From the IMG/VR virus record IMGVR_UViG_3300046616_000603, positions 1 through 64,000 of that record: a stretch of DNA of 64,000 nucleotides; one strand, written 5' to 3'. This document shows positions 1 through 64,000 of the stretch, piece after piece. Position numbers and translations under genes: made by a program. The notes beneath the pieces were generated by a model, which did no database searches, had not been told where the DNA came from, and saw only the letters and a list, made by a program, of their open reading frames with translations. This DNA is from a virus. Numbering within the stretch: position 1 is the first letter of the stretch; each line of letters starts with the position of its first letter.

Positions 1-978
1 ATGGCAGGTCCCGTAAAGGTAGATGGAAAGTGGCGCCACCGCGTCATGGTCAAGGGGAAACGCACTTCCGGAACGTTTGATACCAAGGCGGCGGCCCTAG
101 CTTGGGAGGCGGAGCAGCGGACCGCGCCGAGCAGCAAGCTAATTGCCACGACCCAAACCTGCCAGGATGCATTCGATCGCTACGAGCGTGAGGTCTCGAA
201 GTTAAAGAAGGGCTACCGCTGGGAAAGTCTTCGACTGGCGGCAACTGGCCGCACCGTGCTTCCTGCGTTTAACGACGTCACCCTGGGCTCGATTCGTGTT
301 GCGGATATCGATGCTACGCACATCGCCGCCTACCGCGATGTGCGCCTACAGACAGTAACCGGTGCCACTGTGGATCGCGAAATGACGCTGCTGTCGCATG
401 TCTTCACCATCGCGCGCAAAGAATGGAAATGGATCAGCACCAGTCCCACCGCTGACGTCAGCCGTCCCAAGGCCGCCCCGCCGAGGTTCCGCAGGATTAA
501 TCAAGAAGAGATCGACCAGATTTGCGTGGCGCTGGGGTGGCAGAACAAGGCACCGGTGACCGCGCAGCAGCGGGTGGCGGCGGCCTTCTTGTTTGCGATC
601 GAGACCGGCATGCGTGCAGGTGAGATTTGCAAGTTGACGAAAAACGACGTGACAGCGCCGGTGGCCAGGGTGCTGGACCCCAAGAACGGCGAGGACCGAG
701 ATGTCGCTATGTCGTCCCGTGCGGTAGAACTCTGGAAGATGGTGCCGGAGGGGTTCGGCATCACACCAGCGTCACTCGATGCGCTTTTCCGCAAGGCGCG
801 GGATGAGCGCACCACGATTAAAGATTTGCACTTCCACGACACCCGCCACGAGGCTATCACGCGACTGTCGAAGAAGTTGCACGTGCTGGCCTTGGCCCGA
901 ATGGTCGGGCACAAGGATATCAAAAAGTTGATGATTTATTACAACGAATCTGCGGAAGACATTGCATCACTTCTTTGA
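1..978 (+). CDS. int: Tyrosine-recombinase phage integrase
   Basis: Site-specific integrase that would join and excise the phage genome at att sites. The 325-aa protein has an N-terminal arm-binding/SAM-like region (about 1-150) and a catalytic domain. Visible catalytic residues are Arg205 (ETGMRAGE), a candidate Lys228, His279 and Arg282 (HDTRH), His304 (GHKD) and the Tyr at 313/314 (MIYYNES), so the active site is complete. The first base of the window is the A of the ATG, so its promoter and any upstream attachment site are outside view. Its 3' end overlaps the oppositely oriented excisionase-like gene by 12 bp, giving a convergent int/xis pair. Confidence 0.95.
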   Translation: MAGPVKVDGKWRHRVMVKGKRTSGTFDTKAAALAWEAEQRTAPSSKLIATTQTCQDAFDRYEREVSKLKKGYRWESLRLAATGRTVLPAFNDVTLGSIRVADIDATHIAAYRDVRLQTVTGATVDREMTLLSHVFTIARKEWKWISTSPTADVSRPKAAPPRFRRINQEEIDQICVALGWQNKAPVTAQQRVAAAFLFAIETGMRAGEICKLTKNDVTAPVARVLDPKNGEDRDVAMSSRAVELWKMVPEGFGITPASLDALFRKARDERTTIKDLHFHDTRHEAITRLSKKLHVLALARMVGHKDIKKLMIYYNESAEDIASLL

Positions 979-1236
979 CTGATGGCTTTCGGCCCAGGCG
1001 ATGACGTCGCGTGCGCGATATAGCGCTTGGGCCCGGCCAGCTACGGGCAGTCTGATCGGTTTCGGGAACGATGGCAGAGGGATGATCTCCTTTCGCACGT
1101 TATCGACCGAGCGCTTCAGATAGGCTGCAACTAGGCTGGTATCCCACAGGTCGACGGCGACCGGTAGGGCGGGTCGCTGCAGCTTTTCGATAGCGGCTAC
1201 CAGTTGCCTTACGATTTCGCTTTCGCTCATATCCAT
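967..1236 (-). CDS. AlpA/excisionase-like DNA-binding protein
   Basis: Small (89 aa) probable winged-helix/MerR-like excisionase. The central part reads like an AlpA/Xis helix-turn-helix (VAAYLKRSVDNVRKEI) followed by a basic wing and 'YRARDVIAWAES', the usual end of AlpA-like proteins. The ATG at 1236 was chosen because GAGAG lies just upstream; a TTG at 1251 is possible. It is the last gene of the leftward early operon and overlaps the integrase gene tail to tail, which fits a role in directing excision. The family call rests on motif resemblance only. Confidence 0.7.
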   Translation of the reverse strand: MDMSESEIVRQLVAAIEKLQRPALPVAVDLWDTSLVAAYLKRSVDNVRKEIIPLPSFPKPIRLPVAGRAQALYRARDVIAWAESHQSKK

Positions 1237-1257
1237 AGTATTTTCTCTCAATGGTTG

Positions 1258-1506
1258 CTACTGCATGCGTTTTACTGCCCGCGCGATTCGCAGCTGGGCC
1301 ATTGTTTTGGCGATCTCCGCTGGGTCCAGGACCAGCGATGACGACCTGGCGGCCGCAACCGCTTCTAGCCGGTCGATCTTCTAGGTTAGCGTGTGCACGG
1401 CGTGCAGCACGTCGCCCAGTGTAACCTCGAGGCGTAGCAGGCTGGCCAGCATGGCGCGCTGCTCGGCCGCGTGCGCCGGTGGATACTTCTGATCTTCGCG
1501 TGGCAT
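1258..1506 (-). pseudogene. Small early gene interrupted by an in-frame TAG
   Basis: An open frame starts with an ATG that overlaps the endonuclease VII-like stop codon (TAATG at 1508-1504), the coupling typical of this operon. It encodes MPREDQKYPPAHAAEQRAML and continues to codon 41. A TAG follows at 1383-1381, and then the same frame stays open for 40 more coding-like codons to a final TAG at 1258-1260. The product would be an 82-codon mostly helical protein of unknown function. Either it is a recent nonsense mutant or the amber codon is read through; several other genes here use TAG as a normal stop, so codon reassignment is unlikely. Confidence 0.6.
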
Positions 1507-2186
1507 TACGCGCCTCCTTTTGCGGTTGGCCAGCGCTGATACGCTGAACCAGGTTGGCCGGGCTCGTTACTGCCCAGGTACTTAATTGCGCGCCGCAGTG
1601 TCGGTACTGAGTCGCGGAACAGCCCTAGAGCCTGATTGCACGAGACGCACAGGATTCCGCGAATGCACCTGCCGCATGTCTCCGAACCTGGGCAGCAGGT
1701 GTGATCGTGATCAATGGCCCAGTGACCAGACGTCACCTCATCGCAGATCGCGCATTTTCCATTCTGCCTCGCGAGCCTTTCGTTGAAGTCATGCGGGGTG
1801 AGTGCGTATCTGCGGGCTAGCCACAAGCGACGTCGATTTTTCGCAGCGCATTTCGGGGAGCAAATCCGGTGCATTGATGAATTCGGAGTGAACATTGCAT
1901 CACATACCGCGCAGGGCACATCCTTCCAACCTGCATGCCGTTCCTTGTATGCAATCCGAGCACATGCTTTGGTGCAATAGATGTGTTTATCAACCAGCGC
2001 AGTGAATGGCGATGCACATGTGGCGCAGTTCCGCGCCGAGCCTCCAAGGAAGACGCCGGCCGCTGCCTTGGCGCGCCGCTTTGTTGCGGAACTGCGGCAA
2101 CTAACGCTGCAGTATCGCGCGCCAGCGCGCTTCGCTGATAGGCTGCCCTTGCAGTGCTCACACTTGCCTGGATTATGAGTCTTCAT
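1506..2186 (-). CDS. Endonuclease VII-like HNH nuclease with zinc ribbons
   Basis: 226-aa protein combining several CxxC zinc ribbons (CEHC...CSVSC, CATC...CTKAC, CAVC...CSPKC) with a C-terminal recombination endonuclease VII domain. The nuclease core is seen in 'NGKCAICDE', 'WAIDHDHTCC' and 'RGILCVSCNQALGLFRD', the His-Me finger/zinc layout of T4 gp49-like resolvases. Such enzymes cut branched DNA, which fits a recombination operon. The start at 2186 forms an ATGA overlap with the gene upstream; a longer start at 2231 would overlap it unnecessarily. The tail carries an SNEPGQPGSAY motif also found in the neighbouring 197-aa protein. Confidence 0.85.
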   Translation of the reverse strand: MKTHNPGKCEHCKGSLSAKRAGARYCSVSCRSSATKRRAKAAAGVFLGGSARNCATCASPFTALVDKHIYCTKACARIAYKERHAGWKDVPCAVCDAMFTPNSSMHRICSPKCAAKNRRRLWLARRYALTPHDFNERLARQNGKCAICDEVTSGHWAIDHDHTCCPGSETCGRCIRGILCVSCNQALGLFRDSVPTLRRAIKYLGSNEPGQPGSAYQRWPTAKGGA

Positions 2187-2776
2187 TCGTAGTTCGATCC
2201 ACGTTGGCCCGGTAAATTTGAGTTTGTGCAATCATTGCGGTGGTCGTTGGCATGCGGACAGCGCTTATTCCCGCAGGTAGGGCACAGCACCATGCGGCAG
2301 TCGTCGAGCGTCACAGGTCGGCAGGTCGAGCACCAGCATGCAGCCTCCGCCGGCGTGCGCGGGCGCTTGGTCAGTACGCCGAAGCCGCCCGGCGCCGGGG
2401 CGACGGCTGTCGAACCGATGTTCTCGATACGAGCGACCAGCTTGCCGCCTTCGCCACGGATTTCGGCGACGTCCGACGGCAGGTTCGGATCGACGATCAG
2501 CCGCAGCCCCAGCGCGGCGCCTTCGGCGGCAACGGCCGCCTTTGCCCGCAAGGCAAGGCGGTTGCCGTTCACCATGCCGCCGGCGCACTCGGCGAGCTGC
2601 TCGAGCAGCTCCGCAGTGCTGGCGAGCGGAGCCGGCGGGGCGGCCTTCATCCAGAATATCTCGCACTCCAGCTCCAGCACGCGGCGCTTGAGCTCGGCGT
2701 TCTCGCGGGCTTGGGCCTGCAGTTCCTTCGCAAGTCGTTCCTGTGGCCAGGTCATCAGGGTTTCGTAGAGGCTCAC
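2183..2776 (-). CDS. Coiled-coil protein with C-terminal zinc-finger tail
   Basis: Hypothetical 197-aa phage protein. Residues about 10-45 form a likely coiled coil (QERLAKELQAQARENAELKR). The C-terminus has paired Cys/His motifs (CWCSTC, CPTCGNKRCPHANDH) that could bind zinc, then an SNLPGQRGSNY tail. I recall similar Cys/His plus SNxPGQxGS tails in other betaproteobacterial phage proteins, but no function is known to me. It is coupled by ATGA to the genes on both sides. Confidence 0.75.
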   Translation of the reverse strand: MSLYETLMTWPQERLAKELQAQARENAELKRRVLELECEIFWMKAAPPAPLASTAELLEQLAECAGGMVNGNRLALRAKAAVAAEGAALGLRLIVDPNLPSDVAEIRGEGGKLVARIENIGSTAVAPAPGGFGVLTKRPRTPAEAACWCSTCRPVTLDDCRMVLCPTCGNKRCPHANDHRNDCTNSNLPGQRGSNYE

Positions 2777-4035
2777 TGCGCACCACCTTTTCCGGCGCGC
2801 CGCGCACGCTCAGCCCATGCCCGGCGGCCGAACTCGACCTGGTCGACCGTGATTTGATCCGTCAGGCCAGCTAGCCATTCCTTGTACCAGGCGCGCTCAG
2901 TGTTCGCTGTCGGCGGCACGCTTTCCTGCTGGTGCCGAGCGGCGAGAGCGCTCAGCAGCGCGTCTGCCTGCTCGGCGGTCGCGTCGACCTGCAGCCGGAA
3001 TCCTTCAGGGTTGCAATTCGTGTTGAAGTACAGCGCTCGCAAGTTCTTGCACGCTTGCGCCAACGAAGTAGCCTTCTCGCTCAGCGCGCCACTCTGCGCT
3101 GGTGCTGGCAGGGTCACGAAAAGCGACTCCACATCCGAAAATTCAACATACGGACCACGCTTAGCAAACACCTTTTCAGTGCAGCGGCGTGGCCAGTCGA
3201 ATTGGACGGCGAAGCGCGTCAGGCTGGACAGGTCGACCGGCTTCTCATCCACTGGCGCGGCATCATCTAAGAACAAATCCAATACGCTCGTAGCGTTCGG
3301 ATTGATGGAACCTCCGCCGAGACCGGCTTCACGAGTGATACGCTCTGCCTCTCGGTCAAACGCTTGATCATCGACTGGGGCGGCATCTGCTGGTGGCTGG
3401 CTGGCGCGACGGTTCCACACTGCAATGACTTCTTCCTTGGTACTGGCGATCATGCCGCAGCAGCCTTCGGTCGGGCACTCGACCGTGAAGCTACCGGGGT
3501 GATCAGGCAAGCCGAGTACGCCGCTGTGTGTGTGCGGCTCATGTTCTTGGATCAGTGGCGCAGCCGAACAGAACGGGCAGGGCAGAAGGCCGTCGGCGCC
3601 GGCGCTGCCGAGGCTGGCGGGCGACCGCGCGGCCAGCGCGGCGCGAAGCTCGGCGATCGTTTTTTTGTAGTGCGGTGCGCAGCTGTGCGAACCGTCTTGT
3701 CCGTGCCGCCATGTGTAGCCGCATTCGCAGGTGTGCGTTTCAGGATTGGTCATATCATGCTCATGTTTGTTGATGGCGACCAGCTCTGGCTGATCGCTGA
3801 TTGATCCGCGCGCGAAATCGCCGGGGCACCAGCCGTCGCCAAGCTCGCCTTGGTCCGGGTAGCGCGCCATTGCATCAGCGCATTCAGGGTGCATCCAGTC
3901 CGAGCCAAGATCGCCGTCGAACTTGTAGGCGCGGTACTGTGCGCGCTCGCCGGGGTTGATGCGTTCGGCGCACCACGCGCAACGATGACGCTTGCGGACC
4001 GTCACTACTTTGTTCTGGATTTCGCTGTAGCTCAT
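2773..4035 (-). CDS. Lar-like restriction-alleviation domain protein
   Basis: 420-aa multidomain protein. The N-terminus has a CAWC...C zinc site (residues about 18-53). A Lar-type domain follows: 'LLPCPFCSAAP', then 'VECPTEGCCG' and 'AVWNRRA', the signature of Lar family proteins, which modulate host type I restriction. The C-terminal 170 residues are not recognised. A second CxC...C pair (HTCECGYTWRH) sits between the first two. SD GGGAAGC precedes the ATG. Anti-restriction function is inferred from the family; the extra zinc sites make it larger than a typical Lar protein. Confidence 0.75.
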   Translation of the reverse strand: MSYSEIQNKVVTVRKRHRCAWCAERINPGERAQYRAYKFDGDLGSDWMHPECADAMARYPDQGELGDGWCPGDFARGSISDQPELVAINKHEHDMTNPETHTCECGYTWRHGQDGSHSCAPHYKKTIAELRAALAARSPASLGSAGADGLLPCPFCSAAPLIQEHEPHTHSGVLGLPDHPGSFTVECPTEGCCGMIASTKEEVIAVWNRRASQPPADAAPVDDQAFDREAERITREAGLGGGSINPNATSVLDLFLDDAAPVDEKPVDLSSLTRFAVQFDWPRRCTEKVFAKRGPYVEFSDVESLFVTLPAPAQSGALSEKATSLAQACKNLRALYFNTNCNPEGFRLQVDATAEQADALLSALAARHQQESVPPTANTERAWYKEWLAGLTDQITVDQVEFGRRAWAERARRAGKGGAQ

Positions 4036-4274
4036 TCTGCTTCCCTGATAAATGAAATCTCACATGGCCGCACCGGCTCGGCGCTGCTTTCCAGGTAGAC
4101 CACGGCCTCCGTCTCGCCCTTGTACAGGTGCACCTCTGCGATGAACTGCTTCAGACCTTGATGCAGCATCGGGCGGCACTCCTGCCGGCAGCGCATCAGC
4201 CGGCGCTCGTGCTGTTCGGCGAGGTCGCGCCCGGTGGGTTGCGGTTCCGCCGGCTTCTTGTCCCGCGCGCTCAT
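4032..4274 (-). CDS. Hypothetical 80-aa protein
   Basis: Starts MSARDKKPAEPQPTGRDLAE and continues as a charged helical stretch ending in an acidic segment. Not recognised. The start at 4274 is chosen because it forms ATGA with the stop of the 40-aa membrane gene upstream, and the stop at 4032 forms ATGA with the Lar-like gene. A longer frame to 4337 exists but would overlap the small gene. It is transcribed within the leftward early operon. Confidence 0.65.
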   Translation of the reverse strand: MSARDKKPAEPQPTGRDLAEQHERRLMRCRQECRPMLHQGLKQFIAEVHLYKGETEAVVYLESSAEPVRPCEISFIREAE

Positions 4275-4393
4275 GCCAACCAGTTCCAGAGTAGGGCGGC
4301 GACCAGCAGTCCGTAGATGGCGAGGATGCCGCGCCACGTGTCTGCGCGTACAGCGCGGTCCTTGTCGGTGTTCGGTTCGTCGTTATGGTTCAT
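4271..4393 (-). CDS. Small single-pass membrane protein (40 aa)
   Basis: A charged N-terminus (MNHNDEPNTDKDRAVRADTW) is followed by one hydrophobic segment (GILAIYGLLVAALLWNW), so a single-span inner-membrane microprotein is likely. SD GAAAGGA lies 4 nt before the ATG, the start is 2 nt past the previous stop, and the TGA overlaps the next ATG. Coupling on both sides argues that it is real although it is short. Function unknown. Confidence 0.7.
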   Translation of the reverse strand: MNHNDEPNTDKDRAVRADTWRGILAIYGLLVAALLWNWLA

Positions 4394-4395
4394 GA

Positions 4396-4815
4396 TTATC
4401 CTTTCGTGATTTTCACTGCGCGGCCACCGCGCCACCGCCAGCCCGCTGCGATGACCTTGGTGCTGATCCAGTCACTCCGGCGCTTGTGATTCACGCGCGG
4501 CGGCGGCAGGAGATTTCCTTCCTCGTCCCACTGCATGTTCTCCACTTCAAAGAACTGCATCCAGTCATTGCGGGCGTCGCTCGCGTCCCACTCAGGCTCC
4601 CAGCCGCCGCAGTTGTAGATGCGGATTGGTACGCCGGCGATACGCTCCCAAGCGCGTTGAACATGCTTCGGCTGGCGCTGCATTCGGCGCCAGCCGCCCG
4701 GCGGGTCCATGACGCCCATGTCGGGGTCCGGCTCGTATTCACCCTCGTGGTGGCAATGACTGCGCAAAAGCTCCACCGCGCGCTTCGCCTGCTTCTTGTA
4801 GATGCGCGGGTTCAT
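4396..4815 (-). CDS. Hypothetical phage protein (139 aa)
   Basis: Trp- and Arg-rich soluble protein with motifs PPGGWRRMQRQPKHVQRAW and IRIYNCGGWEPEWDASDARN. No family is recognised. It begins at an ATGA overlap with the ASCH gene and is the second gene after the reversed membrane gene at 5216. It is an early leftward gene; no membrane segment or signal peptide is present. Confidence 0.7.
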   Translation of the reverse strand: MNPRIYKKQAKRAVELLRSHCHHEGEYEPDPDMGVMDPPGGWRRMQRQPKHVQRAWERIAGVPIRIYNCGGWEPEWDASDARNDWMQFFEVENMQWDEEGNLLPPPRVNHKRRSDWISTKVIAAGWRWRGGRAVKITKG

Positions 4816-5201
4816 GGCGCCGCAAGGCGATTAGGCACTTCGAAGAAGCCCAGCGCACCCTTCAGTGGCTGGAACGGCAGCGGCTTGGCGTCCCGCAGCT
4901 CGAAACCATACTTCCCGAAGAACCACGGTGACCGCGATGCGGTGATGCAACCGGTGATCGTGACCTTGCCGACGATCCCGCCGCGCTCCAGCTGCTCGAA
5001 TGTCGGCAGCCGGAGGTACTGCAGACGCTCGTCCAGCGCAAGCATCAGGTCGACGTCGTCGTATTCCTCGCGCGTCATGCCTTTGCTGGCGTGCACCAGC
5101 ACCTCGCCGCGCAGACGCGTCGGCCAGCTGCGGTTCTCGATATCTTTGTAGCCATTCACAATCAGCCACGCCCAAGGTTGGCGAATAGACAGTGCTTTCA
5201 T
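4812..5201 (-). CDS. ASCH-domain protein
   Basis: 129-aa ASCH (PUA-like) domain. The signature is clear: MKALSIRQPWAWLIVNGYKD, IENRSW, 'GEVLVHASKG' and 'GIVGKVTITGCI'. ASCH proteins bind or act on RNA or modified nucleosides, and some are ribonucleases or amidohydrolases. It starts 14 bp from a divergent gene at 5216, and its ATG complement supplies the TG of that gene's extended -10. The leftward promoter upstream must be read through the reversed gene to reach it. The exact activity cannot be inferred. Confidence 0.85.
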   Translation of the reverse strand: MKALSIRQPWAWLIVNGYKDIENRSWPTRLRGEVLVHASKGMTREEYDDVDLMLALDERLQYLRLPTFEQLERGGIVGKVTITGCITASRSPWFFGKYGFELRDAKPLPFQPLKGALGFFEVPNRLAAP

Positions 5202-5209
5202 GATAGTAT
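5201..5209 (+). promoter_or_regulatory. Extended -10 promoter of reversed membrane gene
   Basis: TGA-TAGTAT: the TG starts at the base opposite the A of the ASCH start codon. The -10 hexamer 5204-5209 ends 6 nt before the ATG at 5216, so transcription should start at or near the A of the ATG and give a leaderless mRNA. No good -35 is seen, as expected for an extended -10. Confidence 0.6.
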
Positions 5210-5215
5210 TTCCAT

Positions 5216-5899
5216 ATGAAAATTAATTGGACTAACGTTCTTCTGTTCGCCAGTTGTCTTGTGGTGGGCACTTTGCTCTTTGCTGGCCTTCAAATCGCCG
5301 TAACCTCGAGCACTCCCGCGACAACATATGGAAAAGCGGAGGTTGCATATTGGGTGCAGGCAATCCTGGCGTTCGCCACGATCTTCGTAGCGATTTATGT
5401 GCTCCGCGCGCAGGGCGACCACGCTGCAAATTTGATGATCCGCGCGGATGAGCGCACGCTTCGTCGCCGCGTCGACAGCATAGGCGCCATTCTTGACGAG
5501 GCTTGCTATCAAATTGAGCAGGTTGCCGAGGCGATTCATGGCACTGCCGTGAGAGAAGCAAAGGCACAAAGTGGAGTACTTGAGCAGCGTCAAGATGCGG
5601 ACGCTTATGTTCTTGCTGCGGTGAGTAGATTTAAAGGGAAACCACAGTTCGACAACATTATTCGGGCAATCGACACGATCCCCCTTTACGAAGTCGGTGG
5701 TCAGCAAATGGTGCGCGCGATATTCGATATTCGACGCGCATTGTTTAATTTCGATGCTCATATAGTGTCCGCTTGGAAGCAAAGTGAGGGGAAGATCCTC
5801 GATGGAGCCTTGTGGAATGCTGCATCGTGGTGGCCCGAAGTTGTTCGCGCGTCTAAGAGAGAGTTTGAACGAGCTGCGACGACGCTTTTTTCCGCCTAA
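5216..5899 (+). CDS. Reversed two-TM membrane protein (moron-like)
   Basis: 227-aa protein with two N-terminal membrane spans (about 7-29, LLFASCLVVGTLLFAGLQIA; about 45-63, YWVQAILAFATIFVAIYVL) and a long cytosolic helical domain. It reads against the leftward operon, begins 14 bp from the ASCH start and stops 11 bp before the next convergent gene. The topology and the W(V/I)QA motif at the second span match the gene at 6375, so they may be distant relatives. Its own promoter suggests expression in the lysogen, for example for exclusion of other phages; that role is inference. Confidence 0.8.
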   Translation: MKINWTNVLLFASCLVVGTLLFAGLQIAVTSSTPATTYGKAEVAYWVQAILAFATIFVAIYVLRAQGDHAANLMIRADERTLRRRVDSIGAILDEACYQIEQVAEAIHGTAVREAKAQSGVLEQRQDADAYVLAAVSRFKGKPQFDNIIRAIDTIPLYEVGGQQMVRAIFDIRRALFNFDAHIVSAWKQSEGKILDGALWNAASWWPEVVRASKREFERAATTLFSA

Positions 5900-5910
5900 G
5901 TTTGCGAGTC

Positions 5911-6360
5911 TCATGGTGAGGTGGTTTCTATTTGTAGCAGGCCGGCAGCCTCGGCATGCTCGAGCACTGACTTCCCGTTCGGAAGCATGATCTGGCCGAG
6001 GAACGCGCCTTCGAAGCTCAGCACGCCGATTTCGATCATCGTTATCTGCGACTTCACCCAGTCGCGCAGGATCGAGCAGACGCTGACCTTGGCCTGCTCG
6101 AGTGCCTTCTGCTCATGCTGAGGCCGGGTGGCCTTAAGGCGGCTCGAATATGGGTGCTCCTTCAGCCAGGCCGCCGCGTATCCGCGAAAGCTGGCGCGCA
6201 CCGACACGTCCGTGCCGCGATGCGTGAACTGAACCAGCAGGTGGCCGGCTTCGTTGTCGGTCATGTGGCCGTACCGGGCGCAGCCGAAGCGCGTCAGGAT
6301 CTTGCCGATTTCCTCCAGCGCGTTGGCGCCGCTGGTGGAGTTTTCGTATGGGAGGGACAT
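5911..6360 (-). CDS. Hypothetical phage protein (149 aa)
   Basis: Soluble early protein not assigned to a family. The N-terminal region ('EEIGKILTRFGCARYGHMTD' and 'VSVRASFRGYAAAWLKE') resembles a conserved hypothetical I recall near recombination genes in Burkholderia phages. It sits between two reversed membrane genes, each separated by a very small gap, so it is flanked by insertions on both sides. It depends on the leftward operon promoter. Confidence 0.7.
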   Translation of the reverse strand: MSLPYENSTSGANALEEIGKILTRFGCARYGHMTDNEAGHLLVQFTHRGTDVSVRASFRGYAAAWLKEHPYSSRLKATRPQHEQKALEQAKVSVCSILRDWVKSQITMIEIGVLSFEGAFLGQIMLPNGKSVLEHAEAAGLLQIETTSP

Positions 6361-6368
6361 GCTACAAT
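6360..6368 (+). promoter_or_regulatory. Extended -10 promoter of second reversed membrane gene
   Basis: TGC-TACAAT, with -10 at 6363-6368 and again exactly 6 nt to the ATG at 6375. The 24-nt block from the neighbouring CAT to the ATGAAAA start is nearly the same as at 5199 (CATGnTAnnATTTCCnT ATG). Leaderless transcription is expected. Confidence 0.65.
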
Positions 6369-6374
6369 TTCCTT

Positions 6375-7001
6375 ATGAAAACATTAATTGAGTTTTTTGG
6401 ACCCTGGTACATTCGCCTTTGTGGCTGTATTGCTGCCGGCATACTCTGGGTTGCCGGCTACAACTTAATTTCATGGGGCGCCGTGGAGGGCACCACTTGG
6501 GCCGCTTGGATACAAGCAGTTGGCTCGATTGCAGCAATAATCGTGGCCGTTGTCGTCATGAACACTCAACATTCGAGGGATCGACGCCAAGAGCAACTGC
6601 GAGCGCTTGAGCGCGAGATAAATTTCGCGCTCTCAGTCGAAAGCTTTGCCGGCCGTCTTGCTTCAGCTCAGCGCAACCTCGCGGCTGCGGCCAAGTCCAA
6701 TCAAATGAACAAAACGGCGATGACCTACCAGATCTCTGCTTTTGCAGCGCTTTCGCGCATAGGCGACGCGATTCCAAGTTGGGAAGCAGGCGAGGTAGTC
6801 GCAACATATCTCTTATCCCTACAGCAGAATTGCCATACCACTGCCGCCATTGTTGACACCGCTGCTATAGACCCACCAGACGACCTAGCCTTCTTCGCTG
6901 AGTCGCTAGACGCTTGGGCGAAAAAATCCGAGGACATCGCCCTGCAAGTTAATCGCCATCGGGTAATTAAGTTCGTGGAGAGGTCACGCCAACTGCGCTG
7001 A
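6375..7001 (+). CDS. Reversed two-TM membrane protein (moron-like), second copy type
   Basis: 208-aa protein starting MKTLIEFFGPWYIRL. It has two spans (about 14-33 and 43-61, AWIQAVGSIAAIIVAVVVM), then a helical cytosolic domain of about 145 residues. The start at 6375 was chosen over an upstream GTG/ATG because the -10 box is 6 nt away and the opening MK matches the gene at 5216. It lies against the operon between the 149-aa gene and rdgC. Sequence similarity to the 5216 protein is limited to topology and the second span. Confidence 0.8.
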   Translation: MKTLIEFFGPWYIRLCGCIAAGILWVAGYNLISWGAVEGTTWAAWIQAVGSIAAIIVAVVVMNTQHSRDRRQEQLRALEREINFALSVESFAGRLASAQRNLAAAAKSNQMNKTAMTYQISAFAALSRIGDAIPSWEAGEVVATYLLSLQQNCHTTAAIVDTAAIDPPDDLAFFAESLDAWAKKSEDIALQVNRHRVIKFVERSRQLR

Positions 7002-7032
7002 CACGATCTGACGCTGCGCGAGCAGAACATAT

Positions 7033-8502
7033 TTACCTCAGCACCTCGCGATATCCGTTCGACTGCATCGGTCCGACCGCTGAGCCCTCCATCGCCTCCA
7101 GCAGACGCGCCGCGCGGTTGTAGCCGATCTTCAGGTGGCGCTGTACCAGCGAGATCGACGCGCGCTGGTTGGAGCGCACCACTGCGACGGCCGTCTCATA
7201 TAGCGGGTCGGTGGCGCTGCCGTCGCCGGCTGGGACCGCCACATGGCCGACTCCGTCTACGCACGTCGAACTGCGCTGCTCGCGCACTGGCTCGTCGCCC
7301 TTGGCTGGCGGCAGGCTCGGCTCGATAATTTCGATGGCCGCTACAAGTAGCAGTTGCTGGGACTGCGAGCCGGACGGCAGGGCCTTGGCCAAGGCCAGCG
7401 CTGCCTCAACGGCCCCTACACTGTTGGCAACCATGTGTTCGCGCACTCGCCCGATCACCGGCTGAATGGTTTGGTCATACAGTTCGTTCAGCACGGCGCG
7501 GTGCATGTCGCGCGTCTTGTACATTTCGGCCGTCAAGCGGATGGCGCGCTCGACCTTCTGCTGGCCGGCGGCGCTGTGCTCGACGGCCGCACGTTGCACT
7601 TCAATGCCATCTGCTTCACCGCCCAGCGCTTCCACCAGGTCGGCCAGCAGATTGCCCAGTTCTCCGGCCATCAGCGCGAAGTCGCCATCGAAGCGCTCTT
7701 CGTCGTTGCGGCTGGTGATCTCGCGCTCGGTCAGCACGTCCAGCGGCTTGATCGATTTCACGGCCAGGCTCTCGTCCAGCACGAAGCTGATCTTGCTGTC
7801 CCACGTCATGGCCAAGCGCGTGCACTGCTTGCCGGCCTTGATGTGGCGGCGCACGTCGTCAGGATCTAGCGTGTGCTTTCTGTAGGCTACCTGCGCCTTG
7901 CTTTCGCCGGTGGCGCGCAGCGTGGCGTCCTGGTCGACCGTGAAGCCGGCCGGCGCTTCGTCGGTGGCCAGCCATTCGGTCATCACGCCCACAGGCGAGC
8001 GCTGCACGCGCAGGCTTTCCAGCGGCATGCGGTCGACCGCCTTCAGCAGCAGTTTGATCGCCTCGTCGGCCTTGGCCGGGCTGGCCGCGTCGACCACCAG
8101 CCAACCGTTGACCGGGTCGATCCACACCGGCGTGGTGGACTGGATACTGAACGCGCGCGGCAGCAGCTCGTCGGCCACGCGCTCTTTCAGTTCCTTCATG
8201 GCCTTCTTGCCGGGCGCGAAGCCCTGGGCTTCCTCCATCTCGGCCGCGCGGGCCTTCGCCACCTGGTTGATGACGGTATTTGGGAGCAGCTTCTTTTCCG
8301 TGCGCAGGAACAGCAGCATCTGCTTGTTGACGGCGTGCACAAGGCCACCGGCCGGGCGCGGCGCGTCCCAGCCTTGACGCAGCAGTTCGTTGCTGCTCGG
8401 TGGCGTGAAGGCCTGTGGCGCAAGCATGCTGGCCAGCGCATCGGCGGTCATCGCCCAGTTTTGCGGCAGGCGGTACACCTGCAAATTCTTGAAAAACATC
8501 AT
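7033..8502 (-). CDS. rdgC: RdgC fused to an FtsK gamma DNA-binding domain
   Basis: 489-aa protein. Residues 1 to about 310 match RdgC, a ring-shaped nonspecific DNA-binding protein that limits RecA: '[10 protein letters not shown]', '[15 protein letters not shown]', 'LLPRAF', '[15 protein letters not shown]', '[27 protein letters not shown]'-type ending. A linker rich in Ala, Gln and Pro follows. The last 60 residues are a complete FtsK gamma winged helix ('[11 protein letters not shown]', '[20 protein letters not shown]', 'GYREVL'), which in FtsK reads KOPS sites. E. coli RdgC lacks this tail. The true ATG may be the second one (8499), given AAGGAGG upstream. It is grouped with ninB, recT and the exonuclease. 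Confidence 0.9.
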
Positions 8503-8509
8503 TCCTCCT

Positions 8510-8971
8510 TCAGCCTCGCGCTGGCGGTTCGTGAAACTCGACGCCCATCTGGCCGCCGAATGCGTGTATCTGTTCCATGTACTGGGCGAAGCCCTTGACC
8601 GTCAGGTCTGTGGTGCTCCCTACCAGAACGGGGTGGCCGCCCGGGTCGTAGTCCCATTTCCGGTATTGCTCGTCCCGGCACAGCTCGGGGTCGTAGGCAT
8701 CCGGCAAAAACTGCTGCTTGAAGTACTCGTGCCAGATTTCGGCGGTGTACTGCCGCTGATCGGCCCACACCTGTTCGGCAATATCCTTTAGTGGTCCGGC
8801 CCACATGCGGGCGTTCTGGTCGAGCTTCCGTCCTTTCACTTCCTCGCGCACCAACACTTCCAGCGGGCGCTCTGCATCGAGCGGCACGTTGCGGAGAAGG
8901 GCGATGGCGCGGTCGACCTGCTCTTGGCCGCGCAGCAGCAACTTGCGTTGTTCGAACTTCGGGCGGGTCAA
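8510..8971 (-). CDS. ninB: NinB/Orf-family recombination mediator
   Basis: 153-aa homologue of lambda Orf (NinB), a recombination mediator that loads annealing proteins on SSB-coated DNA. Diagnostic segments are '[20 protein letters not shown]', '[20 protein letters not shown]' and '[11 protein letters not shown]'. No ATG fits; a TTG at 8971 overlaps the previous stop as TTGA and has GGAGA upstream. Longer upstream frames are shadows of the preceding gene. With RecT, the YqaJ-type exonuclease and RdgC it forms a phage homologous-recombination set. Confidence 0.85.
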
Positions 8972-9153
8972 GGTGGTGTCTCCAGCTTCACCGCTACGGT
9001 CTTGTACAGCTCGGGCGCGACAGCGCGTATCTCCTTGACGGTCAGTCCCTTGATGGTGACGAAGCTGCCGTTGGGCCGATGTAGCACGACGCCGCGTGCG
9101 CCAGTTGCGCCTTCCAGGTCGCCTACCTCGATGATCTCGCCGGTGATGATCAT
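8968..9153 (-). CDS. Hypothetical 61-aa protein
   Basis: Begins MIITGEIIEVGDLEGATGAR and looks like a small beta-rich domain. The start at 9153 is favoured by TGGAG 6 nt upstream and the ATGA overlap with the previous stop; a start at 9165 (MEKIM) is also possible. The TGA at its end overlaps the TTG of ninB. Function unknown. Confidence 0.65.
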   Translation of the reverse strand: MIITGEIIEVGDLEGATGARGVVLHRPNGSFVTIKGLTVKEIRAVAPELYKTVAVKLETPP

Positions 9154-9518
9154 GATTTTCTCCATTCGCCATTGACGAGGCGGAACGAGGTGATGTCGCG
9201 GTCTGCCGATGCGGCGTGATGGCCCCAAGAGTAATGACCCGCCACCACGTTGGTTTCGATGATTCCGCAAGCCCGCGAGATATCAACTATGGCGTCTGGC
9301 TCGACCGGCGATGGGCCGCCATTCCAAACGATCCAGCCACCCTCACCAGGCTCCAGTTCGACGCGACGGATTGCCTCGCGCAGATCGTCCATGACCTGTT
9401 CTGACTGCTCGTAATGACTGTAGTTGTGGTGGTCGTGCAATGCAGCCTTGGCAGCGCGCAGCAGGTTGTCACGTGGGGATAGCGACGTGACGTCGATAAC
9501 TGAGAATTTTTCGTTCAT
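9150..9518 (-). CDS. Hypothetical phage protein (122 aa)
   Basis: Starts MNEKFSVIDVTSLSPRDNLL. Middle motifs 'LHDHHNYSHYEQSEQVMDDL' and 'EGGWIVWNGGPSPVEPDAIV' suggest a DUF-type phage protein with a C-terminal region like those that take user-set parameters in DUF551/HNH-flanking genes, but I cannot name the family. Start and stop both form ATGA overlaps with neighbours. Confidence 0.7.
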   Translation of the reverse strand: MNEKFSVIDVTSLSPRDNLLRAAKAALHDHHNYSHYEQSEQVMDDLREAIRRVELEPGEGGWIVWNGGPSPVEPDAIVDISRACGIIETNVVAGHYSWGHHAASADRDITSFRLVNGEWRKS

Positions 9519-9766
9519 GCTGGAACCGCCTTCGCTGGCGTCACTCGCTCCAGCAGATAGCAGCCGCTGATACCCTTGAGCCAGATTACCGCGCTGTGGC
9601 CGCTCAGCACCTGAGCTTCGCTCGTGGTGATGGTCTCGCGAACTTCGCCGCCGTCCAACTGCATGCTGACGGCCGTGCCGACAGGGTTGGCCGCATTGAA
9701 CTTGTCGCACGCGGCTTGCAGCTGCGCGCTCGCTTGCGCGAGGCGGCGGGCGACGTAGCTGCTCAT
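9515..9766 (-). CDS. Hypothetical 83-aa protein
   Basis: Small soluble protein: helical N-terminus (SSYVARRLAQASAQLQAACD) followed by a beta-rich part (VSMQLDGGEVRETITTSEAQ). Not recognised. It is coupled at both ends (ATGA at 9763-9766 and 9515-9518), so it is translated with the KTSC-domain gene. Confidence 0.65.
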   Translation of the reverse strand: MSSYVARRLAQASAQLQAACDKFNAANPVGTAVSMQLDGGEVRETITTSEAQVLSGHSAVIWLKGISGCYLLERVTPAKAVPA

Positions 9767-10515
9767 GCTGCACCGCCCAGGTCAGCCACGCTGATCACGA
9801 TGCCACGGCAGTAGGGGCCGCCGACGCCGGTGACGTCGAACGTTGCGTGGGGGATGCTGGTGCGATAGGTCCAGGTGTAGTCGCCTTCCTCGCAAGAGAG
9901 CGCTTCGACCTTGTGGGCCAGCGGCTCACGAGCGAAGAAATCCTTGAGCTCGTCGTCACCCTCTATGTTTTCGCGGTCCGGCAGCAGCCCTTTTGCGTCG
10001 ATCAGCGCGGTGCCGCCGTCGTAGCAGCTGAACTCGTCATTGATGGCGCCGCGCAGCTCCATCAGGTCATCGCTGGCGCCGAAGATCACCACCAGGCCGG
10101 CCGCCTTCGCCTGAGCCTGCTCTTCGTCGGTCAGGTCGAACGGGTATTCGCGGCCGCTGAGCGCCACTGCCAGCAGTTCTTTGGTCAGCGCGGGCGCGGC
10201 GACCGATTCGGCCAGAGACTCCACGACCGGCGCCGGCGCGGTGTGGTTGAACAGCGCCTGGTCGACCTTCGAGTAAGGGAACAGGGCGGGGTCCTTCTTG
10301 ATGCGCTGGATGAAGAACGAGCCCTGCGACTCGGCGCCGAGGAATTCGGCGAACATGTCGGCGCTGACGCCTTCGTAGTGGTAAATGTCGCTCAGGCCGG
10401 TCGACTTCTTCGGGTGGAACTGGATGGCCAGCAGGTTCAGCTCGGGCACGTGGCCGATGGCGGCGAACTGGCTGGACTCGACTTTGTGCATGGTGATGGT
10501 TGGGATGGCGCTCAT
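9763..10515 (-). CDS. KTSC-domain protein
   Basis: 250 aa. Residues about 8-80 are a KTSC domain: 'VESSQFAAIGHVPELNLLAI', 'YHYEGVSADMFAEFL', 'ESQGSFFIQRIK'. This small fold is found in phage and bacterial proteins, often beside RNA- or DNA-related domains, and its role is not established. The C-terminal 120 residues (EYPFDLTDEEQAQAKAAGLV onward) form a second, unrecognised domain. SD GGAGA is 6 nt before the ATG. It lies between the exonuclease and small early genes. Confidence 0.75.
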   Translation of the reverse strand: MSAIPTITMHKVESSQFAAIGHVPELNLLAIQFHPKKSTGLSDIYHYEGVSADMFAEFLGAESQGSFFIQRIKKDPALFPYSKVDQALFNHTAPAPVVESLAESVAAPALTKELLAVALSGREYPFDLTDEEQAQAKAAGLVVIFGASDDLMELRGAINDEFSCYDGGTALIDAKGLLPDRENIEGDDELKDFFAREPLAHKVEALSCEEGDYTWTYRTSIPHATFDVTGVGGPYCRGIVISVADLGGAA

Positions 10516-10539
10516 GGTGTTCTCCGTGGTGGTTGGTGG

Positions 10540-12417
10540 TTATGCTGCGAATTTGGCCTGTGCTGCGCTGACGTGGCGGGCGATGGCTGCGCACATGCGC
10601 GGGAAGTCTGCCTCGTGGTACAGCTTCGATGCGCGGTCGGTGGCGGCTGGCTCGAAGCCGAGCGCACGCAAGCCGTCGACGGTGATGGCCAGCGGTGCAA
10701 TGCGCTCGTTGATCTGCCCCAACTTGAGCGTCGGCAGCGCGTCTGGCGCGGCGGCGGGCCAGCTGAACAGGTCGCCGCCGGGCGCAGGCGCTGCTGCAAC
10801 CTGCGCGTCTGCCAAGTCGCTCAGGCGCGCCTGCTCGGCCAGGGCGTTGGCCTGTGCGATTGCGGCGGCAGCCGTGGTCGGGCGCTCTGCGTGGGCGGCC
10901 TGCTGCGCGCGCTGCTCATCAGCTTTGCGCTGGGCGGCGATCTGTGCGGCCTGCGCTTCCAGTTGACGCTTCGTCTCGGCGGCGACGCGAGCTTGTTCGG
11001 CGGCCTGGCGTTCGGCGTCCGCTTTGCGCTCGGCAGCCAGTTTTTCAGCGGCTGCCGCTTCAGCCTTCGCACGCTCCTGTTCCTCGATCTGCTTGCGCAG
11101 CGCTTCGGCCTTGGCCGCTTCCGCGCGCTTGTGTTCGTCGATGCGGGTGCGCACCACCAGTTGGAAGTCGTCGTAGGCCTTAGCCATGATCTGCTGCAGG
11201 TCGCGGAACAGACCGGCGTGGTCGCCAACGTTTGCGTTGTACCAGACCAGCTTCGCGCGCATGTCGGCTGCCGCCTGATTGGCGGAAACCTTCGCGTTGG
11301 CCAGCGTGGTGTTGACGGCGTTGTGAAGGCTGGCCAGCGTGCGCAGACCCTTCACGGCGCCGGCGAAGTCAGGTTGCTGCAGCTGCAGGCGGATCGGCGC
11401 AATCTCGGCTTCCAGCGCGGCGACGTGGTCGATGTATTCGCGGCGGCCTTCATTCAGGATGGTTTCCTTGATCTGCTCTTTGCGGATTTTGACCAGCCTT
11501 TCCAGTTCCAGGCGCTTGGCACGGAACTGGGCCTTGATGTGGTCGACCGTGCGCAGCACTTCGTCGATGGTCGAGGTCTGGGCCAGCGCGGCGGCCTTGG
11601 CCAGTTCCAGTTTCTGCTCCGCTTCGCCGCAGAACTTGACGTTGTATTCAGCGTCCGCGAAGTCCTGATCATCCTGCAAGTCGGTCTTGATGGTGGCGAG
11701 GAACTTATCGGCCGCCTTTTGGTAGGCCACCAGGTTGCTGCTGACGACCTTTCCCTCGGTCTGCACGACCAGCGCGGGCAGGGCGGCGGCCGGCGCAGCT
11801 TCTGGCTTCACGGCGTGGTCGACCTGCGTGTAGTTCGCCACGTCGGCGTCGAACTGCTCCCAACCGGCGATGATGCGATCAAACCAGGCGGTGTCGGGGT
11901 AGACCCACATCCAGACCATGTTGTCAGGCGTGCCGTCGGAGGTCATAAACATCCACTTCTCGGCACCGGAGATCATCAGCTGTTGCTGAACCTGCGGCGC
12001 GTGTTCATCCGGCAGCACGCCGGCGGCGATGGACGCGGCCAACTCCGCATTCCATTGCTTGTGCTCGAAGCCGATGGTCTCGGCCATATTCAGGCCGTCG
12101 CAGGAGGCGCTGAGACGGCCTAGCGACAACGTGACCGGGTAAAGGTCGTCGCCGATGATGCGTTCGGCGTGCGGGCGCGCCATCGCTTCGACCTCGTGGC
12201 CGTAGTCGAGGATGTTCTCTTGTACCCAGTCGCTGAACTCCTTGGCGAGGCCGGTGGCCTTCATGCGTACCAGTTCGTCGCGTGTTACCTTCTTCGACAG
12301 GCCCAGCGCGGCAGCGGCCTCGCTCGCTCCGTTGTGATTGAAGCGGAAGCCGTGCCAGTCATCACTTCCTTGCAGCAGGTCGTGGATTTCGCGGGCTAGT
12401 ATATTTTCGCGCAGCAT
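10540..12417 (-). CDS. YqaJ-type phage exonuclease with long coiled-coil tail
   Basis: 625-aa protein. The N-terminal 200 residues are a YqaJ/lambda-exo-like PD-(D/E)xK recombinase nuclease: 'SDDWHGFRFNHNGASEAAAALG', 'DYGHEVEAMARPHAE', 'LSASCDGL', then 'GFEHKQWN' for the ExK step and 'HAPQVQQQLMISG'. After a linker come about 330 residues of DUF1351-like helices and an Ala/Glu/Lys-rich coiled coil (KAEAAAAEKLAAERKADAER). The final 90 residues form another small domain. It pairs with RecT just upstream, as exonucleases do with annealing proteins. SD AAGGAA. Confidence 0.85.
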   Translation of the reverse strand: MLRENILAREIHDLLQGSDDWHGFRFNHNGASEAAAALGLSKKVTRDELVRMKATGLAKEFSDWVQENILDYGHEVEAMARPHAERIIGDDLYPVTLSLGRLSASCDGLNMAETIGFEHKQWNAELAASIAAGVLPDEHAPQVQQQLMISGAEKWMFMTSDGTPDNMVWMWVYPDTAWFDRIIAGWEQFDADVANYTQVDHAVKPEAAPAAALPALVVQTEGKVVSSNLVAYQKAADKFLATIKTDLQDDQDFADAEYNVKFCGEAEQKLELAKAAALAQTSTIDEVLRTVDHIKAQFRAKRLELERLVKIRKEQIKETILNEGRREYIDHVAALEAEIAPIRLQLQQPDFAGAVKGLRTLASLHNAVNTTLANAKVSANQAAADMRAKLVWYNANVGDHAGLFRDLQQIMAKAYDDFQLVVRTRIDEHKRAEAAKAEALRKQIEEQERAKAEAAAAEKLAAERKADAERQAAEQARVAAETKRQLEAQAAQIAAQRKADEQRAQQAAHAERPTTAAAAIAQANALAEQARLSDLADAQVAAAPAPGGDLFSWPAAAPDALPTLKLGQINERIAPLAITVDGLRALGFEPAATDRASKLYHEADFPRMCAAIARHVSAAQAKFAA

Positions 12418-12447
12418 GATCGTTTCCTTGTTCGTGTTGTTGGTGGA

Positions 12448-13338
12448 TTACTCGGTTTCGTGCGCCCAGCTGTCGATGGTCAGCTTTTGCGTTTCGGTGA
12501 AGGTGGCGCGGGTGCTCAAGAACGCGATCAGCTGCGCTGGCGTCTTCTTCTTACTGAGGATGATCTGGCGCCACTCGGGGGACTTTTCCTTGAACAGCTC
12601 GTCGGTGCATTCAGGGAGCAGTCCGTCGCCTTGTGGCGTCGCGTCGCCAGCCGCCTGCGGAGTGATGTCGACCGGCTCGCGGTAGTCTTGTTCCAGTTCG
12701 TCCGGTGTGTAGACGCCGAGGATGATGCCCGGGGCGTACTGGCGCGCCCATTTCTTCACGGCGAGGTAGCCCAGCTGCTGCTTCGGATCGTCCGCCCACA
12801 GGGTCGAATTGCGGGTGCGCGCTTGGGCCAGCAGGAGGTCTAGTACTTTGACCTTGCCTGTGGCGCGGATGGTCGCGGTCACGCGCACGCCGCAGCCGAT
12901 TTCGTCCGACAGGTGCCAGCCTGGCACGCGGTATTCGCCCTTCTCGCCTTTTTTGATATCGAACTTGCCGATCACGTTTTCCCACGGACCGTAGTATTCG
13001 TAGTCGAAGTCGTCGCGGGTGAGGATGCCGGAATTGGTGATCGCCGCGTGAACCAGTTGGCTCTCATAGCCGATGTTGCCGTTGATGAAGTGGGTCTTCT
13101 GCGCCACGGCGAACGGATTCATCTGCCAGGCGATCGACTGCATGACCACGGCGAGGCAGTCGCCCGGGGAGTTGCGGTAGGCCTGGGGTAGCGTCACCTT
13201 GCCGGTAGCCATGATGTCCGCCAGGCGGATCATGCTGTCCATATGCGCGACGTCGAGGATCATCTGGCCGGTGCTCATTGGCGCGGACGAGGGAGCCAGC
13301 TGCATTGCGTTTTGCGATTCGCGGGTTACTGCATTCAT
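12448..13338 (-). CDS. recT: RecT-family single-strand annealing protein
   Basis: 296-aa annealing protein that would pair exonuclease-generated single strands. RecT-core segments are visible: 'MIRLADIMATGKVTLPQAYR', 'GDCLAVVMQSIAWQMNPFAVA', 'INGNIGYESQLVHAAI', 'LAVKKWARQYAPGIILGVYT'. The C-terminal tail is acidic and variable, as in the family. SD CGGAG, and the ATG overlaps the stop of a 43-aa gene. Adjacent to the YqaJ exonuclease, so the two form a Red/RecET-like pair. Confidence 0.9.
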   Translation of the reverse strand: MNAVTRESQNAMQLAPSSAPMSTGQMILDVAHMDSMIRLADIMATGKVTLPQAYRNSPGDCLAVVMQSIAWQMNPFAVAQKTHFINGNIGYESQLVHAAITNSGILTRDDFDYEYYGPWENVIGKFDIKKGEKGEYRVPGWHLSDEIGCGVRVTATIRATGKVKVLDLLLAQARTRNSTLWADDPKQQLGYLAVKKWARQYAPGIILGVYTPDELEQDYREPVDITPQAAGDATPQGDGLLPECTDELFKEKSPEWRQIILSKKKTPAQLIAFLSTRATFTETQKLTIDSWAHETE

Positions 13339-13466
13339 CGTATTCTCCGGTTCAAGTTGTTGACTTCGCTATTCAGCAGCGCCAGACGCAGCGCATGTGC
13401 AGGGCGGTGGCCGGCGCGCAGGTTGCGCAAGGTAGCGCTGGCCAGCGTGGCGAGTGCAGATCTCAT
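13335..13466 (-). CDS. Small basic protein (43 aa)
   Basis: Reads MRSALATLASATLRNLRAGH and ends NNLNRRIR. Amphipathic, Arg-rich, not recognised. Supported by ATGA overlaps with recT (13335-13338) and with the 44-aa gene (13463-13466). Confidence 0.6.
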   Translation of the reverse strand: MRSALATLASATLRNLRAGHRPAHALRLALLNSEVNNLNRRIR

Positions 13467-13597
13467 CGATCCACCCTTGCCGTCGAAATCGCGCGCTCGC
13501 GCTCCGCCGCTTCCTCATCGGCCTGTTGCAGGTAGGCGTAGGCGAAACCGATCACCATGCAAAGCACGGCGATGGTCAGGATTTCACGCAGTTTCAT
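13463..13597 (-). CDS. Small membrane protein (44 aa)
   Basis: One hydrophobic span near the N-terminus (EILTIAVLCMVIGFAYAYL) followed by a charged tail (QQADEEAAERERAI). A single-pass microprotein or a signal-anchored peptide is likely. The gene is coupled by ATGA to the 43-aa gene and overlaps the 88-aa gene upstream by 14 bp. Function unknown. Confidence 0.6.
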   Translation of the reverse strand: MKLREILTIAVLCMVIGFAYAYLQQADEEAAERERAISTARVDR

Positions 13598-13850
13598 TTG
13601 CATCTCCAGAACGTTCGCGGTGAACCTGCTGGCGATCACGGCGGCGCTGGATCATTGCGCGCACCAGGTGTTCGCGCTCGGCTGGTGCCTTCCCGAGGCC
13701 TTCCAGCGCAAGCTCGTAGAAGCGCAGCTCGCGGTTGGTGATGTTCAGCGCCGCGCCCTCGCTGATCTTGGCGATGCGGCGCAGTGCTTTCTCCATCTGC
13801 GTCAGCTCGGCGGCCAGCATGCCCATCAGCGGGCGGTCTGGGGCGCTCAA
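13584..13850 (-). CDS. Hypothetical helical protein (88 aa)
   Basis: Contains MGMLAAELTQMEKALRRIAK and 'ITNRELRFYELALEGLGK', a charged helical protein. The TTG at 13850 overlaps the previous stop as TTGA and gives 88 aa; an ATG at 13826 would give 80 aa. Codon use is like its neighbours. Not recognised. Confidence 0.6.
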   Translation of the reverse strand: MSAPDRPLMGMLAAELTQMEKALRRIAKISEGAALNITNRELRFYELALEGLGKAPAEREHLVRAMIQRRRDRQQVHRERSGDANETA

Positions 13851-14200
13851 GGCCGCACCACGATCGTTACACCCATCGCTCCGGCGTCGTACGCGGCATC
13901 CTGCAGCTTGGCGGCGTCGCCGATGGCGGTGTAGCTGCGTGCGCCGGCAGCGGTGCGCTCGGTGACGGTGTAGGTCATGCCGAACTCGCGGGCCGCCAGC
14001 TGCGGCGCGACGCTGTTGCGGCCACGGCCGGAGATTTCGTAGCGGCTCACGTGGCTGCCGGCTGGCGCAGCGTCCGGCGCGTCCAGGTTGCCGGTCATCA
14101 GCGATTCGGTGAGGCCCGAGTCCTGGTAGGAGAAGGCGAGAGCGGCAAACACGGCGAGGCGCGAGCCACGGCCAGCGGTGATGTGAGCGACGTTGTTCAT
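13847..14200 (-). CDS. Hypothetical phage protein (117 aa)
   Basis: Begins MNNVAHITAGRGSRLAVFAA. The second half (YTVTERTAAGARSYTAIGDA, then AMGVTIVVRP) looks beta-rich. No family recognised. Start and stop both overlap neighbours (ATGA at 14197-14200, TTGA at 13850-13847). Confidence 0.65.
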   Translation of the reverse strand: MNNVAHITAGRGSRLAVFAALAFSYQDSGLTESLMTGNLDAPDAAPAGSHVSRYEISGRGRNSVAPQLAAREFGMTYTVTERTAAGARSYTAIGDAAKLQDAAYDAGAMGVTIVVRP

Positions 14201-14490
14201 GCGGCACCTGCTGATTTGAGAGCGGCGAGCCGCTCGTGGTAACGGGTCATGCCGTCGGGCGAGACACCCTCGGCTTCCAACTGCTTTGCGCACGCCACTT
14301 TCTGGTCGATCGTCATGGCGCCCAGCATCACGCCGATGATGCGATGTGCGTAGAGCAGTTCCTTCGCGGTGGCGTCGCGCGGCACCGGCCGGGCGCCGGC
14401 GAGGTGCGCGGCAGCGCTTGCGGCCGGCACGCCTGCATTCGCAGCAGCGCGAGCGATCTGTGCCTTGGACATGGTGCTGAGGCGCTTCAT
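14197..14490 (-). CDS. Hypothetical helical protein (97 aa)
   Basis: MKRLSTMSKAQIARAAANAG followed by 'AKELLYAHRIIGVMLGAMTI' and 'KQLEAEGVSPDGMTRYHERL'. Possible small DNA-binding or regulatory helical protein, but no motif is decisive. ATGA overlap with the cupin-like gene upstream (14487-14490). Confidence 0.65.
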   Translation of the reverse strand: MKRLSTMSKAQIARAAANAGVPAASAAAHLAGARPVPRDATAKELLYAHRIIGVMLGAMTIDQKVACAKQLEAEGVSPDGMTRYHERLAALKSAGAA

Positions 14491-15041
14491 GCCACCACTC
14501 CCGGCGCGGCGCGCTTAAATGCCCACGGCTCGACCTTGAAGGTAGGGATGGTTTCACCATCAACGACCGGCTCAAGGATGATGCTGGTGTCCGAGACATT
14601 GGGGCCCTCGAAGAAAAGCACGCTGGTGTCGCGCCCAAAGAAAATCGAATGAACTTCGTCGGCCGTCATGGAGTACTCGTCGCCCTCGATATGGGTATCG
14701 GTACGGAATCCATAGCGCGCCATCCCGCCCTGCTGCACGCAGTACTTGCCAATGTCGCCGCCGTACTTCAATTCTGAAATGCGGAAAAGGTCGCCGCTCG
14801 CCTCATTCCCTGCCGGCAGCCAGATCCGATTGCGCACAGTGCCGGCCAAGACGATGCAGTGAAAATCGAAGCGGTGCGAATGCGGGATGATCGGCTCCTG
14901 GTGTTCACGCGTCGATTCCATGAGGCGCACTAGACCGTGTTCGCCGGGCGTGCCGATCAACCAGCTGGTCAATCCCGGGATGCCGCCGTAGTTTTTTACC
15001 GGCGAGTGCTTCATGGCCGGCAGGAATTTCAAGAGTTCCAT
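14487..15041 (-). CDS. Cupin-like conserved phage protein
   Basis: 184 aa with a cupin-type metal-binding pattern: 'IIPHSHRFDFHCIVLAGTV' (His-x-His...His) and later 'DEVHSIFFGRDTSVLFFEGP'. Such beta-barrels bind metals or small molecules; the substrate is unknown. The start at 15041 has an excellent SD (CAGGGAGAAGTG then ATG); the longer frame to 15104 lacks one. Likely an auxiliary early protein. Confidence 0.7.
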   Translation of the reverse strand: MELLKFLPAMKHSPVKNYGGIPGLTSWLIGTPGEHGLVRLMESTREHQEPIIPHSHRFDFHCIVLAGTVRNRIWLPAGNEASGDLFRISELKYGGDIGKYCVQQGGMARYGFRTDTHIEGDEYSMTADEVHSIFFGRDTSVLFFEGPNVSDTSIILEPVVDGETIPTFKVEPWAFKRAAPGVVA

Positions 15042-15184
15042 CACTTCTCCCTGTTGACTTCGTTGTTTGGGGAGCGCGTACGCCGCTCGCTGCGTGTGGT
15101 GCAATGCATCGGTTCCGACGGCTTCCCACGTTTTCGCGGCCGCGTACTAGCTGATCTGCGCGCCGGATTACGGTTGCGCCACAT
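15041..15184 (-). CDS. Possible small Arg-rich protein (47 aa)
   Basis: MWRNRNPARRSASTRPRKRG, very basic, ending in a TGA that overlaps the cupin-like ATG (TGATG). No Shine-Dalgarno is seen before its ATG, and the composition could be chance in GC-rich DNA. The stop/start overlap is the only support. The rest of 15185-15329 shows no convincing gene. Confidence 0.3.
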   Translation of the reverse strand: MWRNRNPARRSASTRPRKRGKPSEPMHCTTRSERRTRSPNNEVNREK

Positions 15185-15329
15185 GGCTGCCGGCTGCCCC
15201 ACCAATCCGCCCACCCGCTTGCACCAGCATTACCTGTGTGGTCTAGGTTCCTCGGCAGTCAGCAGCCATGTGGTTCCCGCGCTTGCCCGGCGCGGGACGG
15301 GTACTACTGGCGGCTTGGGCGCCGTTCGA

Positions 15330-15509
15330 TTACGCTGCGGTCACCTGCGATGGACGGAACGACTTGATGCCGCCGTTCGCTTCGCCCAGATCGACGTCGT
15401 AGAAGACGCCTTTGCCTGCCGGGCGTTCCTGCACAAATTTGCCTTCACTGACCTTGCCGGACTTCGCGCTACGAGCTTTCACTGCCGCGCCTTTTTTGAA
15501 TGCAGCCAT
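15330..15509 (-). CDS. Small SH3/KOW-like protein (59 aa)
   Basis: MAAFKKGAAVKARSAKSGKV, then 'GKFVQERPAGKGVFYDVDLG' and 'KSFRPSQVTAA'. The pattern of a basic beta-rich domain opening with 'KKGAxVKA' and ending 'xFRPSQV' resembles small KOW/SH3-like folds, but this is a guess. SD AAAGGAAG lies 7 nt before the ATG. It stands alone with gaps on both sides, within the leftward operon. Confidence 0.65.
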   Translation of the reverse strand: MAAFKKGAAVKARSAKSGKVSEGKFVQERPAGKGVFYDVDLGEANGGIKSFRPSQVTAA

Positions 15510-15664
15510 CTGATACTTCCTTTCGTTGGTTGGTGCCGCGCTGGCCCGGGATGGGTCGACCGCGCGGCTTGGTCGGGGCATTCAGATCCCACTGGGCGCG
15601 GTTCTATCGCCTGGCCACGGCTATCGCTGCGTTGTGCTCCGAGGCAGCGCGCTTCGGGTTCGGA

Positions 15665-16069
15665 TCAAGGCGGCTCGGCGCCGCAGTTGCGCATCCACAT
15701 TTGGCGCTCAGCGCGCGCCTCGTCCCGCGACACCAGCTGTAGCGCGTGGGCGCTTGGCATGTGCATGTCGCACCAGTCGCTCATCTCGCGGAGCTGCTCG
15801 CGCGTCAACCACACACTCAGGTCGATCTTGTCGGCTGCGCCACTGAGCGCGACGTGCTCCACTTCGTAGCCGGCGGAGTCGAGCGTGCCGTACAGGTCGA
15901 CGCGCAGGCCGTCGTGTTCGTAGCCGAGGCGCAGCAGGCGCGCGGTGGGCGGCACCAGCGGCTGCGTGACTACCAACACTGCTTGGAGTGGCTCATCACC
16001 TTCGCGCACCGGTGTGGCGATGGTTCCGGCGCGCAGCTGTAGCAGGGCGGCGGAGACTGGGGCGTTCAT
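15665..16069 (-). CDS. Hypothetical phage protein (134 aa)
   Basis: Soluble protein with a beta-rich middle (LLRLGYEHDGLRVDLYGTLD) and 'VWLTREQLREMSDWCDMHMP'. Not recognised. It follows the 39-aa first gene of the leftward operon by 3 nt. 15510-15664 shows no further gene. Confidence 0.65.
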   Translation of the reverse strand: MNAPVSAALLQLRAGTIATPVREGDEPLQAVLVVTQPLVPPTARLLRLGYEHDGLRVDLYGTLDSAGYEVEHVALSGAADKIDLSVWLTREQLREMSDWCDMHMPSAHALQLVSRDEARAERQMWMRNCGAEPP

Positions 16070-16072
16070 GGA

Positions 16073-16192
16073 TTAGCCCAGCGTCGCCGGGGTGGCGGCT
16101 TGGTTAAAGTCGAAGGCTGGAACAGCATCACCAGCTGCGGCGGCTGCGTCGGTCAGGGCTTTGAGTTCGGCTGCGGACATTTCGTTCTCCAT
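16073..16192 (-). CDS. First gene of leftward operon, 39-aa protein
   Basis: MENEMSAAELKALTDAAAAA then GDAVPAFDFNQAATPATLG. Short, acidic, unrecognised. It lies about 20 nt downstream of the predicted start of the leftward promoter and directly before the 134-aa gene. The position matches where lambda puts the first gene after PL, so an N-like or leader role is possible, though it lacks the Arg-rich motif of N proteins. Confidence 0.55.
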   Translation of the reverse strand: MENEMSAAELKALTDAAAAAGDAVPAFDFNQAATPATLG

Positions 16193-16216
16193 CGGGTTCG
16201 GTGCGTCGATGGAGAA

Positions 16217-16245
16217 ATAATAGCAAAGCTATTTTGCGAATGCAA
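16217..16245 (-). promoter_or_regulatory. Leftward early promoter (PL-like)
   Basis: On the minus strand: -35 TTGCAT (16245-16240), a 17-nt spacer, -10 TATTAT (16222-16217). Operator 1 covers the spacer end and the -10, and operator 2 abuts the -35, so repressor binding should block RNA polymerase. It would transcribe the genes from 16192 to 967. Confidence 0.75.
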
Positions 16246-16282
16246 TAGCGGTGCTATTAAAAGTTTGCGTAGCGATGCTATT
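16219..16282. promoter_or_regulatory. Left operator array, three sites
   Basis: Site 1 (16219-16233) AATAGCAAAGCTATT and site 2 (16244-16258) AATAGCGGTGCTATT are perfect palindromes around a 3-bp centre. Site 3 (16268-16282) CGTAGCGATGCTATT is degenerate in one half. Centre-to-centre distances are 25 and 24 bp. The same word occurs three times at 20535-20598, so the repressor at 19780 is the likely ligand. Confidence 0.85.
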
Positions 16283-16307
16283 TGTTGACGGATTTATCTC
16301 AAACCAG

Positions 16308-16445
16308 TCAGAAGGGTAGTTGGTTCGGCTCGGCCGGCAGCGCGGCCGGCAGCCAGTCGATCACATCCGTATTGATGTGCTTGATGATGTTTGTGGTGTC
16401 GAAGTGCGCGAAGCTGCGCCGGAAGCAGTGAGGCTTAAACCGGAG
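16308..16445 (-). other. Coding-like remnant without a start codon
   Basis: A 45-codon minus-strand frame ends in TGA at 16308-16310 and is bounded upstream by a TAA. It reads FKPHCFRRSFAHFDTTNIIK and onward to AEPNQLPF with good codon use, but has no ATG/GTG. It looks like the 3' end of a lost gene left between the operators and the ORF6N gene. The remainder of 16283-16609 holds only a GAGGGTGG/CCACCCTC inverted repeat and SD GGGAG before 16610. Confidence 0.35.
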
Positions 16446-16609
16446 TTAACGAACCTGCAAGCCGGCGGCAATGCCTGTATTAGAAGAGGGTGGTGGTGGT
16501 ACTCTTGTGTATCAGCTCGCGCGCCACCCTCGGTTAAGCACGGACTGCTGTTGATGCAATCTTGTAATGAAGTGCCCATTCCTCAATTTCCAATCGGGAG
16601 AAAATTTCA

Positions 16610-17312
16610 ATGAGCGCACCGCCACGCGGCCGGGAGTTGGCCGCAATTTACGCAGTGAGCGTATCAAACATCAAACCCATCGAATGGGAGGGTGAGAACG
16701 TGATCACAACTGTAGCGCTTGCGAATGCTTACGGCGCATCAAGCTCCAACATTCACGATAACCACCGCAAGAACCGCGACCGGTTTGTGGAGGGAAGGCA
16801 TTATCACAAGCTGACCGGCGATGAGTTGGCAGGAGACCGGAAATAATCCGGTCAGTCGTGCGCGCTCGATCATCCTCTGGACTGAACGCGGGGCCGCGCG
16901 GCATGCCAAGATGCTGGAGACGGACGCGGCCTGGGATGTGTTCGAGGCGCTGGAGGAGAATTACTTCCGCAACCCGCGCGCGCAAGCTGCAGCAACGGCA
17001 GGCGGCGAGCTGAGCACTGTGCAGGACCGCGAGCCACTGTTGGCCGCCGCCGTGCAGATGGTCGTGAAGCACAAGCTACCGTTCCACAAGGTCTATCAAA
17101 CGATGAACTATTACGCCGGCGCTACGCACTTTGCCGATATGTCGAAGGACCAGGTCGGCGAGGCTGAGCGATTCGTAGAGCGCTTCCTGGTCGGACAGGA
17201 TACGCGGGCCGACTGGCTGCGGATTGGCGCGAACCGCCAGGAGTTGACAGGCGATGATGCGCAGCCCGATCTGCTGGGTTTCGAGGTGCCGGGTACACTG
17301 GGCAAGCGATAG
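16610..17312 (+). pseudogene. ORF6N-domain antirepressor-type gene, frameshifted
   Basis: The 5' frame (16610-16846, 78 aa) carries the first half of an ORF6N domain: 'VITTVALANAYGASSSNIHD', 'RDRFVEGRHYHKLTGDELAG', then TAA. The second half continues at once in the +1 frame: 'SRARSIILWTERGAARHAKM' and 'VFEALEENYFR', followed by a C-terminal domain to 17312. A single-base shift near 16830-16848 joins them into a normal ORF6N protein. An ATG at 16821 could start the second part separately, but it has no SD. Such proteins often regulate phage development. Confidence 0.75.
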
Positions 17313-17319
17313 TCGTTAA

Positions 17320-17342
17320 AAAGCCCCGACTGGCGGGGCTTT
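17320..17342. terminator. Bidirectional hairpin terminator
   Basis: Stem AAGCCCCG/CGGGGCTT with a 5-nt loop. On the minus strand it is followed by TTTTT and serves the gene at 17346; on the plus strand the U-tract is weaker (TTTCAATCATTT) and follows the ORF6N gene. Confidence 0.75.
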
Positions 17343-17345
17343 CAA

Positions 17346-17693
17346 TCATTTAGGAGCCAGAGTCGGCGGAGCGGCTTGTGCTGGTGCCGTCGCAGGCAAC
17401 GGAGCCGGCTGCGCGTAAATTATGATTGGTGCAGGTTGTTGCGCAGGTACCGGCGGCGATTTCGGTACCGCGTTATTGAGGACGAAAGTAATCACCGTCA
17501 GTGAAACTGCCGCCATCGCAATAGCGGTACCGACCACCCATTTGATAAGCTCAGACGTTCCCTTGTGGATATCGGCTTTCATATCCGCAAACTTGCTGTC
17601 AATCTTCGCCTCAAGAGTGGAAATGCGGCCATCCATCCTGGTTTCTATAGTCTCAAGACGGGCATCGATTTCTTCACGGGTTGGAGTGCTCAT
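17346..17693 (-). CDS. Coiled-coil membrane-anchored protein (115 aa)
   Basis: MSTPTREEIDARLETIETRM leads into a coiled coil to about residue 50 (ISTLEAKIDSKFADMKADIH), one membrane span (WVVGTAIAMAAVSLTVITFV) and a Pro/Ala/Gln-rich tail (VPAQQPAPIIIYAQPAPLPA). The layout is that of DUF1640/CCDC90-like phage membrane proteins, often of unknown role. Upstream ATGs at 17720 and 17852 are possible but lack a good SD. It reads with the repressor gene and ends at a strong terminator. Confidence 0.65.
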   Translation of the reverse strand: MSTPTREEIDARLETIETRMDGRISTLEAKIDSKFADMKADIHKGTSELIKWVVGTAIAMAAVSLTVITFVLNNAVPKSPPVPAQQPAPIIIYAQPAPLPATAPAQAAPPTLAPK

Positions 17694-17775
17694 CGCAGTA
17701 TCATGAGCGGGAGGCAGCATTTTGTCAATGCGGCCAGTTTGTCCACGAAATATAAAATTAAGAGCACTGTCATGC

Positions 17776-18066
17776 TTAATTTCCACCGGAAACCTCGCCG
17801 TTCCGCTTCCATTCATTAATGATATCTTCGACGAGGGGTTTGAAACCTCCACTGTACATTGCTCCTAAAAACTGCAAAGTGCTCTCGGCGGCACCGATAA
17901 ACCGGAAGGTGCACTCATAAAATTTGCAGTGCTCAAGTCGCGGCAGGGTGGCACCACTGAAGAATAGCGTGCATTCAGTGAACTCGCATGAGTAAAAGTG
18001 GCGGCCGTCCAGATGAATATTTTGACGGATGAATTTCTGATCGGATTCTTTTATAGGTTCATACAT
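17776..18066 (-). CDS. Pentapeptide-like small protein (96 aa)
   Basis: MYEPIKESDQKFIRQNIHLD, then repeated aromatic/Cys units 'FYSCEFTECTLFFSGATL' and 'HCKFYECTFRFIGA' like a short pentapeptide-repeat beta-helix. AAGGGA lies 11 nt before the ATG. A cytosolic protein of unknown function in the repressor-side accessory block. Confidence 0.6.
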   Translation of the reverse strand: MYEPIKESDQKFIRQNIHLDGRHFYSCEFTECTLFFSGATLPRLEHCKFYECTFRFIGAAESTLQFLGAMYSGGFKPLVEDIINEWKRNGEVSGGN

Positions 18067-18176
18067 CTGATTTAGTTCCCTTAATATCCCTTAAACGAAA
18101 AATTGAGCCATAGGCAAAGCTAGATCGACGTGTCGCTTATGTCCCGTGCGCCTGATTGCAGAAATACAGCCCCCCT

Positions 18177-18410
18177 TCATGCCCCCCTGGCGCCGGCCTG
18201 CACCTTCCCGTCGACGCCCTTCGCCGACGAGTGCATGACCTGGCCAGCCTTGTTCACGTAGTGGCCGTGCATCTGCAGGTCGGCTTCGTTTGGCTCCGCC
18301 TTCTTCGGCGCAGTCGGTACTGTGATCGGCGAGCTGGCCGGCGGCGCCAGCTGCGCGAAGGCGGGCAGGGCAGTGGCGATGAATAGCGTGGCGGCAGCTA
18401 GAAGTCTCAT
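18177..18410 (-). CDS. Secreted DUF3761-like protein, truncated
   Basis: 77 aa with a signal peptide (MRLLAAATLFIATALPAFAQ, cut after AFA). The mature part 'LQMHGHYVNKAGQVMHSSAK' matches the start of DUF3761-type secreted proteins, which I recall continuing into a CRDGTYS...GTCSGHGG motif. Here the frame ends at 'AGARGA' in a region with two GGGGGG tracts on the minus strand (18174-18189), so it is probably cut short by a frameshift. Likely a lysogenic conversion gene remnant. Confidence 0.55.
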   Translation of the reverse strand: MRLLAAATLFIATALPAFAQLAPPASSPITVPTAPKKAEPNEADLQMHGHYVNKAGQVMHSSAKGVDGKVQAGARGA

Positions 18411-18487
18411 GGTTGTAAACTTTCCGAAACGAGCCTAGAATTTGTGCTGGTAGCGAGCCGGCGCAAACCGGTCCGCCATCCTTTAGG

Positions 18488-18601
18488 TCACAGAAGTCCG
18501 ATTTGATGCAGTACCCAGAACATTCCCGTTATAGCGGTAATGATCTTGGCCACATCGATCGTCCAGCTCACCTTTGCTGCTGATCGTTTGGCTTTTCGCA
18601 T
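18488..18601 (-). CDS. Small single-span protein (37 aa)
   Basis: MRKAKRSAAKVSWTIDVAKI and then a hydrophobic end 'ITAITGMFWVLHQIGLL'. A basic N-terminus plus one C-terminal span is seen in small membrane effectors and holin-like peptides. GGAG lies about 10 nt upstream of the ATG. Role unknown. Confidence 0.45.
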   Translation of the reverse strand: MRKAKRSAAKVSWTIDVAKIITAITGMFWVLHQIGLL

Positions 18602-18758
18602 TTTGCAAAAGCTCCATGCTTGGTGCCGAACGAGGCCTCGTCCAGCACCAGGTTAGTGGGGCTGAACATTTGTATCGCGCCTTGCCGGGCGCTAGCCGGT
18701 GCTGCTGCAGCAGCGGTGGCACTGTCAGTGAGCGGTTATACACTCACAGGTGGGTACC

Positions 18759-19028
18759 ATGTTGACAGTTCGGCTCAGTGGTTTCGATTATCTGGTATCC
18801 ACCAGGTTCTACCGCCACATCACCTTCAGCGCTTGCGAGGCGCTGACATGGCTTGCGACCATGTTCTTTGGGCCCGTGCATTGGATTATGCGCGGGCTAT
18901 TCTTTCAATATCTCCAACGCGTCAGCTCGCCGCTGGCCGGCGCAACCAGGGCGGCGAGGAGGAGGGCTGTGAGTAGATGGCGCATGGCTGTTCCGTTCAG
19001 CATGAGAGATCGCGGGACTACTGAATAA
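18759..19028 (+). CDS. Possible membrane protein (89 aa)
   Basis: MLTVRLSGFDYLVSTRFYRH with a hydrophobic stretch (EALTWLATMFFGPVHWIMRG) and an Arg-rich end. AGGTGG precedes the ATG at 18759; a GTG at 18750 is also in frame. It is convergent with the lipoprotein gene and overlaps it by 11 bp, and its C-terminal half overlaps a 26-aa signal-peptide frame on the other strand. Only moderately convincing. Confidence 0.35.
   Translation: MLTVRLSGFDYLVSTRFYRHITFSACEALTWLATMFFGPVHWIMRGLFFQYLQRVSSPLAGATRAARRRAVSRWRMAVPFSMRDRGTTE
18905..18985 (-). pseudogene. Signal-peptide remnant (26 aa)
   Basis: MRHLLTALLLAALVAPASGE followed by LTRWRY and a stop. This is a convincing Sec signal peptide with no mature protein after it, downstream of the lipoprotein gene and on the same strand. 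It may be a decayed secreted protein or a membrane microprotein. Confidence 0.35.
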
Positions 19029-19632
19029 AACCAGAAATAATCTTGTAGGTAATCTCTGTATTGGTAGCCTTGATGACCTCGATGCGCGCGCCTTTGTAGC
19101 CCAGAATATTTGACTCTGCCAAGTCGTAGGAGACCTCATTGGAAAATGCGGGCCGAGCGACGTCGCCGGAGAACTCTCGGTAGCCAAGTGAGATGCGACT
19201 CCCGATCTTTCCGTTGTAGAGCAAAGTCTGCTGGAAGTGGTTCGCCATTGGCGCGCCGAGTGTGTTTTCGATGGCATACGGCATGTCTGAGCACTTATCT
19301 TTGGCAATGCAGATGTTCTTTTTATCCTTGTAGAGATAGATCTCTAGGCTGCCCAATATGAATTTAATTCTGTCAGAGTTTTCGGCGTTGAAGTAGTAGG
19401 TGCCGGCCGGGACGTCTACCGTTCCGATTCTCTCGCTTTGCGATAAGATTAATTTCGGCACCAACTTGGCGTAGCCGTGGCTAATGAGAGCCTCCCCGAC
19501 ATTGCGTGTGGATGTACTGCCGACGGCTGGGAATGTGACCGCCTCCGTCGGCAGTTGTTTGCGGTTTGCACATGCGCCCAACGCGGTGATACAAAGTACT
19601 GAGGCGAGCAGGGTGCTTGCTAAATTTTTCAT
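19018..19632 (-). CDS. Lipoprotein, likely lysogenic conversion gene
   Basis: 204-aa exported lipoprotein. The signal peptide MKNLASTLLASVLCITALGA ends in a lipobox (LGAC), with Cys21 as the lipid-attached residue. The mature protein has beta-rich segments ('RIGTVDVPAGTYYFNAENSD', 'SLEIYLYKDKKN') and one Cys pair. Family not recognised. It lies directly downstream of the repressor gene on the same strand, so it should be transcribed in the lysogen and could alter the host surface. Lower GC than neighbours suggests separate acquisition. Confidence 0.75.
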   Translation of the reverse strand: MKNLASTLLASVLCITALGACANRKQLPTEAVTFPAVGSTSTRNVGEALISHGYAKLVPKLILSQSERIGTVDVPAGTYYFNAENSDRIKFILGSLEIYLYKDKKNICIAKDKCSDMPYAIENTLGAPMANHFQQTLLYNGKIGSRISLGYREFSGDVARPAFSNEVSYDLAESNILGYKGARIEVIKATNTEITYKIISGFIQ

Positions 19633-19779
19633 CCTAATATCCATAAGAAGAGTCTTGTGCGACTTCGCCCCCGAACTGAGTGAATGATAGTGTGCGCAGG
19701 TAAGCCAGCCTGATAAGCATCGGTGACTCATCATTATAGGAATATTGACAACTGGAAATCTATCCAATTGTTACTCTTT

Positions 19780-20526
19780 CTACAGGCGGTCGCGAAAATT
19801 CTTCGGCGTGAAGTGAACTACCCGACCAATAACAATGCAGTCCGATCCTCGGCAAGGTACGGGCTTGAACTCGGCGTTGTCGGACGCGAGGTACCAGTCG
19901 CGGCGCTCGTACAGCAGGCGTTTGATAACAGCCTGACCCTCGTAGTTCATCGCGAACACGCCACCGTTCTTGCGAACTTTGTCTGCCGTGTTCACCACGG
20001 CGATATCGCCCTCGTACATCAGCGGCTGCATGCTTTCTCCCTTGACCTTGACCGCAACCAAGGCTGCTGGGTGAAGATCGTTTTCTTCGAGCCACTGGCG
20101 AGGAACGTGATGTTTGCCGCCTTCGTACTCCAACGGGTCCAGGATCACGCGATCTACCCCCGCCTGTACGGTTATGGAAACCATACGGATTTCAACGTTC
20201 GGTTCTGCAAAGTCTTCGTCATCCGTGACGATGCGCATACCTGGGATTTCTCCTGCAGCTTGCGATGCTTCGTTGATCTGGTTCGCAATGGTTGGGCTGA
20301 AATCAACAACTGCCACGCCAAGGCCGCGCGCGAAGGCTGTGGCTGCTTTGATGTTTAGTGGACGGCGGGCGAGAAGATATTGCGACACCATGCCCTGAGT
20401 ACCCAGCTCGAACTGAGAGCCAAATTCAGACTGTGAAATCTTCGGCTCTCGCTGGTCGAACAGCGCCTTCAGACGATTGGCGTCGTCTATTTGCCACTGT
20501 TCTAGAGATTTGGGGTCTGCTTTCAT
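19780..20526 (-). CDS. cI: CI/LexA-type phage repressor with S24 peptidase domain
   Basis: 248-aa repressor. An N-terminal HTH (about 20-70, 'SQSEFGSQFELGTQGMVSQY') is joined to an S24 autopeptidase domain with Ser165 (KGESMQPLMYEGD) and Lys202 (GQAVIKRLLY). Candidate Ala-Gly cleavage sites are A91-G92 and A122-G123. RecA-stimulated self-cleavage would induce the phage. Its -10 box (TATACT) is 6 nt before the ATG, so the transcript should be leaderless. It faces the YdaS/Cro gene across three operators. Confidence 0.95.
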   Translation of the reverse strand: MKADPKSLEQWQIDDANRLKALFDQREPKISQSEFGSQFELGTQGMVSQYLLARRPLNIKAATAFARGLGVAVVDFSPTIANQINEASQAAGEIPGMRIVTDDEDFAEPNVEIRMVSITVQAGVDRVILDPLEYEGGKHHVPRQWLEENDLHPAALVAVKVKGESMQPLMYEGDIAVVNTADKVRKNGGVFAMNYEGQAVIKRLLYERRDWYLASDNAEFKPVPCRGSDCIVIGRVVHFTPKNFRDRL

Positions 20527-20532
20527 GGGCGG

Positions 20533-20560
20533 AGTATAGCAATGCTATTAATACCTGCAA
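20533..20560 (-). promoter_or_regulatory. Repressor maintenance promoter (PRM-like)
   Basis: Minus strand: -35 TTGCAG (20560-20555), 16-nt spacer, -10 TATACT (20538-20533), then 6 nt to the cI ATG at 20526. Site A of the right operator array overlaps the -10, so it could mediate autorepression. Confidence 0.65.
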
Positions 20561-20598
20561 CGAGCAATGCTATTGACTTATATAATAGCGGTGCTATT
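20535..20598. promoter_or_regulatory. Right operator array, three sites
   Basis: Site A (20535-20549) TATAGCAATGCTATT, site B (20560-20574) ACGAGCAATGCTATT and site C (20584-20598) AATAGCGGTGCTATT, the last identical to left-array site 2. Centre distances are 25 and 24 bp, the same as at 16219-16282. Sites A and B share the AAT centre, so there are two classes of site. Confidence 0.85.
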
Positions 20599-20600
20599 AT
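20573..20600 (+). promoter_or_regulatory. Rightward early promoter (PR-like)
   Basis: -35 TTGACT (20573-20578), 16-nt spacer, -10 TATTAT (20595-20600), then 6 nt to the ATG at 20607. Operator C covers the spacer and -10, and site B touches the -35. It should drive the rightward early operon, with a leaderless first gene. Confidence 0.75.
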
Positions 20601-20606
20601 TGCGGC

Positions 20607-20963
20607 ATGGATCTCAAAAATTACCTTGCAAACTCGGATACGACCAAAGCAGCGTTCGCTAGGTCGATTGGCGTCTCGGCTGCTCTGCTGCACCAGTGGA
20701 TCGAGCAAATCCGACCAGTCGCACCTCAGCATTGCCCGCAGATCGAAAAGCAAACCGCTGGTGCAGTGACGCGCGCCGAATTGCGCCCCGACGACTGGCA
20801 CCTAATCTGGCCCGAGCTCGACGTCGATCAGCAACGCCGCGCCACTGACCCAATACCAGAGGCGGGCCACGGCGGCCGCCAGCCTGCATGCCCACACAAC
20901 ATTCTCGATACCGTTCCAGTTCGTGCGGTAATCACACCAACCCCAACAGGGGAGAAGCAATGA
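20607..20963 (+). CDS. YdaS/Cro-type DNA-binding regulator
   Basis: 118 aa. The N-terminal HTH (MDLKNYLANSDTTKAAFARS, then 'SAALLHQWIEQIRPVAPQHC') and 'QIEKQTAGAVTRAELRPDDW' are typical of YdaS/Cro-like proteins that oppose CI in lambdoid switches. The C-terminal 45 residues are Pro/Gly-rich and probably disordered. There is no SD: the ATG lies 6 nt past the -10, so translation starts from a leaderless mRNA. Its stop overlaps the next ATG (ATGA). Confidence 0.85.
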   Translation: MDLKNYLANSDTTKAAFARSIGVSAALLHQWIEQIRPVAPQHCPQIEKQTAGAVTRAELRPDDWHLIWPELDVDQQRRATDPIPEAGHGGRQPACPHNILDTVPVRAVITPTPTGEKQ

Positions 20964-21361
20964 CCATCCGTAAGTACATCGACGCCTTCATGGCGAAGCT
21001 GGGATACGTGCGCGCGCCGGAGACGCACACCGAGTTGGAAACAGTGCTTGCAGAGCTCCAGGCTGATAAGTGTTCCAGACAATTAGCCGCAACGGTCAGT
21101 CTGGATACGAAAGCGGGGCTATTTTTCGATGCTGCCAAGCGAATCATCGATGCAGCCGAGAAGCGCTTCGCAGCCGACCCGTTCGCGTCGACGTTTGAAG
21201 TGCTCCCCGGCGAGGAGTCGATACATATCAAGCTTTTCCCTCGCGCCGGTTCGGTGCAGTACCTGGTCAACGCGACAGGGCCACAGTCGGCGGCTTTCAA
21301 ATTCGAAGCGGCTGTACCGAGGCTCGTGCTGGTTTCTGCGGTTGTGGAGTCTCCACAATGA
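20960..21361 (+). CDS. Hypothetical early protein (133 aa)
   Basis: Starts MTIRKYIDAFMAKLGYVRAP after a strong SD (GGGGAGAAGCA). Middle motifs 'DTKAGLFFDAAKRIIDAAEK' and a beta-rich C-terminus ('EESIHIKLFPRAGSVQYLVN'). Position is that of cII-like genes, but no HTH is evident. It overlaps the convergent 87-aa gene by 65 bp. Confidence 0.65.
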   Translation: MTIRKYIDAFMAKLGYVRAPETHTELETVLAELQADKCSRQLAATVSLDTKAGLFFDAAKRIIDAAEKRFAADPFASTFEVLPGEESIHIKLFPRAGSVQYLVNATGPQSAAFKFEAAVPRLVLVSAVVESPQ

Positions 21362-21560
21362 TGACAAGAACTGCAGTTGGTAAGTCTGTGCCCGGTGCCG
21401 GTCCAATACCCCAAGCACGCCGTACGACTACACCTGCGAAGTCTTCGCCGACCATTTGGGCTGAAATCTCGTCGCCAACTAGTGGTGCAGGAATTCCATC
21501 TGGCCAGTTGATTCCAACCAGATTGCCGACGTGCAGCCGCACTCTGTAGTCGTAATCCAT
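21297..21560 (-). CDS. Reversed small protein (87 aa) in rightward operon
   Basis: MDYDYRVRLHVGNLVGINWP, then 'PAPLVGDEISAQMVGEDFAG' and 'GTDLPTAVLVIIVETPQ', a beta-rich soluble protein of unknown family. SD AAAGGGA lies 6 nt before the ATG but is part of a 9-bp inverted repeat. It overlaps the end of the upstream plus gene. The plus-strand frame here (63 aa) is judged a shadow. No clear extended -10 like those of the other reversed genes. Confidence 0.6.
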   Translation of the reverse strand: MDYDYRVRLHVGNLVGINWPDGIPAPLVGDEISAQMVGEDFAGVVVRRAWGIGPAPGTDLPTAVLVIIVETPQPQKPARASVQPLRI

Positions 21561-21620
21561 GAGAGATCCCTTTGCAAGTTGTTGTGTGAGAACTGCAACT
21601 GTAGCGTAACTGGATCTCTC
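21561..21620. repeat. 9-bp inverted repeat beside start codon
   Basis: GAGAGATCC (21561-21569) and GGATCTCTC (21612-21620) are perfect inverted copies 42 nt apart. In a minus-strand transcript the second arm lies between the SD and the ATG at 21560, so pairing could hide the ribosome site; in DNA it could also be an operator. Confidence 0.55.
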
Positions 21621-21645
21621 GCCCGAATTTTTGAAAGGGAGCTGC

Positions 21646-21876
21646 ATGAGCAACCACGAGAAGCTGACCGCCGCGCTGCTGGGCGCCTTCGCCGTCGCCG
21701 GGACTGACCAAGAAGCGGCCGCCACCGCGCTGGCCGGCGTGATGGTGGCGCACCAGGAGCCAGTGCTCGCCGAGATGCGTAAGCAGACCACACTGCTGGA
21801 AGTGATTGCGAAGCAGGGCGAACGCGCGCTGGAGCGCCCGCCATGTGGCGCTGCCGCGTGTGGCCTGGCGGGCTGA
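21646..21876 (+). CDS. Hypothetical helical protein (76 aa)
   Basis: MSNHEKLTAALLGAFAVAGT, then 'ATALAGVMVAHQEPVLAEMR'. Helical, with a moderately hydrophobic N-terminal half. SD GAAAGGGAG. The C-terminal 'RPPCGAAACGLAG' looks like read-out of a GC-rich tail. Function unknown. Confidence 0.6.
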   Translation: MSNHEKLTAALLGAFAVAGTDQEAAATALAGVMVAHQEPVLAEMRKQTTLLEVIAKQGERALERPPCGAAACGLAG

Positions 21877-21953
21877 CGCCGCGTTCGACGATTTCATTAT
21901 CTGTAGCACCTGTCTCACCTGAAAGCCTGACTCACTTCTAATAGGAAAACAAC

Positions 21954-22229
21954 ATGGAACCGAAAGCCAAGAAAAGCAGCCCGCGTGATCTGATCATCAA
22001 GACCAGCTTGAACGTCGATGAGTTCCTCCCGTTCCGCGACAAGTGCGCCGCCGCCGGCGTGGCGGTCAGTGCCCGCATCCGCGTGCTGATTAACCGCGAC
22101 GTCGACCAAGCGAATCGTACCAACACGGCGCGCCGCTGTGAACGGCCAAGACTGGGCCCAGTGCGCGCGCTGTTCCCGGCGGCGCATGGGCGACTGGGTG
22201 GCGCGCCGGTGCCGCGATTGCGTCTTTGA
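21954..22229 (+). CDS. Ribbon-helix-helix-like small protein
   Basis: 91 aa. The first half, 'RDLIIKTSLNVDEFLPFRDK' and 'VAVSARIRVLINRDVDQANR', reads like a ribbon-helix-helix DNA-binding domain. After residue about 60 the composition turns to Arg/Pro/Gly and overlaps a better frame (22138-22290), so this gene may have been extended by a frameshift. SD AGGA. Confidence 0.55.
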   Translation: MEPKAKKSSPRDLIIKTSLNVDEFLPFRDKCAAAGVAVSARIRVLINRDVDQANRTNTARRCERPRLGPVRALFPAAHGRLGGAPVPRLRL

Positions 22230-22290
22230 TCAGTTGGGCAAACGCAAACCGACAGGCCGAATTCGCAGTACCGCAAAGGAGCCACCGTGA
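22138..22290 (+). CDS. Zinc-ribbon protein (50 aa), GTG start
   Basis: Reads NGQDWAQCARCSRRRMGDWV and then 'CRDCVFDQLGKRKPTG'; two CxxC pairs form a zinc ribbon. Its TGA overlaps the GTG of the antirepressor gene (GTGA), as expected for this operon. It overlaps the RHH-like gene by 92 bp in another frame, so either the overlap is real or a 1-nt shift has separated one longer gene into two frames. Confidence 0.55.
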   Translation: MNGQDWAQCARCSRRRMGDWVARRCRDCVFDQLGKRKPTGRIRSTAKEPP

Positions 22291-22985
22291 ACTTGATTGA
22301 TGCAAAGATCGAATTGACCATGACCAGCCGCGACGTAGCCGTCGCGGTCGGCAGCCCACATGACAGCGTGCTGAAAACCGTGCGCCGGCTGATCGCGGAG
22401 GGTGTCGTTTTTGGGAACGAAGCCCCTTATGTGCACCCGCAGAACGGCCAGACCTACGCCGAGTTTCACCTTAATTATCGCGACACCATGATCGTCGCAT
22501 CGGGCTACAGCGCGAAGCTGCGCGCTCGCGTGATTGATCGCTGGCTCGAACTTGAGCGCATGGCACGGCCAGTGCGTCCCGAGCTGCCCCAGACCTTCGC
22601 TCAGGCACTTCGTCTGGCTGCCGAACAGGCTGAGGTAATCGAACAACAGCAGGCCGCCCTGGCCGAAGCAGCACCGAAGATCGAATTTGCAGAGGCCGTG
22701 CGCAACGTGGATGGCCTGTGCACATTCGAGCAGATCGCCAAGTCGCTGGGTATCGGTCGCAACAAGATGATCGCGCAGCTGAAAGCCGACGAGGTCTTGC
22801 AGGCAAACCGCATGCCGTACCAGCGCTACATCGATCGTGGCTACTTCGAGGTGATCGAGCAGACGCCGTGGACCGATTCGCAGGGTGCGACGCATCCGTG
22901 TTTCAGCACGCGCGTTACCGGCGCTGGCCAGGTGTGGCTGGCGCGGCGTTTCGCGAAAGTCGATGCGTCCGTCGTGCACCACTGA
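22287..22985 (+). CDS. Phage antirepressor (Rha-like plus KilAC)
   Basis: 232 aa, GTG start. Residues about 5-95 are a Rha-type regulatory domain ('MTSRDVAVAVGSPHDSVLKT', 'QTYAEFHLNYRDTMIVASGY', 'RVIDRWLELE'). Residues about 135-225 are a KilAC/ANT domain ('NVDGLCTFEQIAKSLGIGRN', 'RYIDRGYFEVIE', 'TRVTGAGQVWLARRF'). Such proteins bind or antagonise repressors and promote lytic growth. Together with the frameshifted ORF6N gene it suggests the phage had two antirepressor-type genes. Confidence 0.9.
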   Translation: MNLIDAKIELTMTSRDVAVAVGSPHDSVLKTVRRLIAEGVVFGNEAPYVHPQNGQTYAEFHLNYRDTMIVASGYSAKLRARVIDRWLELERMARPVRPELPQTFAQALRLAAEQAEVIEQQQAALAEAAPKIEFAEAVRNVDGLCTFEQIAKSLGIGRNKMIAQLKADEVLQANRMPYQRYIDRGYFEVIEQTPWTDSQGATHPCFSTRVTGAGQVWLARRFAKVDASVVHH

Positions 22986-23033
22986 ATCCGGGATGCCGCG
23001 CCCCGTTGCGCGCGGCCTTTGAAAGTCGAAAAC

Positions 23034-23327
23034 ATGAAGAAAAGTCTGTTGATCGCAGCACTGCTGGCCGTCGCGCTGGCGCAAGTTCAAGCGAGCGCCG
23101 TCACGGTCATCGCTGCTCATCCCGCCGTCGCGGCGCGCGCTGCGCCTGCCAGCCGCGCTGCGACGCCAGCTCGCCAGGCTACGGCTCCGGCGCGCCCGTC
23201 CACGACGACGGCCGCCGCGCCGCTGCCGCGCCCAGCAGAGATTCACCCGGCGCCGGCCTTCGTGCCGCGCCCGCCCACCAGCACCTCGTCGGACTGCGAC
23301 AAGAAAAACAAGGATTGCAAGAAGTAA
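23034..23327 (+). CDS. Secreted Ala/Pro-rich protein (97 aa)
   Basis: Signal peptide MKKSLLIAALLAVALAQVQA, then low-complexity Ala/Pro/Arg/Thr (AAPASRAATPARQATAPARP) and a Lys/Cys tail (SSDCDKKNKDCKK). Probably periplasmic. The two C-terminal Cys could form a disulphide. SD is weak. Function unknown; unusual for an early gene because it is exported. Confidence 0.6.
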   Translation: MKKSLLIAALLAVALAQVQASAVTVIAAHPAVAARAAPASRAATPARQATAPARPSTTTAAAPLPRPAEIHPAPAFVPRPPTSTSSDCDKKNKDCKK

Positions 23328-23446
23328 TGGCGGCGCAACCGAGACAAGAGCAGGGCGCTGAGCCGTTGCCGATTGAGCCGGGCCACGTCATGGCGCGGGA
23401 GCACTACGAACGAATGGCACGCGAGGCCGCAGCACAGCAGAAATAG
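23327..23446 (+). CDS. Hypothetical 39-aa protein
   Basis: MAAQPRQEQGAEPLPIEPGH then VMAREHYERMAREAAAQQK. Its ATG overlaps the previous stop (TAATG). Charged, helical, unrecognised. Confidence 0.5.
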   Translation: MAAQPRQEQGAEPLPIEPGHVMAREHYERMAREAAAQQK

Positions 23447-23450
23447 AAAA

Positions 23451-23469
23451 GGCCGCGTGGGGCGCGGCC
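23451..23469 (-). terminator. Minus-strand hairpin terminator
   Basis: Stem GGCCGCG/CGCGGCC followed on the minus strand by TTTTCTATTT. It would stop leftward transcription here although no minus gene ends nearby; on the plus strand it has no U-tract. Confidence 0.5.
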
Positions 23470-23491
23470 AGATCACTACCAGAGGAACTAC

Positions 23492-23704
23492 ATGTCCACA
23501 ATTTTACAACAGGGACCGGCGCCAGAACAAACTGGCTCGCCGGAAGCCACCGCCTTGCGCAAACTAAGCGTTTGGCGCAAGCGCGACCGCGACCACTTGG
23601 CCGACAAGAGCGACCGCGACGCCCAGCGCGCTGAGTTCCGTGCGCGCCAGGAGCTGCGCGGTGCCGCCGACGACCTCAACGCAGGAAAGGCGGCGCAACC
23701 ATGA
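23492..23704 (+). CDS. Hypothetical charged protein (70 aa)
   Basis: MSTILQQGPAPEQTGSPEAT, then a long charged helix (LSVWRKRDRDHLADKSDRDA). SD AGAGGA. ATGA overlap with the next gene. Not recognised. Confidence 0.6.
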   Translation: MSTILQQGPAPEQTGSPEATALRKLSVWRKRDRDHLADKSDRDAQRAEFRARQELRGAADDLNAGKAAQP

Positions 23705-24039
23705 CGCTCACGCTCCCGCGCGAGGATTCTCCTCGCTACCATCTGCTCGCCGCCTTGCGGCAAGGGCCTGGCACGTTCTATCAAGTCTGCGAGCGCGCGG
23801 GCATTGATATCGAAGACCAGCACGCCGAAGACAAGGCCCGCCTGAGCTTCGAGCGCTTGATCGGCGACTTCGTTCACATGACCGGCGTCACCTATTCGTT
23901 GACCGCCGAGGCGCGCGAGTCGTTCGGAGAGATCAAGCCGACACCGTCTGCGGGCGAAATCGCCGGACCGGCATTCCGTGGCATTTACGATCCGCGCACC
24001 GTGTTCATCACCCGCCGTCCTGAAGGAGCGCGTGTATGA
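23701..24039 (+). CDS. Hypothetical phage protein (112 aa)
   Basis: MTLTLPREDSPRYHLLAALR, then 'FYQVCERAGIDIED' and 'LIGDFVHMTGVTYSLTAEAR'. The middle reads like a small winged helix, which suggests DNA binding, but that is uncertain. Coupled by ATGA to the methyltransferase gene. Confidence 0.6.
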   Translation: MTLTLPREDSPRYHLLAALRQGPGTFYQVCERAGIDIEDQHAEDKARLSFERLIGDFVHMTGVTYSLTAEARESFGEIKPTPSAGEIAGPAFRGIYDPRTVFITRRPEGARV

Positions 24040-26444
24040 AGCGCGACGACTTCACCTTTGACCTTCAGTTGGACGGCAGCGCTGAGACTGCGCGTGCGCC
24101 AACTGCTGCCCACCCACCAGCGCGCCGCACGCCGCGTGCGCCGAAAATCCGAATCAAGCTCCCGCAACTGGACCTCGGCCACGAGCTCATCATCGACAAC
24201 TTCGCCGGTGGCGGTGGCACGAGCACAGGCTTGGAAGCGGCGTTCGGCCGACCGGTCGATATCGCTATCAATCACGATCCCGAAGCGCTGGCCATGCACG
24301 CCATCAACCACCCGCACACGAAGCACCTGTGCGAAAGCGTGTGGGACGTCGATCCGATCAAGGTCACGAACAACCAGCCCGTCGCACTGGTCTGGCTGTC
24401 TCCGGACTGCAAGCACTTCAGCAAGGCCAAGGGCGGCACGCCCGTGTCGAAGAATATTCGCGGCCTTGCCTGGGTGACGCTGCGCTGGGCGGCGAAATGC
24501 AAGCCCCGGGTCATCATGCTGGAAAACGTCGAGGAGTTCAAAACGTGGGGACCGCTGATGCTGGATGCCGAGGGTAACTGGCGCCCTGACCCCGCGAAGA
24601 AGGGTAAGACCTTCGAGAGCTTCCTGCGCCAGCTGCGCGGCCACGGCTACACGGTCGATTACCGTGAGCTGCGCGCCAGCGACTACAACACGCCGACGAT
24701 CCGTAAGCGCTTCTTCCTGGTGGCGCGCCGTGACGGCCTGCCGATCCAGTGGCCGGAAGCGACCAATGCCGCACCGACGTCGCAGGCCGTCGTCGCTGGC
24801 AAGCTCGCGCCGTGGCGCACGGCCGCCGAGTGCATCGACTGGTCGATCCCATGCCCCTCGATCTTCGAGCGCAAGCGCCCGCTGGCCGACGCCACGATGC
24901 GCCGCATCGCCAAGGGCATCATGCGCTACGTCGTCGACGCGGCCCAGCCGTTCATCGTAGGGCAGGGCGGCCCGATCTACTCGGGCAAGCCGGTTTCTGC
25001 CGACCAGCCGTTCGGCACCATGACTACGGAAAATCACCGCGCCGTCGTCGTGCCCAGCATCGTACCTGTGACGCACCAGGGTGCCGACCGAAGCGAATCC
25101 GTGCACGAGCCATTCCGTACCATCACCGGCGCGCAGCGTGGCGAGAAGGCGCTGGCCACCGCCACTATGGTGCAGGTCGGATATGGCGAACGCGCGGCTC
25201 GATACCGGTGCGGCGCCTGCGGCGAGGACTTCGAAGATAAGCACGCGACCGGCGCCGGCGGTCTTGCGCCTGCAGAGTGCCCGGCGTGCGGAGAGGAAGC
25301 GCGAATTACCCTGATTTCCGCTCCGCAGCAGCCGCGCGCGCTCGACATCGAGAAGCCGATGGGCACCGTTGTTGCGGGCGCCGGAAAGGCGGCGCTGGTG
25401 ACGGCGTTCTTGAACGAGCACGCCAACTCCAGCAACCAGCGCACGATGCCCGCCGATGAGCCGCTGCGCACCATCTGCGCTCAGGTCAAGGGCGGCCACT
25501 TCAGCGCTGTGTCCGCCACACTGGTGGGCGTGGGCGGTCGCGCCGGTGATAGTCGCCCACGCAGCGCGGACGAACCTGCCGCGACGGTCACGGCCAAAGG
25601 CGATACTGCGCTTGTAACCGCGCATATCCAGCGCGACATGGGTATGAGCGTGGGCCATCCGGCCGACGTGCCGATGGGGACCGTCATGCCTGGCGGCGGT
25701 GGGAAGTCGGCGCTGGTCACGGCGCACATCACCAAGTTTCGCACAGGCGCGACCGGCAGCGACATGAACGAGCCCATCCCAACTATCACCGCAGGACCGA
25801 AGGAAAATCCGGCCGGCGCGCCTCACGCATTGGGTATCGTGACCGCTCACATCGAGGCCATGTATTCGCAGAAGGGCGATGAATCTCGCGGCCAGGATGC
25901 GCGTGAGCCGATCAAGACCGTGACGGCAAGCGCCCGGCATGCGGTGATGACGAGCAGCCTTGTGAAGTTGCGGGGCACCAGCAGCACAGCGGGAATGGAT
26001 GAACCGCTGCACACAGTCAGCGCTGGCGGCCAGCACCACACCGAGGTTCGCGCATTCCTGGTGAAGTACTACGGCACCGACCAGGACCCGCGTCTTGAAG
26101 AGCCGCTGCACACCGTGACAACGAAGGACCGCTACGGACTGGTGACGATTCAGGGCGTGGACTACCAGATCGTCGATATCGGCCTACGCATGTTGGAGCC
26201 GGCCGAGCTTTACCGCGCGCAGGGCTTCCCGGCCGACTACGTGATCAAGGAAATCCCGGACCCGGAACTGCTGTTCAAGGATGGGCACCAGGCCGACGGT
26301 GATCCCTTGCTGCTGCCGCGAGTGGCGCTGACGAAGTCGGCCCAGGTGCGCATGTGCGGCAACAGCGTCTGCCCGCCGCTGTCCGAGGCGCTGATCCGCG
26401 CCAACTTCACGCACGAGCGTGAGATGGGGATGGTGGCGGCGTGA
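24036..26444 (+). CDS. C5-cytosine DNA methyltransferase with repeat-expanded recognition region
   Basis: 802 aa. Motif I is FAGGGGTSTG (56-65), the catalytic Cys125 sits in 'SPDCKHFS', motif VI is ENVEEF, and motif VIII 'ELRASDYNTPTIRKRFFLVA'. The C-terminal motifs IX/X are 'RMLEPAELYRAQGFP' and 'CGNSV'. Between them about 400 residues carry roughly ten copies of a unit like 'ADEPxxTVTxxxxxALVTAH'. A zinc ribbon (CGACGEDF...CPACGEE) is inserted near residue 390. It probably shields phage DNA from host restriction. ATGA with the gene upstream. Confidence 0.9.
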   Translation: MKRDDFTFDLQLDGSAETARAPTAAHPPARRTPRAPKIRIKLPQLDLGHELIIDNFAGGGGTSTGLEAAFGRPVDIAINHDPEALAMHAINHPHTKHLCESVWDVDPIKVTNNQPVALVWLSPDCKHFSKAKGGTPVSKNIRGLAWVTLRWAAKCKPRVIMLENVEEFKTWGPLMLDAEGNWRPDPAKKGKTFESFLRQLRGHGYTVDYRELRASDYNTPTIRKRFFLVARRDGLPIQWPEATNAAPTSQAVVAGKLAPWRTAAECIDWSIPCPSIFERKRPLADATMRRIAKGIMRYVVDAAQPFIVGQGGPIYSGKPVSADQPFGTMTTENHRAVVVPSIVPVTHQGADRSESVHEPFRTITGAQRGEKALATATMVQVGYGERAARYRCGACGEDFEDKHATGAGGLAPAECPACGEEARITLISAPQQPRALDIEKPMGTVVAGAGKAALVTAFLNEHANSSNQRTMPADEPLRTICAQVKGGHFSAVSATLVGVGGRAGDSRPRSADEPAATVTAKGDTALVTAHIQRDMGMSVGHPADVPMGTVMPGGGGKSALVTAHITKFRTGATGSDMNEPIPTITAGPKENPAGAPHALGIVTAHIEAMYSQKGDESRGQDAREPIKTVTASARHAVMTSSLVKLRGTSSTAGMDEPLHTVSAGGQHHTEVRAFLVKYYGTDQDPRLEEPLHTVTTKDRYGLVTIQGVDYQIVDIGLRMLEPAELYRAQGFPADYVIKEIPDPELLFKDGHQADGDPLLLPRVALTKSAQVRMCGNSVCPPLSEALIRANFTHEREMGMVAA

Positions 26445-26446
26445 GC

Positions 26447-26854
26447 TTAGCCTTCGTCAGGAATGTTATAGGCGTTTCTCAACTGGATCATTGCGGGATT
26501 GATGCAGTCAACACAGCCAAACCAGTCACTTCCTCGAAGCGAGTTGGTGTTCCAGTTGCAACCCATTTCGTCTGGCGCGTGCCAGTGGATTTCTGCAAAT
26601 ACGGCGTCGCGGCAATCTTCGCAGGCTGCCGCTGCAGTACTAATCAGTCTCTGCAAGTCAGTCTTCGCTCGAATGGTCTTGCCGTTCTTGTCGCGCGATG
26701 CCTCGTAATGCTGTACCCAGTCTGCCTTCGCGCTGTCTTCATCCGGAAAGCTAATTGGGGAGCTGCTGATCGCAAGTGGCTTGTGGTCATGCACGAGAGT
26801 CACCCAAACCCATCGACCATCGGTGTCTTGAATGACTTTGTAGTTCGAATCCAT
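26447..26854 (-). CDS. Reversed soluble protein (135 aa), moron-like
   Basis: MDSNYKVIQDTDGRWVWVTL, then a Cys-containing region ('AAAACEDCRDAVFAEIHWHA' and 'WFGCVDCINPAMIQL'); two CxxC pairs suggest metal binding. It reads against the rightward operon, ending 2 bp after the methyltransferase stop and starting 32 bp from the next plus gene. SD GGAGG. AT-richer than its neighbours, with its own extended -10 promoter. Function unknown. Confidence 0.75.
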   Translation of the reverse strand: MDSNYKVIQDTDGRWVWVTLVHDHKPLAISSSPISFPDEDSAKADWVQHYEASRDKNGKTIRAKTDLQRLISTAAAACEDCRDAVFAEIHWHAPDEMGCNWNTNSLRGSDWFGCVDCINPAMIQLRNAYNIPDEG

Positions 26855-26878
26855 AACGCCTCCGTTATTAAAAAGGCA

Positions 26879-26887
26879 AATATATCA
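26879..26887 (-). promoter_or_regulatory. Extended -10 promoter of reversed gene at 26854
   Basis: Minus strand TGA-TATATT, with the T opposite the A of the ATG at 26887. The hexamer is 26884-26879; the start would be near 26872, leaving a short leader with GGAGG before the ATG at 26854. Confidence 0.6.
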
Positions 26888-27309
26888 TGATCTATGACCT
26901 CTCCCGCGCGGAGCGCCAGCACCGCGCCATCCAAAACGAAAAGCCCGGCCCGGTTCACCAGGTGAAGCGCTGCGCATGCGGCGCCAAAGTCACCGCGCGC
27001 CAACTGGGCCAGCACGGCAAGTGCGAGCACTGCCGCCTGACGGCCGGCCTCGCCGAAGGCGACCTCGACAAGCTGCGGCACATGCTCGGCGCAACGGCGC
27101 ACGACTCGAAATCGCACTGGGGCTTCCGCAACCACTACCTGTGCAACGTCCAGGACCGCGCGGCGATGGAGCGCTTGGTTGCGGCCGGCCTGGCGCGCGC
27201 CGGCGAGCAGCTGCTGCGCACGCAGTATTTCCACGCGACGCGAGACGGCTTCCGCGCCGCAGGCCTTGATCGTGCCGGCATCGCCCGTGCGCTGGAGGCT
27301 GTACTGTGA
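26887..27309 (+). CDS. Hypothetical zinc-ribbon protein (140 aa)
   Basis: MIYDLSRAERQHRAIQNEKP. Residues about 30-55 are a zinc ribbon ('KRCACGAKVTARQ' and 'GKCEHCRL'), then a compact helical domain ('HWGFRNHYLCNVQDRAAMER', 'EQLLRTQYFHATRDGFRAAG'). Unrecognised. Its TGA overlaps the GTG of the PAPS-reductase-like gene. Confidence 0.7.
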   Translation: MIYDLSRAERQHRAIQNEKPGPVHQVKRCACGAKVTARQLGQHGKCEHCRLTAGLAEGDLDKLRHMLGATAHDSKSHWGFRNHYLCNVQDRAAMERLVAAGLARAGEQLLRTQYFHATRDGFRAAGLDRAGIARALEAVL

Positions 27310-28535
27310 ATCAGGCCGATATCTTCGCAGTCGGCTCCACGCGGCTGCAGATGACTGACTCCATCGAGATGACGATCCAGTCGCTGTTGGCCTACGGCGC
27401 TTCGCACGATCACTGGGGCATCGCCTGGTCGGGTGGCAAGGACAGCAGCGCCACGCTGACACTGGTGATGTGGCTGCTAGATACCGGCCGCGTGCCGCGC
27501 CCGAAGACCCTGACTGTGTTTTACGCGGACACGCGGCAGGAGCTGCTGCCGCTGGCGCACGCCGCTAGCCAGATCATTGACGAGTTGCGCGAGCGCGGCA
27601 TTCAGGTCGAGATCGTCATGGCGCCGATGGATAAGCGCTTCATGGTTTACATTCTCGGGCGCGGTGTGCCGCCGCCAAACAACAACACGCTGCGCTGGTG
27701 CACACGGCAAATCAAGATCGACCCAATGCAGCACGCGCTGGAACAGCGGCTGGCCGAGCTGGACGGCCAAGTGCTGATGATCACCGGCGTCCGCCAAGGT
27801 GAGAGCGCCATCCGCGACCAGCGCATCGAGATGAGCTGTAGCAAGGACGGAGCTGAATGCGGGCAGGGGTGGTATCAAAAGGTGCTGCCCGAAGCGAAGG
27901 GCTTGCGCGGCCGACTCGCCACGTTGGCGCCGCTGCTGCACTGGCGCGTCTGCCACGTGTGGGAATGGCTGCGCCACTGGGCGCCCGGTGCGGAGTTTGG
28001 CGACTGGAGCACGGCCGCTATCGCCGAGGCTTACGGCGGCGACGAGGCCGAAGAGATCAATGCGCGCACCGGCTGCACGGGTTGCCCGTTGGTCGACACC
28101 GATATGGCGCTGGACAACATCCTGACGAACCCGCGATGGGCCTACTTGGCACCACTCAAGCGCATCAAACCGCTGTGGCGAGAGCTGCGGTTGCCGCGGC
28201 ACCGCCTTCGCAAAGCTGGGCTGGAGATCCTGAAAAGCGGAAAGGCTGCGGCAAATCCGCAGCGCATGGGACCGCTGACCTTTGAGGCGCGGCTGATGGG
28301 TTTGAGTACGATCCTCGCCATTCAGAACGAGGTGAACGATGCTGCGCGCGCCCAGCGCCGGCCAGAGGTGGACCTGATCAACCCCGAGGAAGAGGCGCGC
28401 ATCCGCGAGTTGATCGCACTGGAGACCTGGCCGGACGGCTGGGATGGCGACGAACCTCTGGCTACGACCATTATGGATACGGTCTACGCCAATGGCGCCG
28501 TGCAGCCGCTGTTGTTCTCGGAGGCTGATTCGTGA
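27306..28535 (+). CDS. PAPS-reductase/DndC-like PP-loop protein
   Basis: 409 aa, GTG start. The PP-loop SGGKDS (42-47) in 'WGIAWSGGKDSSATLTL' binds ATP. 'TLRWCTRQIKIDP', 'ITGVRQGES' and 'RTGCTGCPL' give the conserved Cys set of phosphoadenosine phosphosulphate reductase and DndC-like proteins, the latter able to hold an Fe-S cluster. The family covers sulphate reduction and DNA phosphorothioation; in phages its role is unsettled. The setting between two DNA methyltransferase genes favours nucleic-acid modification, but dndB/D/E homologues are absent here. Confidence 0.8.
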   Translation: MNQADIFAVGSTRLQMTDSIEMTIQSLLAYGASHDHWGIAWSGGKDSSATLTLVMWLLDTGRVPRPKTLTVFYADTRQELLPLAHAASQIIDELRERGIQVEIVMAPMDKRFMVYILGRGVPPPNNNTLRWCTRQIKIDPMQHALEQRLAELDGQVLMITGVRQGESAIRDQRIEMSCSKDGAECGQGWYQKVLPEAKGLRGRLATLAPLLHWRVCHVWEWLRHWAPGAEFGDWSTAAIAEAYGGDEAEEINARTGCTGCPLVDTDMALDNILTNPRWAYLAPLKRIKPLWRELRLPRHRLRKAGLEILKSGKAAANPQRMGPLTFEARLMGLSTILAIQNEVNDAARAQRRPEVDLINPEEEARIRELIALETWPDGWDGDEPLATTIMDTVYANGAVQPLLFSEADS

Positions 28536-28536
28536 A

Positions 28537-28845
28537 TCACTGCTTCATGTATGCGGCTATCGCTACTACCAGTGCAAAAAATGATACGACGGCAGCGAAG
28601 GCTGCTGCCCGTACCGACGCGGCCGATGACTTAGCCGCAGCTTCCGCTGCGGCGACTCCTCGCTCCGCAATTTCATCTTGTTTGTTTGATGCTGCCAATC
28701 GCTCGTCGCGCTCCGCAACTTCGAGCCAAGCGAGCATGTATTGCCGCTGCATTATGTCGGTGACCAATTGGACCGCAGCCTTAGTGCCTGAGATTCCCCT
28801 GTGCTCACATTGTTCTGCATATGGATTGTCGTTGCGCCGAATCAT
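28537..28845 (-). CDS. Reversed small membrane protein (102 aa), moron-like
   Basis: MIRRNDNPYAEQCEHRGISG, a charged helical middle ('RQYMLAWLEVAERDERLAAS') and one C-terminal membrane span ('AAFAAVVSFFALVVAIAAYM'). The tail-anchored topology differs from the two-span reversed genes. The stop is 1 bp past the PAPS-like stop and the start is 30 bp from the next plus gene. SD AGAGG. Function unknown; own promoter suggests expression in the lysogen. Confidence 0.7.
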   Translation of the reverse strand: MIRRNDNPYAEQCEHRGISGTKAAVQLVTDIMQRQYMLAWLEVAERDERLAASNKQDEIAERGVAAAEAAAKSSAASVRAAAFAAVVSFFALVVAIAAYMKQ

Positions 28846-28867
28846 GTTGCCTCTGCGTAAAAGTAGG

Positions 28868-28876
28868 ATCGTACCA
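28868..28876 (-). promoter_or_regulatory. Extended -10 promoter of reversed gene at 28845
   Basis: Minus strand TGG-TACGAT with hexamer 28873-28868; the T lies opposite the A of the ATG at 28876, the same placement as at 5201, 6360 and 26887. The leader is about 16 nt and carries AGAGG. Confidence 0.5.
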
Positions 28877-29322
28877 TGATGCGCCGCACTCCCATGAAGC
28901 CCGGCAATGCACCGATGAAGCGGACCGCGTTCGCGCGCAGCGAGCGCATCGAAGCCCGGGAGGTGGCGAAGACCACCACCAAGGTTGCCCGCGCACGCGG
29001 CCTCAAGTCCAAAGGCCCGAAGATGACGCCGATCCGCAAAGCCGCGCGTGGACAGGACTGCACGATCCAGTTGGAAGGCGTCTGCAACCGCGACCCGGCC
29101 ACGTCCGTGCTTTGCCACAGCAACGCGCTGGCGGACGGCAAGGGCATGGGCCTCAAAGCTCCTGATACTGCCGCCGCAATCGGCTGCAGCGCCTGCCACG
29201 ACGTGCTGGACGGCCGGCGCCCACGTCCAGCCTGGCTGACGAAAGCGGCCGTCGATTTGGCATTCCGCGCCGGCGTGTCGCTTACTCACCAATTTTTACG
29301 CATGAAGGGACTGATCGAATGA
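28876..29322 (+). CDS. DUF1364 nuclease-like protein
   Basis: 148 aa. A basic N-terminal tail (RTPMKPGNAPMKRTAFARSE) is followed by a DUF1364 domain: 'GQDCTIQLEGVCNRDPATSV', 'DGKGMGLKAPDTAAAIGCSA', 'CHDVLDGRR'. The Cys/His layout resembles HNH-type nucleases found in the nin region of lambdoid phages. Probably a structure-specific or recombination nuclease. ATGA overlap with the DUF1064 gene. Confidence 0.8.
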   Translation: MMRRTPMKPGNAPMKRTAFARSERIEAREVAKTTTKVARARGLKSKGPKMTPIRKAARGQDCTIQLEGVCNRDPATSVLCHSNALADGKGMGLKAPDTAAAIGCSACHDVLDGRRPRPAWLTKAAVDLAFRAGVSLTHQFLRMKGLIE

Positions 29323-29666
29323 TGCAACGACATGTTCAGGCGCTCGGCCGGTTGAAGGTCGGCGCCATGAACAAAACCGAACAGGTATACGCCAACACGC
29401 TGGAGCTGCGCCGGCGCGCTGGCGAGGTGGTCTGGTTCAAGTTCGAGGGCATCAAATTTCGACTCGCGGACAACACGTTCTACACGCCCGATTTCATTGT
29501 GATGCTGGCCAGTGGCGCACTGGAGGCACACGAAGTGAAAGGGCATTGGCAGGACGATGCCCGCGCCAAGATCAAGATCGCTGCCGACATGTACCCATTG
29601 CAGTTTATCGCCGTCCAGCCTCTACCGAAGAAGGCGGGCGGCGGCTGGAACATTGAACAATTTTAG
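29319..29666 (+). CDS. DUF1064 PD-(D/E)xK endonuclease-like protein
   Basis: 115 aa. 'KTEQVYANTLELRRRAGEVV', 'FYTPDFIVMLASGALEAHEV' and 'KGHW' give the PDx...ExK catalytic pattern of DUF1064/VRR-like nucleases, probably acting on branched DNA. Could serve as a Holliday-junction resolvase alongside the endonuclease VII-like gene. An internal ATG (MNKTEQ, residue 17) is a possible start. Confidence 0.8.
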   Translation: MMQRHVQALGRLKVGAMNKTEQVYANTLELRRRAGEVVWFKFEGIKFRLADNTFYTPDFIVMLASGALEAHEVKGHWQDDARAKIKIAADMYPLQFIAVQPLPKKAGGGWNIEQF

Positions 29667-29683
29667 AAAATTACGGAGAAATA

Positions 29684-32323
29684 ATGAGCGCTTTTAGCCC
29701 TGAAGAACAAAAACTGCTGGTGCAGGCCGAGTATGGCCAGTTCCTGCGCGAGAAAATCAAGCTGGCGCCGCGCCGTGGCTTCAACGTGCCACTGGCCGAG
29801 ATCAATCCGGCGCTCAAGCCGCACACGCGCGACATGGTGCGCTGGGCGCTCGCCGGTGGCCAGCGCGCGATATTCGCCAGCTTTGGCTTGCATAAGACCG
29901 CCACCAACCTCGAAATCATGCGCCTCATCGGCATCCATCGCCCTGGCCTGCGTCTGATCGTGCTGCCGCTGGGAGTGCGCCAGGAGTTCGTGCGCGAGGC
30001 GCGCCAGCGCTTCACCGGCGAGTATGCTATGAAGTTGCAGTTCATCCGGTCCACGGCCGAGATGGTCGACCCGGACGTCATCTACCTCACGAACTATGAG
30101 ACCGTCCGCGACGGCAAGATCGACGTGACGCGGTGCCGCGCGGTGGCGCTGGACGAGGCGGCCGTGCTGCGCAGCTACGGCAGCAAGACCTTTCAAGAGT
30201 TCCTGCCGATGTTCGAGTCGGTCGAATTCAAGTTCGTGTTCACAGCCACGCCGAGCCCCAACCGCTTGAAGGAGCTGATCCACTATGCCGGCTTCCTGGG
30301 CACTATGGATACTGGTGAGGCGCTTACTCGCTTTTTCCAGCGAGACAGCGAAAAGGCCGGCAACCTGACGCTGTATCCCCATAAGATCCGGGAATTTTGG
30401 CTGTGGGTAGCCAGTTGGGCGCTGTACCTTCAGAAGCCGAGCGACCTGGGCCACTCGGACGAGGGCTATGTGCTGCCGCCGCTCGACCTGCAGGTGCACG
30501 AGGTGGCCAGCAACTACGAGGCCGCCGGCAACGAGAAGAACGGGCAGGGGCTGCTGATCCCAAACGTCGCGATGGGCCTGTCGGCCGCTGCCGGCGAGAA
30601 GCGCGAGAGCTTGCTCGACCGTGTTGCGAAGGTGGTCGATCTGCTGCGCGGTCGGCCCGCCGGCGCACAGGCCATCGTCTGGTGTGACCTGAACGACGAG
30701 CAGCGCGCGCTGGAGAAGGCTATCGCGGCCGAGGGCTGGACCGTCTCTTCGCTGGACGGCAGCCAAGATCAGGACCTCCGCGAGCAGCTGATGGACGATT
30801 GGCGTGAGCGCCGAACCGATATCTTCCTGTCCAAGCCGGTGATGTACGGCGCCGGCCCGAACCTGCAGCAGTGCCAGCTGATGATCTTCGCCGGCATCGG
30901 CTTCAAGTTTGCAGACTTCATCCAGGCCGCCCACCGGATCTACCGCTTCGGCCAGGCCGGCACCTGCAGCGTGCATCTGATCCACACCGAAGTAGAGCGC
31001 GCGGTGCTGGCCATCCTGATGGAGAAATGGCGCCTGCACGACGACGCCGTGGCTATGATGGGCGAGATCATCCGAGAATACGGGTTGGACCAGCTGCAAA
31101 TGCAGGACACGCTCGCGCGCACCATCGGCGTGCAGCGCCAGGTCGCCGTCGGAGAGCACTTCACGGTGGCGAACAACGACTGTGTTCTGGAAGCGCTGGA
31201 GCAGCCGGACAATTCTGTTGGCATGATCCTGACGTCGATTCCATTTGGGAACCAGTACGAATACAGCCCGAGCTACAACGACTTCGGCCACACCGTGGAC
31301 AATGACCAGTTCTGGCGGCAGATGGACTTTCTGACGCCGCAGCTGCTGCGCATCCTCCAGCCAGGCCGCATCTACGCCTGCCACGTCAAGGACCGGATCC
31401 TGTTCGGCAACGTCACTGGCGCCGGCGTTCCGACGGTCAGCCCTTTCCACGCCGAGGCGATCTTCCACGCCCAGAAGCATGGCTTCGACTACATGGGCAT
31501 GATCACGGTGGTGACCGACGTGGTGCGCGAGAATAACCAGACCTACCGCCTGGGCTACTCCGAGGTGTGCAAGGACGGTACGAAGATGGGTGTAGGCATG
31601 CCAGAGTACATCCTGTTGTTCCACAAGCCACAATCCGATCGCTCGCGCGGCTACGCCGACGTGCCGGTGACCAAGCAGAAGCCGCTGTGCATCGACGACG
31701 CCGGCACCGCCGTGTCGTTCGATCGCAAGCTGGCGCCGATCCCCGGCACCGGCTACAGCGTGGCGCGCTGGCAGGTCGACGCCCACGCCTTCTGGCGCTC
31801 AAGCGGCAACCGCCTGCTGGGTGCGGCAGAGCTGGCCGCCTATGGGCCCGGCAAGCTGGCCAAGCTGTTCACCGAGCTGTCGCTGACCAATGTCTACGAC
31901 TACGAGCTGCACGTCGCGACCGGCGAGCATATGCTGGCCGCCAACGCGCTGCCGGCCACCTACATGAGCCTCGCACCGGGCAGTAGCGATCCGATGGTCT
32001 GGCATGACATCGTCCGCATGCGCACCTTGAACGGCGAGCAGTCGGCGCGCGCGGTCGAGAACCATGTATGTCCGTTCCAGATCGATATCGTGGACCGCTT
32101 GATCAATCGCTACACGAATAAGGGTGACATCGTCTACGACCCGTTCCACGGCCTCGGTACCGTCGGCGTGCGCTCGGTCAAGCTGGGCCGCCGAGGCGCC
32201 GGTTCGGAATTGAACGCCGGCTACTTCCGCGACCAGGTGCACTACTTGCAGCTGATGGAGCGCGAGGTCAGCATGCCCACGCTGTTCGATCTGGCCGCGC
32301 TGGATCAGGAGAACGCATCGTGA
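29684..32323 (+). CDS. SNF2-like helicase fused to N4/N6 DNA methyltransferase
   Basis: 879 aa. The N-terminal 480 residues are an SF2 helicase: 'FGLHKT' (67-72), DEAA (157-160), 'FTATPSPNR', and 'QAAHRIYRFGQ' as motif VI. The Walker A Gly is replaced (GLHKT, not GLGKT). Residues 490-860 are a D12/N4-N6 methyltransferase with a catalytic 'TSIPF' (517-521) in place of TSPPY and a SAM motif 'YDPFHGLGTVG' (818-828). Likely a self-guided adenine or cytosine-N4 methylase. SD GGAGAAATA. Confidence 0.9.
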   Translation: MSAFSPEEQKLLVQAEYGQFLREKIKLAPRRGFNVPLAEINPALKPHTRDMVRWALAGGQRAIFASFGLHKTATNLEIMRLIGIHRPGLRLIVLPLGVRQEFVREARQRFTGEYAMKLQFIRSTAEMVDPDVIYLTNYETVRDGKIDVTRCRAVALDEAAVLRSYGSKTFQEFLPMFESVEFKFVFTATPSPNRLKELIHYAGFLGTMDTGEALTRFFQRDSEKAGNLTLYPHKIREFWLWVASWALYLQKPSDLGHSDEGYVLPPLDLQVHEVASNYEAAGNEKNGQGLLIPNVAMGLSAAAGEKRESLLDRVAKVVDLLRGRPAGAQAIVWCDLNDEQRALEKAIAAEGWTVSSLDGSQDQDLREQLMDDWRERRTDIFLSKPVMYGAGPNLQQCQLMIFAGIGFKFADFIQAAHRIYRFGQAGTCSVHLIHTEVERAVLAILMEKWRLHDDAVAMMGEIIREYGLDQLQMQDTLARTIGVQRQVAVGEHFTVANNDCVLEALEQPDNSVGMILTSIPFGNQYEYSPSYNDFGHTVDNDQFWRQMDFLTPQLLRILQPGRIYACHVKDRILFGNVTGAGVPTVSPFHAEAIFHAQKHGFDYMGMITVVTDVVRENNQTYRLGYSEVCKDGTKMGVGMPEYILLFHKPQSDRSRGYADVPVTKQKPLCIDDAGTAVSFDRKLAPIPGTGYSVARWQVDAHAFWRSSGNRLLGAAELAAYGPGKLAKLFTELSLTNVYDYELHVATGEHMLAANALPATYMSLAPGSSDPMVWHDIVRMRTLNGEQSARAVENHVCPFQIDIVDRLINRYTNKGDIVYDPFHGLGTVGVRSVKLGRRGAGSELNAGYFRDQVHYLQLMEREVSMPTLFDLAALDQENAS

Positions 32324-32511
32324 CCCGCCGCCGTGCTTTGACTGATGACCAGGTGCGCGCGATCCGCGCAGCGCACAAGCCTGGTGTTCGTGGCGCCGGG
32401 TACCGGGAATTGGCGCGCCGGTTCGGCGTGGCCGAATCGACGGTCCGCGACGCGCTGACAGGGCGGACTGCCTACGCGGTTGCAGTGGAGGGCGTCCGTG
32501 AACTATTTTGA
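32320..32511 (+). CDS. Small HTH protein (63 aa)
   Basis: GTG start overlapping the previous stop. Hin-type HTH: 'LTDDQVRAIRAAHKPG', 'YRELARRFGVAESTVRDALT'. Could be a regulator of the replication genes that follow. It overlaps the next gene by 14 bp. Confidence 0.75.
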   Translation: MTRRRALTDDQVRAIRAAHKPGVRGAGYRELARRFGVAESTVRDALTGRTAYAVAVEGVRELF

Positions 32512-33451
32512 GCACCACATTGGCGACTATGACAAGAACACGTCACACCTGTCGGCCTGCGAGGATGGCATCTACTGCCGCATGATTCGCCGCTATCTCG
32601 ACAAGGAAGTTCCGCTCGATCCGGACACGGATGAAATAAAACGCGTGGTCCGCGCACGCACTCGTGAGGAAAAAAAATCAGTTGATGCTGTTCTCAAAGA
32701 ATTTTTTTATCTCGAGGCGGATGGCTGGCACCACAAAACCTGCGACGAAATTATCGCGGCCTACCAGGCCGGCGAGCCAGAGCGCGAGGCGAAGAAGGCC
32801 AACGAGGAAACGCGCCTGAAACGGCATAGGGACGAGCGTGCAGGCCTATTTGCGCAGCTTACAGCAGCGGGGCGGCATGCTACTTGGAACATCGGGATCA
32901 AGGAATTGCGCTTGATGGTGGCCTCGTTGCATGAGCCGGAAACGCCCCAACCTGCAACGCCACCTGTAACGGCACCTGCAACGCCTGCAACGGCTACCCA
33001 TACACCAATACCCAATACCCATACACCAGACACCATAGGTATACCTTCTTTGTCGGCGAATGACGCCGACCCGCAGATTGTCGACGGGGATGGCATCGCG
33101 CCGGAGAAGAAGCAAAAGTACACCGAGGAGGACCAGCGCTGCGCCGAGTGGATCTTCGACCGTATCCTGAAGACCAACCCCAAACACTCGCGGCCGAAGT
33201 TCACAAAGTGGGCTGATGAGGTGCGCCTGCTACGTGAGGGCAAGAAGATCACGCATCGCGAGATCTGCGAGATGTTTGACTGGGTGCAGACCGACACATT
33301 CTGGCGCGCCAACATCCTCTCGCCGGCGAAGCTGCGCGACAAGTGGGACCAACTGACGATCAAACGCGGCACGCCGCAGAAAGGACAGAAACATGACAAC
33401 TTTGCCGCGCAGGATTACCGGGCAGGAGTTCGCGCCGATGGCTCGTTCTGA
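32498..33451 (+). CDS. DUF1376 (YdaU-like) replication protein
   Basis: 317 aa. Residues 1-90 are DUF1376: 'NYFEHHIGDYDKNTSHLSAC', 'YCRMIRRYLDKEVPLD', 'KEFFYLEADGWHHKTCDEII'. A Thr/Pro-rich linker (PATPPVTAPATPATATHTPI) leads to a C-terminal DNA-binding-type region ('NPKHSRPKFTKWADEVRLLR', 'DTFWRANILSPAKLRDKWDQ') as in phage O-like initiators. The GTG at 32498 has GGAGG upstream. The origin could lie in the linker-coding DNA, but no iterons stand out. Adjacent to a DnaC-like loader. Confidence 0.85.
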   Translation: MNYFEHHIGDYDKNTSHLSACEDGIYCRMIRRYLDKEVPLDPDTDEIKRVVRARTREEKKSVDAVLKEFFYLEADGWHHKTCDEIIAAYQAGEPEREAKKANEETRLKRHRDERAGLFAQLTAAGRHATWNIGIKELRLMVASLHEPETPQPATPPVTAPATPATATHTPIPNTHTPDTIGIPSLSANDADPQIVDGDGIAPEKKQKYTEEDQRCAEWIFDRILKTNPKHSRPKFTKWADEVRLLREGKKITHREICEMFDWVQTDTFWRANILSPAKLRDKWDQLTIKRGTPQKGQKHDNFAAQDYRAGVRADGSF

Positions 33452-34217
33452 CGGCCGCTCGCGCTACTTCAGCGCCATCCTGGAACGATGCGAGCACCAC
33501 GGCGAGTTCACTTCGATGCTCGTGGCTGGCGCCTGGTCAACCTGCGTTGTGTGCGATCAGGCGGATGAAGAAGCAGAGCGGGCGGCGGCGCAGGTCGCAT
33601 GGAGGGGCCAGCTTTCCGCCCGTGCATGGGACGCCCGGCTGGGCCGTGCGGCGATTCCAGAGCGCTTTTCTGACCGGAGGCTGTCTACGTACCTGCCGAC
33701 GTGTCCGGAGGCCGCCCAGGCGCTCTCCGTAGCTCAGCGCTATGCTGACAACTTCGGGTCCGTCCGCAAGTCCGGCGCGTGCCTGATTTTTTGCGGCGAC
33801 GTTGGCACCGGCAAGACCCACCTGGCTGTTGGCATCGCGCACGCGGTGCTGGAGCAGGGCGGCCAAGCCGTGTTTTCCTCGGTGATCCGCGCCGTACGGT
33901 CCGTGAAGGAAACCTATGGCAAGGGCGTCCAGCGGACCGAAGCGCAGGCGCTGCGGGATCTGGTCGAGCCGGATCTGCTGATCCTCGACGAGGTGGGCGT
34001 GCAGTTCGGCACCGATGCCGAAAAGCTGATCCTATTCGAAATCATCAACGGCCGCTACGAGGCGCGCCGTCCGATGATCATCATCAGCAATCTGGCCATC
34101 GGGGAGTTGGAGAAGTACCTGGGCGCGCGCGCGGTTGATCGGTTGCGCGAGGGTGGCGGCAAGGTGGTGGTGTTCGACTGGGAATCGTATCGCGGCCGGC
34201 GCGAGGTTGCGGCATGA
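33393..34217 (+). CDS. DnaC-like helicase loader ATPase
   Basis: 274 aa. N-terminal Cys/His sites (C33, H35, C51, C54) suggest a zinc finger. The AAA+ core has Walker A GDVGTGKT (135-142), Walker B 'LLILDEVGVQ', sensor I 'IIISNL' and 'GARAVDRLREGGGK' with the Arg finger. It would load the host DnaB helicase at the phage origin together with the DUF1376 protein. It overlaps that gene by 59 bp. Confidence 0.9.
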   Translation: MTTLPRRITGQEFAPMARSDGRSRYFSAILERCEHHGEFTSMLVAGAWSTCVVCDQADEEAERAAAQVAWRGQLSARAWDARLGRAAIPERFSDRRLSTYLPTCPEAAQALSVAQRYADNFGSVRKSGACLIFCGDVGTGKTHLAVGIAHAVLEQGGQAVFSSVIRAVRSVKETYGKGVQRTEAQALRDLVEPDLLILDEVGVQFGTDAEKLILFEIINGRYEARRPMIIISNLAIGELEKYLGARAVDRLREGGGKVVVFDWESYRGRREVAA

Positions 34218-34639
34218 GCAAGTCGAAGAAACCACGCAAGGCCTACCGGCAGAAACCGGCGGTCCTTCCGTTCGGCATGCGCCGGCAGGTGCAGATGGAA
34301 ATGCCCGGCTACCAGGCCATGATCGCGTTGGGCATGGACCACCTGCAGGAACAGCACATCTACGACCTGCTGTCGGCTGCGGACCTCGCGAAGCGCACGG
34401 CGCCGGCCGGGCACGCGATCATCGACGTTGCGCACAGCATGGTGCTGGCCTGCGCGGAGATCCAGCACCGCGCTCAGCGCGTCGGCAAGACAGGTGCCAG
34501 CGGCGACGAAATGCATCTGCTCAAGGCAGGCCTGCCGCAGCTGATGGATTTCCTGCGCACGGTATCGAACTTCGATATTGCGCGGGCGGCTGCAGCGGCA
34601 GTCGCAGAGTTCGATCGCAACGGCGTACTGCGCGTATGA
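34214..34639 (+). CDS. Hypothetical helical protein (141 aa)
   Basis: MSKSKKPRKAYRQKPAVLPF and then helices 'QIQHRAQRV'-like and 'HLLKAGLPQLMDFLRTVSNF'. Basic N-terminus, no membrane span. Coupled by ATGA to the DnaC-like gene. Similar proteins are seen after helicase loaders in phages I recall, but the role is unknown. 34640-34713 holds a short inverted repeat and no gene. Confidence 0.6.
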   Translation: MSKSKKPRKAYRQKPAVLPFGMRRQVQMEMPGYQAMIALGMDHLQEQHIYDLLSAADLAKRTAPAGHAIIDVAHSMVLACAEIQHRAQRVGKTGASGDEMHLLKAGLPQLMDFLRTVSNFDIARAAAAAVAEFDRNGVLRV

Positions 34640-34713
34640 CACCACGCGCACGTGGCCTAGCGAAACACAAAAGACTGTGTTAACGTCCAGCTACACACCA
34701 AGGAGTACACCAC

Positions 34714-35265
34714 ATGGGCTTTGCTGACCGATACCTGCACGCCGTAAATTCGTCCGACTTGCGCGATGATGAACATCACCACGCCACCGACGCGCTGTGC
34801 GCGGCCGCGCTGGCCGACACCACCGGCGCCGGTATTGGATCGCTTCTTTCGCGCGTAAAGTACGCCGACGGCACTCAGCACAAGCTGTTCGAATCGGGTA
34901 GTGCCAACCTGGGCAGCCTGTTGCGCATCTGGACCGCGCGCGTGATCGTCAAGGGACGCGAGCGCAAGTGGGTGAAGGAGGGCACCGCGTGGGACGCGCA
35001 GGCCGCCCAGGCGCTGTACCGCCGCGTTGCCGAGCGCTCGCTGGCCTACTGGCTGGACGGGAAGTGCCCGGCGTGCAGCGGCAGCGGCAACACTGCCGAC
35101 CGCCGTATCTGCGTTCCTTGCAGAGGCACCGGCAAGGCGGAGATCTCCGGCGCCGGAGGCTTCGAACTGGAGAGGGTCAAGGACATGGTGTCCGAACTGG
35201 AAGGTCTGCTTCAATCGCATAATACTCGCGCTTCGGTAATGCTGCGCAACAGCCAAGGAGCTTGA
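34714..35265 (+). CDS. DnaJ-type zinc-finger protein, candidate late regulator
   Basis: 183 aa. A CxxCxGxG pair ('CPACSGSGNTADRRICVPCR', then 'GTGK') forms a DnaJ-like zinc finger near residues 118-140. The position at the end of the early operon is that of lambda Q; Q also has a zinc motif, so a role in late antitermination is possible but unproven. SD AAGGAG. The 3' end (35170-35241) is duplicated at 37045-37116, on the other side of the serine-recombinase gene. Confidence 0.65.
   Translation: MGFADRYLHAVNSSDLRDDEHHHATDALCAAALADTTGAGIGSLLSRVKYADGTQHKLFESGSANLGSLLRIWTARVIVKGRERKWVKEGTAWDAQAAQALYRRVAERSLAYWLDGKCPACSGSGNTADRRICVPCRGTGKAEISGAGGFELERVKDMVSELEGLLQSHNTRASVMLRNSQGA
35170..35241 (+). 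repeat. Left copy of duplicated gene end (putative att)
   Basis: A 72-bp segment matching 37045-37116 at roughly 70% identity. The most conserved part is GGACATGGTGTCCG, whose first 13 bp (35181-35193) form a 5-3-5 inverted repeat. The two copies flank 1.8 kb that holds only a 56-aa gene and the recombinase. Confidence 0.65.
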
Positions 35266-35296
35266 TCCACATCAAACGGCGCGCGCACCGGTCTGG

Positions 35297-35302
35297 TAAT
35301 CT
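35297..35302 (+). promoter_or_regulatory. Possible extended -10 of 56-aa gene
   Basis: TGG-TAATCT, with the hexamer 35297-35302 ending 6 nt before the ATG at 35309. The hexamer is a weak match, but the geometry is that of the other leaderless genes. Confidence 0.4.
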
Positions 35303-35308
35303 GCGCTG

Positions 35309-35479
35309 ATGGACTACAGGACGAAAGCAATGTGCCGGGTGGCTCTGGACTTGGCAAGGATGCATGGGCTTCAGTTCGCTGCGGCGTTTCTGGCGGAGAA
35401 CCACGTTTCGATCGAGGTCGCTCTCTTTGTCCTCGTGAGACGAGAGACCGGAGGCGCATATAGTCGTGCTATCGTTTGA
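35309..35479 (+). CDS. Small protein accompanying the serine recombinase (56 aa)
   Basis: MDYRTKAMCRVALDLARMHG, then 'FAAAFLAENHVSIEVALFVL'. Helical. Similar small genes upstream of phage recombinases are familiar to me, but no function is known. It may be a directionality or regulatory factor. It has no SD, which fits a leaderless start. Confidence 0.6.
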   Translation: MDYRTKAMCRVALDLARMHGLQFAAAFLAENHVSIEVALFVLVRRETGGAYSRAIV

Positions 35480-35507
35480 AGGTATGGGTAACTGATTGAG
35501 GTGCGCC

Positions 35508-37046
35508 ATGCCATCAAGCAAGTCTACGGGCAGCGCCCGCGCGTTGGTTGGTAGGAAGGCTGCTTCCTACCTTCGAATGTCATCGGATGGGCAGGCGGGT
35601 TCAATCGCCAACCAGCGGGCGGCCATCGCCGCGTACGCGCGCCGCCACCGCATAGAGGTCGTCTCCGAGTACTCAGACCCCGGGAAGAGCGGGCTGGGGA
35701 TAAAAGGGCGGCCAGGTCTGCAGCGGTTATTGGCTGATGTCACCAGTAAGGACGTCGAGTACCACGTAATCCTGGTGTACGACGTCAGCCGATGGGGACG
35801 GTTTCAAGATGTAGACGAAAGCGCACACTACGAGTTCCTCTGTCGGAACGCCGGGATCGACGTGGTTTATTGTGCGGAAGAATTCGATAACGACGGCTCC
35901 GCGATAGCAGCAATCGTGAAGACGATGAAGCGCGCAATGGCAGCTGAGTACAGTCGCGCCCTGTCCGTGAAGGTGTTCGAGGCACAGACACGCCTTGCTC
36001 GGTCGGGATTCAAGCAAGGTGGGCCGGCAGGATATGGTTTGCGCCGCGCCTCGGTTGGGCCAGACGGCGAAATTCGTAGGGTCCTGGTGGCCGGAGATCG
36101 GAAAGGCGCGCCGGCCGACCACGTCATTTTCGTGTGGGGCCCGAGTCACGAGGTGGCCATTGTGCGCCAGATCTATGACTGGTACGTGAGCGGCGAGAAG
36201 GGCGACACTGCGATCGCCGCAGAACTAAACGCCCGTGGCATCACTTCGGAATCCGGCCGGACGTGGACCCCGCCGGTTGTGGTTAGCATCTTGACGAACG
36301 AGAAGTACATCGGCACCGTGGTGTACAACCGCAAATCATACAAGCTGCAGGGCGTGGTCTGCGACAATCCGCGCCAAGCATGGATCAGGAAGCCGAAAGC
36401 CTTTCCGGCCTTGATCGATTCGGCAGTTTTTCACCGCGCGCAGGAGATTCGCCGCGAGCGCGCGGAGCGCTACACGCGGCAGGAGTTGTTGGATATCCTG
36501 CGGCGCATCTATTCGGAACACGGCAAAATCTCGACGAAGCTGATCGATGAGTATCCGGACGGTCCACACCACAATGCGTTCCTGAACCGTTTCCAGACGC
36601 TCAGCAACGCATACCGTCTGGCAGGCGTGCCGGCCACGCAACGGGCCGATCGTTACCTGGACAGCTTACGCAAGACCGAGACTATCCGTAATGACGCGAT
36701 GGCAAAGGTCAAAGAATGTGTGGCAGCCGCTGGCGGTACGTTTGATCCGCTGCCGTCGAAGAACACCTTCGTTTTGAACGGCGCCGCACACACACGGTTG
36801 CTTGTCGTCCGGGCGCGCCGCAATCGCGAGGACCGGCCGTACCGTTGGAGCTTTCCCCTACGCGAGGTCGCAGGAATACATTTCATTATTGCAATCCAAC
36901 TTGAGCCATCAAACTCGGCTGTGCGCGGTTTGTATCTTTTACCAGTTGACGTTGTTCGCTATCCCACACTTGTCATGCGCGAGGAACGTCCTGACGAGTT
37001 CGCGAGGTGTCGCTATTGTTCGATTGATGCTCTATTCGGGACCTGA
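35508..37046 (+). CDS. Large serine recombinase
   Basis: 512 aa. The N-terminal resolvase domain has 'AASYLRMSSDGQAGSIANQR' with the nucleophile Ser25 and 'VYDVSRWGRFQD'. A recombinase domain follows ('FKQGGPAGYGLRRASVGPDG', 'TSESGRTWTPPVVVSILTNE', 'KYIGTVVYN'), then a long C-terminal region without an obvious zinc ribbon. The start at 35508 has GAGG upstream. The TGA overlaps the first base of the duplicated segment at 37045, so the gene reaches right to the putative attachment site. Confidence 0.9.
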   Translation: MPSSKSTGSARALVGRKAASYLRMSSDGQAGSIANQRAAIAAYARRHRIEVVSEYSDPGKSGLGIKGRPGLQRLLADVTSKDVEYHVILVYDVSRWGRFQDVDESAHYEFLCRNAGIDVVYCAEEFDNDGSAIAAIVKTMKRAMAAEYSRALSVKVFEAQTRLARSGFKQGGPAGYGLRRASVGPDGEIRRVLVAGDRKGAPADHVIFVWGPSHEVAIVRQIYDWYVSGEKGDTAIAAELNARGITSESGRTWTPPVVVSILTNEKYIGTVVYNRKSYKLQGVVCDNPRQAWIRKPKAFPALIDSAVFHRAQEIRRERAERYTRQELLDILRRIYSEHGKISTKLIDEYPDGPHHNAFLNRFQTLSNAYRLAGVPATQRADRYLDSLRKTETIRNDAMAKVKECVAAAGGTFDPLPSKNTFVLNGAAHTRLLVVRARRNREDRPYRWSFPLREVAGIHFIIAIQLEPSNSAVRGLYLLPVDVVRYPTLVMREERPDEFARCRYCSIDALFGT

Positions 37047-37116
37047 GCGCGTGCTGGACATGGTGTCCGGGCTGGAAGGCCTGCTCCAATCGCACAACGC
37101 ACGTGCAGGAATTATG
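37045..37116 (+). repeat. Right copy of duplicated gene end (putative att)
   Basis: Matches 35170-35241. In frame it encodes 'ERVLDMVSGLEGLLQSHNAR', against 'ERVKDMVSELEGLLQSHNTR' in the intact gene, and the frame runs on to a TGA at 37138-37140. It is a gene-end remnant with the same GGACATGGTGTCC core (37056-37068). 37141-37277 shows no gene. Confidence 0.65.
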
Positions 37117-37277
37117 CCTCGGGGCGTGACTGGAGTTTGAGGTGCCAACAGATACCGCGCTGGCATTCTCGCCGAGGGACCAGATTGTGCCGAGCTGTAG
37201 AAGTGGGCTACCTAAAAGCGGAAAGGTGCTACGATTGTTCAGGCAGCGAGCCCAAGCTACCGCAGCACCCCGGCTAA

Positions 37278-38027
37278 TCATTTCCCCATCGTGTAGGTGT
37301 AAATTACCGTTATAGCCAAGCGATTTTTTTCTTTATAGCGGATCGCATTCTCGCCAGTAGGTAGTGGCTGATTTGCCTTAATGCCGTCTCCAAGTTCTTT
37401 CGAATACGGTTCAACTGAGAGGCCGATACCGAGGTTGTGGGTCGACTTATCGCCATCATTCGGTTTGAAAGCGACGAGCCATCCCAGCGTTACTGAATCC
37501 ATTAGCTTTTTATCGCCGAATAGACTGGCACCGACGAACACACCCTGACGGAAGTGCAGGTTATCAAATCGCTCGGTGAAGTACCAGTGCCGCTCCAGCA
37601 TCAATCGAGGGACGACATCACGTTCGCTGGAAACGCGCACCACGCCGTTGACGAGCTGCGCCTCTTCAATTGCTGATCCGCGTTTGCCTAGCTTCGTGGA
37701 TACTGCCAATCCGACACCGAAATTGTTCCAAAATTCATCGTTTTTCGATGCATTGCCATTTGCCTCATCGGCAGCTGCTTTTGCCTTCGCTGCTTTTTCT
37801 TTCGCGGCTGCAGCTGCTTTTTCCGTGTCGGCTGCTGCTTTGTCTGCATCCTCCACTTTCTTTTTTGCCAACTCGGCTTTTTGGGCCTTAAGGGCGTCGA
37901 TAGTTTTTTGAGCCTCTTCAATTTGTTTGTCGATCGCAGCACCATCGGCTGGAGCGGCGCCTTGTTGTTGTGCAGATGCGCCTGCAGAAAGTAGGCACAT
38001 TGCTGTGATGATCACAAAGTTTTTCAT
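37278..38027 (-). CDS. Reversed secreted coiled-coil outer-surface protein
   Basis: 249 aa. Signal peptide MKNFVIITAMCLLSAGASAQ, then a long Ala/Lys/Glu coiled coil (DKQIEEAQKTIDALKAQKAE to about residue 90), and a beta-rich C-terminal half that may form a barrel ('NNFGVGLAVSTKLGKRGSAI', 'LMLERHWYFTERFDNLHFRQ', 'LAITVIYTYTMGK' end). Likely periplasmic or outer-membrane. SD AGGGGG. It faces against the late operon with its own promoter and lower GC: a probable lysogenic conversion gene. Confidence 0.8.
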   Translation of the reverse strand: MKNFVIITAMCLLSAGASAQQQGAAPADGAAIDKQIEEAQKTIDALKAQKAELAKKKVEDADKAAADTEKAAAAAKEKAAKAKAAADEANGNASKNDEFWNNFGVGLAVSTKLGKRGSAIEEAQLVNGVVRVSSERDVVPRLMLERHWYFTERFDNLHFRQGVFVGASLFGDKKLMDSVTLGWLVAFKPNDGDKSTHNLGIGLSVEPYSKELGDGIKANQPLPTGENAIRYKEKNRLAITVIYTYTMGK

Positions 38028-38064
38028 ATACCCCCTAGTTATCAATTGTAATTTATGAAACTAT

Positions 38065-38093
38065 AAGGTAATTATCGAAAAAGAATATGTCAA
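38065..38093 (-). promoter_or_regulatory. Sigma-70 promoter of reversed secreted protein
   Basis: Minus strand: -35 TTGACA (38093-38088), 17-nt spacer, -10 TACCTT (38070-38065). Start near 38058, leaving about 30 nt of leader with AGGGGG before the ATG at 38027. Confidence 0.65.
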
Positions 38094-38388
38094 TAATAAT
38101 TGTTAATTTGAAACCACGGCGCAACAAATTGCAAATTGATAGTGCCGCGTCTGACGTCTCTAGCCCAGATCGGAGGGCATGGTCAAATAGCTCAATTTTT
38201 ACTCTATCTAAGTCGATACAGTTGACTTACCAATCGGAGTACGTTAACGTCCGTCCAACACACTCACCGCACTCGTAATGCAGGCTTATAGCCTCACCGA
38301 TAGCAGTGATTCGAGGCTAGCACCGATCCTTTGATGCTTTCGCTCGCGTGTACCGCTCACTTCGCAGATAGCGCTGGAGCACCAACGA
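38094..38388. other. AT-richer intergenic region, no gene seen
   Basis: Between the reversed gene's promoter and the next terminator. A 63-codon plus frame (38087-38278) has poor composition and no SD. TTGACT (38223-38228) could be a -35 for rightward transcription, but no convincing -10 follows. Confidence 0.4.
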
Positions 38389-38411
38389 AGCCACCCTTGC
38401 GGTGGCTTTTT
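38389..38411 (+). terminator. Hairpin terminator before 47-aa gene
   Basis: Stem AGCCACC/GGTGGCT with loop CTTGC and a T-run, followed by CTATTTCCG. The same T-run/ATTNCCG ending follows the terminators in the head and tail genes. Confidence 0.7.
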
Positions 38412-38440
38412 CTATTTCCGCGCCTGTTTGCGAGGCCGCT

Positions 38441-38584
38441 ATGCCGAGTACCCCGACTTCCGCCGACTACCTCGCCCGGATCCGCTGGGTGCGGATGTGC
38501 ATGGCGCTGCTCGCGATGCAGGACGACATGGCCGCCGCGCGGGAAGCTGCCGCAGCGCTGCCGCGCAAGCCTGCACGCTGGTAG
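38441..38584 (+). CDS. Hypothetical 47-aa protein
   Basis: MPSTPTSADYLARIRWVRMC, then 'MALLAMQDDMAAAREAAAAL'. Helical, amphipathic. The start at 38441 directly follows the terminator module. No SD is obvious. Unrecognised. Confidence 0.5.
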   Translation: MPSTPTSADYLARIRWVRMCMALLAMQDDMAAAREAAAALPRKPARW

Positions 38585-38604
38585 GCCGCACTAAGCCGGC
38601 CGCC

Positions 38605-38626
38605 AAGGAGGTGTATCATGAAGTAG
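38605..38626 (+). other. Perfect SD before a two-codon ORF (ATG AAG TAG)
   Basis: AAGGAGGTG (38605-38613), 4 nt, ATG AAG TAG (38618-38626). After the TAG the frame stays open for 29 codons (QSPKPHRQSPIRRAAGVEAR and on) to a TGA at 38714-38716. It may be a translation-inhibiting minigene like lambda bar, or a small gene broken by an amber codon at position 3. Confidence 0.5.
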
Positions 38627-38715
38627 CAAAGCCCTAAGCCTCACCGCCAGTCGCCAATTCGGCGCGCTGCCGGCGTAGAAGCGCGACGTGACGCGCACGG
38701 GTCAAAAATCGGCTG

Positions 38716-38883
38716 ATGAGTTTCGGAGCACCCGCCCGGAGATACTCAGGGGACGCCGCAAAGGCAAACATTTTAGACAGAGTACCCAGCCGGGCGCCGC
38801 CTTCGGGCCGCGTGCCAGATCGGCCGCCAGGACGCTGTAACCCGGCACCTAATTCTAGTGACCCGCTACATTGCGCGGTTTGA
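38716..38883 (+). CDS. Possible 55-aa protein coupled to the amber frame
   Basis: MSFGAPARRYSGDAAKANIL, then Pro/Arg-rich. Its ATG overlaps the TGA closing the preceding frame (TGATG). No SD of its own and a composition that could be chance. 38884-39024 holds a palindrome and the tRNA promoter only. Confidence 0.3.
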   Translation: MSFGAPARRYSGDAAKANILDRVPSRAPPSGRVPDRPPGRCNPAPNSSDPLHCAV

Positions 38884-38970
38884 CAGCGCGCCAACGGCGG
38901 GATAGCAACGTAGAAAGTGACAACCATCAAAAGGTTCACTCACCGACGAGTTACCTTGGTTGTACGGGCC

Positions 38971-38985
38971 CTCGACAATGTCGAG
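38971..38985. repeat. 15-bp perfect palindrome upstream of tRNA
   Basis: CTCGACA-A-TGTCGAG, found 40 bp before the tRNA gene. It could be a repressor or LexA-like operator for a nearby promoter; a TATAGT -10-like box lies at 39010-39015. Confidence 0.45.
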
Positions 38986-39024
38986 AAATAGGTTCTAGCC
39001 AGCACTTCATATAGTGTTGGACGT

Positions 39025-39100
39025 GCCGTCATAGCTCAGGTGGAAGAGCGGCTGCCTTGTAAGCAGCGGGTCCAGGGTTCGAATCCTTGTGATGGCACCA
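39025..39100 (+). tRNA. tRNA-Thr (anticodon UGU)
   Basis: 76 nt with encoded CCA. Acceptor arms GCCGTCA and TGATGGC pair (one G-U); D arm GCTC...GAGC; anticodon arm GCTGC-CTTGTAA-GCAGC gives anticodon TGT; T arm CAGGG-TTCGAAT-CCTTG. It lies inside the phage, 1.5 kb upstream of the terminase, between two short genes, so it is phage-borne rather than an attachment site for the integrase 39 kb away. Confidence 0.95.
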
Positions 39101-39132
39101 CATTTCCCAGTTCAGCCCCTGCTGTACGTTTG

Positions 39133-39161
39133 CCGCTGCTTTCACGCAGCGGTTTTTTTTT
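39133..39161 (+). terminator. Rho-independent terminator after tRNA
   Basis: Stem CCGCTGC/GCAGCGG, loop TTTCAC, run of nine T. It ends the tRNA transcript directly before the 34-aa gene. Confidence 0.85.
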
Positions 39162-39171
39162 GAGGTGATGC

Positions 39172-39276
39172 ATGAGTCTACTCGCCATCATGATGATCCT
39201 GTGGGGCGTTGAACGCCCCGCGCCGGTGCCGCGCGCACCACGCGAACCGAACAAGGCCGCCTGGCCATACAAGTAA
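39172..39276 (+). CDS. Small membrane-type protein (34 aa)
   Basis: MSLLAIMMILWGVERPAPVP then RAPREPNKAAWPYK. One short hydrophobic N-terminal stretch and a Pro/Arg tail. SD GAGGTGATGC precedes the ATG. 39277-39430 shows no further gene. Confidence 0.55.
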   Translation: MSLLAIMMILWGVERPAPVPRAPREPNKAAWPYK

Positions 39277-39430
39277 CGTGCTGCTGCCGCCCATCGCGCT
39301 CCAGCGGGCGGGCACTAAAAGCGGGCGCAGATCGCTGACGAAACATGGCCGGGTGGTCCGGCCGGCGGGCGTGCTGCAATGCGCCCCGAGGTTCCAGCTC
39401 GGAGCGGGCGGCGACACTAAAAGGAACCTC

Positions 39431-39730
39431 ATGGAAATCGAACTGACCGAAACGAAGACCTACTCGTTCAAGCTGGGTGATAAGACATTGGCCAACTTCG
39501 CCATCGTGTCAGAGTGGAACGGTTTCACCGAGTTGCGCCACCCCGGTGGTGATCGGATGATCGTGCATGGCATGGCCAGTGCGTCGTCGCCGGGGTTTAT
39601 GGATCTTTGGGGCGACATTTTCGGATCGCGCACCGGCATCGAGAAGGCACCGCTGCGCGTACGAATCGTCACTGCGAGCCCCGACATCATCGAAATCTTC
39701 GAAGCCGTGCGGGCAGTGCCGGCGCCATGA
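39431..39730 (+). CDS. Hypothetical phage protein (99 aa)
   Basis: MEIELTETKTYSFKLGDKTL, then 'WNGFTELRHPGGDRMIVHGM' and 'IVTASPDIIEIFEAVRAVPA'. Beta-rich small protein at the head of the late operon. SD AAGGAA. ATGA overlap with the next gene. Unrecognised. Confidence 0.65.
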   Translation: MEIELTETKTYSFKLGDKTLANFAIVSEWNGFTELRHPGGDRMIVHGMASASSPGFMDLWGDIFGSRTGIEKAPLRVRIVTASPDIIEIFEAVRAVPAP

Positions 39731-39972
39731 ACAAGCACCAGCACCCATCCAACAACGACGTGCTGGGCGCACCGGTCGGCTGGAATCAGGGCGACCTGAC
39801 CTGCGCCGCGCTGCCGATCACCCGCGCCAAGTTCGGCGACATGGAGGCGGTGGTTTCGTACTGGCGCCCGAGCGCAGAAGAGCTGGCGGTACTGAACGCC
39901 GGCGGCAGCGTCGAGTTGGCCATCCTCGGTCGCACGATCCCGCCGGTGATGCTATCGGTCGACCCGCAGTAG
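39727..39972 (+). CDS. Hypothetical phage protein (81 aa)
   Basis: MNKHQHPSNNDVLGAPVGWN, then 'ITRAKFGDMEAVVSYWRPSA' and 'LAILGRTIPPVMLSVDP'. The second part resembles conserved small late proteins that precede terminase genes. Function unknown. Confidence 0.65.
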   Translation: MNKHQHPSNNDVLGAPVGWNQGDLTCAALPITRAKFGDMEAVVSYWRPSAEELAVLNAGGSVELAILGRTIPPVMLSVDPQ

Positions 39973-39973
39973 C

Positions 39974-40618
39974 ATGGTAAAGAAGTCCGCTGCACCTGGT
40001 GCTGGCCGCCCGGTGCCGCCGGCCGTGTTCGCTGACCCGTTGAACTGCCGCTTCGCTCCCGCGCCTGAAGTACTCGCCTGGGCCCGGGCCGAGATCCTCA
40101 CCGAGGGTGGCCAGCTGCACAACGACGATCACGCGCACCTGGAATACGCCGACGTGCAGTTCCTCTGGGCGCCCGGCAGCTTCCAAAAGCAAGGCCGCAC
40201 CGTCATCGGGCAGTGCGAAGAAATGACCTTCCGTTGCGGCCCGTGGCAGAAGGGCCGCCAGCAACAGCAGATGGCCGACTGGTTCGGCCGCGTGCCGGAT
40301 TACCTGATCACGCTGGACGCGAGCTACTGCCTCACGTGCACGGACGCCGAGTTCTGCGCTCTGGTGGAGCATGAGCTCTATCACATCGGCCAGGAGCAGG
40401 ACATCTTCGGCAGCCCGGCCTTTACCAAGGACGGCATGCCGAAGCTGATGATTCGCGGCCACGACGTCGAAGAATTTGTCGGTGTGGTCCGCCGCTACGG
40501 AATAGGTCATCCCGAAGGCACGCTGGCCCAACTGGTCGCCGCCGCAAACGCCGCCCCAGAGGTGGCAAAGATCAACATAGCGAGGGCGTGCGGTACCTGT
40601 CTGCTGAAGGCGGCTTGA
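39974..40618 (+). CDS. Putative phage metallopeptidase
   Basis: 214 aa with HELYH (133-137) in 'CALVEHELYHIGQEQDIFGS', a zinc-binding HExxH motif, and Cys-rich neighbours ('SYCLTCTDAEFC'). This matches the putative phage metallopeptidase domain found beside terminase genes in many Burkholderia and Pseudomonas phages. The substrate is unknown; candidates are head proteins or host defence factors. Confidence 0.8.
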   Translation: MVKKSAAPGAGRPVPPAVFADPLNCRFAPAPEVLAWARAEILTEGGQLHNDDHAHLEYADVQFLWAPGSFQKQGRTVIGQCEEMTFRCGPWQKGRQQQQMADWFGRVPDYLITLDASYCLTCTDAEFCALVEHELYHIGQEQDIFGSPAFTKDGMPKLMIRGHDVEEFVGVVRRYGIGHPEGTLAQLVAAANAAPEVAKINIARACGTCLLKAA

Positions 40619-40649
40619 CATTGACGGCCCCTTGACGGAAGGCACCCCT

Positions 40650-41129
40650 ATGGCTGCACTCAAGGATGACGTCAAAGCCTTCATCGTGCAGGCGCTGGCG
40701 TGCTTCGACAAGCCGACGCAGGTGGTCGCCTCGGTCAAGGAACAATTCAAGCTAGACGTCACCCGTCAGCAGGTTGAAACCTACGACCCGACGAAGTACG
40801 CCGGCCGGACGCTGAACATCAAGTGGCGCACGCTGTTTGATGACACCCGCAAGCGCTTCCGTGAGGAGACTGCGGAGATCGGCATCGCGAATCGCTCCGC
40901 CCGACTGCGAGCGCTCGACCGGATGGCTGAACGGGCCGAGTCGAAGGGCAACCTACCGCTGGCCATGCAGATCATCGAGCAGGCAGCTAAAGAGGTAGGC
41001 GATGTCTACGTGAACCGCCGCCTCGACGCGCCGAAGACACCGGCTGGGACACAGGAGGGGGGAATCCCGAAAGCCGCTGAGTACGTGCTGAAGCCTGACG
41101 AAGATGTCCCAGATAGCCCTGTACTCTGA
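40650..41129 (+). CDS. DUF2280 terminase small subunit-like protein
   Basis: 159 aa. 'AALKDDVKAFIVQALACFDK', 'VSRQQVETYDPTKYAG'-type core ('VTRQQVETYDPTKYAG') and 'WRTLFDDTRKRFREE' are the DUF2280 signature. It sits directly upstream of the large terminase and overlaps it by 26 bp, so it should recognise the packaging site. The start at 40650 has GGAAGG upstream; a TTG at 40632 is less likely. Confidence 0.85.
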   Translation: MAALKDDVKAFIVQALACFDKPTQVVASVKEQFKLDVTRQQVETYDPTKYAGRTLNIKWRTLFDDTRKRFREETAEIGIANRSARLRALDRMAERAESKGNLPLAMQIIEQAAKEVGDVYVNRRLDAPKTPAGTQEGGIPKAAEYVLKPDEDVPDSPVL

Positions 41130-42423
41130 CCCGCCGGTCGTTCTGACGCCGAAGCAGGCGAACATTTACGTCTGGGGCTGGCAGAAGAAGGCGCGCTTCC
41201 GCGACGCGGTGTGCGGCCGGCGATTCGGCAAGACTTTCCTCGGCAAGGCTGAGATTCGGCGCGCCGTGCGCCTGGCGGCGCAGTGGGGCGTCAGCGTCGA
41301 AGATGAGATCTGGTACGCGGCGCCGACGTTCAAGCAGGCGAAGCGGGTTTTCTGGCGCCGCCTCAAGCAGGCCATCCCTGCCAGCTGGCGTGCTTCGAAG
41401 CCGAACGAGACCGAGTGCTCGATCACTACGAAGGCGGGCCACGTGGTCCGCATCGTCGGCTTGGACGCCTACGACAATCTGCGCGGCTCGGGCCTGTTTT
41501 TCGTCCTGGTGGACGAATGGGCGGACTGCCCGTACGTCGCGTGGGAAGAAGTCTTGCGGCCGATGCTGTCGACCTGTAAGTACACGATCAACGGCGAGCA
41601 GCGAATCGGCGGGCACGCGCTGCGGATCGGCACGCCGAAGGGTTTCAATCACTGCTACGACAGCTATCTGGATGGGCAGGGCAAGGAGCCTGACCATAAG
41701 AGTTGGCTCTACACCTCGCTCGACGGCGGCAACGTTCCGCCGGAAGAGGTAGACGCGGCGCGGCGCAAGATGGACCCGCGCACGTTCCGGCAGGAGTACC
41801 TCGCCAGCTTCGAGAACTACCAAGGCGTCATCTACTACTGCTTCGACCGCAGGAAAAATCACACCGACGACACGGTTCAGCCCGGCGACGCGCTGCACAT
41901 CGGCATGGACTTCAACGTCGGCAAAATGGCCGCAGTGGTGTTCGTGATCCGCGAAGGGCTGCCGCGCGCGGTCGATGAATTCTCGGATGTGTTCGATACG
42001 CCGGCGATGATCCAGAAGATCAAGGACCGCTACAAGCAGGCTGGTCAGCAGCACACCATTGCGGTCTATCCAGACGCCTCCGGCCAGAATCGTAAATCCA
42101 GCTGCGCCAGCGAGTCGGACCTGTCTCTGCTGCGCGCCGCTCTGTTCACCGTGGTGGTGGATCCGACCAATCCATCGGTCAAGGACCGCATCAACAGCGT
42201 GAACGCCATGTTGTGCAATACCTACGACGAGCGCCGGATGCTGGTCAACACGAACAAGTGCCAGAAGTACACGCTCTGCCTTGAGCGCCAGATCTACGAC
42301 GACAAAGGCGATCCGGACAAGAAAGGCGGCTTCGACCACAACAACGACGCCGGCGGCTACTTCATCACGAAGCGCTGGCCAGTCGTCAAGCGCACGGCCC
42401 AGGCTGGGACGCTGAGAATTTAA
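41104..42423 (+). CDS. Terminase large subunit
   Basis: 439-aa packaging motor and nuclease. Walker A-like GRRFGKT (38-44), Walker B 'LFFVLVDEWA' (131-140), and nuclease Asp residues in 'HIGMDFNVGKMAAVVFV', 'VYPDASGQN' and 'HNNDAGGYF'. These are the classic ATPase and RNase H-like metal sites. Packaging type (cos or pac) cannot be told from this sequence. Confidence 0.95.
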   Translation: MSQIALYSDPPVVLTPKQANIYVWGWQKKARFRDAVCGRRFGKTFLGKAEIRRAVRLAAQWGVSVEDEIWYAAPTFKQAKRVFWRRLKQAIPASWRASKPNETECSITTKAGHVVRIVGLDAYDNLRGSGLFFVLVDEWADCPYVAWEEVLRPMLSTCKYTINGEQRIGGHALRIGTPKGFNHCYDSYLDGQGKEPDHKSWLYTSLDGGNVPPEEVDAARRKMDPRTFRQEYLASFENYQGVIYYCFDRRKNHTDDTVQPGDALHIGMDFNVGKMAAVVFVIREGLPRAVDEFSDVFDTPAMIQKIKDRYKQAGQQHTIAVYPDASGQNRKSSCASESDLSLLRAALFTVVVDPTNPSVKDRINSVNAMLCNTYDERRMLVNTNKCQKYTLCLERQIYDDKGDPDKKGGFDHNNDAGGYFITKRWPVVKRTAQAGTLRI

Positions 42424-42434
42424 GCAAGGAAGCT

Positions 42435-43892
42435 ATGGCCAAGGTCAACGAAGTCTCAGCAGCAGTAGCTGCGATGCAGGCCGATTGGAACAAGATCGAC
42501 GCGCTGCTGGGCGGTACCAAGGCGATGCGCGCCGCGCGCGAGACCTACCTGCCGAAGTTCCCTGCCGAGGACCAAGAGAGCTACGACTACCGCGTGAAGA
42601 CGTCGACGCTGTTCAACGGCCTTGGTCGTACTTTGGAGAACATGGCCGCTAAGCCGTTTGCCGAGGCGATCACCTTTACTGATCTGGATCCGGTCGCCGA
42701 GGCGTGGCTGGAAGACATCGATCAGTGCGGCAACAACATGACGGTGTTCGCGCACAGCGTATTCACCGAAGGCCTTGCCAAAGGGATGACACACATCCTG
42801 GTGGACTACCCAGTCACGGTGGACGACGAGGGCCGCCAGCTGTATCCGACGAAGGCGGCCGAGGATGCCGCCCGCGTGCGGCCGTATCTGGTGCACGTCA
42901 AGCCGGGCCAGATCATCGACGCGGTGCCGATGAAGGGCAAGGGTGGCGCGCAGGTTATCGGCCAGGTGCGCTTCATGGAGTGCGTCGAGGAGCCGGCACC
43001 TGATGGCGAGTTCGGAACGAAGACCGTCCAGCAAATCCGCGTGCTGGAACCTGGTCGCTGGGCGACTTACCGCAAGGGCACTGGCTCGCTGAGCGAAACG
43101 TGGGTACTGCATAAGCAGGGTGTGACCTCTCTCGACTTCGTTCCGATGGTCACGTTCTACACGAAGCGCACCGGGTTCATGACAGCGACGCCGCCGCTCA
43201 ACGATCTGGCGGACCTGAACATCAAGCACTGGCAGTCGTCGAGCGATCAAGACAGCATCCTGCACACCGCGCGCGTGCCGCTTCTCTCCATCACCGGCTT
43301 GCAGGACGACGACAAGGTCGAGATCGGCGCGAAGTCGTTCCTGCGTCTGCCAATGGGCGCCGAGGCCAAATACGTTGAGCACACCGGCGCTGCGATCGAT
43401 GCTGGCCGCGTCTCGCTGCAGGATCTGGAAAACCAGATGCGCGCGATGGGCGCCGAGCTGCTGGCCGAGACGCAGGTGAGCACGACGGCGACGCAGAATA
43501 ACATCGAGAATGCCGAGCAGCAGTGCCAGCTCTCGCGAATGGTGCAGGGCTTGGAAGACACGCTCGACAACGCGCTGGACATGATGCACATCATGAAGAA
43601 GATGGAATACAAGGGCGACCTGGACATCTTCGACGACTTCTCGTCCGACGCTGTGCTGGCCACGGCCGCGCCGTTCGTCATCGCGCTGATCCAGTTGGTG
43701 AACAACGGCCTGTTGGACAAGGAATCGGCCTTCGAAGAGATGCAGCGCTACGGCATCATCAATCCGGACAAGGTGTGGAAGGATGTGCAGGCGAAGCTCG
43801 AACTGGAAGGCCCGATGTTCGACGTGCCGATGCCGGGTGCCAAGCCGCCTGCACCAAGCCCGGCGCCGGCACCTGCGCCAGCCATTGAATAA
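42435..43892 (+). CDS. Portal protein (DUF4055)
   Basis: 485 aa. Motifs 'TLFNGLGRTLENMAAKPFAE', 'VFAHSVFTEGLAKGMTHILV' and 'LADLNIKHWQSSSDQDSILH' match the DUF4055 portal family. Portal rings sit at the capsid vertex and connect head and tail. The C-terminal Pro/Ala tail (PPAPSPAPAPAPA) is probably disordered. SD AGGAAG. Its stop overlaps the next ATG (TAATG). Confidence 0.85.
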   Translation: MAKVNEVSAAVAAMQADWNKIDALLGGTKAMRAARETYLPKFPAEDQESYDYRVKTSTLFNGLGRTLENMAAKPFAEAITFTDLDPVAEAWLEDIDQCGNNMTVFAHSVFTEGLAKGMTHILVDYPVTVDDEGRQLYPTKAAEDAARVRPYLVHVKPGQIIDAVPMKGKGGAQVIGQVRFMECVEEPAPDGEFGTKTVQQIRVLEPGRWATYRKGTGSLSETWVLHKQGVTSLDFVPMVTFYTKRTGFMTATPPLNDLADLNIKHWQSSSDQDSILHTARVPLLSITGLQDDDKVEIGAKSFLRLPMGAEAKYVEHTGAAIDAGRVSLQDLENQMRAMGAELLAETQVSTTATQNNIENAEQQCQLSRMVQGLEDTLDNALDMMHIMKKMEYKGDLDIFDDFSSDAVLATAAPFVIALIQLVNNGLLDKESAFEEMQRYGIINPDKVWKDVQAKLELEGPMFDVPMPGAKPPAPSPAPAPAPAIE

Positions 43893-45037
43893 TGGGCGCG
43901 CTCGAAGAGCGGCTGCTTGAGGCACTGCTTGGCGCCAGCGTCAACATGCTGCGCGCCGAGGCGGAGATCAAGGCCAAGGTCATCGCGCTGCTGGTGCTGA
44001 TGCAGAAGGATCTGGTGGGCATGCTGGTCAACGCCGGCGAGCTGACCGAGATGAATAAGCTGGCCAAGGCTGCGGTGCTGCGCGAGTCGAATCAACTGAT
44101 TGCCAAGTACTACGGCGAGGCTCAACTCAAACTCGACCTGGTCGGCGTGGCCGAGGTCGAAGCGCTGGCCGTCCGCAAGGCGCTGACCAGCGTCATAAAG
44201 CGCGCGGCGCCCGGCCCGATCAGCGCCGAAGTACGCCTCGGCATGAACATGCCGACCGAGGCCTACCTCAAGAAGTTGGCCAGCGACACGCTGATCCAAG
44301 GCTCGCCGGCAAAGAACTGGTGGCTGCGCCAGACGCAGGACACGCAGTTCAAGGTTGCGAACCAGATCCGCATCGGCGCCGCACAGGGCGAGACGAACGC
44401 GCAGATCATCAAGCGCATCGTCGGCGAGGAAGCCAAGGTGCTGCCGGCGGTGCCTACCGCCAAGGTCCCGGTCACGCCAGAGATTGCCCCCGGCGTGCCG
44501 GGCGTGATGCCGCTGGCGAAGAAGAACGCCGCCGCCATCGTGCAGACCAGCATGGCCACGGTATCGGCTGCGGCGCGCCGCGCCACGCTGGCGCTGAACA
44601 AGGACGTCACCAACGGCTTCATGCAGGTCAGCACGCTGGACAGCCACACCAGCCTGACCTGTATCGCCTACAGCGGTGCATGCTGGAACTGGGACTACGA
44701 GCCGATCAATGGCAACGACCTGCCTTGGAACGGCGGCGTGCCGCGCCACTGGAACTGCCGCAGCGCCGAGATCGCGCTGATGAAGACGTTGCGCGAGATG
44801 GGCATCGACATGGACGAGCCGGAGCCCGGGCAGCGCGCCTCGGCGGCCGGGCCGGTCAGCGCGAAGACGACGTTCGAAGAGTTCCTCGAAAAGATGGGCT
44901 CAGCCTATCAGGATGAGACGCTGGGCAAGGGCAGGGCGGAACTGTTCCGCGCCGGCAAGCTTACGCCGCGCGAGTTGGTCGATATGTCTGGTCGACCACT
45001 GAAGCTCGAAACGCTCAAGGCGGCGCTTGTGAACTGA
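43892..45037 (+). CDS. Phage head morphogenesis protein (SPP1 gp7/Mu F-like)
   Basis: 381 aa. The C-terminal part has the gp7/F signature 'GFMQVSTLDSHTSLTCIAYS' and 'GVPRHWNCRSAEIAL'. The N-terminal half is helical. Proteins of this family are minor head components ejected with DNA or linked to portal assembly. Directly coupled to the portal gene. Confidence 0.85.
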   Translation: MGALEERLLEALLGASVNMLRAEAEIKAKVIALLVLMQKDLVGMLVNAGELTEMNKLAKAAVLRESNQLIAKYYGEAQLKLDLVGVAEVEALAVRKALTSVIKRAAPGPISAEVRLGMNMPTEAYLKKLASDTLIQGSPAKNWWLRQTQDTQFKVANQIRIGAAQGETNAQIIKRIVGEEAKVLPAVPTAKVPVTPEIAPGVPGVMPLAKKNAAAIVQTSMATVSAAARRATLALNKDVTNGFMQVSTLDSHTSLTCIAYSGACWNWDYEPINGNDLPWNGGVPRHWNCRSAEIALMKTLREMGIDMDEPEPGQRASAAGPVSAKTTFEEFLEKMGSAYQDETLGKGRAELFRAGKLTPRELVDMSGRPLKLETLKAALVN

Positions 45038-45052
45038 TGTAGAATTTGGCGT

Positions 45053-45277
45053 ATGACCTTCGATGCCAAATCCCTGTTGACCGAGCCGCTTCCGCCTGAC
45101 CTCACGGTCGATGGGTTAGCGGCAGCGCTTGCGCAGTTGCAGGCGATGGGCATGGGTGGTGCTGGAATCAAGTTGTCGGATGGTGCTGCGATACGCAAGG
45201 TTGACCTTGTCGCGCACGGTGAGCAGCCGGCCCACTTCGTGTTGAATGACGGAATCGCAAAACCAACACCGAATTAG
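45053..45277 (+). CDS. Hypothetical 74-aa protein
   Basis: MTFDAKSLLTEPLPPDLTVD, then 'LQAMGMGGAGIKLSDGAAIR'. Small late protein, unrecognised, that precedes a terminator. It could be a head-associated accessory. Confidence 0.6.
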   Translation: MTFDAKSLLTEPLPPDLTVDGLAAALAQLQAMGMGGAGIKLSDGAAIRKVDLVAHGEQPAHFVLNDGIAKPTPN

Positions 45278-45304
45278 ACCACAAATTATTCCAGGAATTA
45301 TTCC

Positions 45305-45336
45305 AAGGCCACCCGGGCAACCAGGTGGCCTTTTTT
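45305..45336 (+). terminator. Terminator before scaffold gene
   Basis: Stem GGCCACC/GGTGGCC, 10-nt loop, six T, then ATTGCCG. The scaffold gene starts 75 bp later. Confidence 0.8.
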
Positions 45337-45410
45337 ATTGCCGCAAGCGGACGCGACGCGGTGCACGGCCGGAAGGCCATCGATAGGGCGGATGCCCGGA
45401 AAGACCCACC

Positions 45411-46211
45411 ATGCCATTCAAATTCAATGCTGACGGCACCATCGCAATGGATGCCACTGCGAAGCTGCCGATCTTCATCAACAAGGACGGCGCGGAAGCT
45501 CCATTTGACGCCGACACCACCGTCGCCAACATCGGTCGCTTGAACGGCGAAGCGAAAGCGCACCGCGAGGCCAAAGAAGCTGCCGAACTGGCATTGAAAC
45601 CTTTCCGTGATGCGGGCATCGAAGATCCCGTGGCCGCAGGCGCAGCGCTGGCGACGGTCAAGAACCTGAACGCCGGTGAACTCAAGACCGCCGCACAGGT
45701 GCAAGAAATCAAGGACGCAGCTGCTAAGTCTGCCAAAGAATCGGTCGAGGCCGCGACCCGTGCCGCCGCCGAGAAAGAGCGCACGCTGACCGAGCAGAAC
45801 GTAAAGCTGACGCAAGACCTGAACAACCACATCGTCGGCGGCAGCTTCGCTGGCTCCAAATTCATCGCCGACAAGCTGGCTATCCCTGCTGATATCGCCC
45901 AGAAGGTGTTCGGCGACCGCTTCAAGGTCGACGGCGGCAAGCTGCTGGCACTGGACGCGAACGGCAATCCACTGTTCTCGGCGACCCGGCACGGCGAACA
46001 CGCCAATTTCGAAGAAGCGATCGAAGTGATGGTCAGCCAGTACTCCAACAAGAACATGATCCTGAAAGGGTCTGGCGCCTCGGGCGGCGGTGCTCAAGGT
46101 GGTGCTGGCGGCACCGGTGGCGGCAAGACCATGACCCGCGCGGCCTTCGACGCCGCAACCCCGGCCGCCAAGTCCGAATTCGCCAAGAGCGGCGGCACCG
46201 TCACCGACTAA
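45411..46211 (+). CDS. Scaffold-like protein (DUF6651 type)
   Basis: 266 aa. 'MPFKFNADGTIAMDATAKLP', a coiled-coil middle ('AKESVEAATRAAAEKERTLT') and a Gly-rich hinge before 'MTRAAFDAATPAAKSEFAKS'. This layout, just upstream of the coat gene, is that of internal scaffolding proteins that guide capsid assembly and then leave. Confidence 0.75.
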   Translation: MPFKFNADGTIAMDATAKLPIFINKDGAEAPFDADTTVANIGRLNGEAKAHREAKEAAELALKPFRDAGIEDPVAAGAALATVKNLNAGELKTAAQVQEIKDAAAKSAKESVEAATRAAAEKERTLTEQNVKLTQDLNNHIVGGSFAGSKFIADKLAIPADIAQKVFGDRFKVDGGKLLALDANGNPLFSATRHGEHANFEEAIEVMVSQYSNKNMILKGSGASGGGAQGGAGGTGGGKTMTRAAFDAATPAAKSEFAKSGGTVTD

Positions 46212-46230
46212 CCAATCATGCTCTACCGGA

Positions 46231-46256
46231 GGCCAGCCGATGCGCTGGCCTTTTTT
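46231..46256 (+). terminator. Terminator before coat gene
   Basis: Stem GGCCAGC/GCTGGCC, 6-nt loop, six T, then ATTACGG. The coat gene starts 112 bp later. Confidence 0.8.
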
Positions 46257-46368
46257 ATTACGGCAGTACCGCAAGACGCAGCCAACGCCTGGATGGGAGT
46301 TGGTGCTTTGGGCTGGATGGCCTGTCTGTTTCAAATCTCCAAAACACCAACTTTTTAAAGGGTACATC

Positions 46369-47733
46369 ATGAAGAAAACCATGCTGTCGGTCATGGCGCT
46401 GTGCGCCGTGGCCTTCCACTCGGCCGCCTCGGCCACTACCGCGATGGCGCACAAGGCTGTCGAAGCCGTCGCCGTAGTGCCGGCGAAAGTCGATTTCGCT
46501 GGCCGCGTCCTGATGGAGCTGGCGTACCGCTACATCACCAACTACGCCGCCCGCACCGGCGTCGTACTTGGCGTCAACTCGTTGAGCGGCCTGATCACCA
46601 CCATCTACAGCGCTTCCGATCAGGTTGCCCGCGAAATGGTCGGCTTCATTCCGGCGGTGTCGGCTGACATGAACTTCACCCGCGCAGCGGTAGGGCAGGA
46701 GGTCACGTCGCCGGTCGCACCTGCCGCAACCGCAGGCGATATTACCCCTGCTGTGACGCCGCCGAATGACGGTGATCAAACCATCGGAAAAAAGGGCGTG
46801 ATCATCACCAAGGCCCGCCGCGTGCCGATTCGTTGGAACGGCGAAGAGCAACTGGCACTGGACAACAACGGCGCCAGCTATAACGTCATCCTGCGCGATC
46901 AGTTCGCGCAAGCGATGCGAACACTGGTGAACGAAGTCGAATCCGACCTGGCTGCGCTGTACGTCAAGGCTTCCCGTGCATGCGGCACCGCCGGCGTTGC
47001 CCCATTCGCCACTGCTGGCGACCTGACCGACACAGCCGGCGCGCTGCGCATTCTGGAAGAGAACGGCGCTCAAGGCCTCGACTTCCAACTGGTACTGGGC
47101 TCGGCGGCGATGGTCAACCTGCGCGGCAAACAGTCGGGCCTGTTCAAGGTCAACGAAGCTGGCCGTGAAGACATGCTGCGCAACGGCATGACCGACCGCC
47201 TGCAAGGCTTCGCTCTGCGCAACAGCTCGGGCATCAAGCTGCATACCAAAGGGACTGCTGCCGCCGCGACTACCAACGCTGCGGGCTACGCCATCGGCGC
47301 CACCGTCATCTCGCTGGCGTCTGCTGGTACCGGCACCTCTCTGGTGGGCGACACCATCACCTTCGCCGGTGACACCAACCAGTACGTGGTGGCGAGCGGT
47401 GACGCCGACGTATCGAACGGCGGCACCATCACCCTGGCGGCACCCGGCCTGCTGAAGGCGATCCCAGCCGCCGCGACCGCCATCACCGTCGCAGCGACGG
47501 GCTTCCGCAACATGTTCTTCGCCCGTTCGGCGATTCAGCTGGCGACCCGCGCGCCGGCGCTGCCGAAACAAGGCGACTCGGCGGTCGACCGCATGCTGGT
47601 CACCGACCCGCTGACGGGCCTGACCTTCGAGATCAGCATGTACGCCCAGTACCGCCAGATGCAGTACGAAGTGGCGCTGGCCTGGGGCTGCGGCTCGGTC
47701 AAGGATGAATTCATCGGCATCCTGCACGGCTAA
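46369..47733 (+). CDS. Major capsid protein, P22/BPP-1 coat type, with signal-like N-terminus
   Basis: 454 aa. From about residue 70 it matches BPP-1/P22-like coat proteins: 'SASDQVAREMVGFIPAVSAD', 'AAVGQEVTSPVAPAATAGDI', 'VPIRWNGEEQLALDNNGASY', 'QAMRTLVNEVESDLAALYVK'. An I-domain-like beta region lies near 300-380. The N-terminus MKKTMLSVMALCAVAFHSAA has a Lys-Lys, a 12-residue hydrophobic core and an ASA-type cut site, like a Sec signal peptide, and is followed by about 50 more residues before the coat core. AAAGGG supports this start; no internal start has an SD. Confidence 0.9.
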   Translation: MKKTMLSVMALCAVAFHSAASATTAMAHKAVEAVAVVPAKVDFAGRVLMELAYRYITNYAARTGVVLGVNSLSGLITTIYSASDQVAREMVGFIPAVSADMNFTRAAVGQEVTSPVAPAATAGDITPAVTPPNDGDQTIGKKGVIITKARRVPIRWNGEEQLALDNNGASYNVILRDQFAQAMRTLVNEVESDLAALYVKASRACGTAGVAPFATAGDLTDTAGALRILEENGAQGLDFQLVLGSAAMVNLRGKQSGLFKVNEAGREDMLRNGMTDRLQGFALRNSSGIKLHTKGTAAAATTNAAGYAIGATVISLASAGTGTSLVGDTITFAGDTNQYVVASGDADVSNGGTITLAAPGLLKAIPAAATAITVAATGFRNMFFARSAIQLATRAPALPKQGDSAVDRMLVTDPLTGLTFEISMYAQYRQMQYEVALAWGCGSVKDEFIGILHG

Positions 47734-47786
47734 ACCGACAACCCACCCGGCGGCCAGCACGGCGCCGGGCAACCTGCGAGAACTCC

Positions 47787-48224
47787 ATGAATTCCACCAT
47801 CAAAGTCAAATCCACCGACCCGGCGAGCCAAGGCCCGTTCGTTGTGATCAACACCGCCGACTTCAATGCGGACGTCCATGTGCCATACGACGACGACTCG
47901 GCCGAAGCACTGGCCGGTGCCGTTCAGTCGGGTGTAATCGTCCCCCCCGTAGCCGAACTGCAAGCTGGCTTCGAACAGCTGCAAGCGCGTGAGCGCGCCC
48001 TGGCCGACCGCGAAGCTGAGCTGGTCGAGCGTGAGAGCGCCAGCTTGATCGAAGCACAACGCCTGGCCGACGAGAAGGCCGCGCTGGCCGCCGCCGGTAC
48101 CGGCACACCGAGCTACGCAACCATGTCCAAGGACGAGCTGCAGGCCGCCCTGACCGCGCAAGGCAAATCGTTCCCAGCAGCGGCCAACAAGGCCGACCTG
48201 ATCACGCTGCTGACCAGCGCGTAA
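47787..48224 (+). CDS. Hypothetical late protein with C-terminal SAP/HeH-like motif
   Basis: 145 aa. N-terminal beta part (IKVKSTDPASQGPFVVINTA), a coiled coil ('ELQAGFEQLQARERALADRE'), then 'SKDELQAALTAQGKSFPAAA' plus 'NKADLITLLTSA', a helix-extension-helix like those at the ends of head-tail proteins. Its site after the coat gene is where head-associated or connector proteins lie. Confidence 0.65.
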   Translation: MNSTIKVKSTDPASQGPFVVINTADFNADVHVPYDDDSAEALAGAVQSGVIVPPVAELQAGFEQLQARERALADREAELVERESASLIEAQRLADEKAALAAAGTGTPSYATMSKDELQAALTAQGKSFPAAANKADLITLLTSA

Positions 48225-48244
48225 TCCCGCCTCGCTCCACGACC

Positions 48245-48268
48245 AGCCCGCCGCTTGCGGGCTTTTTT
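48245..48268 (+). terminator. Terminator before beta-helix gene
   Basis: Stem AGCCCGC/GCGGGCT, loop CGCTT, six T, then CATTCCG. The ATG at 48291 follows closely. Confidence 0.8.
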
Positions 48269-48290
48269 CATTCCGCCATCGAGATAGCCC

Positions 48291-50486
48291 ATGTCCATCA
48301 CCACCACGATCAAAGTCGGCGAGACCGGCAAGACCATCACGCTGCCAGAAGGTAAAGCGCTGACGATCAAGCCTACGGTCGGCTCCATCGGTACGGCCGG
48401 CGTGGCCTACCTGCTGGACCAGGCGCTCGGCGGCAACAATTCGAAGGGTTCGTGGCAAATCGGCTCGGCCGCGCTGGCGCCCATCGGTCCTTACGAAGGC
48501 ACCCAGAAGATCCTCATCACCTGCACCGCAGGCAGTATTGATGCGACGGTGGGGGATGCGGTGGTGGGTGCAGCTCAACTAGAACGTGATGCCGCAACTA
48601 ATGAAATCGGACTAGCTGGTCCAGCGACCGATAATGCAATCGAAGAAGCTTTCCGCTTGGCCTTCAGCCAGATTGTGCCCAAGACCACGCCGACTGTGGT
48701 GGAGACTGTACCGACGCTGGCGATGACGGGCACTCGCTACTACATTGATCCTATCGCTGGCAATAACTCGCTGGCGGGTACGTCCAAGGCAACTGCGTGG
48801 GCCAGCATCACCAAGCTGATCAGCCTCAATCCCGGCGCCGGGGCAGTGATCCACCTTGCCGACGACAGCATTTCCGATTTTGCCGATACCTTTGCCGTCT
48901 ACAAGGCGCGTACAACCTTCCCGTATAACGGCATCGACAACTTCCGTGGCACTGCGGCGCAGCCGATCATCATCAAGCCCTACACGGCACGTCCCGGCTC
49001 GACGCAGAAGCGCCCCATCATTCGCTATTACGGCGTGCTGGCCACCAGCGACTGGACGCAGGAAACCGGCATCGGCCCGAACGTCTGGTCTGCGCCATTC
49101 ACCGGCACCTTCGCCAACGATGTTTCGTCGCGGATGCTGTTCGGCCCCAACAAGGTTCTTGGCGTGGCTCCACGCCAGCAGGTCGTTGGCCAGGCCTACG
49201 GCAACACGCCGCAGCAGCTCGCCAAAGATCGTGATTTCGCCTTCGATGGCACTAAGCTGTACGTCTATTCGTCGGGCGGCAATCCCACCACCTACTACAA
49301 CGGCGTGTATCTTGCCGGCCAGCCGGTATTTTCATCGTCATGGGAAGGCGGCCACCACACCAAGTGGGTCGGCCTGCGCTTTGAATACTGCAACGGCTTC
49401 ATCCTTGAATACTCGTCCACCAACGCCAATTCGGTGCAGGGCTTCGAGATTTCCGACTGTGTTTTCTATCGCTGCAACCCCGGCTATTTTGCCAACAAGG
49501 CCACGGCTGGTTCGGCGTCCGAAATGGTGGTGACGTTCAAGAATTTGCGCCTCATTGAAACGCCGTCGTCGGGCATCCGACTGGGCAGCACCACCGGCAC
49601 GGCAGGCAACACTATGAGCTGGGAAGTGCTCAAGGTGCGCGTCTATGGCGGCAATTACTGCTCGTCCGTGGGCGGCGCGCTGCTATACAACCAAGCGAAA
49701 GGCGGCACCAAGCATATCGTGTGGGGCTGCTACGGCTACGACTGCCGCAATGGCACTGGCGGCAACAACATCGATGGCGCGTTTGTCTACCACGACGTTT
49801 CCTCGCGTGACAATATTACGGCATTCAACATCGCCGAGCGCTGCGGCGTCCCGTTCCAGTTGAACAATTCGGTGAACTCCACGATGGTTGCAAATGCCAC
49901 CATCGATTGCATCGGCCTTGCGCAGATCACCGGCGCGCCGGACGTGAACACGCCAAACCAGTCGTACATTTGCGCGCACAACACATGGCTCTGGACCGGG
50001 CGCGTCAACAGCGCGGATATCCCAATCGGCCCTTCGGCACCGAAGTTTGCTACCGGCGCAGTCATCACCGAGTTCAACGACCAGGTTGGCGCGTTTGGTT
50101 CTGGCAACAAGTTCACCAATCTGGTAATCGCTAACAACTTGGCGGTGTCGGCCGATCCCGCATCTGCCAACAAGCCGATGCTGTCGTACATCCTGAGCCA
50201 AGTTACCACGGCCCTGATCGCAGGCAATGCAGCCGCTGGCCTCGGTGCGGTGTTGGCGAAGGACAACGGCGTGGACAGCACCGCAACTGGCAATGTGATT
50301 GCGCTGGCGGCGTCGCTGGCTGATATCGAAACTTGGCTGCCGAATGCACGTACTGGCAATGCTCGCCCGGCGAAAGATACCCCGCTTGCTGGTATCGGCG
50401 CCGCGCTCTCGATCCAGTACCAGGACATCGCCGGGAAGAACTTTGCCGCACGGCCCACGCCAGGTTGCTATGAGACTCTGGTTTAA
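48291..50486 (+). CDS. Decoration-like domain fused to parallel beta-helix
   Basis: 731 aa. The first 90 residues ('ITTTIKVGETGKTITLPEGK', 'IGPYEGTQKILITCTAGSID') look like a small head-decoration domain. The rest is a long beta-helix: 'YYIDPIAGNNSLAGTSKATA' opens a pectate-lyase-like repeat, followed by coils such as 'KWVGLRFEYCNGFILEYSST' and 'WEVLKVRVYGGNYCSSVGGA'. A C-terminal 'YQDIAGKNFAARPTPGCYET' resembles the end of polysaccharide-degrading helices. Probably a capsid-displayed sugar-binding or depolymerase protein. No catalytic residues can be assigned. Confidence 0.75.
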   Translation: MSITTTIKVGETGKTITLPEGKALTIKPTVGSIGTAGVAYLLDQALGGNNSKGSWQIGSAALAPIGPYEGTQKILITCTAGSIDATVGDAVVGAAQLERDAATNEIGLAGPATDNAIEEAFRLAFSQIVPKTTPTVVETVPTLAMTGTRYYIDPIAGNNSLAGTSKATAWASITKLISLNPGAGAVIHLADDSISDFADTFAVYKARTTFPYNGIDNFRGTAAQPIIIKPYTARPGSTQKRPIIRYYGVLATSDWTQETGIGPNVWSAPFTGTFANDVSSRMLFGPNKVLGVAPRQQVVGQAYGNTPQQLAKDRDFAFDGTKLYVYSSGGNPTTYYNGVYLAGQPVFSSSWEGGHHTKWVGLRFEYCNGFILEYSSTNANSVQGFEISDCVFYRCNPGYFANKATAGSASEMVVTFKNLRLIETPSSGIRLGSTTGTAGNTMSWEVLKVRVYGGNYCSSVGGALLYNQAKGGTKHIVWGCYGYDCRNGTGGNNIDGAFVYHDVSSRDNITAFNIAERCGVPFQLNNSVNSTMVANATIDCIGLAQITGAPDVNTPNQSYICAHNTWLWTGRVNSADIPIGPSAPKFATGAVITEFNDQVGAFGSGNKFTNLVIANNLAVSADPASANKPMLSYILSQVTTALIAGNAAAGLGAVLAKDNGVDSTATGNVIALAASLADIETWLPNARTGNARPAKDTPLAGIGAALSIQYQDIAGKNFAARPTPGCYETLV

Positions 50487-50490
50487 CGCC

Positions 50491-51009
50491 ATGACACTGA
50501 CCGTTGAAACCGGCACCGGCCTGCCGAATGCCGAGAGCTACGCAAGCGTGGAGCAAGCTGACGCGTACCACGCAAAGCGACTGAATGCGATCTGGGCGTC
50601 GCTCGATGCCCCGACCAAAGAGGGCCTGCTGATCAAGGCCACCGAGTACATTGTTGGCCAGTATCGCGAGCGGTGGAAGGGCGTGCGCACCAACACGACG
50701 CAGGCGCTGGACTGGCCGCGTTACAACGTGCAGCTGCCGGACGTAGGCTTCGGTCAAGTCGCAGCCTACGTGCCCTCGAACGTGGTGCCGGCCGAGGTGG
50801 TGAGCGCCTGCTGCTGGCTGGCGCTGCAGGCGAGCAGCGGCGACTTGGCGCCGAACCTCGACCGCACGATCAAGCAGGACACCGTCGGCCCCATCACCAC
50901 GATTTACTCGGACGGCGCGCCGGAGCGCCCGCGCTACACGGCGGTCGACAGCATGCTGGCCGCGTACCTGTGCGGCTCGCGCAACTCGGGAAGGTTGGTG
51001 CGCGGATGA
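50491..51009 (+). CDS. DnaT-like head-tail connector protein
   Basis: 172 aa. 'MTLTVETGTGLPNAESYASV', 'DAYHAKRLNAIWASLD' and 'LLIKATEYIVGQYRERWKGV' are the signature of the 'DnaT-like ssDNA-binding' annotation applied to phage head-tail adaptors; real DNA binding is doubtful. The C-terminus 'YTAVDSMLAAYLCG' is helical. An alternative ATG lies at 50470. ATGA overlap downstream. Confidence 0.75.
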   Translation: MTLTVETGTGLPNAESYASVEQADAYHAKRLNAIWASLDAPTKEGLLIKATEYIVGQYRERWKGVRTNTTQALDWPRYNVQLPDVGFGQVAAYVPSNVVPAEVVSACCWLALQASSGDLAPNLDRTIKQDTVGPITTIYSDGAPERPRYTAVDSMLAAYLCGSRNSGRLVRG

Positions 51010-51383
51010 ACTGGCTGGGCCGAGACACGGTGCGCGCGCCGCACCTCTTGCTCTGCTTGTCCGAAAAGGAGTACCTGCGCGCAGCGAAGCATTGCGGGTT
51101 GGAGCAGCCGTCATCATGGCTCGGCGCCGCAGCAGCAGGCACGTGCCACACATGGGAGAAGGGCGGGAAGTTGATTTGCATCGTTTGCATACGCCCACCC
51201 GGCGAAGGTGCCGACCCGATTCAAGTGGCGTGCTCGCTTGTTCACGAAGCTGTGCACGTTTTTCAGGAGCTGTGCCAAAGCATCGGCGAAGCCAGTCCCT
51301 CGTCCGAATTTGAGGCGTATTCGATTGAACGTATAAGCGAGCAGCTGATGCGCGAGTTCCTGCGTCGAATGGAGGCTTCGTGA
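51006..51383 (+). CDS. HExxH-containing phage protein (125 aa)
   Basis: 'VACSLVHEAVHVFQELCQSI' contains HEAVH, and 'SSEFEAYSIERISEQL' supplies a downstream Glu, as in zinc metallopeptidase-like folds. A conserved small protein of many siphovirus head-tail regions; activity not shown. Overlaps neighbours at both ends (ATGA, GTGA). Confidence 0.7.
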   Translation: MNWLGRDTVRAPHLLLCLSEKEYLRAAKHCGLEQPSSWLGAAAAGTCHTWEKGGKLICIVCIRPPGEGADPIQVACSLVHEAVHVFQELCQSIGEASPSSEFEAYSIERISEQLMREFLRRMEAS

Positions 51384-51763
51384 CCGACTACCTCGCCAAA
51401 GCAAAAAATGCTGACAAGACCTTTCGCCGCTATGGCCAGCTGCTGACTCTGACGTTCAAGCAGCCCGGCACCTACGTCGGCGGCGCGGTCGTACCGGGCA
51501 CGTCCGTCACCAAGCGCGCATGGGGCATCGAGACCGGTGTCACCGCGCACGACCTGGGCGTCGGGACGATCAACGGCACGCTGATCGAGTCTGGCGACCG
51601 CAAGATCCTCATGTCTGCATTCGACGATAGCGGCGCGGCGCTGCCGGAGATGAAAGAGGACGACCTGGTGCTGGCCGGTGGCGTGACCTACAAGGTCAAG
51701 AACGTCGACAAGGTAGCGCCGGCCGGCGTGGTCGTCATGTGGCAGTTGGTAGGCCGGATCTGA
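51380..51763 (+). CDS. Head-tail joining protein
   Basis: 127 aa, GTG start. 'KTFRRYGQLLTLTFKQPGTY', 'GTINGTLIESGDRKILMSAF' and 'DDLVLAGGVTYKVKNVDKVA' form the small beta-barrel seen in head closure or joining proteins. Placed where lambda-like gpFII genes are found. Confidence 0.65.
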   Translation: MTDYLAKAKNADKTFRRYGQLLTLTFKQPGTYVGGAVVPGTSVTKRAWGIETGVTAHDLGVGTINGTLIESGDRKILMSAFDDSGAALPEMKEDDLVLAGGVTYKVKNVDKVAPAGVVVMWQLVGRI

Positions 51764-52353
51764 TGGCTTCGTTTTCGTTGTTTATCGCCGAATGGTGCAA
51801 GAAGGTCGGTGGTGACCTTGATACCGTCGTGCGCTACTGCGGCATGGCCGTCGACGGCAAGCTGATGTACCGCTCGCCAGTCGGTGATCCAACAACGTGG
51901 AAGGTCAATCCGAACAAACCAAAGGTGTTCGGCAAATTCGGCGCGGCCGGGCCGAAGGCAAACTGGCAACTGGGCTTCATGAGCAAGGGCGCGTCGACGT
52001 ATCGAATGTCCGGCGCCGGCTACGTGGGCGGCCGCTTCCGTGGTGCTTGGATGGTCTCCATCGGAGCTCCGGACAATTCGCTCGGCACGGTGCTGGACCC
52101 GAGCGGAAATATCACGTTGGTGGCGCACAGGGCGATTCTCGCAGCGGCGAAGGCCGGCGACGTGATCCACTTCCGCAACAACATGCCCTATGCGGAACGG
52201 CTGGAAAAGGGCTGGTCGAAGCAGGCGCCGCTGGGCATCGTCGCCCTGACCGTGGTCGAGTGGCGCACCATCGTTGACAACGTCGTGAACGGAATCCGCA
52301 GCGGTACCAGCGCCGAGGACTTCGCGCAGGGCTTCAAGACTTATTCGCTATGA
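51763..52353 (+). CDS. Tail completion protein (HK97 gp10-like)
   Basis: 196 aa. 'ASFSLFIAEWCKKVGGDLDT', 'RFRGAWMVSIGAPDN' and 'IHFRNNMPYAERLEKGWSKQ' match HK97 gp10-type tail completion proteins ('N.l.YA..lE.G.S.QAP'). Start at 51763 in TGATG with the previous stop. ATGA overlap with the terminator gene. Confidence 0.75.
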   Translation: MASFSLFIAEWCKKVGGDLDTVVRYCGMAVDGKLMYRSPVGDPTTWKVNPNKPKVFGKFGAAGPKANWQLGFMSKGASTYRMSGAGYVGGRFRGAWMVSIGAPDNSLGTVLDPSGNITLVAHRAILAAAKAGDVIHFRNNMPYAERLEKGWSKQAPLGIVALTVVEWRTIVDNVVNGIRSGTSAEDFAQGFKTYSL

Positions 52354-52763
52354 GCATCCCAAACATCCGAAACGCGCTGGAATATGCGCTGGCCAGCATC
52401 ATGCCGACCATCGATATCGTGCACGAGAACGGCGAACGGTACGAGCCGCAAGATGGCGTGCCGTACTGCGAGGCCTACTTGCTCGTGGCCGACCCAAGCA
52501 ATCCGGTGGTGGGCCAAGCCTTCCACCGAGAGCTGGGAATCTTCCAGATCAACCTTCAATACCCGCTCTTGGCCGGCACACTCGAATGCGCCATGCGCGC
52601 TGAACAGCTGCGTGCGGTGTTCAATCGCGGCGCAACCTTCATCGATGGCGGCGTGACAGTCCAGATCGACAAAACGCCAGAGATCGCCGCCGGCGCGCCG
52701 GAAGAGGGGCGCTGGCGCCAGACCGTGCGCATCCGCTGGCACGCCGACATTTTCACCGCATAA
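52350..52763 (+). CDS. Tail terminator-like protein (DUF4128)
   Basis: 137 aa. 'IPNIRNALEYALASIMPTID', 'VPYCEAYLLVADPSNPVVGQ' and 'GIFQINLQYPLLAGT' match DUF4128/gpU-like tail terminator proteins that cap the tail tube. Coupled by ATGA to the completion gene. Confidence 0.75.
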   Translation: MSIPNIRNALEYALASIMPTIDIVHENGERYEPQDGVPYCEAYLLVADPSNPVVGQAFHRELGIFQINLQYPLLAGTLECAMRAEQLRAVFNRGATFIDGGVTVQIDKTPEIAAGAPEEGRWRQTVRIRWHADIFTA

Positions 52764-52766
52764 CCA

Positions 52767-52822
52767 CCGACCGTCGAAAGGCGGTTTTTTCATTCCGGCT
52801 CGCCATGTGCGGGCCTTTTTTA
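52767..52822 (+). terminator. Tandem terminators before tail tube gene
   Basis: A first hairpin (CCGTCGAAAGGCGG, six T, then CATTCCG) is followed by a second (GGCTCGC/GCGGGCC, 5-nt loop, T-run, ATTTCCG). Two in a row suggests tight control of the tube gene. Confidence 0.75.
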
Positions 52823-52839
52823 TTTCCGAAAGGCTTCAC

Positions 52840-54045
52840 ATGTCCGCTACTGCAAATGGTATTAACACCCTGCTGGTGCTGGCCAAGCAATCTGCCGAAG
52901 GCACCAAGGCGCTGGCCGCCGGCGGCCAGATCTATCCGAACGTCACCTCGACTTTCGACACCGACGCTGACAAGTACTCGAGCAACGAGAAAGACCCGAG
53001 CCAGCAGCAGGGTGACACCCGCCTGGGCAACTTCCGCACCAGTGGCGACCTGAAAGGCGAGGCTTCGTGCGGCACCTATGCCATCCTGATGGCCGCGTTG
53101 ATGCGACGTGACTTCACGTTGGGCGGCAGTACGGCGGCGGCCACGACCATCGCGGCGGTTGCCGATGGCTTTACCCGCACCGCCGGTTCGTTCCTGGCGG
53201 ACGGGCACCGGGCCGGAACGGTCGTCCGCGTCACTGGCTTCGTTGCACCAGCGCTGGCGAACAACGCGAAGAACTTCTTCATCACCAGCGCGACGGCGCT
53301 GAAACTGACAGGCCAGTATCTGGATGGCAGCACCATCGTCACCAAGGCCGCCGGTGATAACGTCGCCATCGCAGCCCCGGGCAAGCGCACCTATACCCCG
53401 CTGACCGGCCACACCACCGATTTCTTCACCGCTGAGATCCAGCAGCCAGATATTTTGGTCCACCGCACCTTCGTCGATCAGCTGGTCAGCAAGATGGACA
53501 TGGCCGTGCAGCCAAACGGCATGACCAGTTGCGACTTTACCTTCATGGGTAAGCGCGAGGATCCAACCACGCCGGCGGCCTACTTCACCGGGCCCACCGC
53601 AGCACCCAATACCGGCAAGTTCTCGGGTGCCACTGCGATGTTGTCGGTAGCAGGCATCCCCTCGCAAATCTGCACCGGTATGTCTGTATCGCTGGATGGC
53701 CAGGTCAAGATTGACCCGGTCATCGGATCCAAGTACGCAACGGCCGCCTCGCGAGGCAAGGTGCTGGGCACTGGCCAATTCACCGTGCTGATGCAGGATA
53801 GCGCATACATCGACTACTTCAAGTCGGAAACCGAGGTGTCGCTTGCCTACGCGATGGCAGCCAGTAACCTGCCGCTCGCCGACGTTCTGGCGCTCCAGAT
53901 GGGGCGCATCAAAATCACTTCCGCCAAGGTAGATGACGGCGAGAAGAACAAGATCGTCACCTGCCAGTTCGACATCCTGCGTTACAAGGGCACTGACCTG
54001 CAGCACGAGTTGACCACGCTGGCCATCCAGGACACCACTCTGTAA
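52840..54045 (+). CDS. Major tail tube protein
   Basis: 401 aa. 'SATANGINTLLVLAKQSAEG', 'TFDTDADKYSSNEKDPSQQQ', 'NGMTSCDFTFMGKRED' and 'MDGQ'-like 'MSVSLDGQVKIDPVIGSKYA' match the long siphovirus tail tube (TTP) family, with a helical/beta insertion in the middle. SD CGAAAGG. It lies directly upstream of the chaperone genes. 54046-54172 shows no other gene. Confidence 0.85.
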   Translation: MSATANGINTLLVLAKQSAEGTKALAAGGQIYPNVTSTFDTDADKYSSNEKDPSQQQGDTRLGNFRTSGDLKGEASCGTYAILMAALMRRDFTLGGSTAAATTIAAVADGFTRTAGSFLADGHRAGTVVRVTGFVAPALANNAKNFFITSATALKLTGQYLDGSTIVTKAAGDNVAIAAPGKRTYTPLTGHTTDFFTAEIQQPDILVHRTFVDQLVSKMDMAVQPNGMTSCDFTFMGKREDPTTPAAYFTGPTAAPNTGKFSGATAMLSVAGIPSQICTGMSVSLDGQVKIDPVIGSKYATAASRGKVLGTGQFTVLMQDSAYIDYFKSETEVSLAYAMAASNLPLADVLALQMGRIKITSAKVDDGEKNKIVTCQFDILRYKGTDLQHELTTLAIQDTTL

Positions 54046-54172
54046 TTCACCACCGGCTAGGCCGGCAAATCTCTTTGGCGCAAGCCATCACCAGCACCGG
54101 CCGGTCGCTGTCGCCTTCGCGGGCGCGGCGGCCGGCACGGGCACCTATTCACCCGCGAAGAAAGGAAACACC

Positions 54173-54667
54173 ATGAACACTGCTCAAACCATCGCCGCCG
54201 CTGGCTTCGATATTGCCAACCTGACCGCCACCGACACGGCACCGGTGACCCACAACGTCGACGTACTGTTCGATGATGATGGCAATGCCACTGCCGGCTT
54301 CACCATCGTTGGCAAGAATAGCCCGGAATACCAGGCTGAAAGCCACGCTGTGCGCGCCGATGCGCATAAGCGGTCCGCCATCCGCAAGTCCGCAATCGAC
54401 GTTAAAACCGATGAGGGCGCGAGCAAGCTGGTCGATGTAATCGACAGCAACGCAACTCGCCTGGCGCTGTCTGTCGTCACCGGCTGGTACGGCTTCACCA
54501 GCGCCGGCGTGCCGGTGCCGTTCGATAAGAAGCTGGTGCTGTCGGCGTTCAAGAAGTACCCGACCTGGGAGGACAAGGTCAACGCCGCGCTGGAGGTTGA
54601 CTCCAATTTTTTGAAGGTCTCGTCGCCAGCCTCCTCGACTTCGCCAACCACCAGTTCGAACGGCTAA
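54173..54667 (+). CDS. Tail assembly chaperone gpG-like
   Basis: 164 aa. 'MNTAQTIAAAGFDIANLTAT', 'NSPEYQAESHAVRADAHKRS', 'TGWYGFTSAGVPVPFDKKLV' and 'YPTWEDKVNAALEVDSNFLK' correspond to the gpG type of tail chaperone. It ends at TAA 54665 in zero frame. SD AGAAAGGA. The slippery stretch at 54607-54613 lets some ribosomes continue as the longer G-T form. Confidence 0.8.
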   Translation: MNTAQTIAAAGFDIANLTATDTAPVTHNVDVLFDDDGNATAGFTIVGKNSPEYQAESHAVRADAHKRSAIRKSAIDVKTDEGASKLVDVIDSNATRLALSVVTGWYGFTSAGVPVPFDKKLVLSAFKKYPTWEDKVNAALEVDSNFLKVSSPASSTSPTTSSNG

Positions 54668-54969
54668 GCAAGGCCGCCGACGGTAGCTCGGTCGGCGAGC
54701 ACGTCGACGCCGCGAAGCGCCACCCGCTCTACAAAGCTCCCGAGGAGCCGGTGGCGCCGGATCTGCCGCACGAAATCGCCTACATCTGGGAGTGGTTCAA
54801 AAAGCTCAGCCGAAAACGGCAGAGTGGAATGGGGCCGCTCCCAATCTCCAGTGAAGAAGTACTCGCGTGGTGCGCGCGTCAACGCGTCTCCTTCGAGCCG
54901 CACGAGCACGACATTCTCGACAGGCTCGACGACCTGTACCTGTCGCACCAATACAAGAAGGATAAGTGA
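54173..54969 (+). CDS. gpG-T fusion by -1 frameshift
   Basis: At 54607-54613 the zero frame reads AAT TTT TTG, giving the heptamer T TTT TTG. After a -1 slip the next codon is GAA at 54613 and the frame runs to TGA at 54967-54969, adding 118 residues: 'EGLVASLLDFANHQFERLSK', 'HPLYKAPEEPVAPDLPHEIA', 'IWEWFKKLSRKRQ', 'EHDILDRLDDLYLSHQYKKD'. The total is 265 aa. Only a 72-codon part of the T frame has its own ATG. The tape measure gene starts at the same stop. Confidence 0.85.
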
Positions 54970-57900
54970 TGCCTGATATCGCCAGCCTTGGTCTACAAAT
55001 CGACACCACTCAAGTGGTCGATGGCAAGAAGGCGCTCGACCAGTTCGCAGACTCGAGCGTCAAAGCGGACCAAGGCGCGCGCTCGCTCAACGGGCAGATG
55101 AACGACACGGCGAAGATCATGCGTGCGCAAGCGGCCGAGGCGCGCGCGACTGCAGCCGCAAACACCGCGCTGGGCACTTCGAGTGGCACAGCCAGCGTTG
55201 GTGCCCAGATCTTCATCGAGAAGTTGCAGGACCAGGTCGCGGTGCTGGGCATGAGTCGTTCGCAGCTCGCTGCATACCAAGCCGCGCAACTGGGTGTTTC
55301 GAAGGAGGCTGAGGCCTCCGTGGCAAAGCTGAAAGCGTACGAGGATGCCATCAAGGCCGCTGCCGACGCGAAGGCTGAGGCCGCAAAGCAGGCCAACATC
55401 CTGACGGACTCCATCAAGCTGCTCGTCGCCGGCTATGGCGCGCTCAAGTTGGGTGAGTATGTCAAGGATGCCGCGCTGCTGGCCGCCCGGTACGAGACGC
55501 TAGGCGTGGTCACCGAAGTGGTGGGCCGCAACGCCGGCTACACCAAGGCCCAGATGGACACTGCGACCGAGGCTATCGCAGCTCAGGGCATTACGATGCT
55601 GGAATCCCGCCAGTCGGCTATCAAGTTGGTGCAGGCGCACGTGGACCTAAAAAATGCGACAGGCCTGGCCAGGATCGCACAGGACGCCGCCGTCATCGGC
55701 AACATCAACTCCTCGGAAGCGTTTGATCGTCTGGTCAACGGTATTTCGCGTGGGAACGTGCTGATCTTACGAAATATCGGCATCAACGTGAACTTGCAGT
55801 CAGCCTACCAGCAAATGGCAGACTCAATCGGCAAAACCACCAAGGAACTCACCGAGAACGAGCGAGTGCAAGCGCGCACCAATGCGGTCTTCGAACATGG
55901 GACTGATATCGCCGGCACTTACACGGCAGCGATGGATACTGCTGGCAAGCAGCTGAAATCGATGCAGCGCTATACGGAAGACCTGAAGACTGTCATCGGA
56001 GAGACTTTCAACGAGACGCTGACCATCGCCGTGATGGCGTTGACCGACGGCCTGAAGGATGCCAACAAAGAAGTATCCGAACTGTCGAAGAATCAGCAGC
56101 TGCATGAGTGGGGGCGTTCGCTTGCCGACGTGTTTATCTGGGTCGCCAACAAGGTCGGAAATGCTACGACCCTTCTGCAACAGGCGTGGTCTTGGGCAGA
56201 TCACAAATCCGCTCGCGACGACATCAATGCAAAGTACGACGGGCAGGTCGAGGAAGCACTCAGCCAAGGCGGAATGTTTGACGTGTCGAAGCGGAATGAG
56301 GCGCAGCGACGCATTAACGCCGAGCGTGCTGCGGCGCTTGCCGAGGAGGAGGTGGCGTACGTCACGCATCAGGCCAAGCTATCGACACAGTATGATGCCT
56401 TCGCCAAAGCAGGTGCAGAGCGAGAAGCAACGATCGCCGCCAAGCACAAGGCAGAGACCGAAGCGCGCCTCAAGATCGACCAGGACTATTCGAAAGCCGC
56501 GTCCGACATTCTGTTGAAGTCCGCCGCTCAAGGTGCTGCTGCGCAAGAGGCGGCACGTCAGAAAGTGATCGCGTTGTATAGCGCCACGTATGTGGGCACG
56601 CCTACTTTTCGCGACACCGAGGGCCGGGAGCCGAAACCGAAGGTTGACAAGGTCGCCAGCACCGAGCTGGATGATCGCCTGGCGCGCATTCAGGATGAGG
56701 TGAACGCCGATAAGGAAATGTACGAGACCATGCAGCGCATGGAGGATATGTTCCATGCTGCTGGCAAGATGGGTGATGAGGAGTACTATCAACTCAAGCG
56801 CGATCACATCGACGCCGCACTCAAGGATCAGGTCTACGGCTACAACAAACAGATCGCCGAGCTGAAGGCCTACCAAAATGGCACGGAGGCCGAAGCGGCG
56901 AAGCACGCTAAGCAGATCAGCGATATCGAGGCGAAGCGCGCAGCTGCTGGTGTCAAGGCTCAAGACGAGCTCAGCCTGTTGGATGCGAAGGAATTCTTGC
57001 GCAAGGACGCCGTTGCCGCTGCTTCGGGCGCTGCGGCCAACAAGTACCTCGCCGGTCTCGATCAAGAAGCCAAGAAACTCGAGGATGCGAACGCCGCGCA
57101 TGAGACCTCTCGCGGCGCTGTCGAACGGGAGACTATCGCACGACTGGACTTGGCTATCGCCTACCAGAAGCAGTTCATCGCCGAGCAGGATCCCGCCAAG
57201 GCTACAGCCGAGGAGATCGCGCAGGGCCCGGCTGTTCTCAAGTACCTGGAAGACGTGCGCGCCGCGCGTGCGCGCATTGCCGCCGGCCTCGACGTACAGC
57301 AGTCCATCCAGTACAAGGACAAGGCGGCCGACCTGGCTATCAAGGACTGGCAGCGCGCCGGTCAGACAATTTCGGAGGGCTTGACCGACGCCTTCGGCAA
57401 GGCCGGCAAGGCGGCTGGCGATATGTTTAAGGCCTACGCCCAAGGCATGGAAGGCCAACTCCGCGCCCAGAAGGAACTGATTGCAGCCAAGAAGCTGGCT
57501 AACGATGACCCTCAGAAAATCAACGAGATCAACCGCGCCCAGGTCAGCGGTGCACAAGCCCAGATCAAGTCGTACGCCGACATGACTACTGCTGCGCAGG
57601 GCTTCTTTGCCGAAGGCTCGCGCGGCTACCAAGCGATGCACGCGGCGTCGGTCTTGCTGCACAGCGCCGAGGTCGCCCTCAGCCTTATCAAGGGCGTCAA
57701 TGCCGTGCTGACGCAGGGCGAAGGCGATCCATACTCGGCGTTCGCCCGCATGGCCGCGATGGCCGCGATCGTGACCGGCCTCGGGGTGGCGCTGAGCGGT
57801 GGTGGCGGGGGTGGTGGTGGGCAGTCGGCCGCCGACGTCCAGAAGGCGCAAGGCACTGGGACGGTCTTCGGCGACACCTCGGCCAAGTCGGATTCGATTC

Positions 57901-60137
57901 GCCGCTCGATCGAGCAGCTGACCACGAACTCCAACGATATGCTGCCGATTAATCAGGGCATGCTGAATGCGCTTCAGGCTATCGAGTCGGCTATGACTGG
58001 GTTGACGAATCTGATCGTTCGCACTCCAGGCCTGACCGACGGTTCGAACTTTGGCGTGCAAGAAGGCGTCACCGGCATTGGCAACGGTTTGACCAGCGCT
58101 GTGACGAAACTGACTTCGCTCGGAGTGGGGGGCTGGACTGAATCACTGTCGAACGGACTTGCCAAGTTATGGGGCAAGACGACGCAAACGGTGATTGACT
58201 CCGGCTTGCAGTACGGCGGGAGCGTTCGCGGCCTGCAGCAGGGCCAGGGCTTTGAGCAGTATGCGAGCATCGACACCACTAAGTCGAGCTTCTTCGGTCT
58301 GTCAAAAAAGACCAGCAACCGCGTCGAAGTTCAGGGCCTGAACGGCGAGCTGTCGAACCAGTTCGGTCTGATCTTTACCAACTTGGACAAAGCGTTGCAA
58401 TCTGCTGCCACCGCGATGGGCGGATCGGCTGCCGACGTCACCAAGGTGCTGGACAGCCTGACGCTGGAAAGCACGAAGGTGTCGCTCAAGGGACTGACCG
58501 GCACTGCGCTGACCGACGCCTTGAACTCCGTCATCTCGAAGTCGATGGACGAGATCGCGCAGGCGGCATTCCCTCAGTTGGACCAGTTCCGTCAGGTTGG
58601 CGAAGGGTACGCTGAGACTGTGATGCGCATCGCCAGCGACTACTCGAAGCTCGATGCGATCTTGACCGCCTCTGGCACGACCTTCGGCTCCACCGGCATG
58701 GCAAGCATCGCCGCGCGGGAACGATTGATCGAACTCGCGGGCGGCATCGACCAACTGGCCAGCCAGGCCAATGCCTTCAACACGAATTTCCTCACGAAGG
58801 CGGAGCAACTGGCGCCGGTGCAGAAGTACGTCACCGACCAGCTGGCCGCGATGGGTCTGCAAAGCCTCGACACCCGTGACAAGTTCAAGGAGTACGTGCT
58901 GGGCCTGGCCAACTCTGGCGCACTCGCAACCGAGGCCGGCGCGCAGCAATACACCGCGCTGCTCGCGCTTGCCGAGGCATTCGCGAAGACGCATGCTGCG
59001 ACCGAGGACTTGACCAAGTCGGAGCAGGAGATTGCCGACGAGCGCAAGGACTTGCAGCAGCAGTACGATGAGTTGACGCTCAATTCGGTCGACCTGTACA
59101 ACAAGCAACGTCTGGCCATCGATGCGTCCAATCGCGCCATCGCCGACCAGGTGCAAGCGCTGACGAGGTTCAACAGCGCCCAAGATGCTGCCCAAGGCGC
59201 GTATGAGAAGGAGCGCTCCTCGTTGCAATCGATCATCGATAAGCGGCTGCAAGAAGCGGACGCGACGCAGAAAGTGATTGATGGCCTGAAGCTGGGCGAT
59301 CTGTCCACGCTGTCGCCGGAGCAGAAGTACCTCGAGGCGCAGCGCCAGTTTGACGCCGCAAGCACCGCCGAAGCGAAGAATGCCGCAGCACAAACCCTTC
59401 TGACTGCATCGCGAACCTACAACGGCTCGACCGACGCGTACTCGAAAGACTACGCCAAGGTGCAGGGTATCCTGGCCACGCAGCTGGCCTCGCAGAAGTC
59501 CGCTGCCACCATCGCGCAGCAGCAGCTCGCGGCGCTGGACAAGCTGGCGGGTGATGTTCTCGGTCTGGATACCAGTGCCGACGACATGGCGAAGGCTGTG
59601 CGTGATTTCCAGAAAACCGTGCTGGAACTTGGTGCTGCGATGATTGCACTAGCTAGCGCGAACGCGGTTGCTGGCAAGCCGGATACCGGGAACCTCGGCA
59701 CCAAAGGAACCAAGGCAATCGACGATGCGCTCAGTGGTATTTACAAGGCGGAGTTCGGCCGTGATGCGGATGCCGCCGGCCTGGCATTCTGGGAGCAGCA
59801 GGTGAAAAATGGCGCCACCTACGACCAGGTGGTGACGGCTTTCCGGGCTTCCGATGAGTACAAGGCTATCCACGGCTCGCACGCGAACGGTTTGGAGTAC
59901 GTGCCCTTCGACGGCTACCGGGCGGAGTTGCACCGTGGTGAGCGAGTCCAGACGGCGTCTCAAGTCGTCCAGGGGGACAAGAACGGCGCCGAAACCGTAG
60001 CGTTGCTGCGCGAGGTGATCACGGAATTGCGAGCCGACAAGACCCAGCGTGGCGCTGTGGGCGTTGAGACTTTGAAGAAGCTCGATTTGCTGGCTGCGGA
60101 AAACGCGAAGCTGAAGCGCGAACTGCAAAGGGCGTAA
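54969..60137 (+). CDS. Tape measure protein
   Basis: 1722-aa tail length ruler and channel protein (about 170-180 nm if the usual residue-to-length ratio holds). N-terminal 'IASLGLQIDTTQVVDGKKAL', helical repeats, and a hydrophobic stretch near 920-980 ('HSAEVALSLIKGVNAVL', 'MAAMAAIVTGLGVALSGGGG'). The C-terminus has a DUF4214-like part ('EFGRDADAAGLAFWEQQVKN') and a conserved tail 'HANGLEYVPFDGYRAELHRG'. ATG 54969 overlaps the T-frame stop; a GTG lies at 54966. Confidence 0.9.
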   Translation: MPDIASLGLQIDTTQVVDGKKALDQFADSSVKADQGARSLNGQMNDTAKIMRAQAAEARATAAANTALGTSSGTASVGAQIFIEKLQDQVAVLGMSRSQLAAYQAAQLGVSKEAEASVAKLKAYEDAIKAAADAKAEAAKQANILTDSIKLLVAGYGALKLGEYVKDAALLAARYETLGVVTEVVGRNAGYTKAQMDTATEAIAAQGITMLESRQSAIKLVQAHVDLKNATGLARIAQDAAVIGNINSSEAFDRLVNGISRGNVLILRNIGINVNLQSAYQQMADSIGKTTKELTENERVQARTNAVFEHGTDIAGTYTAAMDTAGKQLKSMQRYTEDLKTVIGETFNETLTIAVMALTDGLKDANKEVSELSKNQQLHEWGRSLADVFIWVANKVGNATTLLQQAWSWADHKSARDDINAKYDGQVEEALSQGGMFDVSKRNEAQRRINAERAAALAEEEVAYVTHQAKLSTQYDAFAKAGAEREATIAAKHKAETEARLKIDQDYSKAASDILLKSAAQGAAAQEAARQKVIALYSATYVGTPTFRDTEGREPKPKVDKVASTELDDRLARIQDEVNADKEMYETMQRMEDMFHAAGKMGDEEYYQLKRDHIDAALKDQVYGYNKQIAELKAYQNGTEAEAAKHAKQISDIEAKRAAAGVKAQDELSLLDAKEFLRKDAVAAASGAAANKYLAGLDQEAKKLEDANAAHETSRGAVERETIARLDLAIAYQKQFIAEQDPAKATAEEIAQGPAVLKYLEDVRAARARIAAGLDVQQSIQYKDKAADLAIKDWQRAGQTISEGLTDAFGKAGKAAGDMFKAYAQGMEGQLRAQKELIAAKKLANDDPQKINEINRAQVSGAQAQIKSYADMTTAAQGFFAEGSRGYQAMHAASVLLHSAEVALSLIKGVNAVLTQGEGDPYSAFARMAAMAAIVTGLGVALSGGGGGGGGQSAADVQKAQGTGTVFGDTSAKSDSIRRSIEQLTTNSNDMLPINQGMLNALQAIESAMTGLTNLIVRTPGLTDGSNFGVQEGVTGIGNGLTSAVTKLTSLGVGGWTESLSNGLAKLWGKTTQTVIDSGLQYGGSVRGLQQGQGFEQYASIDTTKSSFFGLSKKTSNRVEVQGLNGELSNQFGLIFTNLDKALQSAATAMGGSAADVTKVLDSLTLESTKVSLKGLTGTALTDALNSVISKSMDEIAQAAFPQLDQFRQVGEGYAETVMRIASDYSKLDAILTASGTTFGSTGMASIAARERLIELAGGIDQLASQANAFNTNFLTKAEQLAPVQKYVTDQLAAMGLQSLDTRDKFKEYVLGLANSGALATEAGAQQYTALLALAEAFAKTHAATEDLTKSEQEIADERKDLQQQYDELTLNSVDLYNKQRLAIDASNRAIADQVQALTRFNSAQDAAQGAYEKERSSLQSIIDKRLQEADATQKVIDGLKLGDLSTLSPEQKYLEAQRQFDAASTAEAKNAAAQTLLTASRTYNGSTDAYSKDYAKVQGILATQLASQKSAATIAQQQLAALDKLAGDVLGLDTSADDMAKAVRDFQKTVLELGAAMIALASANAVAGKPDTGNLGTKGTKAIDDALSGIYKAEFGRDADAAGLAFWEQQVKNGATYDQVVTAFRASDEYKAIHGSHANGLEYVPFDGYRAELHRGERVQTASQVVQGDKNGAETVALLREVITELRADKTQRGAVGVETLKKLDLLAAENAKLKRELQRA

Positions 60138-60140
60138 GCG

Positions 60141-61673
60141 ATGATCCTGATCGAAATCACGGCCGCCGTCGATGCTGCCGGTACGCTTGCGACCCTCTAC
60201 CTATCCGATAGCCACTTCATCACCTCGCCGGCCGACACGCCGGCCAACGTGTCGTTCCTCCAGTACTTGAAGGATCCGGGAAGTATTGGCGTGCACGCCT
60301 ATTCGGATGGCAAGACAACTGGCGGCTCGACGAAGCTGGAGACAGGCGAGATCGTCGTCATCAACAACGGCCGCCGCTTTGATGAGTGGCTCGATTACGG
60401 CTTCGACGGCCGCGCCGTGACCATTCGGTCCGGCGCCGGCGGCCGGTACCCGGAGGACTTCCAGGTGCTGTTCACCGGCACGCTGGAAGGGCAGCCCGAG
60501 GCGAGCTGGGGACAGATCGTCTTTCGACTGCGGGACAAGCAATACCTCTTCTCCCAGCCGGCGCTGACGACGCGTTACACCGGTGGCAACGTGCTTCCAC
60601 AGGGATTCGAAGGCACGGCGGCGGACATTATGGGCAAGGTGAAACCGCGCGTTCACGGCACGGTCTTTAACGTGCCAGCAGTGCTGGTCAACACGTCCAA
60701 GCTGACCTATCAGGTCAACGATAGCGCGGTGTCATCCATCGGAATGGTGTATGACAGCGGCGCGCCACTTTCGGCCGGAACAACCGATTACCCGACGAAG
60801 GAACTGTTGCAGGCATCGACACCAGTAGCCGGCGGCTACAACACCTGCTTAGCCGAGGGATTCTTCCAATTGGCGGCGACGCCGGCCGGGCTGGTGACTG
60901 CGGACGTGGTGCAAGGGGCGAGCGCAGCCGATCGTACGGTTGCGCAGGTTCTTCGCCGGCTGGCCGGGGTGTCGTTGGTCGCCAGCGAGATCTCTGCGCC
61001 GGATGTCGCTGCTCTCGATGCTACCAGTAGCGCTCCTGTCGGTATTTGGCTAGCTGACGAGAGCACTACCATTCAGTCGGCGATGGACATGGTCGCTGCG
61101 AGCATCGGCGCTTGGTTCGGATTTGACGAGCTGGGCGTTCTGCGCATGGGTGTGTTGGCTGAGCCCACCGGCGAGCCGGTGCTTGATCTTCGGGACTTCC
61201 ATGCATTGGAAGCGATCGAGCGTAGACCTGCGCGCGACAACAGCGTTCCGGTTTGGCGCATCACTATGAAGTACGCCCGCATCTGGTCGGTGCAAACCTC
61301 TGGGTTGCTTGGATCGGTCGGCGCCGACCGGCGTGCATACCTGGCGCTGGCCTCGCGCACTGTCGTGTCGCCAGATAGCGACGTCAAAAAAAAGCACCTG
61401 CTGGCGACGGATATGGTGGTCGAGGGACTACTCGTCAGCGCCATTGATGCGCAGGCGGAAGCTGATCGTCAATTGCAACTTCAGAAAAAGACTCGCGGGA
61501 TTTTCGACGTCCCGCTTTCGGTCAGTGCGCTGGCCGACAAGTCGGTGTCGTTGATGAGCGTGGTGCGCCTGACGCTGCCGCGCTTCGACCTCGACTCGGG
61601 CAAGTTGTTTCGCGTAATCGGCCGCCGCCTGGAACTGGCAACGAACCAAATTATTCTCACTGTATGGGGTTGA
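60141..61673 (+). CDS. Tail tip/distal tail-type protein
   Basis: 510 aa. 'ILIEITAAVDAAGTLATLYL', 'GEIVVINNGRRFDEWLDYGF', 'YLFSQPALTTRYTGG' and 'WGQIVFRLRDKQYLF' are beta-rich segments seen in proteins that follow the tape measure gene and form the tail tip ring. Starts 3 nt after it. Exact role not assignable. Confidence 0.75.
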   Translation: MILIEITAAVDAAGTLATLYLSDSHFITSPADTPANVSFLQYLKDPGSIGVHAYSDGKTTGGSTKLETGEIVVINNGRRFDEWLDYGFDGRAVTIRSGAGGRYPEDFQVLFTGTLEGQPEASWGQIVFRLRDKQYLFSQPALTTRYTGGNVLPQGFEGTAADIMGKVKPRVHGTVFNVPAVLVNTSKLTYQVNDSAVSSIGMVYDSGAPLSAGTTDYPTKELLQASTPVAGGYNTCLAEGFFQLAATPAGLVTADVVQGASAADRTVAQVLRRLAGVSLVASEISAPDVAALDATSSAPVGIWLADESTTIQSAMDMVAASIGAWFGFDELGVLRMGVLAEPTGEPVLDLRDFHALEAIERRPARDNSVPVWRITMKYARIWSVQTSGLLGSVGADRRAYLALASRTVVSPDSDVKKKHLLATDMVVEGLLVSAIDAQAEADRQLQLQKKTRGIFDVPLSVSALADKSVSLMSVVRLTLPRFDLDSGKLFRVIGRRLELATNQIILTVWG

Positions 61674-61676
61674 TCG

Positions 61677-62537
61677 ATGGCTAATTGTATGATCGGGTTC
61701 CCCAATCGCGTCGATGCCGGCATTCTCGCCGGAGGCAGTTGGGCGCCGAAGCTGCCGTTGAAGAATTTGCAGACACGCCTACTGGGCGAGGTGGCACGGT
61801 CTACCGATGTCGCGCTGGCCAGCACTCAATTCAACCTCGACCTGGGCAGAAGCCGAAAGGTCCGCATACTCAGCTGGCGGTATCACAACTTTTCTATCAA
61901 CGCGAAGTTCCGCGCTCGAGCGTACAGCGATGCTGCGCATACACTGCTCATCGATGACTCAGGCTGGCTGCCAGTATGGAAAGTGATCTTTGGCCTGAAC
62001 AAGTTGGAATGGAAGCATGAGAGCTGGTGGGGGCGGAAGTACACCAGCGAACAGCGCAAGCTCTACGTGCCTGAGCTGATTCACATCCTGCCGGTTGGGA
62101 AATACGCACGGTACTGGCTCATTGAATTCGATGACGGCGCCAATCCAGCCGGCTTCGTCCAGATCGGTCGCATGTTTATCGGCGACGCATGGCAGCCCAC
62201 CATCAACATGAGCTACGATGGTTCTTCGCTTGCATGGGAGTCTACGACCGGAGTGGAGACTGCGATCAGTGGCGCCGAGTTCTTTGATCGAAAGTTCCCC
62301 GCCCGTGTTCAACGGGTTGCACTCAACATGCTCGACGAGGATGAGGTCTTCTCCAGCGCCTTCGAGATCCAAGGGCAGGGCGGCATTGATCAGGAAATTC
62401 TCTGGATTCATGACCCGGATGACACAACGCAGGCGATCAAACGCCAGTTCACAGCGCGCATGCGCACGCTCTCACCTGTCGAATACCCCACCTTCTCCCG
62501 CAACAACGTCGGCTTCGAGCTGAAGGAACTCCTCTAA
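61677..62537 (+). CDS. Conserved tail protein (286 aa)
   Basis: 'MANCMIGFPNRVDAGILAGG', 'SWAPKLPLKNLQTRLLGEVA' and 'WWGRKYTSEQRKLYVPELIH' are familiar from phage tail proteins that follow the distal tail gene; I cannot name the family. Beta-rich, soluble. Its TAA overlaps the next ATG (TAATG). Confidence 0.7.
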   Translation: MANCMIGFPNRVDAGILAGGSWAPKLPLKNLQTRLLGEVARSTDVALASTQFNLDLGRSRKVRILSWRYHNFSINAKFRARAYSDAAHTLLIDDSGWLPVWKVIFGLNKLEWKHESWWGRKYTSEQRKLYVPELIHILPVGKYARYWLIEFDDGANPAGFVQIGRMFIGDAWQPTINMSYDGSSLAWESTTGVETAISGAEFFDRKFPARVQRVALNMLDEDEVFSSAFEIQGQGGIDQEILWIHDPDDTTQAIKRQFTARMRTLSPVEYPTFSRNNVGFELKELL

Positions 62538-64000
62538 TGACCCAAGTAACCGCAAACGGCAATACCTATTCCGACGACGGCTCGACGCCCAAGGATATGA
62601 ATGATGGGGGCTATGAACAGTGGTTCTTCCCCATGCTGCAGGACTCGCTGACCGAGGTTCTCGCGCGCCTGACTGCGGCGGCTGGCTCTGAGACTGCGGC
62701 GGCGCTCAGCGCGGCAGCGGCTATCGCGGCACCGAACACGAGCGCGACATCTACAAGCTCGGTTATCAATTCCGCCGGCACCAAGACTTTTATTATTCAA
62801 ACCGGCAAGTCGATCGTGCCAGGGATGTGGGTGACGATCGCGCGGACGACCACGCCCAGCACCACCTGGATGAATGGCGCCGTCACATCCTACAACTCAG
62901 CAACTGGTGTCCTGGTCGTTGCTGTAACTCGTGTGGGCGGTAGTGGGACCTACAACAATTGGACCATTACGCTCTCAGCGCCCGGGACTCGCGATACTGG
63001 CAACTCACTACAGTCGACCAGCTCGAATTACATCAACACGCCTGTCGCGCAGCGCTATCAAAGCATGGCAGCAGCTGGGGCTGGTGCAGTTTATTCTGTA
63101 GACGAGAACGTGACGAGCATCCCCGGTCCGGATGCGCTCGTGCTGCACAACGGCACCGGTGGCTACGGGCATGATGTGCGAGTTGACAGCGCTGTGAGCG
63201 GCGGTTCGTTTGGATACATGGGGCCGCGCAAAGAAATCCGGTTGCATGCTGTTAATGGCATTCTCGAAAGCGCTGGCGGACGGCCGTACGGTACCGACGT
63301 GATGGCGAAGGTTGCATTCAGCTCTGTCGTTGCAGGCACCAGCGGAATCTATATCAAATCGTTCAAGCTCGATAGCGGCAACACGCTACTGCTTGTGCAC
63401 GGTGCATCGCTGCATGCAGTGGTGGTCGATTCCAGCGGTAACTTCGGCACGTCTACGCTGATCCGTGCGACGATGAGTGCCGCCGGTGAGGATGCGACCG
63501 TAGCGGTGGCAGCGTTGCACAATGGTGCTGATGACGTGCTAATCGCATCCTGCCCGGCAGGCACTACCGCGCTGCAGTCGATGGTACTGCAAATTTCCGG
63601 GACCGGGCTAACGCCGAATTCGCCGACGCCGACGACACTCGGCTCTGCGGCGGCGCGGATTGTAGACCTGCTCCCTGTCGGCGTGTTGGGCACTGGCTTC
63701 GTGCTCGCCACAATGATTTCGACCACCTCGCTCGCTGTATTTGGCATGCTCATCACGGGTGGCACTTCCGTGTCGGTCTCGTCGTCGCCGAACACGACAA
63801 CGACGACGGGATCGTGGGGGGCACTGCTGCCGGTGCCGGGAACCGACAATGTCATCGCGCTGGCTACGACCAGTAGTACCGTGCTGACGGCCAAGCCGCT
63901 GACTCTCACTCCGAGCAACACCACGCTCACACCTGGTACCTCAGCTACGACCGCGATCACCAGCAATGCTGGCCTCGCAGTGCGATACGACAGCACCAAC
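62537..64000 (+). CDS. Tail fibre/tip protein, runs off the window
   Basis: 488 codons are open up to the edge with no stop. Starts MTQVTANGNTYSDDGSTPKD, then 'YEQWFFPMLQDSLTEVLARL', an Ala-rich stretch, and a Thr/Ser/Gly-rich beta region with 'NGTGGYGHDVRVDSAVSGGS' and repeated hydrophobic strands. This composition is that of siphovirus receptor-binding or fibre proteins. Its C-terminus and the host-recognition end are beyond 64000. Confidence 0.75.
   Translation, partial: MTQVTANGNTYSDDGSTPKDMNDGGYEQWFFPMLQDSLTEVLARLTAAAGSETAAALSAAAAIAAPNTSATSTSSVINSAGTKTFIIQTGKSIVPGMWVTIARTTTPSTTWMNGAVTSYNSATGVLVVAVTRVGGSGTYNNWTITLSAPGTRDTGNSLQSTSSNYINTPVAQRYQSMAAAGAGAVYSVDENVTSIPGPDALVLHNGTGGYGHDVRVDSAVSGGSFGYMGPRKEIRLHAVNGILESAGGRPYGTDVMAKVAFSSVVAGTSGIYIKSFKLDSGNTLLLVHGASLHAVVVDSSGNFGTSTLIRATMSAAGEDATVAVAALHNGADDVLIASCPAGTTALQSMVLQISGTGLTPNSPTPTTLGSAAARIVDLLPVGVLGTGFVLATMISTTSLAVFGMLITGGTSVSVSSSPNTTTTTGSWGALLPVPGTDNVIALATTSSTVLTAKPLTLTPSNTTLTPGTSATTAITSNAGLAVRYDSTN

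Follow-up and report, generated by a model that had tools for sequence, protein, structure and literature searches.

The window analysed here, i.e. the whole stretch of 64,000 nucleotides, comes from a 70-kb virus record and carries an integrase gene at its left end (1-978, + strand). A left operon on the - strand contains the genes for RecT, a YqaJ exonuclease and RdgC, together with a 149-aa gene, an ASCH gene and a Lar-like gene. An S24 repressor is encoded at 19780-20526 (-) and a YdaS/Cro-like gene starts at 20607 (+), 3' of which most genes, including that for terminase, lie on the + strand. The host phage is a temperate RecT/YqaJ phage, probably of the Duganella/Massilia group; a Duganella-group host is suggested by the fact that the true matches in genome contigs of the block described below are Duganella.

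Nested among three genes of this operon are two genes on the + strand, here called moron 1 and moron 2. Moron 1 (5216-5899, 227 aa) is divergent from the ASCH-domain gene (4812-5201, -, 129 aa; PF04266, Pfam E = 7.2e-07), while moron 2 (6375-7001, 208 aa) is convergent with the RdgC-like gene (7033-8502, -; Pfam RdgC, E = 1.2e-107), and the 149-aa gene, which is similar to phrog_17260, lies between them (5911-6360, -; PHROG E = 1.2e-11). At the convergent ends, only 11 and 31 nt separate the stop codons of moron and operon gene. Each moron is thus an opposite-strand gene with a predicted promoter of its own, nested in one operon, as in noncontiguous operons. The original prediction had these genes running against the early operon; the anatomy agrees, since the RecT/YqaJ/RdgC operon reads on the - strand from the S24 repressor region, and the expression itself is a prediction.

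Two proteins and their start modules

By hydropathy, both proteins have two hydrophobic segments (residues 3-33 and 41-67 in moron 1, 15-33 and 40-67 in moron 2) and share a W(V/I)QA motif, so that the two-span topology and the motif claimed for them at the outset are confirmed. Both match the profile of the family described below (E = 3.9e-52 for moron 1 and 1.3e-71 for moron 2, values that are to be read knowing that both sequences belong to the profile's own alignment), moron 2 as part of an MKTLIEFF subgroup. We take 6375 as the start of moron 2, as the upstream ATG at 6348 merely lengthens the frame. The description of the pair as a duplicate was, on the other hand, misleading: BLASTP between the two gives E = 0.022, with no significant similarity outside the motif. 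Tandem duplication of one gene was rejected, given that the two are alike only in this motif and that their nearest relatives differ; moron 1, for example, shares 47% identity with a gene from a different phage.

In front of the two genes lie the blocks CATGATAGTATTTCCATATGAAAA (block 1, 5199-5222, +) and CATGCTACAATTTCCTTATGAAAA (block 2, 6358-6381, +), both exact instances of one pattern. When the 64-kb window was scanned with CATGNTANNATTTCCNTATGAAAA, allowing up to 3 mismatches, these two were the only matches, and 100 shuffles gave 0. This bears out the claim of two 24-nt blocks, each with an extended -10 element 6 nt from the ATG and with the divergent start at the same distance. In particular, CATG-n-TAnnAT contains an extended -10 of the form TGnTAnnAT, which is TGATAGTAT for moron 1 (5201-5209, +) and TGCTACAAT for moron 2 (6360-6368, +), and in both cases 6 nt lie between the hexamer and the moron ATG, a spacing that is enriched in the family as a whole.

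What is more, the sequence of the block serves the other strand as well. Its first three bases, CAT, are the ATG of the divergent gene in reverse, and its conserved TTTCC is the GGAAA Shine-Dalgarno (SD) sequence of that gene, which overlaps the promoter at 5209-5213 (-) for the ASCH gene and at 6368-6372 (-) for the 149-aa gene. Because TTTCC and CAT double in this way as the neighbour's SD and start codon, we regard the block as a two-sided start module and not as a promoter only, with an extended -10 and a leaderless ATG on the + strand and an SD and ATG on the - strand. For the same reason, a cassette starting with it can adjoin an operon gene without removing the ribosome-binding site of that gene.

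An extended -10 element needs little or no -35 element, and transcription usually starts some 7 nt past the -10. With the ATG 6 nt after the hexamer, the transcript would therefore start on the AUG itself, and the moron mRNAs are probably leaderless: at the level of sequence, the -10 puts the predicted start of transcription on the AUG, and an SD is lacking. No promoter of the TTGACA/TATAAT type was found in the region of the two morons. A start of the leaderless type is also seen at the phage's own Cro/YdaS-like gene (20592-20609, +), where TGCTATTAT stands exactly 6 nt before the ATG, and a further CATGGTACGAT lies at 28878 (-) in the replication region, flanked by ORFs of 148 and 102 aa.

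Recurrence of the block and of the protein family

The original prediction proposed a search of other phages for the block followed by a two-TM ORF. The exact pattern occurs in 8 viral contigs, in 7 of which its ATG is the start codon of a two-TM protein that has the W motif, and the divergent genes next to it vary (the 149-aa gene, Gp37/Gp68-like, ASCH-like and others, names that outside the window reflect our reading of the sequences). Genome contigs hold two true matches, both Duganella, and three others that look like chance. Two looser patterns yielded 107 stretches; those in viral contigs that lie between two long ORFs (at least 150 aa forward and at least 40 aa divergent) belong to the two-TM family in 16 of 19 cases, and with loci from the protein search added the count becomes 26 family against 3 non-family. 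Half of the 16 family matches were new, found from the block alone, each with E < 1e-16 against the family profile. Matches in the AT-rich contigs L009 and L350 look like chance.

Two trivial explanations of the block were rejected. Chance is not compatible with its absence from shuffled sequences, its family-specific recurrence and the excess of the 6-nt spacing reported below. Nor is the block a property of the neighbour gene: across 113 loci of the two neighbour genes, those with the block in reverse have an antisense ORF and the others have ordinary SDs. Specifically, reverse blocks, picked by eye from the sequences, are present in 6 of the 113 loci (L163-L166, L187 and L196), each with an antisense ORF upstream. 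Four of these six ORFs, together with one in the related phage L197 before the 149-aa gene, are candidate ORFs with no similarity to the two-TM family, from which it follows that the start module is not confined to this family. In L163, L165, L166, L187 and L197, unrelated antisense ORFs upstream of the 149-aa gene have this CATGnTAnnAT type of start. The pattern suggests that the region upstream of the 149-aa gene is a hot spot for backward accessory genes.

To look at the proteins independently of the block, family profiles were built from the first members, and relatives were sought in phages and genomes. These protein-only searches returned a large prophage family of 172-174 members with the signature W.QA(I/V)G(S/T), present in the phages of those first members, in 16 of 75 genomes of the genus Duganella, in 61 of 294 genomes of the host family (about a fifth of the sampled Oxalobacteraceae), at a stricter cut-off in 12 of 349 genomes of the host order, and in 85 viral stretches; several prophages hold two or three members. 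An odd pair of promoters has, in other words, provided a signature by which a large prophage family, as yet without a name or a Pfam model, can be searched for. At 6118-6636 (-) of L003 we note a shortened two-TM gene, a possible pseudogene, where the family match continues past a TGA stop.

An exact TGnTAnnAT lies within 45 nt of an in-frame start in 92 of 172 unique members and is absent from the other 80, many of them in other hosts. The distance from this element to the start, which a script assigned and may have misplaced in some relatives, is bimodal, being either exactly 6 nt (n = 25) or 21-29 nt (n = 53). A spacing of 6 nt would be expected 0.03 times among the 172 members, a few of which came through the block search, which leaves some ascertainment in the 6-nt class; this class is also present in the genus and family genome searches, which used protein only. 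Among control ORF starts the spacing occurs in 39 of 9,851, and on inspection these 39 turned out to be members of the family listed with different locus ids, loci that the pattern itself had retrieved, and the window's own Cro-like gene. In the leaderless (6-nt) class, 1 of 26 members has an SD-like sequence before the ATG, versus 42 of 53 in the leadered (21-29 nt) class. For 48 of 56 divergent genes, SD-like sequence lies within the promoter or leader. Members of the leadered class (L114, L057, L063, L124 and similar ones) exhibit an inverted repeat, in which the bases just past the -10 pair with the SD region (e.g. TCGCACC...GGTGCG); it is also found where no divergent start overlaps, and the mean stem is 3.5 as compared with 1.4 in shuffles.

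Phage L197 provides an empty site. There, the 149-aa gene and the ASCH gene share an overlap, TAATG, and the SD is located within the upstream gene; in place of this junction, the window has about 700 bp containing moron 1, the block supplying the new SD. With such a start module, a backward gene can enter a tightly packed phage operon at no cost to the start signals of its neighbour. Moron 1 is thus absent from an otherwise syntenic relative, and both genes have a predicted promoter of their own, an extended -10 at fixed spacing. A terminator of their own, as expected of a moron, is missing: nothing convincing was seen in the short gaps 3' of either gene, and because of this read-through onto the antisense strand of the operon may occur, and it could even be what the genes are for. 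Our best reading is that moron 1 and moron 2 are separately acquired prophage accessory genes. The recurrence of the block before the same family, the varied neighbours, the empty site and the excess of the 6-nt spacing all support the original proposal of a transferable cassette that has a leaderless-type promoter of its own.

Exchange of the two protein halves

Going beyond the original prediction, which contained neither this nor the doubling of the block as the neighbour's ribosome-binding site, we compared 174 members pairwise, each split at the W motif, and found that the halves are shuffled independently. In 73 of 129 pairs with similar N-terminal parts the C-termini are at noise level, and conversely, of 50 pairs that resemble each other in the C-terminus, 14 are at noise level in the N-terminal part. 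In the MKT(L/I)IEFF group, to which moron 2 belongs, identity is 94% over the first 40 nt and falls to a near-random level in the tail. The alleles L280, L281 and L026, found at one locus, share 82-91% identity as far as the W codons and once more beginning shortly past the stop, with unrelated tails in between. Considering all pairs without conditioning on tail similarity, 5' DNA homology is lost inside the gene in 74 of 87, and 55 of these 74 breakpoints, in 13 separate clusters (pairs within one cluster not being independent), fall between 10 nt before and 70 nt after the W codon. The reverse case, homology that starts at W, is represented by L036/L008 and L124/L055. At the level of sequence, these comparisons show two units, the promoter with TM1 and the predicted cytoplasmic C-terminus, each exchanged independently of the other, with the W.QA.G(S/T) codons as the point of exchange. 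By the clustering of breakpoints in the family, the corresponding joint would lie in the W.QA TM2 codons at 5351-5416 (+) in moron 1 and 6507-6572 (+) in moron 2.

The family architecture is that of a predicted TM hairpin followed by a helical cytoplasmic tail. An AlphaFold2 model of moron 2, built on a 31-sequence alignment (mean pLDDT 77.7, pTM 0.51), is all-helical, with a hairpin, then a long helix, then more helices, and structure searches of PDB and BFVD gave no significant match. In polymorphic toxins and in the target-recognition domains of HsdS, a constant part is combined with exchangeable domains joined at a conserved segment. The moron family is similar in this, while differing from these systems in that its members are phage-borne membrane proteins in which no toxin domain or paired immunity gene was seen.

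Possible role in exclusion and alternative explanations

What could these proteins be doing? In our view, to which we would assign a probability of roughly 0.6, the backward morons in noncontiguous operons are lysogen-expressed, probably membrane-anchored exclusion factors of variable specificity. Namely, the moron promoter would be active in the lysogen, where the operon is silenced by the repressor, and an mRNA made from a -35-independent promoter and translated leaderless would give a membrane-anchored protein. On induction, transcription of the operon antisense through the moron would turn the latter down. The variable tail would, with moderate confidence, set which invader or which step is blocked, and an arms race may drive tail exchange, presumably helped by phage recombinases. 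Exclusion is the weakest step of this explanation, and it is suggested by location, topology, multiplicity and tail exchange. A more specific scheme is a combinatorial exclusion repertoire, in which a portable promoter-TM1 chassis is merged with the neighbour's ribosome-binding site and recombinases swap unrelated tails at W.QA.G(S/T), thereby changing the invaders excluded; this we advance only tentatively. What sets the specificity of prophage exclusion proteins can be tested directly by comparing natural alleles with homologous flanks, which vary in nothing but the tail.

Would the same architecture also be expected if the proteins acted on the host or on the phage's own cycle, for example in membrane stress, lysis timing, counter-defence or maintenance of lysogeny? 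This we consider rather unlikely. It is true that small toxins and holin-like proteins, too, typically have two TM segments, that other prophage accessory genes serve host fitness, and that no domain points to antiviral activity. No similarity to a characterised exclusion or defence protein was found in Pfam; in particular, neither window protein matches SieB (PF14163) or another Pfam exclusion family at E <= 1, and the 25 Pfam families listed for 31 family members include no exclusion family. That said, several members per prophage and unrelated tails on a common chassis fit variable specificity better than a housekeeping role, and while RdgC and Lar-like restriction alleviation genes do occur in the same operon, the morons run against it.

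A different possibility is that the block is mainly an operator, bound by a regulator of phage or host origin that these genes have in common, its likeness to a -10 being secondary. Indeed, 20 positions of the block are strongly conserved in the leaderless group, and every copy sits in a repressor-controlled prophage. Its variable positions are, however, those at which changes are tolerated in a -10 element, its conserved parts are accounted for by the -10, the SD and the start codons, and the leadered class keeps TGnTAnGAT with everything downstream changed, all of which makes a mainly operator role improbable. Antisense regulation, with the moron transcript mainly repressing the RdgC, 149-aa and ASCH genes in the lysogen and the protein secondary, would agree with the missing terminators and the closely spaced convergent stops, and yet the conserved TM hairpin and W.QA in long ORFs of more than 170 relatives indicate selection on the protein, and we deem this explanation quite improbable. 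Finally, a dedicated cassette-inserting recombinase might recognise the block or cross over in it, as the occurrence of the block next to different genes and the precise replacement of the spacer on the side of the neighbour's ATG could suggest; this is highly improbable given that no matching repeat was seen at the 3' end of the cassette, that leadered relatives lack the full block, that selection on the neighbour already predicts the precision at its start codon, and that the clear recombination joint is in the W.QA codons and not in the block.

How does the favoured reading of exclusion factors compare with known systems? A prophage gene antisense to lytic genes and with its own promoter is STMMW_20121 of ST64B (PMC7067206), which has in common with the window morons that an extra opposite-strand gene in a phage operon has its own promoter and putative expression in the lysogen (PMC7067206). 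Unlike STMMW_20121, the window morons have a promoter merged with the neighbour's SD and start codon, a predicted leaderless mRNA and membership of a recurring family with exchangeable tails. In S. aureus phage 80alpha, a noncontiguous operon in a prophage defence locus, Tha/Ith, balances prophage immunity (PMC11087260). There, the defence gene is in the operon and its inhibitor is antisense (PMC11087260), whereas in the window the putative exclusion gene is the antisense one; no homology between Tha/Ith and the window morons was seen. SieA and SieB of P22 and gp15 of HK97 are prophage-made proteins that act or are located at the membrane, as predicted for the morons (PMC10883804), which differ from them in having no Pfam match, a conserved TM chassis and swapped cytoplasmic tails. 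A limited search of the open-access literature found no paper on the moron family or the start module.

As regards relatives in the databases, no Pfam family covers the moron proteins, the matches to TPR_16 and SfLAP being weak and below the cut-off. The PHROG family phrog_33632, whose function is listed as unknown, weakly matches 18 of 31 family members, and in the window proteins the match spans the TM/W.QA part only. Among INPHARED phages neither window protein has a relative, and a 61-aa N-terminal query, an approximate one made of the L057 N-terminus and a generic extension of the motif, had Burkholderia phage BgManors32 as its sole match. In this phage (L407, 2492-3172), the two-TM open frame starts at 2492 and RefSeq places the start of gp35 at 2711, so that gp35 as annotated is without the membrane part.

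What the first reader, a model, noticed from the sequence alone, without database searches (positions are those of the whole stretch)
35170..37116. Minimal serine-recombinase element inside the phage, flanked by a duplicated gene end
A 72-bp segment at the 3' end of the zinc-finger gene (35170-35241) recurs at 37045-37116, starting within the recombinase stop codon. Between them lie only a 56-aa gene and a 512-aa large serine recombinase. The shared core GGACATGGTGTCC has 5-3-5 symmetry. This looks like an element that integrated into the zinc-finger gene and either restored or swapped its end.
Basis: partly seen in the sequence, partly recalled or inferred. Interest (0 to 1): 0.65.

Follow-up and report, generated by a model that had tools for sequence, protein, structure and literature searches.

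The report
Recombinase gene beside duplicated gene end
In a group of bacterial viruses, a small DNA-recombining gene sits just after a zinc-finger gene and is followed by a leftover end of another virus's copy of that gene; related viruses show the same junction, even stacked twice, which suggests that such elements pile up at one fixed spot.

Summary
In detail: 35170-35241 recurs at 37045-37116 (52/72 identical; next best place in the window 37/72), with only a 56-aa ORF and a 512-aa large serine recombinase (LSR) between. The 13-nt palindrome is real but not a conserved core (1 of 70 relatives). The interval between the zinc-finger (zf) gene and a promoter-like block at 38237 is a cargo slot in 60-70 kb prophages of Duganella-type hosts: empty in some, filled with assorted genes in others, LSRs among them. 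The right-hand copy is not a target duplication. It is the 3' end of a divergent zf gene from another phage lineage (81% to G050, 69% to its own left copy), followed by other cargo. The arrangement recurs with diverged LSRs in the opposite orientation (G032, G033, G036), stacked twice in G032/G033. Joints fall at zf codons 149-153, and an uninterrupted relative (G171) aligns exactly from codon 149 rightwards. Best reading: LSR elements carrying their own replacement zf end insert there and layer outward, as SCC elements do at rlmH. Against: five LSR phages lack the second end, homologous exchange is visible here, and the window's left zf end looks native. No recombination was shown. New variant of a known kind.

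The parts
34714..35265 (+). Zinc-finger (CxxC...CxxC, DnaJ-like) gene, 183 aa, function unknown; placed between replication genes and late genes
   Evidence: ORF; 45 viral records and 70 of 392 genomes of the Duganella family have a match; weak DnaJ zinc-finger match in 27 of 28 members
35158..35265 (+). Left (proximal, working) copy of the zf 3' end, codon 149 to stop; modelled as one C-terminal helix (residues 149-182)
   Evidence: AlphaFold model
35309..35479 (+). 56-aa ORF, a small protein that accompanies this LSR family
   Evidence: Homologues beside LSRs in phages and Duganella chromosomes
35508..37046 (+). Large serine recombinase, 512 aa, Resolvase + Recombinase domains, invariant catalytic-region residues (S25, R95, R98)
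   Evidence: Pfam PF00239 and PF07508; PHROG integrase; alignment A1
37045..37140 (+). Right (distal, relic) copy of a zf 3' end, codon 153 to stop, from a different phage lineage
   Evidence: alignment to G050 starts exactly at TGAGCGCG
37278..38027 (-). Cargo (moron-like) gene, 249 aa, 63% match in the same slot of G014
38237..38446 (+). Conserved block closing the slot (TTGAC...GTACGTTAACG promoter-like start)
   Evidence: 73-94% identical block in more than 20 relatives

Best explanation
The slot between the zf gene and the conserved block takes up cargo, and the LSR with its 56-aa partner is a minimal mobile unit that works there. The likely mechanism is that the LSR recombines at a fixed place in the zf gene, codons 149-153, the start of the C-terminal helix. 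The incoming unit brings its own version of the zf 3' end, so zf stays intact, and the recipient's old 3' end with its cargo is pushed outward. Because the new zf gene still holds the target, the next unit can insert at the same place, giving layers with the newest next to zf. Shown: the repeat, its origin in a second zf lineage, the recurrence, the fixed joint, the uninterrupted relative and the double layer. Inferred: that the LSR makes the joint, that a circle exists, and the direction of layering.
For: Distal zf ends follow LSRs of two diverged branches (about 40% aa identity) in opposite orientations: window/G001, and G032, G033, G036. Joints lie at codon 153 (window), 149 (G032/33/36), and about 150-151 in a third copy at record 69416-69506 next to a likely LSR C-terminal relic. 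Three independent joints within 5 codons by chance: 0.002. LSR-less G171 is collinear with G033's outer zf end and cargo from exactly GGCTTCG, with no similarity to the left. Distal ends are closer to other phages' zf genes than to their own. G029 (zf-LSRb) matches the inner unit of G032/G033 over 1.8 kb including the zf end. The LSRa and LSRb genes end inside the zf end on the other strand, so zf end and LSR form one unit. The 48-nt outer end of LSRa and LSRb units is 85% alike where the neighbouring coding DNA is 68-70%, as expected of an attachment half-site. LSR domain architecture intact.
Against: G008, G034, G035, G027 and G029 have the LSR without a second zf end. In G009 the unit is instead flanked by two copies of the conserved block. 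In the window, zf body and left end are both of the G345/G005 type while the right end is of another type, so the left end need not have come with the element. G034/G035 show exchange of zf end plus LSR 3' end as a tract starting near codon 138, which is homologous recombination. G305 has a decayed zf end from about codon 140 with no LSR found. Of 145 LSR loci of the wider family compared, only the phage ones above have a repeat placed like this; one chromosomal locus (L088, 479 nt, 70%) has a long flanking repeat that I did not examine. Search by the zf 3' end favours short relics.
Confidence: 0.48

Rival explanations
1. Ordinary phage mosaicism: the LSR is just another cargo gene. Rare illegitimate joints, plus frequent homologous exchange between related phages, joined the end of one phage's slot to the zf 3' end and cargo of another; the relic has no function.
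For: Slot contents vary freely. A homologous exchange tract crosses the zf end in G034/G035. G305 and G009 have other duplicated joints. Five LSR phages have no relic. Two genuine lineages are seen in each pair.
Against: All three joints that border an LSR lie within 5 codons (P 0.002); no distal copy longer than about the last 45 codons was found; two LSR branches share the joint and the outer-end sequence.
Confidence: 0.32
2. Arm exchange: the LSR recombines a site at its own outer end in one phage genome with the zf site of a co-resident phage, making a hybrid with the left arm of the first and the right arm of the second. The unit itself never circulates.
For: Explains LSR phages without a relic as parents and those with a relic as hybrids; explains why zf body and left end are of one type and the right end of another in the window.
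Against: The reciprocal product (zf cut at codon ~149 and joined to downstream DNA) was not seen; the outer ends of relic-free LSRa/LSRb units differ from those of arrays.
Confidence: 0.15
3. Target-site duplication or in-place duplication of the zf end made when the element inserted.
For: Two direct copies flank the element.
Against: Copies differ by 28% over the 72-nt stretch, with many synonymous changes, and each is closer to a different phage's zf gene; serine recombinases are not known to duplicate targets (general knowledge).
Confidence: 0.02

Closest known systems
SCC / ECC elements (CcrAB or CcrC large serine recombinases at the 3' end of rlmH)
   Same: LSR-driven insertion in the 3' region of a conserved gene, direct repeats of about 50 bp as att sites, multiple attR sites downstream (PMC6222049)
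   Different: Here the target is a phage gene, the unit is about 2 kb, the repeats are diverged gene ends rather than near-identical att sites, and mobility is not shown; no direct comparison with Ccr proteins was made
Helper-embedded PICIs (PMC10111431)
   Same: Mobile element inside a gene of a prophage, with repeated tropism for phage genes
   Different: They interrupt late genes and use an integrase/AlpA module from one integrase clade; the text holds no mention of serine recombinases; much larger
Morons / cargo slot after a regulatory-position gene in temperate phages
   Same: Variable genes, often on the opposite strand, between the zf gene and a promoter-like block
   Different: Here recombinases themselves occupy the slot and leave zf 3' ends behind
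Chromosomal proteobacterial LSR pairs (Duganella: LSR - 56-aa ORF - LSR)
   Same: Same LSR family and same small ORF; homology stops close to the LSR stop codons
   Different: Two divergent LSRs, no flanking gene-end repeat

Membership tests
Large serine recombinases | N-terminal resolvase domain with catalytic serine plus Recombinase domain | tested here: met
   PF00239 E 5.5e-23, PF07508 E 1.3e-20; S25, R95, R98 invariant
Large serine recombinases | Site-specific recombination between attP and attB | not testable with these tools
   Needs reads or an assay
SCC-like 3'-end-restoring LSR element | Insertion at a fixed site in a conserved gene, gene kept intact | tested here: inconclusive
   Joints at codons 149-153 and intact zf in all array phages; relic absent in five LSR phages
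SCC-like 3'-end-restoring LSR element | Tandem elements separated by att-like repeats | tested here: met
   G032 and G033: zf-LSRa-zf end-LSRb-zf end-cargo; that the repeats act as att sites is inferred
SCC-like 3'-end-restoring LSR element | Ccr-type recombinase | not tested
   No direct comparison with Ccr proteins was made
Ordinary moron (passive cargo) | Gene present or absent between the same flanking genes in relatives, no mobility function | tested here: inconclusive
   Presence/absence met; the gene is a recombinase with conserved active-site residues
Helper-embedded PICI | Integrase/AlpA module inside a helper late gene | tested here: not met
   Only a serine recombinase and a 56-aa ORF lie between the repeats

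The most novel reading that the evidence does not exclude
A phage-borne minimal recombinase element that carries a replacement for the last helix of its target protein, so each insertion rebuilds the target site next to the gene and older gene ends and cargo accumulate outward as a readable record of successive insertions.
Probability: 0.33. Interest if true: 0.68.

Novelty: new variant of a known kind. Interest (0 to 1): 0.47.

Why it matters
If true, it shows how temperate phages load a cargo slot without losing the gene they insert into, gives a serine recombinase whose target is rebuilt at each insertion (useful for stacking DNA at one site), and makes the order of insertions readable from sequence. 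It also predicts that the recombinase itself, not only homologous exchange, drives mosaicism at this point.

Tried and rejected
Palindrome as crossover core: only 1 of 70 zf genes has it. Target-site duplication: copies too diverged and from different lineages. LSR as the prophage integrase: the record starts with a tyrosine integrase and the LSR lies mid-genome. Outer-end motif elsewhere: other exact hits in viral contigs lay next to no zf or LSR and are taken as chance. Flanking repeats as a trait of the whole LSR family: among 145 loci only the phage ones above, plus an unexamined long repeat in L088. Naming the zf protein by fold: model only moderate (pLDDT 69), no significant match in PDB or BFVD, so its role as a late regulator stays a guess from position. 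G272 zf split: a 0.9-kb insertion that looks like a transposase gene, unrelated. G317 has a one-base frameshift near codon 149, not interpretable. A gene-end swap read from G034/G035 turned out to be a homologous exchange tract.

Full report
What is there. The window is 64 kb of a 70,375-base virus record that starts with a tyrosine integrase gene. The zf gene (34714-35265) is followed by a 56-aa ORF (35309-35479), an LSR (35508-37046), a second zf 3' end (37045-37140) and a minus-strand gene (37278-38027). The two zf ends match at 52/72, nine standard deviations above the mean of all positions and well clear of the next best place at 37/72. A second contig, G001, shows the same arrangement over 11.4 kb with one mismatch.

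The slot. I fetched 46 viral loci with the zf gene, scanned whole records and 392 genomes of the family that holds Duganella (70 with a match), and took mostly 6-13 kb around many of them. Between zf and a conserved block with a promoter-like start (window 38237) relatives have nothing (G005 and G011, 13-14 bp), or 0.4-5 kb of unrelated genes, often on the minus strand. The LSR is one kind of content.

Arrangements of the LSR. Window/G001: zf, 56-aa ORF, LSR(+), zf end, cargo, block. G008 (LSR 81%): zf, ORF, LSR(+), block, no second end. G009 (LSR about 52%): zf, cargo, block, ORF, LSR, block. G034, G035, G027: zf, LSRa(-), block. G029: zf, LSRb(-), cargo, block. G036: zf, LSRa(-), zf end, cargo, block. 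G032 and G033: zf, LSRa(-), zf end, LSRb(-), zf end, cargo, block. LSRa and LSRb are 39-41% identical to the window LSR.

Origin of the second ends. Each distal end is closer to the zf gene of another phage than to the zf gene of its own genome: window right copy 81% to G050 against 69% to its own left copy; G036 88% to G029 against 76%. They are thus left-over ends of other lineages' zf genes. G171, which has no LSR in this slot, matches the outermost zf end and cargo of G033 in one stretch that begins exactly at GGCTTCG, codon 149, and has no similarity before it.

The joint. In G032, G033 and G036 similarity to zf starts at codon 149; in the window at codon 153, inside TGAGCGCG shared with the recombinase stop. 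Outside the window, at record 69416-69506, a third zf end begins at about codon 150-151; upstream is a stretch that resembles an LSR C-terminus (44% over 18 aa, E 4e-4 against G008) next to a piece of integrase gene, so a prophage relic. Three independent joints within five codons have a chance of about 0.002 if joints were uniform over 165 codons. Codon 149 is the start of the modelled C-terminal helix. In LSRa and LSRb units the recombinase reading frame ends inside the zf end on the opposite strand, so the zf end and the LSR are physically one unit. The outer 48 nt of the two units are 85% alike while the coding DNA next to them is 68-70%.

Reading. These facts fit an LSR unit that inserts at zf codon ~150, supplies a new zf end and leaves the old one outside, so that units stack. 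The same logic is known for SCC and ECC elements at rlmH (PMC6222049). Family-wide, this is not a general trait of these LSRs: of 145 loci compared, the short flanking repeats occur only in these phages, with one chromosomal long repeat (L088) left unexamined.

Limits. No recombination was observed. Five LSR phages have no second end. Homologous exchange clearly works across this very place: G034 and G035 are 96-98% identical through most of the zf body up to about codon 138, then about 81% through the zf end and the LSR 3' end, where G035 is 94-98% like G032, then mostly 97-100% again. In the window phage, zf body and left end both resemble the G345/G005 type, which fits a hybrid or plain mosaic joint as well as an insertion. 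G305 has a decayed zf end from about codon 140 without an LSR. I therefore give the insertion model 0.48, passive mosaicism 0.32, and LSR-driven arm exchange 0.15. The function of the zf protein is unknown; a late-regulator role is only a guess from its place after replication genes.

Noticed in passing
record 69186-69235 and 69416-69506 (outside the window, L072): Near the right end of the record lie a fragment of an integrase gene start (88% over 50 nt to window 70-119), a likely LSR C-terminal relic and a third zf 3' end: remains of an older related prophage.
   Followed up: partly
L085:3143-6497 and L154:3044-6497: In Duganella chromosomes this LSR family occurs as a divergent pair with the 56-aa ORF between; in L154 a third LSR piece and two genes that look ParB-like from their sequence lie beside it.
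   Followed up: partly
L054:2430-2578 and 4371-4593: In G009 the LSR unit is flanked by two copies of the conserved block (86% and 84% to G008's) instead of two zf ends.
   Followed up: partly
L059 and L079 (G011): A second complete zf gene lies near the right end of the G011 record (67884-68414), possibly a tandem prophage.
   Followed up: no
window 39025-39097: A tRNA gene (Rfam, 63.9 bits) lies just downstream of the slot, before the metallopeptidase gene.
   Followed up: no
window 38237-38446: The conserved block after the slot has a promoter-like TTGAC...TTAACG start and short inverted repeats, possibly the late promoter and leader.
   Followed up: no
window 27306-28535: The phage carries a PAPS reductase gene (PHROG 12882, E 2.5e-232).
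   Followed up: no
L260:1461-2397 (G272): A zf gene is split by a 0.9-kb insertion that looks like an IS transposase.
   Followed up: partly
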